From an uncultured Arenicella sp. (GTDB lineage Bacteria > Pseudomonadota > Gammaproteobacteria > Arenicellales > Arenicellaceae), in assembly GCA_937989675.1 (NCBI GenBank), contig CALKRK010000006.1, positions 1-35,041 of the forward strand: DNA of 35,041 bases, in the 5' to 3' direction. Positions 1 through 35,041 of this stretch are shown in pieces (position 1 is the first letter of the stretch; each line of letters opens with the position of its first letter). The translations under genes and the position numbers were made by a program. Under the pieces are notes generated by a model. It was not told the DNA's origin and made no database searches. It saw nothing but the letters and a program-made list of their open reading frames with translations.

Positions 1-90
1 GAAGTTGGCTCACGTGGTGAGCGATGGTTAGGCTTAAAAGAAAAAGATCGGCAAGCCGCCACTCGATGGGAACCTAACGAAGAATTGTAA
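1..90 (+). CDS. moaE: Molybdopterin synthase catalytic subunit MoaE, C-terminal end only (partial)
   Basis: The first 87 bases are open in frame 1 and end with TAA at 88-90, giving a 29-residue C-terminus. The stretch [18 protein letters not shown] matches the C-terminal end of E. coli MoaE (GDRW...SDQQAAKRW pattern), and the following gene is moaB, so this is the end of moaE. MoaE is the large subunit of molybdopterin synthase; with the MoaD thiocarboxylate it puts the dithiolene sulfurs into cyclic pyranopterin monophosphate in the cytoplasm. The active-site part lies outside the window. The 22-bp gap to moaB suggests one operon. A short C-terminal tail (EPNEEL) extends past the usual end. 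Confidence 0.8.
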
Positions 91-112
91 GCAAAGGTAT
101 AAGCAAAGCAGT

Positions 113-625
113 ATGACTAAGAGCGATAATTTTATCCCGATGAACGTTGCGGTTTTGACGGTCTCCGATACACGAACGATTGAAACCGACACGTCGGGGC
201 AATATTTGGTCGACCAATTGAGTGAAGCAGGCCACAACTTGGCAGCACGAGACATCGTGATTGACGACGTCTATCTTATGCGGGCAATTGTTTCCAAGTG
301 GATCGCGGACCCAAGCATACATGCGATTATCTCCACCGGTGGTACTGGCTTTACGGGGCGAGACAGTACCCCGGAAGCACTTGCCCCTTTGTTTGATAAA
401 GCAATTGACGGCTTTGGAGAACTGTTTCGACAAGTTTCCTATGAAGATATTGGTACCTCCACAGTGCAATCGCGAGCGCTAGGCGGCATGGCAAACCAAA
501 CAGTGATTTTTTGTGTGCCGGGCTCGACCGGCGCATGCCGAACCGCATGGGAGGGAATATTGAACGAACAGCTGGATAGTCGTCATAGGCCTTGCAATTT
601 TGTGGCGCACACGCGAGCTGGTTAG
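113..625 (+). CDS. moaB: Molybdenum cofactor biosynthesis protein MoaB (MogA/MoaB family)
   Basis: 170 residues, the usual MoaB length. It shows the MoCF_biosynth (MogA/MoaB) fold signature: [11 protein letters not shown] near residues 12-22, [12 protein letters not shown] near 73-84, the DGFGELFR block near 99-106 and PGSTGA near 135-140. Proteins of this family bind molybdopterin; MogA adenylylates it before molybdenum insertion, while the role of E. coli MoaB is less settled. Because no mogA is visible here, MoaB may do the MogA job, but that is inference. The stop TAG (623-625) directly abuts the GTG start of moeA, so the two are probably translationally coupled. The ATG at 113 gives the best N-terminus, with the beta-strand starting about ten residues in. 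Confidence 0.9.
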
Positions 626-1828
626 GTGATTACTCTCGCTGATGCCGAGCGCCGACTGTGTGACTCTGTTACTTGCCGTTTGGGTGAAGAGACCGTAAAA
701 CTTCAATCGGCGTTCGGGCGGATTGCCAGTGAAGACATCGTGTCTACGCTGACGATACCTCCCTGTGATAATAGCGCCATGGATGGGTTTGCGGTAAACG
801 CCTCTGAACTCAACAGGGTGCCGAGTAGTTTGCCTATCTCTCAACGTATTCCAGCTGGTGCTAACCCTGCGCCATTGCAAGCCGGGTCGGCCGCGCGCAT
901 TTTTACCGGTGGTGTGATACCCAAAGGCGCTGATGCGGTCATCATTCAGGAGAACACTGAGTATGATGATCGAACAGTAACATTAGGTTCGTCGGTAGCG
1001 GTTGGCGATAATATTCGTCCAAAAGGCCAAGACATAAGGCCCGGTGCAACCGTGGTGCGCCGTGGTCAGCGTTTGTCTGCCATTGATATGAGTTTGTTGG
1101 CGTCGATCGGTGTTACCGATGTGCCCGTGTTTCAGCCATTGAAAGTGGCTATTTTCTCGACCGGTGATGAGTTGGTCGAGCCAGGTGTGCCACTCAAAGC
1201 GGGGCAAATATACAACTCAAACCGCACCTTATTGATGGCACTATGCTCGCAGTTGGGTTATGTCGCTTTGGATCAGGGCATCGTCGCAGATACGTTAGGC
1301 GCCACCAAACAGGCATTGGCAAAGGCGGCAGATCAAGCTGATATCATATTAAGTAGTGGCGGGGTGTCGGTTGGTGAAGAAGATCACGTGAAACCGGCGG
1401 TCGAAGCGCTGGGCTCCTTAGATCTATGGAAGGTGCAAATGAAACCCGGTAAGCCAGTTGCTTTTGGTCAGGTAGCAAATACGCCATTGTTAGGTTTGCC
1501 AGGTAACCCTGTATCGTCGTTTGTGATATTTCAGTTGTTGGCCGTGCCTTTGTTAAAAACCTTGCAGGGTGAGCTGGTTAAAGACAGGCTTTATTTCTCA
1601 GTTGAAGCTGGTTTTGACAAACAAACAACTAGCCGCGAGGAGTACATTCGCGCTAAGTTAGTGCGCAACGAGTCTGGCCAGCTGGTTGCCGAACGTTTTA
1701 AAAATTTAAGCAGCGGTGTGATGTCATCACTTTCTTGGGCCGATGGTTTAGTACGTCAATCCATCGATGACTCAATTGAAAAGGGCCAAGCCGTTGATTT
1801 CTATCCGCTCAATGAGGGTATGTTGTGA
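626..1828 (+). CDS. moeA: Molybdopterin molybdenumtransferase MoeA
   Basis: 400 residues, normal for MoeA. Cytoplasmic enzyme that inserts molybdate into adenylylated molybdopterin to give Moco. Recognisable blocks in order: PPCDNSAMDGFAV near residues 45-57, IFTGGVIPKGADAVI near 91-105, STGDELVEPG near 179-188, ILSSGGVSVGEEDHVK near 240-255, MKPGKPVAFG near 272-281, LGLPGNPVSSF near 289-299, then the beta-rich C-terminal domain IV. The GTG start follows the moaB stop without a gap; the next in-frame ATG is inside the conserved DNSAMDG motif, so GTG must be the start. The last codons overlap the moaA start in a GTGA arrangement (1825-1828), which points to translational coupling of moaB-moeA-moaA. 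Confidence 0.95.
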   Translation: MITLADAERRLCDSVTCRLGEETVKLQSAFGRIASEDIVSTLTIPPCDNSAMDGFAVNASELNRVPSSLPISQRIPAGANPAPLQAGSAARIFTGGVIPKGADAVIIQENTEYDDRTVTLGSSVAVGDNIRPKGQDIRPGATVVRRGQRLSAIDMSLLASIGVTDVPVFQPLKVAIFSTGDELVEPGVPLKAGQIYNSNRTLLMALCSQLGYVALDQGIVADTLGATKQALAKAADQADIILSSGGVSVGEEDHVKPAVEALGSLDLWKVQMKPGKPVAFGQVANTPLLGLPGNPVSSFVIFQLLAVPLLKTLQGELVKDRLYFSVEAGFDKQTTSREEYIRAKLVRNESGQLVAERFKNLSSGVMSSLSWADGLVRQSIDDSIEKGQAVDFYPLNEGML

Positions 1829-2814
1829 GTAGTGCGCAGTTAGTTGATGGGTTTAACCGAGAGATTCGATACTTGCGATTGTCGGTGACTGACCGCTGCA
1901 ATTTGCGTTGTACTTATTGCATGGCCGAAGACATGACTTTTCTACCTAAGTCGCGGGTACTGAGCCTTGAAGAAATGGTGCTGGTTGGCGCCGCTTTCGT
2001 TGAGTTGGGCGTTGAGAAAATTCGCCTAACGGGTGGTGAGCCCTTGGTACGCAATGGCGTTGTAGAATTGGCCCAATCGTTGAATCAGTTGGATGGTCTT
2101 AGGGAGTTGGTCATGACTACAAACGGTGTGCTTCTAGATAAGTTCGCTGCACCGCTTAAGGATGCGGGTGTCTCAAGGCTCAATATTAGTATCGATAGTT
2201 TACGGGCCGACCGCTTCAAGAGCCTAACCCGCTTTGGGCAGCTAGAAGATGTGCTCAGAGGTATTGACGCAGCGCTGTCGGCAGAGTTTAAGAAAATCAA
2301 GTTGAACGCCGTGGTATTGAATGGTACCAATAGCGATGAAGTTGTCGATCTGACAAAATTCGCTGTAGAAAAAGGGTTGGATATTTCTTTTATCGAGGAA
2401 ATGCCACTCGGAGAAATTGATGCCCATGACCGAGTTGATACTGCGTTTGAAAACCAATCGGTTCGTCAACAACTCGAGCAGTCCTTCAGCTTGAAGGCCA
2501 GCGACCATCAAGATAGAGCGGGTGGGCCGTCTAAGTACTTAGAGATTGCCAACAGCGACACCAAAGTCGGTTTTATCTCACCCATGAGCGATAACTTTTG
2601 TGCTAGCTGCAACCGAGTGCGAGTCACGGCTGAAGGTAAATTGCTGCTTTGTCTTGGTAATGAACATTCACTGGATTTGCGGGAAATTGTTCGAGATGAC
2701 CCAAGCCACCTAAAAGAGGCTATCATTGGTTCTATGCAGCGTAAGCCAGAGCGGCATTACTTCGACCCAAACGATATCACCATTACCCGGCACATGAGTG
2801 CCACGGGCGGTTGA
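1825..2814 (+). CDS. moaA: GTP 3',8-cyclase MoaA (radical SAM)
   Basis: 329 residues, typical for MoaA. Radical-SAM enzyme that converts GTP to 3',8-cyclo-GTP, the first step of molybdopterin synthesis (with MoaC). The N-terminal [4Fe-4S]/SAM cluster motif CX3CX2C is at C25, C29 and C32 (TDRCNLRCTYC). The LTGGEP motif is near 68-73. The second cluster CX2CX13C is at C259, C262 and C276. The C-terminal GG (328-329), which in MoaA reaches into the active site, is present. The start is GTG overlapping the moeA stop. No moaC or moaD is seen inside the window; with moaE upstream they probably lie beyond its left edge. All catalytic cysteines are intact, so the protein should be active. Confidence 0.95.
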   Translation: MSSAQLVDGFNREIRYLRLSVTDRCNLRCTYCMAEDMTFLPKSRVLSLEEMVLVGAAFVELGVEKIRLTGGEPLVRNGVVELAQSLNQLDGLRELVMTTNGVLLDKFAAPLKDAGVSRLNISIDSLRADRFKSLTRFGQLEDVLRGIDAALSAEFKKIKLNAVVLNGTNSDEVVDLTKFAVEKGLDISFIEEMPLGEIDAHDRVDTAFENQSVRQQLEQSFSLKASDHQDRAGGPSKYLEIANSDTKVGFISPMSDNFCASCNRVRVTAEGKLLLCLGNEHSLDLREIVRDDPSHLKEAIIGSMQRKPERHYFDPNDITITRHMSATGG

Positions 2815-2885
2815 GTCGATAAGTTAGAGCGCTATAAATGTGGCTTTGGCATAGCCGCTGAACAAGAACAACAGGAGAGTAAGTG

Positions 2886-3362
2886 ATGTCTATTTATGAA
2901 TTCAGCGCCACCGATATTCGAGGGCAAGAAATAAGCTTGGCGGACTTTCAGGATAAAGTTCTATTGATTGTTAACACCGCCAGTAAATGTGGTTTCACAC
3001 CGCAGTTCGAAGGCCTTGAAAGTTTGTATAAAGAGCTGGAAGGCGAAGGCCTGATGATTTTGGGCTTCCCGTGTAATCAATTTGGCAGCCAAGACCCCGG
3101 TTCAGAAGGGCAGATAGAAGAATTTTGCCAGCTTAACTACGGTGTTTCGTTTCCGATGTTTTCTAAGATCGAAGTTAACGGCAGCGGAACTCACCCATTG
3201 TACAAATACCTCAAGAAAGAGGCCAAAGGTTTGCTTGGTTCGCAGGCTATTAAATGGAACTTCACCAAATTTCTAGTCGATAAAGAAGGTGCCGTAGTCA
3301 AACGCTATGCGTCAACCGATAAGCCTGAATCCATTAAAGCGGATATCCAAAAACTTCTTTAA
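2886..3362 (+). CDS. Glutathione peroxidase-family thiol peroxidase (Cys type, BtuE-like)
   Basis: 158 residues from the ATG at 2886. A GTG at 2883 is also possible, but the AGGAG at 2873-2877 is 8 nt from the ATG and only 5 nt from the GTG. It reduces hydrogen and lipid hydroperoxides with thioredoxin or glutathione. Peroxidatic Cys is C35 in NTASKCGFT (selenocysteine in animal enzymes). The FPCNQFG block gives Q65 of the catalytic tetrad, and KWNFTKFL gives W124 and N125. C81 in EEFCQLNYG is at the place of the resolving Cys of thioredoxin-dependent family members such as E. coli BtuE, so thioredoxin is the more likely donor. There is no signal peptide, so it is cytoplasmic. It sits 71 bp after moaA and may have its own promoter. 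Confidence 0.92.
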
Positions 3363-3397
3363 CGCATTACATAAATAATTTCACAAAGGGTAAGCAG

Positions 3398-4633
3398 ATG
3401 AACAGTATCATCGATGTCGCCGCCATTCTGATCAGTGTGTCAGCACTTTTCGCCTATATTAACCATCGCTTTATAGGGCTGCCGACAACGATCGGCGTAA
3501 TGATGATTGCGATGCTGGTATCTGTGTTGACGTATTGCTTAAGCCTGATGGGCTTAGGTGATTTCCACAGTGAAGCAAAGGCGCTATTAGGCAGTATCGA
3601 TTTCAACAAAACCCTATTGCACGGAATGCTTAGCTTTCTCCTGTTTGCTGGTGCTTTGCACGTAAATCTAAATGCCTTACGCAAGCAAAAGTGGGTCATA
3701 CTGAGTTTGGCGACGGTGGGAGTTTGCTTGTCGACCTTTTTAGTGGCCACGATTGCGTACTATTTATTAGCGTTGCTAAGTTGCCATTTGCCATATATCT
3801 ACTGCTTGCTATTTGGCGCGTTGATTTCTCCAACAGACCCGATTGCCGTTATGTCCACGGTAAAGCGTTTGGGCGTTAGCAAAGAGCTAGAAACCACCAT
3901 TGCTGGTGAATCGCTCTTCAACGACGGCGTTGGTGTGGTGGTGTTTATGGTGCTGCTAATGCTCTTACAAAACCCTGATAACATCACCGCCAGTCACGTA
4001 GCCGTGATCTTTCTTGAAGAAGCAGTGGGCGGCATTGTGTTTGGCTTAGTGCTGGGCGCGCTGGGCTATTACTTTCTCAATACAATCGATAACTATAAAG
4101 TGGAAGTGTTGATCACTTTAGCGCTGGTGATGGGCGGCTACGGATTAGCGATGTATTTGCATACCTCTGGGCCGATCGCGGTGGTAGTGGCTGGCTTATT
4201 CACCGGCAATGTGATGCGCGAGCACGCTATGTCAGATCGAACTCGTCGAAGTGTTGATGACTTCTGGGAGCTGATAGACGAAATACTAAACGTTATTTTG
4301 TTTGCCCTGATTGGTCTAGAAATGCTCATAATTCCATTTGAAAGCCAATGGTTTATTGCAGGCTTACTGCTCATTTTAGTGGTGGTATCCGTGCGCTTTG
4401 TTAGTGTTGGTGTACCCGTTCGTTTAATCGCACTTAAGACAAAACTGTCGCCGCACTTGGTGAAAATTTTAGTTTGGGGCGGTCTACGCGGCGGTATCTC
4501 AGTAGCGCTGGCACTGAGTTTGCCCGAGGGCGAATCTCGTGACTTGGTACTGTTTATCACCTATGTAGTGGTGGTCTTTTCCATCGTTGTTCAAGGCTTG
4601 ACCATAGGGCCGTTTATTCGGCGTTTGACCTAG
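3398..4633 (+). CDS. Na+/H+ antiporter, CPA1 (NhaP-like) family
   Basis: 411 residues with about 12 hydrophobic segments over the whole length and no long soluble C-terminal domain. The CPA1/Na_H_Exchanger signatures are present: ISPTDPIAVM near residues 143-152 (the TD pair of the unwound helix) and AGESLFNDGVGVV near 168-180 (the ND ion-binding pair typical of electroneutral exchangers). The WGGLRGGISVALALSLP block near 358-374, with its conserved Arg, is also typical. It would exchange cytoplasmic Na+ (or K+/Li+) for protons in the inner membrane, which fits a marine lifestyle. The ATG at 3398 is preceded by an AAAGGGTAAG purine stretch. It follows the peroxidase by 35 bp, but no functional tie is evident. 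Confidence 0.9.
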   Translation: MNSIIDVAAILISVSALFAYINHRFIGLPTTIGVMMIAMLVSVLTYCLSLMGLGDFHSEAKALLGSIDFNKTLLHGMLSFLLFAGALHVNLNALRKQKWVILSLATVGVCLSTFLVATIAYYLLALLSCHLPYIYCLLFGALISPTDPIAVMSTVKRLGVSKELETTIAGESLFNDGVGVVVFMVLLMLLQNPDNITASHVAVIFLEEAVGGIVFGLVLGALGYYFLNTIDNYKVEVLITLALVMGGYGLAMYLHTSGPIAVVVAGLFTGNVMREHAMSDRTRRSVDDFWELIDEILNVILFALIGLEMLIIPFESQWFIAGLLLILVVVSVRFVSVGVPVRLIALKTKLSPHLVKILVWGGLRGGISVALALSLPEGESRDLVLFITYVVVVFSIVVQGLTIGPFIRRLT

Positions 4634-4988
4634 GCTTTATTTTGAGTACATTAAACTGTAGTTACGAATATCATTTTAAGATCAAAGTACTGCTAAAAAA
4701 TCAATTCTTAATTGAGCTAATAATTGGCTTTAAGGTGAGAAATTACCAAAACCGATATAAGCGTTTTTAGATCAAAGGATTTTAGGTGCTAGAACTTGGA
4801 TGTCGTTGTAGGCCAGTCTTGGCAAAATTAGAGCGTTGAGAAAAATATAAAATATGCTTGCCGAATAGAAAAGTCCTATATCACTTGATATGAAATAAGA
4901 CCTTATTGATGAGTAAGTTGAGTGACTCAAACCATATTGAACTGCATTAAATAACTGGTTTCATTGAGTCAGTAAAAGCGCTAACGTT
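4634..4988. other. 355-bp intergenic region between convergent genes; AT-rich
   Basis: No gene is visible. It contains a small AT-rich inverted repeat TCAATT-CTT-AATTGA at 4701-4715 and a larger imperfect one near the right end (listed separately). No clear rho-independent terminator with a T-tract was found after the antiporter gene. Confidence 0.6.
4923..4971. terminator. Imperfect inverted repeat near the 3' end of the 4989-5948 gene
   Basis: TGACTCAA (4923-4930) is the exact reverse complement of TTGAGTCA (4964-4971). Inside it, ACCA and TGGT extend the pairing after a small offset. It lies between two convergent genes, which suits a bidirectional terminator, but there is no T-run on either side, so the call is weak. 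Confidence 0.3.
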
Positions 4989-5948
4989 TTAGATGTCGAC
5001 GTTTATTTGAACTGGTTTTAGATCTTTCTGATAAGAGACAACAAGCCTGACCTTTGAGTCTTCGGTTTTTTCAAACAGATACTGTTTGACACCGTTTGTG
5101 GTGAACACACCTTGAGATTCGATTGACTCACCTTTGGCATTAACGAGTTCTATTTTCTCTACTGCATTGTCATCAGCCTCAATTTTAAACGCAAATTGAT
5201 TTTCGTCGTCAGTCATATTCATAATGCTTGCATTGGTGTATTTCATGATAGCTGGCCCCAGTGCGCGCTTGGTCTCCATGTCAATATTTGGGTATGCCTC
5301 TGTTACGTCTGCCTCTAGTTCAAGAAGGCTTTTGTCCTGGGTAACCACACCGCTGACTAGCATCTCCTCAAATAAATCGATCTGCGATGCAGATAGCGCG
5401 CCTTCTTCTTTTAATGAATTTATGAAGTCCGTACTATCTTGTTTATCTGTGGCATTGGCTTTTAACCTAACTGGGCCTATTTGGATGTCTTGATGATTTT
5501 TAGGGTCGAATAGCTCTGATTTTTCGACTTGCATTCCACTGCCTACAAAAGCTGTTAAGCTACCTTTCATCGAGATACCGCCTTCGAGTTTTTCCAAACC
5601 CGATTTAACGATGATATCCCATTCAGCGACCTTGCCGTTTTCTTTAATATCGCTAAACGAACCGAGTTCATAGTTCGGCCTGTCGAGCTGATCTTTGAGC
5701 ATGTCTTTTTTTCCGATCATTAGCTTAGTGAGTTGTAACGAAGATTCGTCGATGCTGACTAAGTCATCTCCAATTGCATAGAAGTTAACGGCTGACTTGC
5801 CGCCTAAATTGCAGGCCATGACCGTTACGATGTCCTGATCAGCACATATTAGTGCACCGGCGAACTTAGCGTCTAATTCGGCGCTAGCTTGAGTAGATAA
5901 AACGCATGTTGAGAAAATTAGTGGCGCAAATAGTTGTTTATTTTTCAT
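4989..5948 (-). CDS. Secreted protein of unknown function, 319 aa
   Basis: Not recognised. The start is the ATG at 5948: it has AAGGAA at 5955-5960 six bases upstream, whereas the longer TTG reading at 5954 has nothing. The N-terminus (MKNKQLFAPLIFSTCVLSTQASA) is a clean Sec signal peptide with an AxA cleavage site near residue 23, so the mature protein is periplasmic or outer-membrane-associated. The mature part is acidic and mixed alpha/beta, rich in Lys, Asp and Glu, without repeats or metal motifs; two Cys lie near the mature N-terminus (CADQ..., ACNLGG) and could form a disulfide. It is monocistronic as far as can be seen. A resemblance to DUF945-type periplasmic proteins was considered but could not be supported. 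Confidence 0.75.
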   Translation of the reverse strand: MKNKQLFAPLIFSTCVLSTQASAELDAKFAGALICADQDIVTVMACNLGGKSAVNFYAIGDDLVSIDESSLQLTKLMIGKKDMLKDQLDRPNYELGSFSDIKENGKVAEWDIIVKSGLEKLEGGISMKGSLTAFVGSGMQVEKSELFDPKNHQDIQIGPVRLKANATDKQDSTDFINSLKEEGALSASQIDLFEEMLVSGVVTQDKSLLELEADVTEAYPNIDMETKRALGPAIMKYTNASIMNMTDDENQFAFKIEADDNAVEKIELVNAKGESIESQGVFTTNGVKQYLFEKTEDSKVRLVVSYQKDLKPVQINVDI

Positions 5949-6076
5949 TAACAATTCCTTTGATTATTGGTTAGTGAAAGAGGGGATTTTCAATCATAGT
6001 ACGTTGTGAAAACGTGCTATCTACTATACTGGGCGAAACATTAACCGAAGCTTAACGTTGATGAAATCGGTTACTC

Positions 6077-6694
6077 CTAGTCCGCCATACGTGAAGGAAA
6101 TCGCCGTTCGCTTACCAAATCTCTAACCTCGTCTACACTTAAATATCGTCCATCGGGCCCGTCTTTACCCATCACCCTTAAAAGGACAGGCCATTCGCCA
6201 TTCATCATGATTCTATTTATACGGCGCCTTTGCCCAACGGCGCGTTCGTAGTTAGCGTCCATAAAGGCTCTTATTTCTGTGGCGTCAAGGCCGAGCTCGG
6301 TAGAGCCGTCATGAGAATTTTTTTCGCTGGCAAACTGGCTTAGGCGTTCAAGTTCTTGCTCAGATACATTGCCGTTGTGATCTAACACGCCGGAGCCTGC
6401 GCCTTTTTTGTAGAGTGGCCCGTTGCGTAGCTTATTTAGCTTCACTCCTTTACGTATAGTTTTCAGTATGGAAAGTGGGCTAATTCCATTCGAAATTAGG
6501 GAAACAACGTAGATCGCTATGAACGATAGGCTTGGTTTGCCTTCTCCCTTTTTCGCCTGCTCCACAATGGCATCTGTAACCTTAGAGCATGTCTCTGAAT
6601 CATCACTAAGCGTACCTTGTTCAACAAGCCCGCGTAAAAAAGGGCAAGGGTTATCTGGCGACACCTTTAAGTTTCCTTTAGCACTGTTACCCAT
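6077..6694 (-). CDS. Cytoplasmic protein with a chloroperoxidase-like PCP motif and EF-hand-like loops
   Basis: The start is the ATG at 6694 because GGAGGAG sits just upstream (6698-6704); a longer reading to 6805 lacks a ribosome site. 205 residues, no signal peptide. Near the N-terminus NPCPFLRGLVEQGTL (about residues 15-29) looks like the Pro-Cys-Pro heme-thiolate motif and following helix of the Peroxidase_2 (chloroperoxidase/UPO) family. Further on, LDHNGNVSEQEL, NSHDGSTELG and KDGPDGRYLSVDEV read like degenerate EF-hand loops, of the kind seen as D-x-[DN]-G patterns. The middle is a hydrophobic helix (FIAIYVVSLISNG). I infer a peroxygenase-like or calcium-linked role but cannot confirm heme binding: the distal EHDxS-type motif of true peroxygenases is not evident. 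It stands alone between unrelated genes. Confidence 0.6.
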   Translation of the reverse strand: MGNSAKGNLKVSPDNPCPFLRGLVEQGTLSDDSETCSKVTDAIVEQAKKGEGKPSLSFIAIYVVSLISNGISPLSILKTIRKGVKLNKLRNGPLYKKGAGSGVLDHNGNVSEQELERLSQFASEKNSHDGSTELGLDATEIRAFMDANYERAVGQRRRINRIMMNGEWPVLLRVMGKDGPDGRYLSVDEVRDLVSERRFPSRMAD

Positions 6695-7201
6695 TCTCTC
6701 CTCCAGTGTTATTGGTCTTTTAGACGTCAAGCTTAGTTCTATTGAGGCTAGACTGCAATCAATCGAACGCTCATAAAAGTCATTTGATATCGTTTTGTAA
6801 GTCAAAAAAGGGGTTGTCTGAGAGCCTTTTCTGGAGATTGTGTTGTTAAATTTGGAGCGATGTTGTTAATTGGCTTGCACGAAACTTAGTTGCAAATGAG
6901 GGCTGGGTATTTTGAAATTTGAGTATGGATGCTCTAAAAATAGGTATGAGTACTCAGGTCGATTTAGCAATAGCCTAATAGCATTAAAGATCAACTTAAC
7001 CGCTGTTGGGTTCGGGCAGCTGAGTAAAGAGAAATCTCAATGATGCTCATCGAAAACGCGAAGATATTCTGCGTATTAACCTCTGGCCAAAGACCCAAAC
7101 CAAACGCTTTACACAATTTCCGCTGCGCCCGCTGTGTTCGTTGCAGCTAGTCGGTTATGGTGATATTGAAATCTATTCCTCTGTTCAAATGGGTTAATCC
7201 T
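6695..7201. other. About 500-bp intergenic region between divergent genes
   Basis: This is the divergent promoter region for the PCP-motif protein (minus) and the lipoprotein (plus). I see no RNA gene, IS end or strong palindrome. Short open readings exist in 7030-7190 but show no recognisable protein. Confidence 0.5.
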
Positions 7202-8167
7202 ATGCATATATTGATAAATAAAAATGGTTATTTTCTAGTTAGAAGAGCAAAGCTGGTCTCGGTTTTGTGCGCGATTGCTTGCTTGATTTCAGCTTGTGGC
7301 GCGGATACTCAAACCAGTAATTTAAATGTGGCTGACACCAGTGAAGCCAAAGATGAACAACGCACTGATATTGATAAGGCTACACCTTGGTCCGGTTCAG
7401 CGAGTGGTTATATAAGCGAAGGCGACCCGGCAAGCGACAGAATTGAATTGTTTGTTCGCTTAGGGAGGTTGTTGGCTGCGGCCTCTGTATACCAACAACG
7501 GGCAAATGAAATTCAATCAGAGCATAACCCTGCACAAGAGCAAATTCGTAGCGCGCGAGCCCGAACTGCTGAGGTGTTTAGTAAAGGTCTTATAAACTCG
7601 TACGCTGAAATTGACTCACTAATAGAACGGAAAGCTGATAAGTCAAAGCAAGCGCTCTCGCTGCAAGGGTATCTCGATTCTTTTATCAGCGAGCGTACCT
7701 TAGGCGAGCTGGTAAACGTTGATAGAGCGCAACGTGTAAAACGAAATGAGGCGATGCAAAAAACACGAGATTTTATGAGCCGAATTCATGCTGTGGTTCT
7801 CGCTTTTTTTCCATCTCGGCATGAGTATTTGCTGGCTTCTTCTGCGCTTATTCGTGAGGCGGGAGATAAAATGGCCAAAGGGGTTTCAGCGGATGGTGTC
7901 GTGTTGGATTCCGATTCTGTGCAAGAAGCATTCGCACTGATTGATAGATCGGTAAAGCTAGACCCTAAAAATGTGAGTTTTTGTGAGTCACAACGCACTC
8001 CGATTCGCGATCACAAGAAAACGATCGATGACCTGCTTAATAAAATGGCGCAGTTCGAGCGAGGTATTCAGTTAGGTGTTACGGCTAGCGATATTTATAA
8101 CTTGGCGAGAGAAGCGCAAATAGCCGGAGAGCGCTTTCCTGAAATAGACAGTTCCGACTGTGAATAG
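7202..8167 (+). CDS. Predicted outer-membrane lipoprotein, helical, unknown function
   Basis: 321 residues from the ATG at 7202; a GTG at 7157 would add 15 residues without a better ribosome site, and the exact start is uncertain. A hydrophobic segment (LVSVLCAIACLISAC) ends in a lipobox (ISAC, C32) followed by Gly-Ala, not Asp at +2, so outer-membrane sorting by Lol is expected. The mature part is strongly helical and charged (a run of Arg, Glu, Gln-rich helices near 90-230), with no recognised domain. It ends 12 bp before the ATG of the beta-helix protein at 8180 and probably shares its transcript, suggesting the two exported proteins act together, but no function can be named. Confidence 0.75.
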   Translation: MHILINKNGYFLVRRAKLVSVLCAIACLISACGADTQTSNLNVADTSEAKDEQRTDIDKATPWSGSASGYISEGDPASDRIELFVRLGRLLAAASVYQQRANEIQSEHNPAQEQIRSARARTAEVFSKGLINSYAEIDSLIERKADKSKQALSLQGYLDSFISERTLGELVNVDRAQRVKRNEAMQKTRDFMSRIHAVVLAFFPSRHEYLLASSALIREAGDKMAKGVSADGVVLDSDSVQEAFALIDRSVKLDPKNVSFCESQRTPIRDHKKTIDDLLNKMAQFERGIQLGVTASDIYNLAREAQIAGERFPEIDSSDCE

Positions 8168-8179
8168 GGGGGTGATAGT

Positions 8180-9790
8180 ATGAGTCGCACCAATATATTT
8201 CATACGGGCTCTGCACTGAGGGCTAAACCAAAGCGGTCAGTGAGCGTCATTTTTTTATTAATGCTAATTTCATCAGCTAGCCGCGCCGCAACTATTGAAG
8301 TAACGGCGCAAATTGGCGAGCCAGGTTGCGATTTGGTCGAAGCCATCGATGCGGCCAACAATGATGCTCCAACAGGAGGATGCATAGCCAATAATGGAAG
8401 CTTTGGCGATGACCTTATCGTTCTTAATTTCACTGTGCCAATTAGTGAGTTCGTAGTGAGCAGTGTTAATAATTCAGACGGTGGTTTTAGCGCAAACGGA
8501 TTTCCGCACATTACTTCTAATATTCGAATTCAAGGAAGAGGTAGTAACCGTGTGACGATAAAGCGATTTGAAGGCCTATTAACCCCAGAGTTTCGGTTTT
8601 TTGAAATCCTGCCTGGCGCGTCTCTTTCTCTGGATAACATCGTATTAGAGAATGGCCGACAACCTGGTCTCATTGGTCTCGATGGTGGTGCTATTCGTAA
8701 CGAGGAAGGTACGCTTATTGTCACCAATAGTGATTTTCGAAATAATAGAGCGGCATCCGGTGGAGCGATTCGTTCAACTTCATTTAGTGAGACAAATTTA
8801 TCCAACACTACTTTTTCCAATAACCGGTCAACGGGTAACCTCACGGGTGGTGGCGCGATTCGGTCTGCGGGCCAACTTTCAATAGTCGATAGTGAGTTCT
8901 CTAATAACGTATCAAATAGCCAGGGTGGGGCACTTTATCTGGGGCTGAATAGCGATACGGTTTTGCGCACTAGTTTGCTACGAGATAACGCTTCTGATAG
9001 CTCTGGTGGTGCGATTATCGTCTCGTCCTCTCCGGTGGTTACCGTTACGGCAAGGGCTGCCATTTACGATACCACAATCAGTAATAACACAGCAGGTAGT
9101 AGTAATAACACAGTAGGTATCTCTAGTTCGGGCGGCGGGCTAGCTGCAATCGGAACTGGATTGAACATAAGCCTCACCAATACCACCATCACTGGAAACG
9201 TGGCTAATACCGGTGGCGGCGTTAACTTTTTCACATTTAGTGATAACGGAGATTCTAATCTAGTTGTCGTTAATTCAATTATTAGTGGCAATTCAACGCC
9301 ATTTATAGTGAGCGCTGATGAGTTAAATTTCACCCCCATGGTAGACACATTAACCGTGCGTCATAGCTTGATTGGTCATTCAGGCATTACGACGGCGCAG
9401 GCTATAACAGGTAGTTTTGAGCCAGCGAATAATATTATTGCGACCAGTGATGGAGATACTCCGACCGCCTTAAACGCCATATTGTTGCCGTTAGCGTTAA
9501 ACGGTGGTCAAACTAGAACTCACGCTTTGCCCCGCAACAGCCCCGCTATTGATGCCGCTGAAGAAGGCCGGGTCGTTCAATTCGGTTTCTTTACTTTTTA
9601 TGTGCCCGGTTGTCGAGGTAGAGAGCTTAGCGCACCAACTCCATTGCCACTATTCAGGCCTGATCAGCGAGGGTTAGAACGCCCAAACGGAGATGCTTGT
9701 GATATCGGCGCATTTGAATTTGAAAAAGATGACTCGCAGTGTTTCGTGGCAAAGGCTGCAAATAACAACGTGGTTACATTTTGTTTGTAG
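8180..9790 (+). CDS. Secreted right-handed beta-helix protein with choice-of-anchor Q-type C-terminus
   Basis: 536 residues. The ATG at 8180 follows the purine-rich AGGGGGGTGAT. A Sec signal (about residues 20-37, ending SRAA) is followed by the typical opening of this family (CDLVEAIDAANND). Residues about 120-400 are a parallel beta-helix with repeated GGAI/GGGAIRSAG turns and Asn/Ser ladders (N-N-x-A, SGNS). The C-terminal region carries the choice-of-anchor Q pattern: LNGGQTRTHALP, NSPAIDA, then DQRG...RPNGDACDIGAFEFE. Such proteins are surface or extracellular and often bind or cleave polysaccharide, but no catalytic site can be seen here. A Cys-containing tail (QCFVAKAANNNVVTFCL) follows the Q region. 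It is in tandem with the upstream lipoprotein and followed by a decayed beta-helix gene. Confidence 0.85.
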   Translation: MSRTNIFHTGSALRAKPKRSVSVIFLLMLISSASRAATIEVTAQIGEPGCDLVEAIDAANNDAPTGGCIANNGSFGDDLIVLNFTVPISEFVVSSVNNSDGGFSANGFPHITSNIRIQGRGSNRVTIKRFEGLLTPEFRFFEILPGASLSLDNIVLENGRQPGLIGLDGGAIRNEEGTLIVTNSDFRNNRAASGGAIRSTSFSETNLSNTTFSNNRSTGNLTGGGAIRSAGQLSIVDSEFSNNVSNSQGGALYLGLNSDTVLRTSLLRDNASDSSGGAIIVSSSPVVTVTARAAIYDTTISNNTAGSSNNTVGISSSGGGLAAIGTGLNISLTNTTITGNVANTGGGVNFFTFSDNGDSNLVVVNSIISGNSTPFIVSADELNFTPMVDTLTVRHSLIGHSGITTAQAITGSFEPANNIIATSDGDTPTALNAILLPLALNGGQTRTHALPRNSPAIDAAEEGRVVQFGFFTFYVPGCRGRELSAPTPLPLFRPDQRGLERPNGDACDIGAFEFEKDDSQCFVAKAANNNVVTFCL

Positions 9791-9833
9791 ACTCAATAGA
9801 AGCTACCCACGTATCTGGCTAAAGAGGTAAGGT

Positions 9834-10467
9834 ATGGAAAAGTACTTAATATCAATTCTAATAATCGTCGTATTTGTTAATGGCGGTGGGACTACCGCTC
9901 ATGCCCTTGAATGTGGTGACAGCATTACCAGTAGTGTCGTTTTAACTAAGGGCCTTGATTGTTCAACTGGTTATGCAGCGCTTGAAGTATTCGCACATAA
10001 TGTCACCAATAATCTAATCTGAAAAACGACCGACTATGGTATCAATGTGGTGCAAGCGGATCGCTGCCAGATAGTCAATAATCGCATACTAGCAACCGGT
10101 GATAGCGCTGTTCGACTAAGTGATTCGTCATACTCTAACATTCGCCAAAACACGATTAAGGAGGGACGTGTTGGCTTGTCAATTTTAGCTAATGCCAGCA
10201 CACTTTGCTTGGCAAGTGGTAGTGGACGTAGTTAATAAGAATAGTGTTGAAGGAAATTATTCAATGGAGTTCGAAACCGGTGTGTCGCTTTGTCCGGGGC
10301 GATCAGTTAATGCTCGAGTACTAAAGAATACGATCACTAACAATAAAATTTACGATGATGATGTTGGCATTCTATTTAGCTCAGATGCGCATCAAAATAC
10401 AACTCAAAATGGTTATCAAGGAACTATTGTGCCCATTATTGACGAAGGCTTGAGTAACCGCTATTGA
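9834..10467 (+). pseudogene. Disrupted NosD-like beta-helix secreted protein (in-frame TGA plus frameshift)
   Basis: An ATG at 9834 starts a signal peptide (LISILIIVVFVNGGG...AHA) and the family-typical mature start LECGDSITSSVVLTKGLDC. A TGA at 10020-10022 interrupts it after NVTNNLI. The same frame then continues at once with good beta-helix sequence (YGINVVQADRCQIVNNRI, SAVRLSDSSYSNIRQNTI) up to a TAA near 10233. Shortly before that the homologous reading moves to the +1 frame (DVVNKNSVEGNYSMEFETG... NTITNNKIYDDDVGIL) and ends with TGA at 10465-10467. Two lesions in about 200 bp make this a pseudogene; one of them could be a sequence error, but both together are less likely to be. The intact reading would be a periplasmic NosD/CASH-type carbohydrate-binding beta-helix of roughly 210 residues. 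It follows the intact beta-helix gene by 43 bp. Confidence 0.75.
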
Positions 10468-10501
10468 ATAAACCTTCTTGTTGTTTCTTGATCAACGAAG
10501 C

Positions 10502-11464
10502 TTAGCGAAATTCGAAGTTCTGTCGCATGGAACCGCCTGCACTACACGTAATCTGAACTTTGGCGGGGCTCACTATAATGCCTAGGTCATCGGGCGTATC
10601 AATGCTAAGTTCATAGTTGCCCACACCTAAATTGTCGAAGCGATACGTTCCTGCATCGAAGCGTTTTGACTGGCCTTTGTTCTGCGCGCCACTTTTGCGA
10701 TTTAGCTGTATGCTGACCTTTTGAGATTGAGCAACCGCTGGCCCAGTGGCAATGCCTTGGATAGTACAAATGCCCGGCCTTGTTCTGTTGCCGATAAATA
10801 GGTCGATGCTACGTTGGGCGTTTTCAACGCCGCTCTTACTTTTCGCAATTACGTGCCATTGGTTTTTGCCTGGCTTTAGAGGCCCATGTTTTATGCTGCA
10901 CTCTTCGTTTTCGCATTGGTGGATGGATTTGTCGTTAACAAAAAATTCAATTGATTCGATGCCTTCCGGGTGAAATGCGCGTGCCGAAAATTCAATTTTG
11001 TCGCCTTTATTTGGTTTTGATGGAACCGTTCTTACACTAATTGAAGGTTCGATTTTGCTCGGATCTTTTCCTGTTGACTTAGCCTTAGCACCAGTTGATG
11101 AAACTAAATCGCAATCAGCGCTCCAAACGCCATTGAGGCCTTCGGCGTGCCGCCCACCCATCTTAACTTGTTTAGCACCAACTCGGATCGCGATGCCGTG
11201 CATGGTCTGATTGCTGTTGCTATTGACGAAACGCTTAAGTTCTATTTTTTGTTCAGCCCAGCTACCCTCAAGTTCCTGGGTAAACTCATTGCCATTGCGA
11301 TCAATATTGATGCTGCCGGAAATCGATGCGTCAGAGCGCTGAAGAGACATGCTACCCTTATCGCCTTGCTGAAGATCAAGAGCGCACTCCCACTTCTCAG
11401 AGCCAAAAGCATGGCTAATATTAGTTATCAAAAGGAGGAGACTTAGTATTGCAGCTTTGTTCAT
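10502..11464 (-). CDS. Secreted protein with Ig-like and prealbumin-like domains
   Basis: 320 residues with a Sec signal peptide (MNKAAILSLLLLITNISHAFG, cleavage near 19-21). Residues about 25-115 form a small beta-rich domain (WECALDLQQGDKGSMSLQR... GVWSADC). A linker rich in Lys/Ser/Pro is followed by a bacterial Ig-like domain at about 145-225, with the PNKGDKIEFSARAFHPEGIESIEFFVND pattern read in two parts and a CENEEC pair that may be disulfide-bonded. Residues about 230-320 (CTIQGIATG..., FDAGTYRFDNLGVGNYEL, CSAGGS) resemble a carboxypeptidase-regulatory/SdrD-B type beta-sandwich. It is probably periplasmic or surface-attached. The enzymatic role, if any, is unknown. It is transcribed towards the broken beta-helix gene. 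Confidence 0.7.
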   Translation of the reverse strand: MNKAAILSLLLLITNISHAFGSEKWECALDLQQGDKGSMSLQRSDASISGSINIDRNGNEFTQELEGSWAEQKIELKRFVNSNSNQTMHGIAIRVGAKQVKMGGRHAEGLNGVWSADCDLVSSTGAKAKSTGKDPSKIEPSISVRTVPSKPNKGDKIEFSARAFHPEGIESIEFFVNDKSIHQCENEECSIKHGPLKPGKNQWHVIAKSKSGVENAQRSIDLFIGNRTRPGICTIQGIATGPAVAQSQKVSIQLNRKSGAQNKGQSKRFDAGTYRFDNLGVGNYELSIDTPDDLGIIVSPAKVQITCSAGGSMRQNFEFR

Positions 11465-11708
11465 TTAGACATCCCGAAGCTTATTATTAGCGAAATCCAC
11501 ATGTAGAGTATCACACAAGCGAAAGTTAGATTAGAGCAGACTTAAACGAATGTAATAGCAGACAATGCTGATCCTAGCTTTTTGAGGTCGCCAATATTAG
11601 TAGGAGAACTAGATTGACTTAGTTGTTGATGGTAACGTGGCATAAAGCGCGAACTAAACTCCAACTTTATTCGTATGAAAATATGCACGTAAATTTAAGG
11701 GAGCTGTG
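11465..11708. promoter_or_regulatory. Divergent promoter region (244 bp) between two secreted-protein genes
   Basis: Non-coding, between the starts of the Ig-like protein (minus) and the thioredoxin-like protein (plus). A TTGACT hexamer occurs at about 11614-11619 on the plus strand but has no good -10 at normal spacing. No palindrome stands out. Confidence 0.35.
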
Positions 11709-12287
11709 ATGGAAGGAATAAAATTTGTTATCTATCTGAGCCTTATTTGCTTGGTCTGCCCAATATCAGCGGAGGCTGACGCGCAGCAACCTAAGGTCGT
11801 TCCAGAAGGGTGGGCTGCCCAATATGATTTCGAGAGTAGAATTGTTGATTATCTAAAAGCTGAGCATGATTACGCGAAAGATCGCGGGAAAACCGCTTAC
11901 ATCTACGTTTACAAGGACGGCGACCCACACTGTGAAAGTATACGTCGATTTATGAAACGTAAGAGCGTTAAAAAAGCCTACAAAGGCACCCATATGGTGA
12001 TGTTAGATATAGATGAGTTGCTTCGCGTTTATAAAGCAAATCCAAAATCTAATTTTGAGCCTCCGAATTGGTATCCGGCGATTGTGAAGATTTCAGAGCT
12101 TGGTAAGCCAACGTCGGCGGCAATATTTCCTGATGTAATCGTGTTTCATCCAGAGTCGAGCCAGATCGAATCGCATGGGGATGCTACCACGGCCGCAGGG
12201 GTTTTCAACCAATCGTCAAAGCGGCGATATGTGCGCGCAATGAAGAAGTTCTTTAACGAAAACAATTATACTTTTATAGAGGAGTAG
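11709..12287 (+). CDS. Secreted thioredoxin-fold-like protein with a single active-site-region Cys
   Basis: 192 residues from the ATG at 11709, chosen over GTG 11706 because AAGGGAG ends 5-6 nt before it. The signal peptide is KFVIYLSLICLVCPISAEA. The mature core AYIYVYKDGDPHCESIRRFM (about 63-82) followed by AYKGTHMVMLDIDEL (about 91-105) and WYPAIVKISELGKP (about 121-134) follows the beta-alpha-beta order of a thioredoxin domain. WYPA would stand for the usual [FV]P[TA] cis-Pro loop. At the CXXC position only DPHC is present, so the first Cys is missing and it cannot do ordinary dithiol-disulfide exchange; a chaperone, binding or glutathionylation-type role is possible. It lacks close functional neighbours. 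The gene is followed by a palindrome that may terminate transcription. Confidence 0.6.
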   Translation: MEGIKFVIYLSLICLVCPISAEADAQQPKVVPEGWAAQYDFESRIVDYLKAEHDYAKDRGKTAYIYVYKDGDPHCESIRRFMKRKSVKKAYKGTHMVMLDIDELLRVYKANPKSNFEPPNWYPAIVKISELGKPTSAAIFPDVIVFHPESSQIESHGDATTAAGVFNQSSKRRYVRAMKKFFNENNYTFIEE

Positions 12288-12291
12288 CCAC

Positions 12292-12311
12292 CTTGAATTA
12301 GCTAACTCAAG
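12292..12311. terminator. 20-bp palindrome between convergent genes
   Basis: CTTGAATTAGCTAACTCAAG is a palindrome with one mismatched pair. It lies directly after the thioredoxin-like gene and is followed by CTTTCCC. It could serve as a bidirectional terminator, but no true T-tract is present. Confidence 0.3.
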
Positions 12312-12346
12312 CTTTCCCTAGCTCTGTTAGTGCTTAGTTGAGCCTC

Positions 12347-13231
12347 TTAACGTTGCGTTTCGTCGCCGTTAATTTCTCGCCATTGTTTGGTTAACCTTCG
12401 TCGCGCAATCGGAGAGAAGATAAAACTAAAAAATAGAAAAAATGCGATTAAGCCACAAAAGCCTGTCGTAATGTAGAGTGTCATTTGTAGGCTGAGAACA
12501 CTACTACCTATAACGTGCACACGGTCTGCCATGACTAGACCATCTTGCTCAAAAGTGTCGCGCACTAATACTGGTAAAACGGATGGCCTTACAAAGCCGG
12601 TTAGTGCGAGATTTGGGTTTATGCGACTATTGTGGTTACTGGTTTGAAGGTGCACGAAATGGATTGGAGATTTTTTCCCATTTGGTGAAGCTATCGGTGT
12701 ATAACGCGTTTCAGACGTATGGCCTCTACGATTGTTCTTACTTGTGATCGAGTACGAACTGTTAGTGAGTAACGAACCATTGAGTTTTACTTTTTTGAAC
12801 CAATAGTTACCTTCTTCAAAGTTTCTCAGGTCAACTGAAATTGTCTCTTGATTTTCATCTGGTGCATTTTGACCGACATAAAACGCCCCCAATGCAGCTC
12901 CGATAAATAGAAACATACCTATCAAAAAATGGCGAGATCTCTTTTTTAGTCGAGCTTGAAGTTCGTTTAAGCTGACTTCCATATCGCCTTTTTTGATTTG
13001 CAAGCCCTTGCCTGAGCCGCCAATTATTTTTTCAATTAGAATAATTGGTAGTAGCAGTGCTAAAAAAATGGCTGCGAAGGTTAGTGTTGGAAAATAATTA
13101 TTGAAAGTATCGGCTTGCCAGCGAATTAAAATTGCATAGAGACCAGTTTGAAATATCCAACTCCAAGCTGCGTATCCAAGTGCACAGAACATCAGACCTA
13201 AACCTATTATAGAGTTGAATGATTTTTTCAT
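12347..13231 (-). CDS. Inner-membrane protein of unknown function, four predicted TM segments
   Basis: 294 residues, not recognised. Hydrophobic helices at about 8-30 and 45-68, then 101-120 and finally 247-275. A KKGDMEVSLNELQARLKKR amphipathic stretch lies on one side between TM2 and TM3 and would be cytoplasmic. A loop of about 125 residues (ISVDLRNFEEGNYWFKKVKL... VHVIGSS) lies between TM3 and TM4, probably periplasmic. This TM-large loop-TM plan recalls TMEM43/E3-ligase-like or DUF3592-type proteins, but no motif proves it. The basic C-terminus (ARRRLTKQWREINGD) fits a cytoplasmic end. The start ATG at 13231 has GGGGA a few bases upstream. The next gene upstream on this strand is the AraC regulator more than 300 bp away. 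Confidence 0.65.
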   Translation of the reverse strand: MKKSFNSIIGLGLMFCALGYAAWSWIFQTGLYAILIRWQADTFNNYFPTLTFAAIFLALLLPIILIEKIIGGSGKGLQIKKGDMEVSLNELQARLKKRSRHFLIGMFLFIGAALGAFYVGQNAPDENQETISVDLRNFEEGNYWFKKVKLNGSLLTNSSYSITSKNNRRGHTSETRYTPIASPNGKKSPIHFVHLQTSNHNSRINPNLALTGFVRPSVLPVLVRDTFEQDGLVMADRVHVIGSSVLSLQMTLYITTGFCGLIAFFLFFSFIFSPIARRRLTKQWREINGDETQR

Positions 13232-13354
13232 ATTTCCCCTGCAGTTTTATAGGTAAGTGCTAGCTAATTTTTATAGCGGAAATCGCATCATGACAAATAT
13301 TGTTTTGGCGCGACTTATTTAAGCTGTATTCAAGCAACTTGGATCGAGCAATGC

Positions 13355-13374
13355 AACTACGCGTTCACGTAGTT
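13355..13374. repeat. Inverted repeat AACTACG-N6-CGTAGTT
   Basis: Seven-base perfect arms (13355-13361 and 13368-13374) around a 6-nt loop. It could be a hairpin or a regulator site about 125 bp upstream of the 4-TM gene start. Confidence 0.4.
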
Positions 13375-13447
13375 ATCCGTCTATACGGGGAAGGGCAATT
13401 GACACTATGTCAGTGTTTTGCGTTGCGACTAGATTCTTATAGCTTGG

Positions 13448-13469
13448 AGTTCTGCGGAAGGGCAGAACT
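13448..13469. repeat. Inverted repeat AGTTCTGC-N6-GCAGAACT
   Basis: Eight-base perfect arms around a GGAAGG loop. It lies about 90 bp past the AraC-type gene stop on its transcript. No T-tract follows on the minus strand, so it may be an RNA 3'-end structure rather than a classical terminator. Confidence 0.4.
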
Positions 13470-13561
13470 AATATGAATACAATCACTTATTTTCCTTGGC
13501 GACTTTAAGAGTTCGTTGGAGACTATGGAGGTGACAGTAGCACTATGATGAAAACAACTTA

Positions 13562-14737
13562 TCAGGAAGCGGCTTTATTCAATTGCTCCTTTTTGTATTG
13601 TGTTGGCGTGAGTTTAACCAACTTCTTAAAAAAGGTGTTGTAGGTGGCCTTGGAGTTAAACCCGCAGACCTCGGACACGTCTATCATTGTCATATGTGCT
13701 TTGTTTGGGTTGGATAAAATACTTTTAGCTTCTTCAATACGGTAAGCATTGACGAATTCGCAGAAATTCGTCTTAAAGTGGCGGTTTATCGTTTCAGAGA
13801 GCTGCCTAGATTGGATGCCTAGCTTATCGGAAAGTTGGTCCAATGTAAGCTGATGCATTAAATAGGGCTTATCGGTTTTCATCTGTGTTTCAATTCGTTG
13901 CACAAGTGCATCATCGGCTTGAAAATCGCGGTTCTTCGGCTTACTTTCTTCGGGCACGAGCGCGCCATCGACGCGAACCGATCTCTGCAAGCTAAGAAAC
14001 ATCAAAGAGGTAATCAATGCGAAGTTTAGGATGTTTCCAAATATTCCCATTTGGTTTAGTAAGTCTAGCCCAACCGCTGGGAAAAAGAGGCCAAGAACTA
14101 CATGGCTTAAAATCCAAACTCTCACGGCAGTGAATGCGACAACCAGTAATTTAATCCAGCGAATATCGATTTGTTCTAGGTCGGAGTAATTCGCTTGAAT
14201 CTGCTTGGTGGCCGCGCGGATTTCTATTAGTGAGAGTACGCCAAAGAGAACCCTTAGTGCTTCTCGCAAAAAGCTAAAGCTCCGCTTGATAAGCTGATCT
14301 ACCCAGTCATGTTGATTCAGTATGAAAGCTAATTTGCCAGATGCGTCATGTGCGTAAAAATAGAGGTAAAGATAGATTGCGTAGCAAATTGCTGGCACAA
14401 AAACTAGATAGTACATTCGGTTTAGCGGCATCTTTTTATATAGGAGGGTTCTTATATAAAAAAGTAGCATTGGCCCTTCTAGCCAAATCGCAAGTTCAAA
14501 CGCAAAATATAAGTTTGGCGACGTTTCTAAAACTAAGGGTCTGAACGCCTCACCGTATTGAATAAGTAAGTGGATTGGAATACCCACTTGAGTTAAAAAA
14601 AAGCCGGCCAGAAAGTAGCTGCTGAGGCGGTGCTGGTTCTTTGTAAACAAAATCAACAATACGAATAGGGCACTCATGAAGGCAGCAGCCAGCAAGAAGG
14701 TGTCGTATATATTGAAGATAGGTTCAGACAGTTGCAT
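13562..14737 (-). CDS. Membrane-anchored AraC-family transcriptional regulator
   Basis: 391 residues. The N-terminal half has about seven hydrophobic helices (roughly 12-32, 38-60, 76-98, 107-127, 150-170, 190-215, 228-248) in the style of the 7TM sensor-AraC fusions of marine bacteria. The C-terminal 110 residues are an AraC DNA-binding domain with two helix-turn-helix units: LTLDQLSDKLGIQSRQLSETINRHF (first part) and the signature end ISEVCGF-like DVSEVCGFNSKATYNTFFKKL followed by TPTQYK. It probably senses a membrane or periplasmic signal and controls neighbouring genes; the exported proteins on either side are candidates, which is inference. No clear ribosome site precedes the ATG at 14737; the next Met is well inside TM1. 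Confidence 0.88.
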   Translation of the reverse strand: MQLSEPIFNIYDTFLLAAAFMSALFVLLILFTKNQHRLSSYFLAGFFLTQVGIPIHLLIQYGEAFRPLVLETSPNLYFAFELAIWLEGPMLLFYIRTLLYKKMPLNRMYYLVFVPAICYAIYLYLYFYAHDASGKLAFILNQHDWVDQLIKRSFSFLREALRVLFGVLSLIEIRAATKQIQANYSDLEQIDIRWIKLLVVAFTAVRVWILSHVVLGLFFPAVGLDLLNQMGIFGNILNFALITSLMFLSLQRSVRVDGALVPEESKPKNRDFQADDALVQRIETQMKTDKPYLMHQLTLDQLSDKLGIQSRQLSETINRHFKTNFCEFVNAYRIEEAKSILSNPNKAHMTMIDVSEVCGFNSKATYNTFFKKLVKLTPTQYKKEQLNKAAS

Positions 14738-15077
14738 TGAGAGGGGAAGGATTCAGCTATTCGTACATTACATGTATCAACTTAGCTAATTGTAGAGCAT
14801 CTCCTTTAGGTAGAACAGAGGAGTGTGGTGGTCAGTTGTTTGTGGAAGATACCAGAAGCTAAGAATCCGATTAAATATCTGTTGCGTCAGAAAATTAGCA
14901 GAAAAATAGCAAAAGGATGTTGCGAACTCTTTGTTGTTAATTGTATATTGTGAACAATATGCAATTAGGTTTAGAGCCTAATAAATCCGCAAATAGAGCA
15001 TGTTTGTATAAACGTTTCAGACTTGCGTTGAATTGTGGATCTACAAATTTAAAGTGGACTATATAGGGTTGATTAAA
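14738..15077. promoter_or_regulatory. Divergent promoter region (340 bp) of the AraC regulator and a small secreted protein
   Basis: Non-coding. It holds a long near-perfect palindrome at 14938-14967 and a second overlapping inverted repeat ATTAGG-N7-CCTAAT at 14964-14982. The placement between a regulator and a divergent gene is the usual one for an autoregulatory operator. Confidence 0.5.
14938..14967. promoter_or_regulatory. 30-bp near-perfect palindrome, candidate operator
   Basis: The left arm TAATTGTATATTGT (14938-14951) and right arm ACAATATGCAATTA (14954-14967) match at 13 of 14 pairs around a central GA. It lies 110 bp upstream of the ATG at 15078. AT-rich symmetry of this length suits a dimeric regulator; whether the AraC protein or another binds is unknown. 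Confidence 0.5.
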
Positions 15078-15560
15078 ATGAAATTCAAAAGCGCAGTATT
15101 TGCTGCGACCTTCCTTACTTCTTTGACCTGGGCTTGCAGCTCAAATATCGTGATGGCTCAAGAGAGTCAGCCGACGGTTTCTGGAGAGGGGAAAAGGCTG
15201 GCCGTTGTGTGTTCAAACTTCAAACCAAAGCGTGTTATCAGTTGGAATGAATCCACACAGAAATGGTGTGATACGCAATTTGAAGATTTTTGTGGTGAAA
15301 GAAGGTTGAGTGCGGCTAGGGCGGTTTGCAGTAAAAGCTACGACAAGCGACTTGAGCAATTTGCCATAGAAAAGGGCGCCAATCAGCCAGAAGTAGTGGC
15401 CTCTGAAAAGCAGAGTGGTTCGCAATCACTGCCGTTAAGCGAAAGCCGTCAGCGTATCGACTTACAGACCGAGTTGCTTGAGATCGAGCAGAGCTTGCTT
15501 GAGATAAGGGAAAAAAAGTTAGCCTTGAAGCGCAGGGCCGCTGAGTTAACATCTCTGTAA
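15078..15560 (+). CDS. Small secreted protein with C-terminal coiled coil, unknown function
   Basis: 160 residues from the ATG at 15078; an upstream ATG at 15033 would add a polar leader in front of the signal peptide and is less likely. The signal is MKFKSAVFAATFLTSLTWA... with cleavage after VMA or at the Cys in WACSS if it is a lipoprotein (a TWAC sequence is a poor lipobox). The mature part has four Cys (VVCSNF, KWCDTQFEDFCGER, AVCSKS) likely to form two disulfides. The last 40 residues (RIDLQTELLEIEQSLLEIRE and on) form a clear heptad coiled coil. It is probably periplasmic and multimeric. It is divergent from the AraC regulator, which may control it. Confidence 0.65.
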   Translation: MKFKSAVFAATFLTSLTWACSSNIVMAQESQPTVSGEGKRLAVVCSNFKPKRVISWNESTQKWCDTQFEDFCGERRLSAARAVCSKSYDKRLEQFAIEKGANQPEVVASEKQSGSQSLPLSESRQRIDLQTELLEIEQSLLEIREKKLALKRRAAELTSL

Positions 15561-15616
15561 TTCTACTGCCGTTTCTTATCGTAAATTAGGTGACTCATAG
15601 GTTGTTTTCTAACTAG

Positions 15617-15641
15617 ACTAAGCGTTTTCTGAGCGCTTAGT
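15617..15641. terminator. Hairpin at the 3' end of the GPH symporter gene
   Basis: ACTAAGCG (15617-15624) and CGCTTAGT (15634-15641) pair perfectly around a 9-nt loop. The stem covers the symporter stop codon and lies between convergent genes. The T content after it is modest on either strand, so termination is plausible but not certain. Confidence 0.45.
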
Positions 15642-17012
15642 TCTCATTTGTCGGATTTCTATCGCCCGCACTAGTTTTGAATGTAATCTTTGATCTAGTG
15701 GGTAACGACGGATAATCATAAAGACCGCAAATAGACCAGCTGCAGGGAGCAACGTCATTAGCGCTTTCATTTGCGCCAAGGTCGATAACGATTGTTCAGA
15801 GTTAGCTACATAGCCAATTGTATCTAGAAAAATTCCTAGCAGCCCCATCGCGATGCCTAGTGAAACTTTTTGCGCAAACGTGATGAGCCCCAATAGAAAG
15901 GCCGGGGCTCTAATCCCAGTTTTCCATTCACCAAACTCAACGGTATCTGGAAGGGTTGCCCAAAAACTAAAGTACAGTGCCCCTTTGGCTAGGGCGCTAA
16001 CAAGTAGAAAAGGCAAGATAGCGTTGATATGGTCAACGGAGAAAAAGTAGAGGCATATCGAGTTTACGATAATAATGCACAGACCCGTTTGCCAAACAAA
16101 GCGCTTACTGGACCATTTAGCTAATAGTGACCAAATCGGAAAGCTGATTGCCGTTACGATTCCAAGTGCTGCTAAGGTGCTACCAATTGCACTTTTGCCG
16201 TTCAGAGCGTAGATGAGGTAATAGATAAGCACTTTATCGGCGAGCGCCACACAAGACATGCTGACTATAACGGCGAGAAAGACCAACCAAAAAGGAGAGT
16301 TGGCTTTCAACATAGCGACCGTGTCCTGTACCGACAGTTGTGACTGCTGAGGTGTCGCATAAGTTTCCGCTTTTTCACGTGTCATTAAAAATGTCAGAAA
16401 AAAAACAGGGACAGAAAGTGCCGCAAAAATTGCGGAAACTCTGAAGAAGCCGTCATTCAGATCACCGTTGCCAAGTGACTCAGCTAGTTTTAGCATTAAT
16501 AGTGCAACGATGATGCCTGCTGCTGAGGCAAACAGCATTCTAGATACCACGAGGCTTGAGCGTTCATTGGAGTTTCGGGTGATCTGGGCCATCATGGCGC
16601 CATAAGGCACCGCAACAATGGTATAGCATGTCCTAAAAATAACATGGGTGACCGCCGCGTAAATAATGAGGCCTCCTACTTCTAAATCAGGGCGATAAAA
16701 CATAAACGCGAAAGAACAAGCTAAAGGAATAGCCCCTAGCACTAGGTATGGGCGGTAGCGCCCCCATCGAGTGCGCGTCTTGTTTGTTAGCAAACCCACC
16801 AACGGATCACTAATACCATCCCAAATCATCGCAACCATAAAGATGGTGCCTGCCACTTTGTTCGGGAGGCCTAATACGTCGGTGTAGTAAAAAAGTAAGT
16901 AGAGATTGGTGGCTGTCCAAAAAAAACCGAAACCTAAGTCTCCTAATCCATAGCCTATTTTTTGAGATAACCCTAGCGGCTGGTTTTTATTTGAATATAT
17001 TGCTGTGCTCAT
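15618..17012 (-). CDS. GPH-family (MelB-like) glycoside:cation symporter
   Basis: 464 residues from the ATG at 17012; a start at 17054 would add 14 polar residues and lacks a ribosome site. Twelve hydrophobic segments. Family signatures are clear: KIGYGLGDLGFGFFW at the N-terminus, YYTDVLGL, then WDGISDPLVGLLTNKTRTRWGRYRPY read in two parts (about residues 65-90; the D in ISDP binds Na+/H+ in MelB), and the VPYGAMMAQIT block near 135. It should carry a glycoside or oligosaccharide into the cytoplasm with Na+ or H+. The divergent neighbour is a cytoplasmic GH3 glucosidase, so a beta-glucoside is the likely load. The 5' side holds several palindromes that may be operators. Confidence 0.88.
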   Translation of the reverse strand: MSTAIYSNKNQPLGLSQKIGYGLGDLGFGFFWTATNLYLLFYYTDVLGLPNKVAGTIFMVAMIWDGISDPLVGLLTNKTRTRWGRYRPYLVLGAIPLACSFAFMFYRPDLEVGGLIIYAAVTHVIFRTCYTIVAVPYGAMMAQITRNSNERSSLVVSRMLFASAAGIIVALLMLKLAESLGNGDLNDGFFRVSAIFAALSVPVFFLTFLMTREKAETYATPQQSQLSVQDTVAMLKANSPFWLVFLAVIVSMSCVALADKVLIYYLIYALNGKSAIGSTLAALGIVTAISFPIWSLLAKWSSKRFVWQTGLCIIIVNSICLYFFSVDHINAILPFLLVSALAKGALYFSFWATLPDTVEFGEWKTGIRAPAFLLGLITFAQKVSLGIAMGLLGIFLDTIGYVANSEQSLSTLAQMKALMTLLPAAGLFAVFMIIRRYPLDQRLHSKLVRAIEIRQMRTKRSENA

Positions 17013-17060
17013 TTTTCGTTCTCGGCCTTTGGTGGCGTCATAGTGCCTGCTCATATAAAA

Positions 17061-17079
17061 CCAACACCTAAGGTGTTGG
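17061..17079. promoter_or_regulatory. 19-bp perfect palindrome upstream of the symporter
   Basis: CCAACACCTAAGGTGTTGG has 9-bp perfect arms around one central A. It lies about 50 bp upstream of the chosen symporter start. On the minus strand the hairpin is followed by TTTTAT, so it could act either as an operator or as an attenuator-like hairpin in the leader. Confidence 0.5.
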
Positions 17080-17131
17080 CTAGCTTCGCATATTCAGCTG
17101 GTCTTTGGAGTTTTCTTAGGATGGTTATCTC

Positions 17132-17153
17132 TGATTTTTCACGTAAAAAATCA
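17132..17153. promoter_or_regulatory. 22-bp palindrome, TGATTTTT-N6-AAAAATCA
   Basis: Eight-base perfect arms flank CACGTA, whose ACGT centre is itself symmetric, leaving one mismatched pair. It lies in the middle of the divergent symporter/glucosidase promoter region. Confidence 0.4.
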
Positions 17154-17163
17154 AATTTATAAT

Positions 17164-17192
17164 TTAACTATCCAATTGGTTGACTAAATAAT
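17164..17192 (+). promoter_or_regulatory. Candidate promoter with embedded operator for the GH3 gene (site S3)
   Basis: TTAACT (17164-17169), a 17-nt spacer and AATAAT (17187-17192) form a reasonable sigma70 promoter about 48 bp before the ATG. CTATCCAATTGGTTGA (17168-17183) fills the spacer and resembles the palindrome CTAACCATATGGTTAG found at the TonB receptor gene. Repressor binding here would block RNA polymerase directly. Confidence 0.5.
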
Positions 17193-17239
17193 GGTAGCAC
17201 AGTATCTTCCCTAAAACCAAAATTAAGCGGAATTGATCG

Positions 17240-19333
17240 ATGTCTTATCTAGACGCAAATAAGAGTAACTCTACAGAAATACAACCCGGCTTGGAAAAGC
17301 GTGTGTCTCAACTTCTTGAGCAGCTATCTTTAGAAGAAAAGGTTTATATGATGTCGGGCCACGACTTCTATCAACGCTTTCTTAATGAAGATAAACGCCA
17401 ATTTAATGTGCGCCTGTATCAGGCCGGGGCCGGCAATGATCGCCTTGAGGTGCCATATTTGTGGTTTGCCGATGGGCCTAGAGGGGTCGCGCTAAAAGGT
17501 TCCACCTGTTTCCCGGTATCCATGGCAAGGGGGGCGAGCTGGGATGTCAATCTGGAACAGCGCATCGGAGAAGCAATGGGCCGTGAATTACGCGCTCGTG
17601 GCGGCAACATATTAGCAAATGTCTGTATTAACCTTTTGCGCCATCCTGCTTGGGGGCGTGCGCAAGAGTCTTATGGTGAAGATCCGTACCTACTTGGAGA
17701 GTTGGGTGCCGCGCTAACTCGTGGCACGCAGCATCATAATGTGATTGCTACGGTAAAACACTTTGCTGCAAACAGCATCGAAAATGCACGATTTAAGGTC
17801 GATGTTGTTATGAGTGAACGCGTGCTTAGAGAAGTATATCTCCCCCATTTTAAGCGCGTGATCGATGAAGGTGTTGGCTCCGTAATGAGCGCTTATAACA
17901 AAGTGAACGGCAACTACTGCGCGCATAATAAGGTTCTGCTTCGAGACATATTGAAGGGTGAATGGGGCTTTAAGGGGTTTGTGCATTCCGATTGGATTCT
18001 CGGTGTCTATGGGGCCGATGCCGCCGCAGCTGGCTTGGACATTGAGAACCCCGAGGGTACGCATTTTGGCGCCAAGTTGGTCAGGGCCGTCGAGAACGGA
18101 GAAGTACCTGTCGACGCGATTAACGATGCGGTTACTCGAATATTGACGACCTTAATTTACTTTACCGAGCGTGAGAACCCACAGAGTTATTTCGAGAATC
18201 TTATCGCCTGTGAGGATCATGTAGCGCTTGCGCAGGAAGCGTCAGAGAAAAGTATTGTCCTGTTAAAAAATGACGACAGAGTATTACCCTTGGATAAGCG
18301 TGATATTAAGCGCCTAGCGGTCATTGGGGATTTAGCGAGTATTGAAAACACCGGCGACAATGGCTCTAGTGCTGTTGAACCGCCGTTTTCCGTGACCCCG
18401 CTAGAAGGATTAAAAAAGCATCTAGGCAGTGATGCGGAAATCATCTTCGACGATGGTAGTGATCTTGATAGAGTCGCCGCGGTTGCTAAAGAGGCTTGCG
18501 CGGTGATTGTGTTCGCTGGATACACAGCGGAAGACGAGGGTGAGTTCATACCTGGGGAAGTATCATCAAATGAAGGCAGCGAGCCGGTGATAGAGTCAAA
18601 GGGCGGTGATAGAACATCGCTGAACTTAAGGTCAGAACATGAGTCGATGATAATGAGAGCTGCTCAGGCCAATAGTAAAACGATTCCGGTGATCATCGCG
18701 GGTAGTGCTGTCATTATGGAAAATTGGCGGCATCAGGTAAGCGCAATTTTGATGTCTTGGTACTCCGGTATGATGGGGGGTAGTGCGGTAGCAAGGGTGC
18801 TCTTTGGCGACGTAAACCCAAGCGGAAAACTGCCTTTCACAATACCGCAGCAGCCAGAACAATTACCTTTTTTCGATAAAGATGCGGACGAAATTGAGTA
18901 CGGTTTATATCACGGCTACACAAAGTTTGATAAAGAGTCTTTAACTCCTGCATTCCCCTTTGGCTTTGGTCTTTCTTACACGAACTACGAGTATTCAAAC
19001 CTCAATGTGGCCCTAGATGGCAACACGATCCACAGCGCGGTTAGGCTACAAAATGTTGGCGCTCGATCAGGTGAAGAGGTTGTTCAGTTATACGTAGGCT
19101 TTGAAAACACCACCATTGATAGAGCAAAAAAGTTATTGCGTGGATTCCAAAAAATCCTTCTAAAGCCTGGAGAAGCAGCAACAGTTAAATTTGAGTTTAC
19201 CGTGGACGAGTTAGCTTGGTTTTGTGAAGAAACGCGCTCATGGGAAGTAGAGAACATCGTCTACAACGTATACGTAGGAGGGTCATCAGATGAAACTCAA
19301 CTGCAAAAATCCACATTCTCGCTGGGCGACTAG
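17240..19333 (+). CDS. Glycoside hydrolase family 3 beta-glucosidase (cytoplasmic)
   Basis: 697 residues without a signal peptide, so intracellular. The N-terminal GH3 TIM-barrel shows DGPRG near residues 78-82, R140 with the ESYGEDPYL block (143-151), VKHFAANSIE (172-181; substrate-binding Lys-His), MSAYNKVNG (216-224), and the catalytic nucleophile D251 in GFVHSDW. The (alpha/beta)6 sandwich follows (SIVLLKNDDRVLPL... VIVFAGYTAEDEGE, then GGDRTSLNL). The C-terminal fibronectin-III-like domain (FPFGFGLSYTNYEYS..., EEVVQLYVG) ends the protein; the order is that of T. neapolitana Bgl3B-type enzymes. It would cleave a terminal beta-D-glucosyl (or related) residue from imported glycoside. The acid/base Glu is probably in the EGEF/EGSEP region but I cannot fix it. 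Divergent from the GPH symporter. Confidence 0.92.
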   Translation: MSYLDANKSNSTEIQPGLEKRVSQLLEQLSLEEKVYMMSGHDFYQRFLNEDKRQFNVRLYQAGAGNDRLEVPYLWFADGPRGVALKGSTCFPVSMARGASWDVNLEQRIGEAMGRELRARGGNILANVCINLLRHPAWGRAQESYGEDPYLLGELGAALTRGTQHHNVIATVKHFAANSIENARFKVDVVMSERVLREVYLPHFKRVIDEGVGSVMSAYNKVNGNYCAHNKVLLRDILKGEWGFKGFVHSDWILGVYGADAAAAGLDIENPEGTHFGAKLVRAVENGEVPVDAINDAVTRILTTLIYFTERENPQSYFENLIACEDHVALAQEASEKSIVLLKNDDRVLPLDKRDIKRLAVIGDLASIENTGDNGSSAVEPPFSVTPLEGLKKHLGSDAEIIFDDGSDLDRVAAVAKEACAVIVFAGYTAEDEGEFIPGEVSSNEGSEPVIESKGGDRTSLNLRSEHESMIMRAAQANSKTIPVIIAGSAVIMENWRHQVSAILMSWYSGMMGGSAVARVLFGDVNPSGKLPFTIPQQPEQLPFFDKDADEIEYGLYHGYTKFDKESLTPAFPFGFGLSYTNYEYSNLNVALDGNTIHSAVRLQNVGARSGEEVVQLYVGFENTTIDRAKKLLRGFQKILLKPGEAATVKFEFTVDELAWFCEETRSWEVENIVYNVYVGGSSDETQLQKSTFSLGD

Positions 19334-19353
19334 CTGAGTAAATAAGCTTAGAC

Positions 19354-19387
19354 GCATCGCGGCCTGAAAACCGCGATGCATAATTTT
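19354..19387 (+). terminator. Rho-independent terminator after the GH3 gene
   Basis: GCATCGCGG (19354-19362) and CCGCGATGC (19371-19379) form a perfect 9-bp GC-rich stem with an 8-nt loop, followed by ATAATTTT. It lies between the convergent GH3 and small beta-rich genes and may serve both. Confidence 0.75.
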
Positions 19388-19406
19388 AAAGACCTGAGGT
19401 TGTTAA

Positions 19407-19703
19407 CTACTGAGATAGGCGTGCGCTAAATTCACCCGAGCTGAATGCACCAAATTGAACCGTGCCCTGCATTTCTCCGGCCGCTTCAAGACCTTCGAAG
19501 TTTAGAGTCATCCGTATCGGTTGATCTACTTCGATGGACCAACTGTATTTATTGTTGGTCAATTGGCCGTTCATGATGTCGGTTGTTCCAGCCTCGCCAT
19601 TAAGCGTGCCAGAAAACGATTCGCCATTGACGTCTATTTCTAGAGTAGAAAGTTGTTCTCCGATTGGAGATTGGATGGTTAGTTGCCAAGTTTGTTTTTG
19701 CAT
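19407..19703 (-). CDS. Small beta-rich cytoplasmic protein of unknown function, 98 aa
   Basis: The start is the ATG at 19703, set by GAGGAA just upstream; a longer reading to 19793 would run through the palindromic operator and has no ribosome site. The sequence alternates short strands and glycine turns (WQLTIQSPIGEQ, FSGTLNGEAGT, WSIEVDQPIRMTLNFEG, GTVQFGAFSSGEFSARL), about eight strands in the manner of a small closed barrel such as a lipocalin-like fold. I recall small proteins of this pattern annotated only as hypothetical. No signal peptide. It is divergent from the acyl-CoA ligase across a strong palindrome, so the two are probably co-regulated, and a role in binding the lipophilic substrate is a reasonable guess only. 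Confidence 0.65.
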   Translation of the reverse strand: MQKQTWQLTIQSPIGEQLSTLEIDVNGESFSGTLNGEAGTTDIMNGQLTNNKYSWSIEVDQPIRMTLNFEGLEAAGEMQGTVQFGAFSSGEFSARLSQ

Positions 19704-19756
19704 GTTGTTCCTCGTGAAAACTTTAAGATTCAAATTAATACCAAACGGTGTCTTAA

Positions 19757-19785
19757 TTATATTGGCATGAATCGTGCCAATATAA
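19757..19785. promoter_or_regulatory. 29-bp palindrome, candidate operator between small protein and acyl-CoA ligase
   Basis: TTATATTGGCA (19757-19767) and TGCCAATATAA (19775-19785) are exact reverse complements. The seven bases between them add two more pairs with one mismatch, so 13 of 14 pairs match around A19771. It lies about 90 bp from the ligase start and 54 bp from the small-protein start, ideal for shared control of both genes. It differs from the CTAACCATATGGTTAG type, so a second regulator may bind here. Confidence 0.65.
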
Positions 19786-19874
19786 AAGAGCACTTTTTGA
19801 TTGCCGCCTGAAAGTTGGTCTTGGATCAGTTTTTAGGTGTGTGAGATTTAAAAACTAAACATGGTAAACATGCG

Positions 19875-21668
19875 ATGAAGCTATTCGAAAAAATTAAGAG
19901 TGACCTCACTTACCTAAGTACGTATTCAAAGTTGAACTCGGCACTTAAAACACTTGATGCCGATGCGTATTGCAATATCACCACAGACTTTGAAAAAGCG
20001 GTTGATAAGTACCCGATGCGGCTCGCAGTAGAAGATGAGACGCGCTGTTATAGCTACTGGCAGTTCGAACAGAGAGCTAACAAGTTTGCTGCATGGGCTT
20101 TGTGGGTAGGTCTTAATGAGGGTGATACTGTCGCTCTATTTATGGAGAACCGAGTTGACTATATTGCGTTTTGGTATGGTATGGCCAAGGTTGGTGTAAA
20201 GACGGCGCTTATCAACAATAATTTGTCGGGAGAGAGCTTAGCTCATTGCATTAAGTGCGTTTCCGCACGAGCGTTGATAGCGAGCGCGACGACGGTTCGT
20301 AAAGCGAACAGCATTACAGACTTGCTTGATCAAGAGATGCCAATTTGGACTTTAAGTGAATCTGGTATAGCTGAAAACGATCTCGAGTCTGCACTGGAGG
20401 GCTTGTTTCCGCTGCGGCCTTTTCAGTATCGTCGAAAAAATATTAAGGGTGGAGACACTGCGCTTTATATTTTTACTTCAGGAACAACAGGGCTGCCGAA
20501 AGCCGTGAAAATGACGCATGTTCGATGCATACAAATGATGCGGGCATTCGTCTACCCATGCCGCCTTACTGAGAAAGATCGAGTGTTTTTGACTCTGCCG
20601 ATGTATCACGGAACGGGGGGCGTTTGTGGGGCAGGAAGTGCTTTGATATCTGGTGCGGCGTTAGTGATTCGGAATAAGTTTTCGGCTAAGAGGTTCTGGC
20701 AAGACGCTACGAGATCCGAAGTCACTGCGTTTGTGTATGTTGGGGAATTGAATCGGTACTTGATGAACAATGAGCCTTGCGCTTTTGAAAAAAAGCATCA
20801 GATAGGCAAAATATTTGGCAACGGAATGCGTGCTGATGTTTGGGAGACCTTTATTACGAGAACGGGTATTAAAAACATATACGAATTTTATGGTTCCTCC
20901 GAAGGCAATGTTTCGCTATTCAATATGGATGCAAAAATTGGTGCAATCGGTCGAATCCCACCATTTTTAAAGTCAAAAATTCCATATCGTTTGATAAAGG
21001 TAGATATGGATACACTCATACCGCTTAGAGATAACAACGGGCTTTGTATCGAGGCATTGCCGGGTGAGGTAGGCGAAATTGTTGGGCGTATTGAACGCAA
21101 CAATGTAAGCAGTCATTTTGAAGGCTATCAGAGCGCGGATGAAACCTCAGCTAAAGTATTGCGCGATGTTTTTGAAGTTGGTGATCGATACTTCAGAAGT
21201 GGAGATGCGCTAAAGCAGGATGAGCGAGGGTATTTTTATTTTGTAGATCGTCTTGGTGATACGTTTCGTTGGAAATCGGAAAACATTTCATCGGCCGAAG
21301 TGGAGGAAGCTATCTGTCGAGTAGCGGGCATTGATACTGCGATTGTTTATGGTGTGGAAATTCCAGGGAATGATGGCCGAGCGGGTATGGCCACAATAAC
21401 GGTTTCCGAAATTGATTTAGCCGAATTCTATAAAAGTATTGCTAAGAGTCTGCCAAGTTATGCGCGGCCGGTATTTTTGAGAATTAGGCGACAACAAGAG
21501 TCGACAGGAACAATGAAATTCAAAAAAAATACTCTTAAAAAACAGGGCTATCAATTGTCACAAGTTAACGGCGATGGTTTATTCGTAATTTCAGTAGAAG
21601 ACAAAACTTATGTTGAATTAAACCCTGAGATAGTTGAGAGAATTAATGCCGGAGCAATGCGATTCTAA
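19875..21668 (+). CDS. FATP/very-long-chain-type acyl-CoA synthetase
   Basis: 597 residues, length typical of the FATP/SLC27-FadD6 branch of ANL enzymes. The P-loop YIFTSGTTGLPKAVKMTH is near residues 196-213. The GELNRYLMNN block near 291-300 parallels the GELCRYL motif that marks fatty-acid transport proteins and bile-acid/very-long-chain ligases. FYGSSEGN near 337-344 is motif A5-like, and RSGDALKQDERGYFYFVDRLGDTFRWKSEN (about 441-470, read in parts) carries the conserved YFxDRxGDTFRWKGEN motif. TGTMKFKK near the C-terminus gives the catalytic Lys region. It forms the CoA thioester of a long-chain, branched or polycyclic acid using ATP. Neighbours (glucosidase, TonB receptor, TetR) suggest the acid comes from an imported conjugate. 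Substrate unknown. Confidence 0.88.
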   Translation: MKLFEKIKSDLTYLSTYSKLNSALKTLDADAYCNITTDFEKAVDKYPMRLAVEDETRCYSYWQFEQRANKFAAWALWVGLNEGDTVALFMENRVDYIAFWYGMAKVGVKTALINNNLSGESLAHCIKCVSARALIASATTVRKANSITDLLDQEMPIWTLSESGIAENDLESALEGLFPLRPFQYRRKNIKGGDTALYIFTSGTTGLPKAVKMTHVRCIQMMRAFVYPCRLTEKDRVFLTLPMYHGTGGVCGAGSALISGAALVIRNKFSAKRFWQDATRSEVTAFVYVGELNRYLMNNEPCAFEKKHQIGKIFGNGMRADVWETFITRTGIKNIYEFYGSSEGNVSLFNMDAKIGAIGRIPPFLKSKIPYRLIKVDMDTLIPLRDNNGLCIEALPGEVGEIVGRIERNNVSSHFEGYQSADETSAKVLRDVFEVGDRYFRSGDALKQDERGYFYFVDRLGDTFRWKSENISSAEVEEAICRVAGIDTAIVYGVEIPGNDGRAGMATITVSEIDLAEFYKSIAKSLPSYARPVFLRIRRQQESTGTMKFKKNTLKKQGYQLSQVNGDGLFVISVEDKTYVELNPEIVERINAGAMRF

Positions 21669-21710
21669 AGCACATGTTGGCCATGCTGGGTTGCAATGTC
21701 TATAAGCCCA

Positions 21711-22310
21711 TCAGGTTTGAAGAAGTTTCTGAACTGCGAAGTGCAAAACTTCCTCAGATTTTTCGACGGACATATTTTGGTTTACTCTGAGGTGATGCCA
21801 GTGTTGCAAACTCAGCACGGCTTGCAGTGCGCTCACTAATACCGCATCCGTTGGCGAAGTCGATTTGAGCGCACTTTGAAAGCACATTCGCTCCTTAGCT
21901 AAATATTTTTGATAGTTTGTTACTAGGAAATCGAATTTGAATCGCTTCATAGTCGATATTGATTCTAGACCCAGCATCTTTTCGTGAACTTGCACACGCT
22001 TCGGAATACTTTCTAACAGGCTTTGGGGGCATTTAGATATCGAAGGTTGGTTTTTTAGTAACTCCAAAACCAAGGTATTGGTCTGCTTGGCTAAATCAAG
22101 GTATTGCTTGTCAATTTCTCTGAAATGGCGGAAAACTGTTCGCAGGCCTACGTTTGCAGCTTCCGCGATTTCAGCCGCGCTTGGAGTAACGTGGCCTTTC
22201 TGAGCGAGTGTTTGTACAGCGGCAATAATCTTATTGCGGCTGCGAACGCTTCGCTGTCTCCGACCGTCGTCGGCGTTTATATCTGGTGTTCTTATCAATT
22301 CTAAGCTCAA
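21711..22310 (-). CDS. TetR-family transcriptional regulator (TetR-1)
   Basis: 199 residues. The N-terminal helix-turn-helix runs from about residue 24 to 72: RNKIIAAVQTLAQKGHVTPS, then AAEIAEAANVGLRTVFRHF and the continuing helix IDKQYLDLAKQ. The recognition helix is VGLRTVFRHF. The C-terminal ligand domain is helical and not assignable. The only start codons at the N-terminus are TTG at 22310 or TTG at 22298; a stop lies upstream and no ATG precedes the HTH, so translation is probably weak. Divergent from the TonB receptor gene, with two CTAACCATATGGTTAG-type sites between them, so it is the prime candidate for binding them and controlling the receptor and itself. Confidence 0.88.
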   Translation of the reverse strand: MSLELIRTPDINADDGRRQRSVRSRNKIIAAVQTLAQKGHVTPSAAEIAEAANVGLRTVFRHFREIDKQYLDLAKQTNTLVLELLKNQPSISKCPQSLLESIPKRVQVHEKMLGLESISTMKRFKFDFLVTNYQKYLAKERMCFQSALKSTSPTDAVLVSALQAVLSLQHWHHLRVNQNMSVEKSEEVLHFAVQKLLQT

Positions 22311-22353
22311 TTGGGGGCTTTCGGGGAGGCGAGCGTGCGGTGTTAAGCGAATT

Positions 22354-22369
22354 CCAAACTATATTTTGG
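22354..22369. promoter_or_regulatory. Short inverted repeat CCAAA-N6-TTTGG upstream of TetR-1
   Basis: CCAAACTATATTTTGG lies about 45 bp upstream of the TTG start of TetR-1 and could overlap its promoter. The arms are only five bases, so this may be chance. Confidence 0.3.
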
Positions 22370-22431
22370 ACTCAGGTTTCTATTGCTACTCGTAATTATA
22401 GCGAATCTTTTATTATCTGCTGTTGATTTAA

Positions 22432-22447
22432 TTAACCATATGGATAA
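22432..22447. promoter_or_regulatory. Operator-like site S1 upstream of the TonB receptor
   Basis: TTAACCATATGGATAA, a nearly perfect palindrome. It sits after TTGATT (22423-22428), which could be a -35 element with a weak -10 at 22445-22450. Its centre is 31 bp, about three helical turns, from the centre of site S2. Confidence 0.6.
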
Positions 22448-22462
22448 CAATGTGTTTATTAG

Positions 22463-22478
22463 CTAACCATATGGTTAG
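22463..22478. promoter_or_regulatory. Operator-like site S2, perfect 16-bp palindrome
   Basis: CTAACCATATGGTTAG is perfectly self-complementary and about 90 bp upstream of the receptor ATG. Together with S1 it forms a phased pair between TetR-1 and the receptor gene, the standard layout for a divergent TetR operator. Confidence 0.7.
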
Positions 22479-22568
22479 TGCTGGTGTGCTTAACGACCAT
22501 GCCAAAGATGCGGGTGGCGGGTTGTACGCTCGCCCTTATAATAAAAACAGATAGTGAGGAGGGTGAAA

Positions 22569-24923
22569 ATGCCCAAAAAAGTAGAAGTTGAGTTGTTCAA
22601 ACATACGCTTGTTGCGGCGGCTATTGCGAGTAGCAGCGCAGCGTACTCTGAAGAAAATGGTCATGAAGTTAGTGAACCGCAAGTAGAAGTATTAGAGTCA
22701 ATTATCGTTATTGCACAAAGGCGAGAGGAACGAGTTCAAGATGTACCGTTTTCTGTCTCGGTGGTGTCTGGCGAAAACATCGATGACGCAAAAATAATTA
22801 CAGTTGAAGACCTTGCCAGATCGACGCCATCGCTTAACTTTGGTAAGGCGGGCAGTAGCCGTGGTGAGGGCTTACAGATACGAGGCATTGGCACAGCAAG
22901 TTTTGATGATGGCATAGAAGGCGCGGTCGGTACGGTGATTGATGGCGTTGTAATTGGTCGTCAGGGAGCGGGTTTAAATGATCTGTACGATGTTGAGAGA
23001 ATTGAGGTGCTGCGTGGCCCACAAGGGACACTATTCGGCAAAAATACATCGGCCGGGCTAATTAACATCGTCACAAAAAGGCCTACAAAAGAGTTTGAAG
23101 CCGACTTTGGTTTGAGTTATGGCACGTTCAATGAAGTGCGTCTTAATGGTGTGGTTTCTGGCCCCGTCGCAGGCGAAAAACTGACGGGTCGGTTGTCCAC
23201 GTTTAAAAACACGCGCGACGGAACCATCGATCAGATAAATGAGCAAGTATCTGAAACCGAAGTTGATAATAAAGATGAGTGGGGTTTTAGAGGTAAGCTT
23301 CTTTATGAAGCTTCTGAAAACTTAAGCTTCTATCTAAATAGTGAATTTGTAAAAGAAGATCAGGTCTGCTGTGTTCGCACTGAACGTTCTTTTCCGAGTG
23401 ATCCGGTATTTAGTTTTCTAGGCTTAGATCGGGGAATTACACCTGGGCCAAGCAATCGCCAAAATAATGCCAGTTCGATCACTTCTCAGGAATCTGAAAC
23501 GAAGGCTCTCTCGCTCGAAATTGAAAATCAATTTAGCAATGGTGCTGTTTTTAAATCGATTTCAGCTGCTCGAAATTTCGAAACATTTGAGTTTACAGAC
23601 ACGGATAACGGACCTTCTCAACTGGTTGAATTTGCAGGAACGGATACTGATATTACTCAGTTCAGTCAAGAGTTCCAGTTAGTGTCGGGTGAAGACTCTA
23701 ATTTGAGTTATGTATTAGGCGCCCTCTATTTCGATCAAGAAGTCGATTCTTTGACGTCGTTTACCGGTGTGTTTACCGAAACTTCGGATACCAGTATTGA
23801 ACTTACTACGTTTCAGCCGATTGGCGCTGGGGTTCAGGGCTTTACTTTGAGTCCGGTTTCTACTGATCAGCCGCAAATTTCTAAAACCACGAACACAGCC
23901 ATATTTGGGCAGTTGGTATATCCGTTCTCAGAGCGTTGGGCGATCACAGCAGGCGCTAGAGTTTTGCATGAAAAGCTAGAGATAGATTTTAGCCGTGCGG
24001 CAAGCTCAGCGGTTGGTCAGTTGGTAGATGGCCGGATAGCAACTGACTTAGTGTTGCCTGCGGGCATTGGACAGAACTTGAGTTTGGCGGCGACCGAGAG
24101 CGATACTGCGGTGACCGGTATGCTTAGCCTGCAGTATTTTCTGAACGACGAAACAACATCCTATCTAACCCTAAGCAGAGGTTATAAAGGGCAGGGGCTT
24201 TCATTTAGTCCTGAGGGAGTTGGGGTATTGAAGCCCGAGGTTCCAACCAACCTAGAACTTGGTATTAAAAGTCATATGCTTGACAACAGGCTATATCTTG
24301 CAGCTACAGGCTTCATAACCGATTACCGTGATTTTCAATCTTTGGTTTCTAGCGTAACTGGTTTCGAAACCACTAATATTGATAATGTACGCTCACAGGG
24401 TGTTGAGCTTGAATTCATAGCCAAAGCAAGTGGGCGCTTAAGCCTTTCAGGTGGTATCGCATGGGTGAATGCGGAGATTGAGAGTTTTGATAAACTGGTT
24501 AGTTGCTTTCCTGGGCAAACTTTGGAACAAGGTTGCTTAGCTGGTCAGACTGGCCAAAGCATTGAAGGCAACAGCATGCCGAATTCACCTGAGTTGATGG
24601 CTAATCTAAAGCTTGATTACCTTTTCTATGAATCCAGCTCGACATCAGCCAAGTTTAGTGTCGACTACGCATGGAAAGATGAGCGAAATTTTTCATTAAA
24701 CGGTAATCCCCGCACAGTCCAAGAAGCTTACGGTCTGTTGAACGCTTCATTAGGAATTGAGATGTCAAACGGCTTGGCCATGTCTCTATGGACGAAGAAT
24801 CTGCTTGATGAAGATTACGCGTTAATGATCAACGAGAATTTTCTGTTTCCTAACTCAGGCGGTTATCAACAATATCTTGGTTTAGAAAGACAAGTTGGTT
24901 TCGATATTAAATACCGGTTTTAA
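22569..24923 (+). CDS. TonB-dependent outer-membrane receptor
   Basis: 784 residues. The ATG at 22569 is preceded by AGGAGG (22557-22562); an upstream GTG overlaps that ribosome site and is discounted. A signal peptide ending near AAYS is followed by a TonB-box-like ESIIVIAQRRE segment and the plug domain (RVQDVPFSVSVVSGENI, IRGIGTASFDDGIEGAVGTV, DVERIEVLRGPQGTLFGKNT, GLINIVTKRP). The rest is the 22-strand barrel ending in the usual terminal Phe (DIKYRF). It imports a large or scarce substrate across the outer membrane with TonB-ExbBD energy. The class (RREERVQDVP, GxxGLNDLYDVERIEVLRGPQ) is the one common for non-siderophore substrates in Sphingomonads and marine gammaproteobacteria. Substrate likely linked to the ligase and glucosidase next door. 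Confidence 0.92.
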   Translation: MPKKVEVELFKHTLVAAAIASSSAAYSEENGHEVSEPQVEVLESIIVIAQRREERVQDVPFSVSVVSGENIDDAKIITVEDLARSTPSLNFGKAGSSRGEGLQIRGIGTASFDDGIEGAVGTVIDGVVIGRQGAGLNDLYDVERIEVLRGPQGTLFGKNTSAGLINIVTKRPTKEFEADFGLSYGTFNEVRLNGVVSGPVAGEKLTGRLSTFKNTRDGTIDQINEQVSETEVDNKDEWGFRGKLLYEASENLSFYLNSEFVKEDQVCCVRTERSFPSDPVFSFLGLDRGITPGPSNRQNNASSITSQESETKALSLEIENQFSNGAVFKSISAARNFETFEFTDTDNGPSQLVEFAGTDTDITQFSQEFQLVSGEDSNLSYVLGALYFDQEVDSLTSFTGVFTETSDTSIELTTFQPIGAGVQGFTLSPVSTDQPQISKTTNTAIFGQLVYPFSERWAITAGARVLHEKLEIDFSRAASSAVGQLVDGRIATDLVLPAGIGQNLSLAATESDTAVTGMLSLQYFLNDETTSYLTLSRGYKGQGLSFSPEGVGVLKPEVPTNLELGIKSHMLDNRLYLAATGFITDYRDFQSLVSSVTGFETTNIDNVRSQGVELEFIAKASGRLSLSGGIAWVNAEIESFDKLVSCFPGQTLEQGCLAGQTGQSIEGNSMPNSPELMANLKLDYLFYESSSTSAKFSVDYAWKDERNFSLNGNPRTVQEAYGLLNASLGIEMSNGLAMSLWTKNLLDEDYALMINENFLFPNSGGYQQYLGLERQVGFDIKYRF

Positions 24924-24951
24924 AAATCCATAATCTCCTTGGTAATCTTTT

Positions 24952-24988
24952 GGCGTGTTTTGGCTGTTGGCTAAAACACGCCTTTTTT
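24952..24988 (+). terminator. Strong rho-independent terminator after the TonB receptor
   Basis: GGCGTGTTTT (24952-24961) pairs perfectly with AAAACACGCC (24973-24982) around an 11-nt loop, followed by six T (24983-24988). On the opposite strand the stem also follows the TetR-2 stop, with AAAA/TTTT making it usable in both directions. Confidence 0.9.
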
Positions 24989-25649
24989 ATGCCGTAACGT
25001 GATGTTTGAAGAAAAGTTCAATGATGGCATCGGCATAGTCATTGACAACTGTAGATGACTTTACGTTAGTTCCATGGGTTCGTTTTACTTCCGGTGCCAA
25101 CATGAAAATAGTTTGGCTTACCGATACGGTAATATAAAGTAGATAAACCGGGTTAATACTTTGCGGCCATACACCTTCTTTTTGAGCTTGTGCAATTCCA
25201 TCAATCCACGTTTTATGACGGTCTTTTATAAAACAGTCTACTGCCCATTTAAGCCGGTCATTGTCGCGGACAGAAGCTTGAACCATAATTTGAGCATGCT
25301 CTGGGTGCTTTGCGCAGTATTGAACGTATTTACGAATAAACAGTTCAGAGGCTTGAAGAGTTGATAGGTCGGTTAGTTCATCGTCCGCTATCAAAATTTC
25401 CTCAGCGGCTCTTTCAAATAGATAGCTGACCGCTTCTTTCCATAGATTTTCTTTATTCACAAAGTGATATTTGACCATCGCATGATTAACGCCAGCTTCA
25501 GCCGCTATGTCTCTTATTACCGCTCCGTCAAAACCGCGTTCAGCGAACAAACTTAATGCGGATTGTAGAATGGACTTGCGGGTGAGTTCTTTTTGCTGAT
25601 CACGAATGCCGACCTTTTTGTCGGTGTGATTGTTATTTTTTAAGGTCAT
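24987..25649 (-). CDS. TetR-family transcriptional regulator (TetR-2)
   Basis: 220 residues. HTH at about residues 22-70: RKSILQSALSLFAERGFDGA, then VIRDIAAEAGVNHAMVKYHF with the recognition helix NHAMVKYHF and the ENLWKEAVSYLF helix. The rest is an all-helical ligand domain in the CerR/TetR_C style (HAQIMVQASVRDND, PVYLLYITVSVSQTIFMLAPE). It would repress genes until a small hydrophobic ligand binds. The gene converges on the TonB receptor and shares its terminator. Upstream (about 70 bp) there is a symmetric ATTGAC-N15-GTCAAT element that could be its own operator, and the secreted hydrolase gene lies next upstream on the same strand. Confidence 0.9.
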   Translation of the reverse strand: MTLKNNNHTDKKVGIRDQQKELTRKSILQSALSLFAERGFDGAVIRDIAAEAGVNHAMVKYHFVNKENLWKEAVSYLFERAAEEILIADDELTDLSTLQASELFIRKYVQYCAKHPEHAQIMVQASVRDNDRLKWAVDCFIKDRHKTWIDGIAQAQKEGVWPQSINPVYLLYITVSVSQTIFMLAPEVKRTHGTNVKSSTVVNDYADAIIELFFKHHVTA

Positions 25650-25719
25650 AGAATTTATGGGGAGAGGTGCCCCTAAGGTTTAGTCTTAATGGCTTAACGG
25701 TTGCCCAGATTGGCTATCT

Positions 25720-25746
25720 ATTGACGCCCAATATACGCTGGTCAAT
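25720..25746. promoter_or_regulatory. Inverted repeat ATTGAC-N15-GTCAAT upstream of TetR-2
   Basis: Six-base perfect arms 27 bp overall, about 70-100 bp before the TetR-2 start. The interior contains TATACGCTGGT, which resembles TATACGATTGGTT at site S4. Read on the minus strand, TTGACC with a 17-nt spacer to AATAGA is a possible promoter inside it. Confidence 0.35.
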
Positions 25747-25795
25747 CGGTGTAGGCAATCGATTATCTAAGGTAATGAAAGTAATCCGATAACGG

Positions 25796-25822
25796 AAGGA
25801 AGGCGCACGAACTTCCTTTTTT
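25796..25822 (+). terminator. Orphan terminator-like hairpin on the plus strand
   Basis: AAGGAAG (25796-25802) and CTTCCTT (25812-25818) pair around a 9-nt loop and run into six T (25817-25822). No plus-strand gene ends here; both flanking genes are on the minus strand. It may end an antisense or small RNA starting in the TetR-2 promoter region. Confidence 0.45.
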
Positions 25823-25889
25823 GTACGCCTTCGGCGGTTGCCTAAAAAGGTATGAAAATTGATTCTAAACTTCTGTGTTTAGATGAGCA

Positions 25890-26903
25890 TTAAGGCAGTG
25901 TTTGATAGATCGATTCTAATGTTTGGTCGCTAATAATTTCCATTGGGTTAACTGGCGTACCATCGCTCCATGCTCCCATATTTGTATCAAGCACACTGCT
26001 ACTAAAAATGTGTGTGTCTGCACTTGAGTTATTGAAAGCGAAATCAACCAAAGCATCACTAGTTCGCCAGTAACCGTACCAATCGATAGCGTCGGTGTAC
26101 TGTTCCGGATCCCAAAAGTTCCCTTTTTTGCTCTGCACACTTGTGTGAGTAGATTGAAGGTTTGGATTTCCATGGTTATCACTTTTGATAGACATGAGAC
26201 CGCGATTTTTCAACTGTGGGCTGGAATGCCAAATGGTGACTGGTACAGGATACGCTCCGGTATCTTGGTCCCAATCGTCACGCACTAATATAAGCATCGC
26301 TGTGCTGGGAGGAATGTTTCCAAGATTGTTATTCAGCATGAAATCATTACGCATTTGGTCTGAACCAGCAGGCTCGTGTAAAACAAGTCCTTTCGGTGCA
26401 GGGTAGCTAAAATCGGCGGCGGTATCTGCCATCTTAACGGCAATTTGTGAACCTAAGGAGTGGCCCATAATAATTGTCTTGTCTAAGTTGGGCGCAACAT
26501 GCCCGCCGGCCTGCAGTTTGGCTAGCGCGTTTTGGTAAGCTTGTTTAGAGTTGGCTTCATAGGTATGTATATTGAGCCAAGACCCGATTTTCGGAAAAAT
26601 AACAACATGCCCGTTGCGGGCATAATGGATGAGAAGATCTTCATACAAACTCGGTCTGTCTGCTGACCAGCCGTGTAAATATAGAATTACTGGGGCTGAC
26701 GTTGGCTCCGGTGCGGCTGGCTCGTAAATCCAGTATTTTAGATCGCCAGAACCATAGCTTGTTTTTTTGTAGGAGCCGTGCACGTAATTGTTCGAGCCTG
26801 GTCCTGAAGTGGGTTGTGCTGGCGGCGATGCTGCCTGGGTTGAAGCGTATGCCAGCATTAGCGTGGTCGCTATAAAGCGCCTGAGTAAAGCTCGTAAAGT
26901 CAT
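25890..26903 (-). CDS. Secreted alpha/beta hydrolase (esterase/lipase type)
   Basis: 337 residues. A signal peptide (LRRFIATTLMLAYASTQAA) is followed by a Pro/Ser/Gly-rich linker. Oxyanion-hole motif ILYLHGWSADR (H77-G78), nucleophile elbow GHSLGS with S149. The charge relay is probably D in VRDDWDQD and H in KSDNHGNP, as in lipases/PETase-like dienelactone-hydrolase fold enzymes. It acts in the periplasm or outside the cell on an ester; substrate not readable. The C-terminal part (YTDAIDWYGYWRTSDALVD) is typical of a lid-less family in marine bacteria. It lies between TetR-2 and a region with a candidate operator S4 about 130 bp upstream, so it may belong to the same regulon as the receptor and the GH3 enzyme. 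The start ATG at 26903 has a weak ribosome site. Confidence 0.85.
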   Translation of the reverse strand: MTLRALLRRFIATTLMLAYASTQAASPPAQPTSGPGSNNYVHGSYKKTSYGSGDLKYWIYEPAAPEPTSAPVILYLHGWSADRPSLYEDLLIHYARNGHVVIFPKIGSWLNIHTYEANSKQAYQNALAKLQAGGHVAPNLDKTIIMGHSLGSQIAVKMADTAADFSYPAPKGLVLHEPAGSDQMRNDFMLNNNLGNIPPSTAMLILVRDDWDQDTGAYPVPVTIWHSSPQLKNRGLMSIKSDNHGNPNLQSTHTSVQSKKGNFWDPEQYTDAIDWYGYWRTSDALVDFAFNNSSADTHIFSSSVLDTNMGAWSDGTPVNPMEIISDQTLESIYQTLP

Positions 26904-27003
26904 AATCTGAATGTCCGAAAGGTTGAAATATGAAGTAAGAGAGTCAACTGTTTATGCGTTTGGACCTCTCTAATCTGCTCTGGCTAAGCCAAAGAACACC
27001 GAT

Positions 27004-27043
27004 CCAACCGTATATTCAATTTTGAATTTGACTATACGATTGG
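27004..27043. promoter_or_regulatory. Long imperfect palindrome covering site S4
   Basis: CCAACCGTATA (27004-27014) and TATACGATTGG (27033-27043) are inverted repeats with one mismatch. Between them ATTCAA-TT-TTGAAT adds an inner symmetry. The whole element therefore has nested dyad symmetry. On the minus strand TATAGT (27031-27036) could be a -10 for the secreted hydrolase gene. Confidence 0.5.
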
Positions 27044-27055
27044 TTAGTGTAATAT
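27028..27055 (+). promoter_or_regulatory. Strong sigma70-like promoter with operator S4 in its spacer
   Basis: TTGACT (27028-27033), a 16-nt spacer, TAATAT (27050-27055). CTATACGATTGGTTAG (27032-27047) lies across the spacer and resembles S3 (TTT[AG]ACTAT[AC]C[AG]ATTGGTT is shared). It points rightwards into a stretch with no annotated plus-strand gene, so it should make a short RNA. Confidence 0.6.
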
Positions 27056-27143
27056 TTATTGTTAACCGTTTGTGTAACGAAATCAAGCCTTTTAAGTTGG
27101 AAGTTTGAGCCTTGCAAGCCAATGGTTTGTGGATGCAAAAGAA

Positions 27144-27174
27144 AAGCCCCGTGATGACAATCATCACAGGGCTT
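27144..27174 (-). terminator. Strong minus-strand terminator hairpin
   Basis: AAGCCC with GGGCTT and GTGATG with CATCAC form a 12-bp stem with one C/A mismatch and loop ACAAT. On the minus strand the stem runs into TTTTCTTTTGC. It would end a transcript coming from the 23-codon ORF at 27268-27339. Confidence 0.75.
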
Positions 27175-27215
27175 ATAAAAGAAGTTTTATCTAGCTAAAT
27201 AGGAGTGAGGCTAGT

Positions 27216-27257
27216 GCGCATGGAGCCGTCTTTGCTCCAAAACTTATGCGCTTTTTT
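27216..27257 (+). terminator. Plus-strand hairpin followed by six T
   Basis: GCGCAT (27216-27221) pairs with ATGCGC (27246-27251), and inside it GGAGC (27222-27226) pairs with GCTCC (27234-27238), leaving a one-sided AAAACTT bulge. TTTTTT (27252-27257) then TGTTTG follow. The bulge makes it less classical than the minus-strand one. Confidence 0.5.
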
Positions 27258-27267
27258 GTTTGCGATC

Positions 27268-27339
27268 TTAGTGATCAGCTACTTCGTTAAAAGCAACCAA
27301 ACCAAGAAGAGCAATAGTTAGGATGATCATAATTTCCAT
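27268..27339 (-). CDS. Candidate 23-aa hydrophobic single-TM peptide
   Basis: ATG at 27339 with AGGTG (27345-27349) five bases upstream, stop TAA at 27268-27270. The product begins MEIMIILTIALLGLVAFN and ends EVADH: one membrane-spanning stretch of about 16 residues with an acidic start and end. Size and composition resemble small inner-membrane peptides of Ibs/Ldr/TisB type or small subunits such as KdpF/CydX, though it lacks the positive residues of most type I toxins. The transcript would carry a perfect hairpin in the leader (27391-27407), then the ORF, then about 95 nt up to the terminator at 27144-27174. A competing 33-codon plus-strand reading (27220-27321) overlaps it. Codons are of the kind used in well-expressed genes. 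Confidence 0.45.
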   Translation of the reverse strand: MEIMIILTIALLGLVAFNEVADH

Positions 27340-27390
27340 AATAGCACCTGTAAAAATCAGTATTTAAAGTTCAAAAATTGTTTCGTGTTG

Positions 27391-27407
27391 AGGAGGCGTT
27401 GCCTCCT
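27391..27407 (-). promoter_or_regulatory. Leader hairpin with a sequestered AGGAGG
   Basis: On the minus strand AGGAGGC-AAC-GCCTCCT is a perfect 7-bp hairpin about 50 nt upstream of the 23-codon ORF. Both arms of the duplex contain an ideal Shine-Dalgarno sequence or its complement. On the plus strand AGGAGG precedes an ATG at 27409 (20 codons, MGELCAYLDTIKNG...) by 12 nt. Confidence 0.45.
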
Positions 27408-27454
27408 GATGGGTGAACTATGCGCCTATTTAGATACTATTAAAAATGGTTCGT

Positions 27455-27468
27455 TTTCATGCATGAAA
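27455..27468. promoter_or_regulatory. 14-bp perfect palindrome TTTCATGCATGAAA
   Basis: It lies about 115 bp upstream of the 23-codon ORF on the minus strand and may mark its promoter (a possible -10 TAGTAT follows 15 nt after ATGAAA). No further copies were noticed. Confidence 0.4.
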
Positions 27469-27556
27469 TAACCCGGGGGAATGTTGTTGTAATATTTATG
27501 TAATTTTGGTTATTTTAGTAAAAAGAGAAAAAAATCGCAATTTCACGGTCGTATTC

Positions 27557-28714
27557 TTAGCTTAGTTTCAGGCCAAACATGAATCGAAATACTTTGAATT
27601 TACGGATGATTTCATAGAGAAGGGCACAGCCTAAGAAAGTGCCGATGATGACGATGCTGGGTTCAAGTGTTGGCCCTAATTCAAATGCCTTGATATTCAT
27701 GGCGATCACAATTGTGATGGTCTGATGCAAAATGTACCAAGGGAGCACAGCTTTGTTCATGTAGTTGAGTAGCCTCGAAGGTTTGTTCAGCTGGGCCCCT
27801 GCGAAACCCACGAGCGCAAAGATACAAAGCAGTGCACTGCAAACCAATATGGTAACTGAGAGTGTCGAAGAGACGGTGTATGACGAATCTGGCCATGAGC
27901 CTTTATGGATAGCTAACGACAGTGCAGACATAGGCAGCATTAGTATCAGCCAAGTTCTTCTATTGTCGATAATAGACTTGAATAGGTAAGTATTCTTTGC
28001 GACTAGGTAGCCGGAGAAAAATAAAATCAGGTAGCGCGCGTGATTATACCAATCATCAACTAGCGCATTGGTTTTGGGAAAGTGGGGCTCTAGATTTACT
28101 TCTATTAAAATAACGACGAACGCAATTGCAAGGAAGAATGGCGCGGCGGCGCACGCTAGCTTTGCAAAGCGTTCAGATATCGGAACTAGCCAGCGCCGAA
28201 CGAGTAGGTAGAGCAAAGTGTAATGCCATAAGTAGACTAAGTACCAAAGGTGGTTCCAGGTAAACAGGCCTAAGGGGCTATGATGCATTTGGGGTAAAAT
28301 GGCTGTAGTGGGAGAAACGTAGGTGAGGAAGAAAGTAAGAAAACTGCCTTCATACCCATACCTATATATGGCCTCATAATAGACCTGCGGAACGACGATG
28401 ACGTAACATCCGATCAGCGCGGGAATGAGTATTCTCACGGTGCGGATTTTCAGTAGGTGCCAAGGGTTGATCTTGGCTTCTACCATGCAAAGGGCGAAAC
28501 CCGAGATAAAGAATATCAAGGGCATGCGCCACGGATTGACGAGTAGCATCAGGTACTGCAACTTTTCGCTAAGATATTCACTCTTAACATGCCAGCCCCA
28601 ATCGGCAACATAGTACATACCAATGTGGTAGAAGATTAATAGAATGAAAGCCAGCGAACGTAACCAATCGATGTCGTGGCGTCGGGTATCGGTTGAACTA
28701 ATTAAGTCAGACAT
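27557..28714 (-). CDS. Acyltransferase-3 family membrane protein (OpgC-like)
   Basis: 385 residues from the ATG at 28714; a GTG at 28750 would add 12 residues without better signals. About ten TM segments. The N-terminal HDIDWLRSLAFILLIFYHIGMYY block has the conserved His and the R/D of acyltransferase-3 proteins, and FFISGFAL plus the R in KIRTVRILIPALIG are also typical. It resembles OpgC/MdoC, the membrane protein that succinylates osmoregulated periplasmic glucans; the exact substrate is not proven and other O-acyltransferases of this fold modify polysaccharide or lipids. It is divergent from the membrane LytTR regulator, a pairing I regard as likely functional. It ends in a region without a clear terminator, with an A/T-rich run about 30 bp later. 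Confidence 0.82.
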   Translation of the reverse strand: MSDLISSTDTRRHDIDWLRSLAFILLIFYHIGMYYVADWGWHVKSEYLSEKLQYLMLLVNPWRMPLIFFISGFALCMVEAKINPWHLLKIRTVRILIPALIGCYVIVVPQVYYEAIYRYGYEGSFLTFFLTYVSPTTAILPQMHHSPLGLFTWNHLWYLVYLWHYTLLYLLVRRWLVPISERFAKLACAAAPFFLAIAFVVILIEVNLEPHFPKTNALVDDWYNHARYLILFFSGYLVAKNTYLFKSIIDNRRTWLILMLPMSALSLAIHKGSWPDSSYTVSSTLSVTILVCSALLCIFALVGFAGAQLNKPSRLLNYMNKAVLPWYILHQTITIVIAMNIKAFELGPTLEPSIVIIGTFLGCALLYEIIRKFKVFRFMFGLKLS

Positions 28715-28868
28715 AGCGGTTGTTCGTAATCGGAGATAAACTCGGAGCACTCAGTCTGCGCCAACCCAGCCTCAATAAGAGAAAAATAGGACTATTGGCG
28801 ACAAAATAGGGATAAGCGACCTTATTCTGTGACGACTGGTTTGCTTATTCGATCATCATGCATAAAGT

Positions 28869-29735
28869 ATGTACATGAATAATTTTACGCATTATCAAAA
28901 ATACCAGCGCTTGTATGAGTCGGCGTTCGTGCTCGGTTTTTTTACACTTAACGCGCTGGTGCTCGCTACGTCTAATATTATGGAGGAGCTGGCAACTGGT
29001 ACGTCAGAGCTACCTTTTGAAACATGGGAGCCATTTCTTTGGGAATTCAGCAGCGCATTAGTTATTGTGGCTCTGTTTCCATTTGTATCTCGTTTTCTTA
29101 ACTCAGGTTTACTTAGCTGGTCCAACCCAATCCGTACGGCATGCTACTTTTTAGTTGGCTCACTGGTTTTTAGCATTGTGCATATTGTAGCCATGGTGGC
29201 GATTCGGGAAATTGTGTACGCTTTTGTTGGGTCAGATTACAATTTTGGCAATCCATGGTTTGGTTTTTTATACGAGTACCGCAAAGATATAATAACGTTT
29301 GCAGTTTTGATTGTCGTCATTCAGTCGTATCGGTTTATTGTGAGTCGCCTGCGTGGAGAGGCCACGCTTGTCCAACAAGGCGAGGATAAGCCACGAGTTT
29401 CCGACCGAATTCTGGTGAAAAAATTAGGTAAGGAATTTATTGTCAATATTTCGGATGTTGAGTGGATAGAAGCGTCGGGAAATTATGTGAATTTGCATAT
29501 CGGTGAGCGTTTATACCCGGTGAGGGCGACCATGGGTAGTATGATTGAAACCCTTGAGGGCCGTGGCTTTAGCCGCATACATCGTTCTTATGCAGTTAAT
29601 CTTGATTTTGTTGATGCAATCGAGTCGGTCCCGGGTGGCGGTGGTGATGTGGTGTTGAAGAACGAGCGTCGCTTGCCCATCTCAAGAAAGTTTCATGAAT
29701 CGATGAAGCGCAGCCTTCTTAGAGGCTCTACGTAA
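28869..29735 (+). CDS. Membrane-anchored LytTR-family DNA-binding regulator
   Basis: 288 residues. The N-terminal half has four hydrophobic helices (about 20-38, 57-76, 91-116, 140-160). A short linker leads to a LytTR domain at about 180-285: RILVKKLGKEFIVNISDVEWIEASGNYVNLH, then YPVRATMGSMIETL, FSRIHRSYAVNLDFVDAIE and LPISRKFHESMKRSL (read in parts), all standard LytTR blocks. It binds DNA in response to a membrane signal without a histidine kinase. The start may be ATG 28869 or ATG 28875. It is followed 30 bp later by a hydrolase gene and diverges from the acyltransferase, both likely targets. Confidence 0.88.
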   Translation: MYMNNFTHYQKYQRLYESAFVLGFFTLNALVLATSNIMEELATGTSELPFETWEPFLWEFSSALVIVALFPFVSRFLNSGLLSWSNPIRTACYFLVGSLVFSIVHIVAMVAIREIVYAFVGSDYNFGNPWFGFLYEYRKDIITFAVLIVVIQSYRFIVSRLRGEATLVQQGEDKPRVSDRILVKKLGKEFIVNISDVEWIEASGNYVNLHIGERLYPVRATMGSMIETLEGRGFSRIHRSYAVNLDFVDAIESVPGGGGDVVLKNERRLPISRKFHESMKRSLLRGST

Positions 29736-29765
29736 TAGATAAGAAAATCGTCATAGGGTACTTGA

Positions 29766-30632
29766 ATGAGAATTAAGCGAATACTGATGGTCGGGCTCGT
29801 TGCCGGCAGTATTGGTGCTGCAGCGATTCTTTATTCCGTTGGTAGTTTGTTAGTAACACCCAAGCCTGCCTCAGTTGGAAGGCCGCCGATTGATTTACCT
29901 TATGAGAGAGTGTTAATTCCTCGAAATGATGGGGCAAGCACGCATGGGTGGTTTCTGGCTGGAGCTAAAGATATCGGTGGCATACTTCTGTTGCATGGTG
30001 TGAGATCAGATAGACGGGAAATGCTTGAACGTTCTCGTTTTTTATCAAAAGCCGGCTATGCGGTTCTGTTAATCGATATGCAAGCACATGGCGAAACGCC
30101 GGGTGAATATATAACCTTTGGGTATTTGGAATCGTTTGATGTGCAGGCGGCGTTAGCGTTCTTAAGAACTAGAGTTACTGGGCGGCCCGTTGGCGTAATT
30201 GGTGCGTCGATGGGGGGTGCTGCGGCGATACTTGGTCGTGAGCCGATTAACGCGGACGCCTTGGTTTTAGAGGGCGTATTTAGCAATTTAGAAAAGGCCA
30301 TAGAAAACCGAATATCTTTAAGGTTTGGCAGGAAGGTGGGAAAAGCTTTGACGCCGCTGCTTTCTATGCAATTCGAGCCTCGTCTGGGCATACCTTTGAG
30401 GTTAGTCGCGCCTAGCGAAGCGATTGCGAATGTAGGCGTGCCGCTAATGATTGTTTCAGGAAGTCTGGACATGCACGCGTTGCCAAGCGAAGCAAAAACG
30501 CTTTACGATCGAGCCAATAAGCCTAAATCTCTGTGGCTCGTCGATGGGGCCATACACCAAAATTTGCATCAATTCGCTAAGATAGAATACGAAGAAAGAA
30601 TATTGGAATTTTTTGGTAGGTACCTAAAGTGA
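29766..30632 (+). CDS. Membrane-anchored alpha/beta hydrolase (S33/BAAT-like)
   Basis: 288 residues. The N-terminus (ILMVGLVAGSIGAAAILYSVG) is a signal anchor, so the enzyme faces the periplasm. Oxyanion motif LLLHGVRSDR (H77-G78), nucleophile elbow GASMGG (S148), Asp in SGSLDMHA and His in GAIHQNLHQ. The arrangement DMQAHGETPGE near 104-114 is characteristic of the YfhR/FrsA-like serine hydrolase group (PF12146-type). The substrate is unknown. The gene follows the LytTR regulator by 30 bp with AGGGT upstream of the ATG, so the two probably form one operon. Confidence 0.85.
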   Translation: MRIKRILMVGLVAGSIGAAAILYSVGSLLVTPKPASVGRPPIDLPYERVLIPRNDGASTHGWFLAGAKDIGGILLLHGVRSDRREMLERSRFLSKAGYAVLLIDMQAHGETPGEYITFGYLESFDVQAALAFLRTRVTGRPVGVIGASMGGAAAILGREPINADALVLEGVFSNLEKAIENRISLRFGRKVGKALTPLLSMQFEPRLGIPLRLVAPSEAIANVGVPLMIVSGSLDMHALPSEAKTLYDRANKPKSLWLVDGAIHQNLHQFAKIEYEERILEFFGRYLK

Positions 30633-30655
30633 AGAGCGCAGATGAGCTTGTTTGA

Positions 30656-31315
30656 CTATGATTTTCGATGCGCTACTAGCTTAAATGCTTCCCACAAGTT
30701 GGCGCACCGCGCGTCAGCCTCATTTAAGTTTTGCTGAGCGGAGTAGTCGTTAGGGATTGCTATGCAGAATAGACCAGCGGCTTTGGCTGACGAAATACCG
30801 GCAGCCGTGTCTTCAAATGCAAAAGCGTTGTTTGGGTTAACTCCAAGCTGTTCGCAAGCCAGTAAGTAGACATCCGGCGCAGGCTTCCCTAATTTCACAT
30901 CACTGCGCGTAGCCACGGCATCGAAATAGGAGCTTAAACCATGGGCCGCGATGCTGCGTTGAACATCGTCTTTGCCAGCGCCTGTTGCGATAGCCATTTT
31001 GTGATTTTGCTTTTGAGCAGTTTCAAGTGTTTTCATTACCGTTGCCATTAATGGACTCGGTGTATTAAGCGATTGCGCAGCGAATAATGCCTGCTTTTGT
31101 TCGCAGAGATCTTGCGGTGACATGGCTAGGCTATAAGCTTTTATAAACACTTCGGCATTTTGCAAGGTTGGAATGCCGTTGTGATCACGAATGTATTCGG
31201 CTTCGGTAATAGTGATTCCGTACTGAGACATAATTGTACGCCAGCATTGAAAGTGCAATTGTTCGCTGTCTACCAGCGTGCCGTCGTGGTCGAATATAAG
31301 GGCGATATCATCCAT
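30656..31315 (-). CDS. HAD-superfamily phosphatase/phosphoglucomutase-like protein
   Basis: 219 residues. All four HAD motifs are present: I DHDGT (D9 nucleophile, D11), II IATGAGKDD near 113-121, III KLGKPAPDVYL near 140-150 with the catalytic Lys, IV FEDTAAGI near 166-173. The cap (residues about 15-80) is a helical C1 cap typical of beta-phosphoglucomutase, phosphoglycolate phosphatase and YqaB fructose-1-phosphatase relatives. Motif I reads DHDG rather than DxDG with a hydrophobic second residue, also seen in other YqaB-like proteins. The specific sugar phosphate cannot be told. It converges with the hydrolase gene and is likely monocistronic. Confidence 0.9.
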   Translation of the reverse strand: MDDIALIFDHDGTLVDSEQLHFQCWRTIMSQYGITITEAEYIRDHNGIPTLQNAEVFIKAYSLAMSPQDLCEQKQALFAAQSLNTPSPLMATVMKTLETAQKQNHKMAIATGAGKDDVQRSIAAHGLSSYFDAVATRSDVKLGKPAPDVYLLACEQLGVNPNNAFAFEDTAAGISSAKAAGLFCIAIPNDYSAQQNLNEADARCANLWEAFKLVAHRKS

Positions 31316-31639
31316 AGTGCTGGGTTATTTTAGCTGGTTTCGAGCTAGTATAAATCCAGCTGTTAAGTAGATGGAACTGTTTTATTTTATTAGCGAATCA
31401 TCCTTTTTCTATGTGCAATGCCGATAGTTTTTTTGGCAAGGGTGGGTTTAGTCGAGTTCTGACTTATGCTTCAGAAGCGACACTCAGCGGAATTTATTAT
31501 CTTTTCAGTTTGCGCGCGCTGAGTAGGTACTCGAATCAGAGTCTGACTCTCTTTCTCTACACGACGAAAGTTGTTTGTGTTACTTTTAGGTGGACCAAAA
31601 CATTCCTGTTTGGAATCCACCTTATTTAGGAGCTCTTGT
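31316..31639. promoter_or_regulatory. Upstream region of cytochrome c', with two symmetric elements
   Basis: 324 bp without a gene; open readings here look accidental. It holds a 13-bp palindrome AGAGTCTGACTCT (31538-31550) and a long hairpin at 31588-31622 directly in front of the ribosome site. Confidence 0.5.
31588..31622 (+). promoter_or_regulatory. Leader hairpin just upstream of cytochrome c'
   Basis: AGGTGGA-CCAAA (31588-31599) pairs with TTTGG (31609-31613) and TCCACCT (31616-31622), leaving a two-base AA bulge. The 12-bp stem ends 6 nt before TAGGAG, the ribosome site of the cytochrome gene. It may influence mRNA stability or translation, or be an operator if the transcript starts after it. 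Confidence 0.5.
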
Positions 31640-32095
31640 ATGAAAAAACCAATTCGATCAATTGCCGTTGCCAGTGCTATTTTGCTTGTTGCTAGTAATG
31701 GGGTAGCGCAGGATAAACAACCAACACCTGAAGAACGCGCGTATAAATTTAGGACCAGTTTGTTTCAAACGTTTGCTTGGAAACTTGGGCAGATGGCTCA
31801 GGCAAAGGGTAAGAATGACGAGGCAGCATTTACTCAGAACGCAAAGGACCTAGCGTATCTTTCCAGTATGATTGAAGAGGGATTTACGATTGAAAACAGC
31901 CTGCCAGAAGGCACTAAGGCTAAGCCAGAGATCTGGGAAGACTTCGCAAAGTTTCAGGGAAAGATCACAAACATGGCCGACATAACAAATGGCTTTGCTA
32001 AAGAAGGCGCCATGAGTGACTTCGACCCTAGAGAGTTTGGCAGTAAAGCATGTGGTTCCTGTCATCGAGATTTTAAGATTAAGGATGACAAATAA
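31640..32095 (+). CDS. Cytochrome c' (periplasmic four-helix heme protein)
   Basis: 151 residues from the ATG at 31640, set by TAGGAG at 31627-31632; the longer upstream reading is an artefact. Signal peptide MKKPIRSIAVASAILLVASNGVA, cleaved near residue 23. The heme-c motif CGSCH is at 138-142, very near the C-terminus, as in class II cytochrome c. The rest is helical with the family features RTSLFQTFAWKLGQM (helix A) and the DFAKFQGKITNMAD block. Cytochrome c' binds NO and CO and protects against nitrosative stress or may donate electrons. The gene converges with a cytochrome b561 gene 37 bp away. A small hairpin sits in its leader. Confidence 0.88.
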   Translation: MKKPIRSIAVASAILLVASNGVAQDKQPTPEERAYKFRTSLFQTFAWKLGQMAQAKGKNDEAAFTQNAKDLAYLSSMIEEGFTIENSLPEGTKAKPEIWEDFAKFQGKITNMADITNGFAKEGAMSDFDPREFGSKACGSCHRDFKIKDDK

Positions 32096-32132
32096 GGCGA
32101 CGTAAAGCGTTTTAGTTGAGCGCGATACTCCG

Positions 32133-32834
32133 TTAATAGTAATCGTAGTCCGATATTGGTAGCTGGTCTAAGAACGCGGTTGACAACCAATAAACTAATG
32201 CGGCGCAGAGTATCAATATGATGAGAGCCAGCCAATTGCTAGCTGGTTTATTTTCTTCTGTAGCTGCATGATTATTGGGGTTGATCGTTTTAGTGCCCGT
32301 TATCATCGCTTTGGTTAGTGGCTCTTTCTTGCGAAATTTGTAGTAGATGATTGCGAATACGTGTAAGCCTAGCAGCCCATAGATCACATTTACGTTATCC
32401 AAATGCAGGCTAGTTAACCAAGCCATGGTATCGCTACTGACTAGCCCTGCAAGTGGCCCGAAAAAGTAGTCGTCGGTGCTGAACAGACCAATGCTGGCTT
32501 GAGTCAATAGTACGATGAGAATCGCCAGCGCGGAAAGGCTGCCTAGCGGATTGTGGCCAAGATAGTTCTGTTCACTTACTTTGGTTATTTTCTTAATGTA
32601 GCTAGCGATTTCCGATATTGGGAAAAAGAAGGTGTGAAATCGTGAGTGACGCGAGCCGACAAGCCCCCATACTAGGCGAAATAGCAATAAAGTTAGCACT
32701 GCGTAACCAGCATAAAAATGCTGTTGCATATCCTCCAATATTTCTACACTGAGCCAAGAATAGAACACGGCGATGAGTAAACTCCAGTGGAATAGCCGAG
32801 TAGGGAGGTCCCAAACTTGAAGATGTTTTTTCAT
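32133..32834 (-). CDS. Prokaryotic cytochrome b561
   Basis: 233 residues with four TM helices in the core (about 14-32, 40-60, 96-115, 141-163) and a fifth near the C-terminus (about 202-221). Heme-ligand His residues are in LFHWSLL (TM1), QHFYAGY (TM2) and LGLHVFAIIYYKF (TM4), as in the hydrogenase-type b-subunit/b561 family, plus SLHLDN. The first residues VWDLPTRLFHW are the classic start of this family. It transfers electrons from quinol to periplasmic c-type cytochromes. The neighbour is a cytochrome c', and such b561/c' pairs are seen in proteobacteria, so the two probably share electrons. Convergent layout means separate promoters. Confidence 0.9.
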   Translation of the reverse strand: MKKHLQVWDLPTRLFHWSLLIAVFYSWLSVEILEDMQQHFYAGYAVLTLLLFRLVWGLVGSRHSRFHTFFFPISEIASYIKKITKVSEQNYLGHNPLGSLSALAILIVLLTQASIGLFSTDDYFFGPLAGLVSSDTMAWLTSLHLDNVNVIYGLLGLHVFAIIYYKFRKKEPLTKAMITGTKTINPNNHAATEENKPASNWLALIILILCAALVYWLSTAFLDQLPISDYDYY

Positions 32835-32875
32835 TGTATTAGCAAGTCCTAATGATTAGCCGCTTTTCTTCGCGA

Positions 32876-33541
32876 CTACCATGGCAAAGTCTCGCCGTTG
32901 GAATGCCAAAATGTACCACTATTCTCAAGGGTGAATTCGTCGATGCGTTGCGCAATGCGAGCGGCAGCTTGGTCAGGCGTGATGTCACCAACGCCGCCAA
33001 TCATGTCGGTGCCGACTAACCCTGGGTGTACAACCCCTACGGCAACACCTTTGCTGCGCAGGTCGTGGGCCAAAGAAACCGCGGCGATGTTAAGCGCTGC
33101 TTTTGACATGCGATAACCATAACGGCCGCCGCTAGTATTATCGGTGACTGAGCCCATGCGGCTGGTAATCATGGCAAGCTTCGCATTGGATGAAAAATTA
33201 CGCTGGAGAGCTTCGGTTATTTTAAGTGGGCCCAGCGCATTTATTTCAAACTGTTTCTGAATAGACGTATAGTCGATCTGACCAAGCACCTCATTCATAA
33301 GCATGCCCGCATTATTAATGAGAAGATCAATTTCAGTATCAGCTAATGTTTGTACGGCGCGTTTTATAGCAGCATCGTTAGCAACGTCGACTCCTTCTAT
33401 AACTTTTGCGCCAGTTGAAGTTAACTCCGCAGAACTGTTACGGCAGAAAGCCGTCACCTGACAAGCTTGGCTTTGATAGTGCTTAGTGAGTGACAAACCG
33501 ATGCCTCGATTTGCACCGGTAATAACAACATTTTTTTTCAT
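32876..33541 (-). CDS. Short-chain dehydrogenase/reductase (SDR)
   Basis: 221 residues. Classical SDR motifs: nucleotide-binding TGANRGIG (residues 8-15), DVAN near 52, NNAG near 76-79, catalytic Ser in ITSRMGSV near 125-132 and YGYRMSK (Tyr-X3-Lys) near 140-146, with VHPGLVGTDM near 170. The fold and short length resemble the C-factor/sniffer-like carbonyl reductases that use NADPH. Substrate unknown. There is no signal peptide. It lies upstream of the b561 gene on the same strand with 41 bp between, so co-transcription is possible but functionally not obvious. Confidence 0.88.
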   Translation of the reverse strand: MKKNVVITGANRGIGLSLTKHYQSQACQVTAFCRNSSAELTSTGAKVIEGVDVANDAAIKRAVQTLADTEIDLLINNAGMLMNEVLGQIDYTSIQKQFEINALGPLKITEALQRNFSSNAKLAMITSRMGSVTDNTSGGRYGYRMSKAALNIAAVSLAHDLRSKGVAVGVVHPGLVGTDMIGGVGDITPDQAAARIAQRIDEFTLENSGTFWHSNGETLPW

Positions 33542-33687
33542 AATCGTCTGTTTATGGGCTCGGGTTCCAAGTGTTTTTCTAGTTACAGTTTGAAATAGAT
33601 ATCTTACCCAAAGCGGCTCGTGCTTGCGACTTATAACGTATTTCCCTGTGTTAGACTGACTTCAATAAAACGTATTGGTAATTTGTT

Positions 33688-34188
33688 TTGAAAATATTGT
33701 TAATTGCTCTATTTACATTTGGTGTTGTGGAATCTGTTGCGGGCGAATCACTACGTCTTTCGGAGCCCACTCAGAAGGATGAGTTTAGTGAAACATTTGG
33801 AGCCCCGCTGATTAAATTGCCTAAGGCCGTATCATTGTCAGACCTGTTGCAGACTCCCGATTCCTATCTTGATCAATCTGTGACCGTGAAAGCGCGGGTC
33901 GCGAAGGTATGTCAGAAGAAGGGGTGCTTTTTTATTGCTCAGCAAGGCAATGAATCGATTCGTGTTGCGTTTAAGGATTACGGTTTTTTTGTGCCGACCG
34001 ATATAGATGGGCGACAGGTGACCCTGGTAGGCCAATTGATTGTTCGGGATGTTTCGCCAGCGCAAGCGCGTCATTTTTCGCAGGATCTTGGAACTAATGG
34101 CAGTGCCGATGGTAGTGTGAAAAATGAAATAAAAAGCGGTCGCGTCTTTGAAATTGTTGCATCGTCTGTGCGGGTGCCACTGAGCTAG
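33688..34188 (+). CDS. Secreted DUF4920-like protein
   Basis: 166 residues. A stop lies directly upstream (TAA at 33679-33681) and no ATG or GTG precedes the signal peptide, so TTG at 33688 is the start. The signal is ILLIALFTFGVVESVAGE. The core matches the DUF4920 pattern: TFGAPL near 36-41, LDQSVTVKARVAKVCQKKGCFF with the CxxxGC pair, VAFKDYGFFVPTDIDGRQVTLVGQL (read in parts). DUF4920 is a small secreted OB-like beta domain with two conserved Cys, function unknown. It converges with MAPEG only 18 bp apart. Expression may be low because of the start codon and weak ribosome site. Confidence 0.75.
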   Translation: MKILLIALFTFGVVESVAGESLRLSEPTQKDEFSETFGAPLIKLPKAVSLSDLLQTPDSYLDQSVTVKARVAKVCQKKGCFFIAQQGNESIRVAFKDYGFFVPTDIDGRQVTLVGQLIVRDVSPAQARHFSQDLGTNGSADGSVKNEIKSGRVFEIVASSVRVPLS

Positions 34189-34206
34189 TTTACCTAACGA
34201 TAAGCT

Positions 34207-34629
34207 TTAAAAAAGCGCGATTGACTCTCTAATAATCATGGTTGCGAGAACTAACCAAGACGCTATAAAGAGATGAAACCTCACGATCACAATATCAAAT
34301 TGTGCTTGTGTTACCGTGTGCGCGATTCTGAGTGCAACGTAAACCCAGGCACAGTTTACGAAAAACTCATCGACGTGATCAAGAATGGCTAGCGAAAGGC
34401 ATACCGCATAAAACAACACAGGCTGTTCAAATAGGTGATTGTAGTTATTGGCGACGCGGTTGACTTCGTGTGGCAGGTGTTCACGTAGCTTTCGTGTATC
34501 CTGACCTTTTTGCGGGTGCACCTTTAATTTCATCATCGCCGGAACTCGCGTTGCTGCCATCCATAGTGCGACGACAAAGGTTAGCAAGGCCATGACAAAT
34601 ACCGGTTTTAATATTTCTTCAATTCCCAT
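34207..34629 (-). CDS. MAPEG-family membrane protein
   Basis: 140 residues with four TM helices (about 8-28, 70-87, 92-105, 117-136). MAPEG (membrane-associated eicosanoid/glutathione) proteins include microsomal glutathione transferase. The ERNHRNDIEN-like MAPEG loop is represented by VNRVANNYNHLFEQPVLFYAV (read in parts), with N-x3-H-x-x-E-Q-P, and the helix LRIAHTV carries the conserved R and H. The start ATG has an excellent AGGAGGAG ribosome site. It follows the crotonase gene by 45 bp in the same direction and is probably in that operon. Whether it binds glutathione is not known. Confidence 0.85.
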   Translation of the reverse strand: MGIEEILKPVFVMALLTFVVALWMAATRVPAMMKLKVHPQKGQDTRKLREHLPHEVNRVANNYNHLFEQPVLFYAVCLSLAILDHVDEFFVNCAWVYVALRIAHTVTQAQFDIVIVRFHLFIASWLVLATMIIRESIALF

Positions 34630-34674
34630 TTTCTCCTCCTGAAACTAGATGTGGCTTGGCGAAGATGACTGTTG

Positions 34675-35041
34675 CTAAACACCAAGTTTGCTTAGCTCGG
34701 ATTTCATTTCTGCCAGAGGTGTATGACGCAACATGAGCTTGTTTTGCGCATACTGTTCGCTAGGAATTTGCATCAGTTGTTTTGCGCCCATCTGAGCCGT
34801 GGCATCAAGTTGCTCAGCATCGACCAATAAGTCTAAGAAATTCGCCTCGACGGCTTTTTCAGGTGTGCACATTTGAGATTGTAACGCAGCCGCGTTGAAG
34901 AATTTGCGATTCAGTTCTTCACGCAAAATGGTAACCAATAACGGCGTAAAAGGCATACCTGCAGCCGTTTCCGGTAGGCCGATTTTGTAGTCTTGATTGA
35001 TACCAATTCGTGTGTCCGAACACAATAAAATAAACGCGCCC
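34675..35041 (-). CDS. Enoyl-CoA hydratase/isomerase (crotonase) family protein, C-terminal part (partial at window end)
   Basis: The reading is open to the edge of the window, so the start lies beyond 35041. The visible 121 residues begin GAFILLCSDTRIGINQD, which is the GG-x-LL-ACD-x-R helix of crotonases that follows the second oxyanion loop. The following segments also fit the fold: LPETAAGMPFTPLLVTILRE, the C-terminal helical trimerisation region PEKAVEANFLDLLVDAEQL and the tail helices. The catalytic Glu/Asp region corresponds to LPETAAGMPF. It acts on a CoA thioester, most likely in beta-oxidation or isomerisation. MAPEG is downstream in the same operon. Confidence 0.8.
   Translation of the reverse strand, partial: GAFILLCSDTRIGINQDYKIGLPETAAGMPFTPLLVTILREELNRKFFNAAALQSQMCTPEKAVEANFLDLLVDAEQLDATAQMGAKQLMQIPSEQYAQNKLMLRHTPLAEMKSELSKLGV

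Follow-up and report, generated by a model that had tools for sequence, protein, structure and literature searches.

The 35,041-nucleotide stretch of DNA analysed here (the window) very probably carries four docking sites for a single repressor, as predicted from sequence. Most likely these sites, perhaps together with a fifth, are operators of the TetR-family protein TetR-2, which would switch the surrounding gene island. S1 (TTAACCATATGGATAA, 22432..22447) is the top site of the window and lies in the intergenic region between TetR-1 and the TonB-receptor gene, with S2 (CTAACCATATGGTTAG, 22463..22478) 31 bp away. S3 (CTATCCAATTGGTTGA, 17168..17183) is located in the gap that separates the GPH symporter gene from the divergently oriented GH3 gene, and S4 (CTATACGATTGGTTAG, 27032..27047) 129 bp upstream of the alpha/beta-hydrolase gene on the minus strand. 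No strand is assigned to any of the sites. A first-pass annotation had listed these four 16-bp sites, and all of them were found where it placed them, with the sequences it gave. It had also called S2 a perfect palindrome, and indeed no other 16-bp stretch of the window is fully palindromic, the symmetry being 7/8 for S1 and 5/8 for both S3 and S4.

The predicted targets of S3 are a GPH-family sugar:cation symporter (15618..17054, minus strand; TIGR00792, 342 bits vs a cut-off of 231) and a GH3 glycoside hydrolase (17240..19333, plus strand; PF01915, 4.7e-52; PF00933, 1.1e-44). S1 and S2 are predicted to control a TonB-dependent receptor (22554..24923, plus strand; PF00593, 1.3e-38; PF07715, 8.1e-19), and S4 a chlorophyllase-like alpha/beta hydrolase (25890..26903, minus strand; PF07224, 2.2e-9). 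The island also encodes a long-chain acyl-CoA synthetase of the PRK08279 type (19875..21668, plus strand; NF006134, 685 bits vs a cut-off of 625). TetR-2 comes next after the hydrolase gene and is encoded on the same strand. An Rfam search of the window gave no match.

On window evidence alone the four sites are weak; when as many as 2 mismatches were allowed, a degenerate pattern gave 10 matches in the window against 6 expected. They are very probably real because the same site adjoins the same genes in distantly related bacteria. Clusters of relatives were gathered by a GH3-based scan, resulting in 80 GH3 loci, while a first contig scan with the TonB receptor as query found nothing. A recurrent cluster emerged in alpha- and gammaproteobacteria, consisting of a GPH symporter, a TonB receptor, GH3, a TetR-2-type regulator and usually a sulfatase (PF00884, in 10 of the 11 relatives' clusters); no cluster-encoded PF00884 sulfatase is present in the window. 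At strict thresholds, the genus and order held no close orthologs of TetR-1, the TonB receptor, GH3 or the hydrolase. When palindromes were sought de novo between the genes of 11 of these clusters, with the window excluded, the result was the motif aTTATCCAnnTGGATAAt. The true operator consensus is TTATCCAnnTGGATAA, and therefore S1 rather than the perfect palindrome S2 is the best match.

In leave-out runs the held-out groups recovered the motif, with intergenic top matches; the run with the gammaproteobacteria held out arrived at a GC-rich optimum at first and recovered the motif with a per-locus background. Using a matrix trained on the TetR-2-type loci themselves, 35 matches of at least 15 bits were counted in 0.22 Mb of these loci, while the remaining GH3 loci (1.08 Mb) gave 8. 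In the relatives, too, motif sites are found upstream of GPH, GH3 or TonB genes. Sites of the TTCTCCAAGTGGAGAA type precede the TonB genes of loci L092, L107 and L129. In support of S4, half-sites reading TATAC are seen again in L099 (CTATACAAATGGATAA) and L172 (TTATACGAATGTATAA). L099 belongs to Pseudohaliea rubra and L131 to Alkalicaulis satelles, both culturable relatives. The sites of the four gammaproteobacterial clusters are not fully independent, because these clusters are related.

When scored with a matrix learned only from other genomes, S1, S3, S2 and S4 reach 19.9, 17.7, 16.7 and 15.1 bits and take ranks 1, 2, 3 and 4 among the approximately 35,000 positions of the window. This independent ranking is the reason to regard the operator family as real, and it bears out the earlier proposal that all four represent variants of a single operator. 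An alphaproteobacteria-only matrix again places S1, S3, S2 and S4 at ranks 1–4. By chance, 0.13 matches of at least 15.1 bits (the level of S4) are expected per 35 kb and 0.017 at the level of S3, and our Poisson estimate for four or more matches of at least 15.1 bits per 35 kb is about 1e-5. Across 60 simulated windows, the score of the fourth-best site stayed at or below 11.3 bits and no site matched the score of S1. The candidate fifth site, S5 (TTCTCCGATTGGAGAT, 19656..19671), ranks fifth with 14.8 bits. The distance from it to the acyl-CoA synthetase gene downstream is about 204 bp. The TTCTCCAAGTGGAGAA-type sites of L092, L107 and L129 count in its favour, but it is uncertain because it lies in coding DNA, namely in the 5' part of a small ORF. 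S6 (TTAACCGTTTGTGTAA, 27062..27077), 30 bp from S4, is a weak possible partner site with a score of 9.5–12.5 bits, which alone is at chance level.

The motif is conserved beside orthologous genes in two proteobacterial classes and is found together with TetR-2-type regulators that have a particular recognition helix. TetR-2 (24987..25649, minus strand; helix VNHAMVKYHF) has an N-terminal TetR_N helix-turn-helix (PF00440, E 1.8e-12, 47.3 bits vs a cut-off of 24) and is 35–52% identical to the regulators of the 11 motif-bearing clusters. Its AlphaFold model (pLDDT 90.8, pTM 0.84) adopts the all-helical two-domain TetR fold and has 287 PDB matches at E ≤ 0.001, of which those listed are TetR-type regulators. 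A palindromic operator is indicated comparatively, by conservation of the motif beside TetR-2-type and co-clustered genes. Sites lie between the GPH and TetR-2-type genes in L092, L107 and L129. In L052 and L172 a site directly precedes the TetR-2-type gene, and in L160 one is found at the 5' end of this gene. The latter three loci bear sites while having no detected GH3 neighbour. The most likely regulator of the predicted sites is TetR-2, favoured because the motif is accompanied by TetR-2 relatives even where GH3 is missing, and because those clusters contain no TetR-1-type genes. The first-pass idea that one TetR protein coordinates the island is probably right, with the comparative clusters pointing to TetR-2 and not to TetR-1. 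It counts against TetR-2 that, in the window, the matrix scan found no good site directly before its own gene.

TetR-2 homologs with a helix of the HP..IT kind, and other more distant ones, are without sites. In L161, a close TetR-2 homolog with the helix VTHPMITYHF adjoins a GH3 gene and has no site, and in L062 an altered helix (TTHSMIRYHF) goes together with altered operators (TCGTCCAAATGGACTA and similar) before the TonB, GPH and TetR genes. The cases linking operator to helix are few.

Among the PDB matches listed, the nearest fold to TetR-2 is the pyrimidine regulator RutR of Escherichia coli, also a TetR-family member (4x1e, TM-score 0.78–0.85). The RutR consensus is TTGACCAnnTGGTCAA, which has a CCAnnTGG core in common with the island operator; the flanking half-site is TTAT in the island operator and TTGA in that of RutR. 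The palindrome bound by RutR measures about 16 bp and is found upstream of the genes that RutR controls (PMC10891134). TetR-2 itself does not qualify as a RutR: the two are about 20% identical, TetR-2 scores 41.4 bits vs a cut-off of 230 and 40.8 vs 368 in RutR models, and it is adjoined by the TonB receptor and the alpha/beta hydrolase, not by rut genes. With TetR repressors of catabolic clusters, such as KstR2, one protein serves several promoters of one island via a palindrome. TetR-2 matches KstR2, among others, in sequence and in fold, but the genes are different and the sequence similarity is weak.

Next to S1 and S2 lies TetR-1 (21711..22310, minus strand), a diverged TetR-family protein whose TetR_N match (0.00016) is below the curated cut-off. 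Both TetR proteins might use the sites, TetR-2 being ancestral and TetR-1 recruited later to S1/S2 for a second signal, e.g. acyl-CoA from the adjoining synthetase. This would be in line with the presence of both genes in the island and with a window that has an acyl-CoA synthetase and lacks the sulfatase usual in relatives, but we consider such shared use unlikely. Somewhat less likely still is repression by TetR-1 itself, with S1/S2 autoregulatory in a classical divergent layout and S3 and S4 reached in trans. S1/S2 lie between TetR-1 and the TonB receptor, whose genes are transcribed away from each other, and it is TetR-1, not TetR-2, that adjoins these sites. However, the same motif occurs in 11 clusters with a TetR-2-type regulator, no TetR-1 match was found in the 80 GH3 loci at E 1e-4, and the relatives of TetR-1 within the genus (20–28% identity only, at unrelated loci) have no such operator nearby, the best score being 11.6 bits. 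TetR-1 was rejected as leading candidate because it does not co-occur with the motif.

A genome-wide motif scan had been proposed as support for the sites. With up to 3 mismatches, CTAACCATATGGTTAG occurs at 17 places in the 3.58-Mb genome compared to 27 for a reversed control, and the frequency of the plain palindrome, being at chance, was discarded as support. Neither is this count a valid refutation, as the first-pass annotation had set it out to be, because the regulon would be confined to one island. In the organism's own genome (assembly about 80% complete) no regulon excess was seen outside the island, and the strongest non-island site among those listed, at C285:505, is in coding DNA. 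That only S1 and S2 are operators and S3 and S4 chance look-alikes from searching a 35-kb window is very improbable: both are just 5/8 palindromic and the first-pass motif is at chance genome-wide, but the window-free matrix ranks them second and fourth against those expectations of 0.017 and 0.13, S3 precedes gene kinds that have sites in relatives, and S4 precedes another island gene.

S3 and S4 had also been described as lying inside sigma70 promoter spacers. Both possible promoters exist on the plus strand, TTAACT-17-AATAAT around S3 (17164..17192) and TTGACT-16-TAATAT around S4 (27028..27055, pointing away from the hydrolase), each with a 9/12 consensus match. The agreement is at consensus level only, and sigma70-like promoters occur in the scanned region at chance frequency (26 vs 22.2 ± 4.4 in shuffles). 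An alternative, TTTTCA-16-TATAAT (17136..17163, plus strand, 10/12), is joint best in the scanned 13.5 kb and ends just before S3, so that S3 would then cover the transcription start. In the relatives, a TTGACA-like -35 element most often starts about 25 bp before the site, which therefore overlaps the -10 element, or else starts 20 bp after the beginning of a site. Spacer placement is not the common layout there and was dropped as a conserved feature. Similarly, the 31 bp between S1 and S2 is correct, but a general rule of three helical turns is not supported: sites within one promoter are mostly 44–50 bp apart in relatives, also 15, 19 and 27, and helical phasing of paired sites was rejected because of this variation.

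We read the island as a local repressor regulon for glycoside uptake and cleavage. The promoters of the TonB receptor, the alpha/beta hydrolase and the GH3/GPH pair would each offer palindromes of the TTATCCAnnTGGATAA type to a TetR-2 dimer, which on binding them would block RNA polymerase. An inducing ligand derived from the imported substrate, presumably a glycoside and possibly a sulfated one in the relatives, would release TetR-2, so that receptor, glycosidase, symporter and hydrolase would be switched on together.

The grouping of a TonB receptor, a glycosidase and an inner-membrane transporter is of a type known from Xanthomonas and aquatic bacteria (e.g. PMC1790865). The present clusters differ in having a TetR-2-type regulator, the TATCCAnnTGGATA operator and, in the relatives, a sulfatase. 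In Sphingobium sp. RC1, GH3 enzymes deglycosylate saponins (alpha-tomatine; PMC10653915); in that paper, terms for regulator, TonB and transporter give one incidental match, so no regulation seems to be described there. A TetR-2-type gene accompanied by operator sites is carried by a plasmid of Sphingobium sp. TomTYG46. A literature search by these gene names retrieved no description of this regulon; the gene switch is of an ordinary kind, and this particular regulon seems undescribed. Chances appear about even that an undescribed TetR regulon (helix V[NT]H[AG], operator TTATCCAnnTGGATAA) governs how proteobacteria, aquatic ones and others, take up and degrade glycosides that are often sulfated, and that this regulon has passed from lineage to lineage as a whole, with the sulfatase missing here, an acyl-CoA synthetase and hydrolase present, and a second TetR added.

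What began as a guess from raw sequence is now a regulon that can be tested, its operator, regulator and gene set being defined in two bacterial classes. The helix–operator pairs provide a small natural sample for the study of TetR DNA specificity, and the operator offers a handle on co-regulated genes and therefore on the substrate of these TonB/GH3/sulfatase clusters.

All four sites proposed by the first-pass annotation as one operator family were found at their positions, in non-coding DNA, itself 15% of the window. S3 (17168..17183) is located where the GPH symporter and GH3 glycoside hydrolase genes diverge, S1 (22432..22447) and S2 (22463..22478) lie between TetR-1 (21711..22310, - strand) and the TonB receptor, and S4 (27032..27047) 129 bp upstream of the alpha/beta hydrolase. 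The window by itself makes a thin case for operators. S3 and S4 are palindromic at only 5 of 8 position pairs, and a loose pattern yielded 10 matches with 6 expected. The S2 palindrome (at most 3 mismatches) was counted at 17 places in the 3.58-Mb genome vs 27 for the reversed control. A degenerate pattern derived from S1-S4 matches exactly those four places only, a circular result as it was built out of the same sites.

A scan of 84,980 species genomes with an alignment of plasmid GH3 relatives yielded 80 GH3 loci, and the ORFs of these were searched with the window proteins. A cluster of GPH symporter, TetR-2-type regulator, TonB receptor and GH3 recurs in alpha- and gammaproteobacteria, including Pseudohaliea rubra, Alkalicaulis satelles, Parasphingopyxis and an Erythrobacter. 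Based on Pfam, a sulfatase family is present in 10 of 11 clusters, and some of the 11 carry a formylglycine-generating enzyme or GDSL esterase. No TetR-1 relatives were found among the GH3 loci.

Intergenic DNA from the 11 clusters with a TetR-2-type gene, the window not among them, was searched by palindrome-constrained EM; the top motif was TTATCCAnnTGGATAA at each of the three widths (16, 18 and 20). With widths 16 and 18, the four best matches in the window are S1, S3, S2 and S4 (19.9, 17.7, 16.7 and 15.1 bits at width 16); with the width-20 matrix S3 drops to fifth. Across 60 simulations the fourth-best match in a window was at most 11.3 bits, and only 0.13 matches of at least 15.1 bits are expected in the window. 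When groups of related loci were left out of training, the motif was recovered and most held-out top matches were intergenic, the exceptions being the first gammaproteobacterial run and locus L062 with its variant sites. A matrix from alphaproteobacteria only, with per-locus background, recovered the gammaproteobacterial sites, and S1-S4 were once more its four best matches in the window, in the order S1, S3, S2, S4. S1-S4 thus passed an independent test with matrices trained on other loci, and the operator family is very probably real. A candidate fifth site, S5 (19656..19671), scores almost equal to S4 but lies inside a small ORF.

Matches of at least 15 bits number 35 in 0.22 Mb of GH3 loci with a TetR-2-type gene and 8 in 1.08 Mb of the remaining GH3 loci; since the former set supplied the training data for the matrix, the fair comparison is given by the held-out tests. 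Three of the 8 immediately precede GH3 (L088, L112, L114), on loci in which a TetR-2-type gene was not seen. In a wider TetR-2 homolog search, the regulator gene was accompanied by sites in L160 and L052 (both with recognition helix VTHAVIRLHF) and L172 (LAHGLIRHYF), all without a detected GH3 neighbour; none were found beside more distant homologs (helices such as VHHPLITYHF and VTHPMITYHF). In L062, helix (TTHSMIRYHF) and operator are altered together, with TCGTCCA..TGGACTA at 6365, 7981, 8057 and 13909 preceding the TonB, GPH and TetR genes, which would represent a natural specificity switch. The motif follows TetR-2-type genes, and the regulator of S1-S4 is most likely TetR-2 (24987..25649, - strand). 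The TetR-2 model has the TetR fold, with E. coli RutR as its nearest match; its identity as RutR is ruled out by the RutR model cut-off. A pair of TTAACTATTTGGTTGA in contig C42 of genome G000 (17455 and 17496, opposite orientation, 41 bp apart) scores low with the island motif and is possibly the paired site of another regulator.

In relatives, two layouts are commonest: a TTGACA-like -35 starts about 25 bp before the site, so that -10 and site overlap, or it starts 20 bp past the site start. Before several TonB genes site pairs 44-47 bp apart bracket the -35. Such arrangements fit a steric repressor. S3 and S4, claimed to sit inside promoter spacers, can both be read so, while S3 could equally well cover the transcription start of a better promoter, which ends at 17163. 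TetR-2 has no site in front of its own gene in the window; control by S4 could extend to it through read-through from the hydrolase gene. The left side of S4 belongs to a 19-nt inverted repeat (27004-27043, 84% complementary, 2 nt apart), so that S4 may be overlapped by a further palindromic element. From a + strand promoter at S4, a short transcript would run into a strong terminator-like hairpin of 14 pairs (27144-27174), for which no Rfam match was found. A possible 23-residue hydrophobic small protein, MEIMIILTIALLGLVAFNEVADH, lies at about 27271-27342 (- strand) between the acyltransferase and hydrolase genes.

Pfam and NCBIfam assign the GPH symporter, GH3, long-chain acyl-CoA synthetase, TonB receptor and alpha/beta hydrolase; their TetR assignment is weak for TetR-1 and clear for TetR-2. 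TetR-1 relatives in the genus share only 20-28% identity and lie at unrelated loci, and no close ortholog of GH3, TonB or hydrolase was found among 145 related genomes; therefore, the island is a lineage-specific addition and was probably acquired by horizontal transfer. Many Lokiarchaeota metagenome bins (L053-L132) encode relatives of the island's GH3 at 48-55% identity, an unexpected pattern that suggests horizontal transfer over a wide range.

A narrow literature search did not retrieve a description of a TetR-2/operator regulon. As in the TetR family, the regulator would repress its targets and be released by an inducer, and the S1-S4 system is predicted to be a local repressor regulon for glycoside uptake and cleavage.
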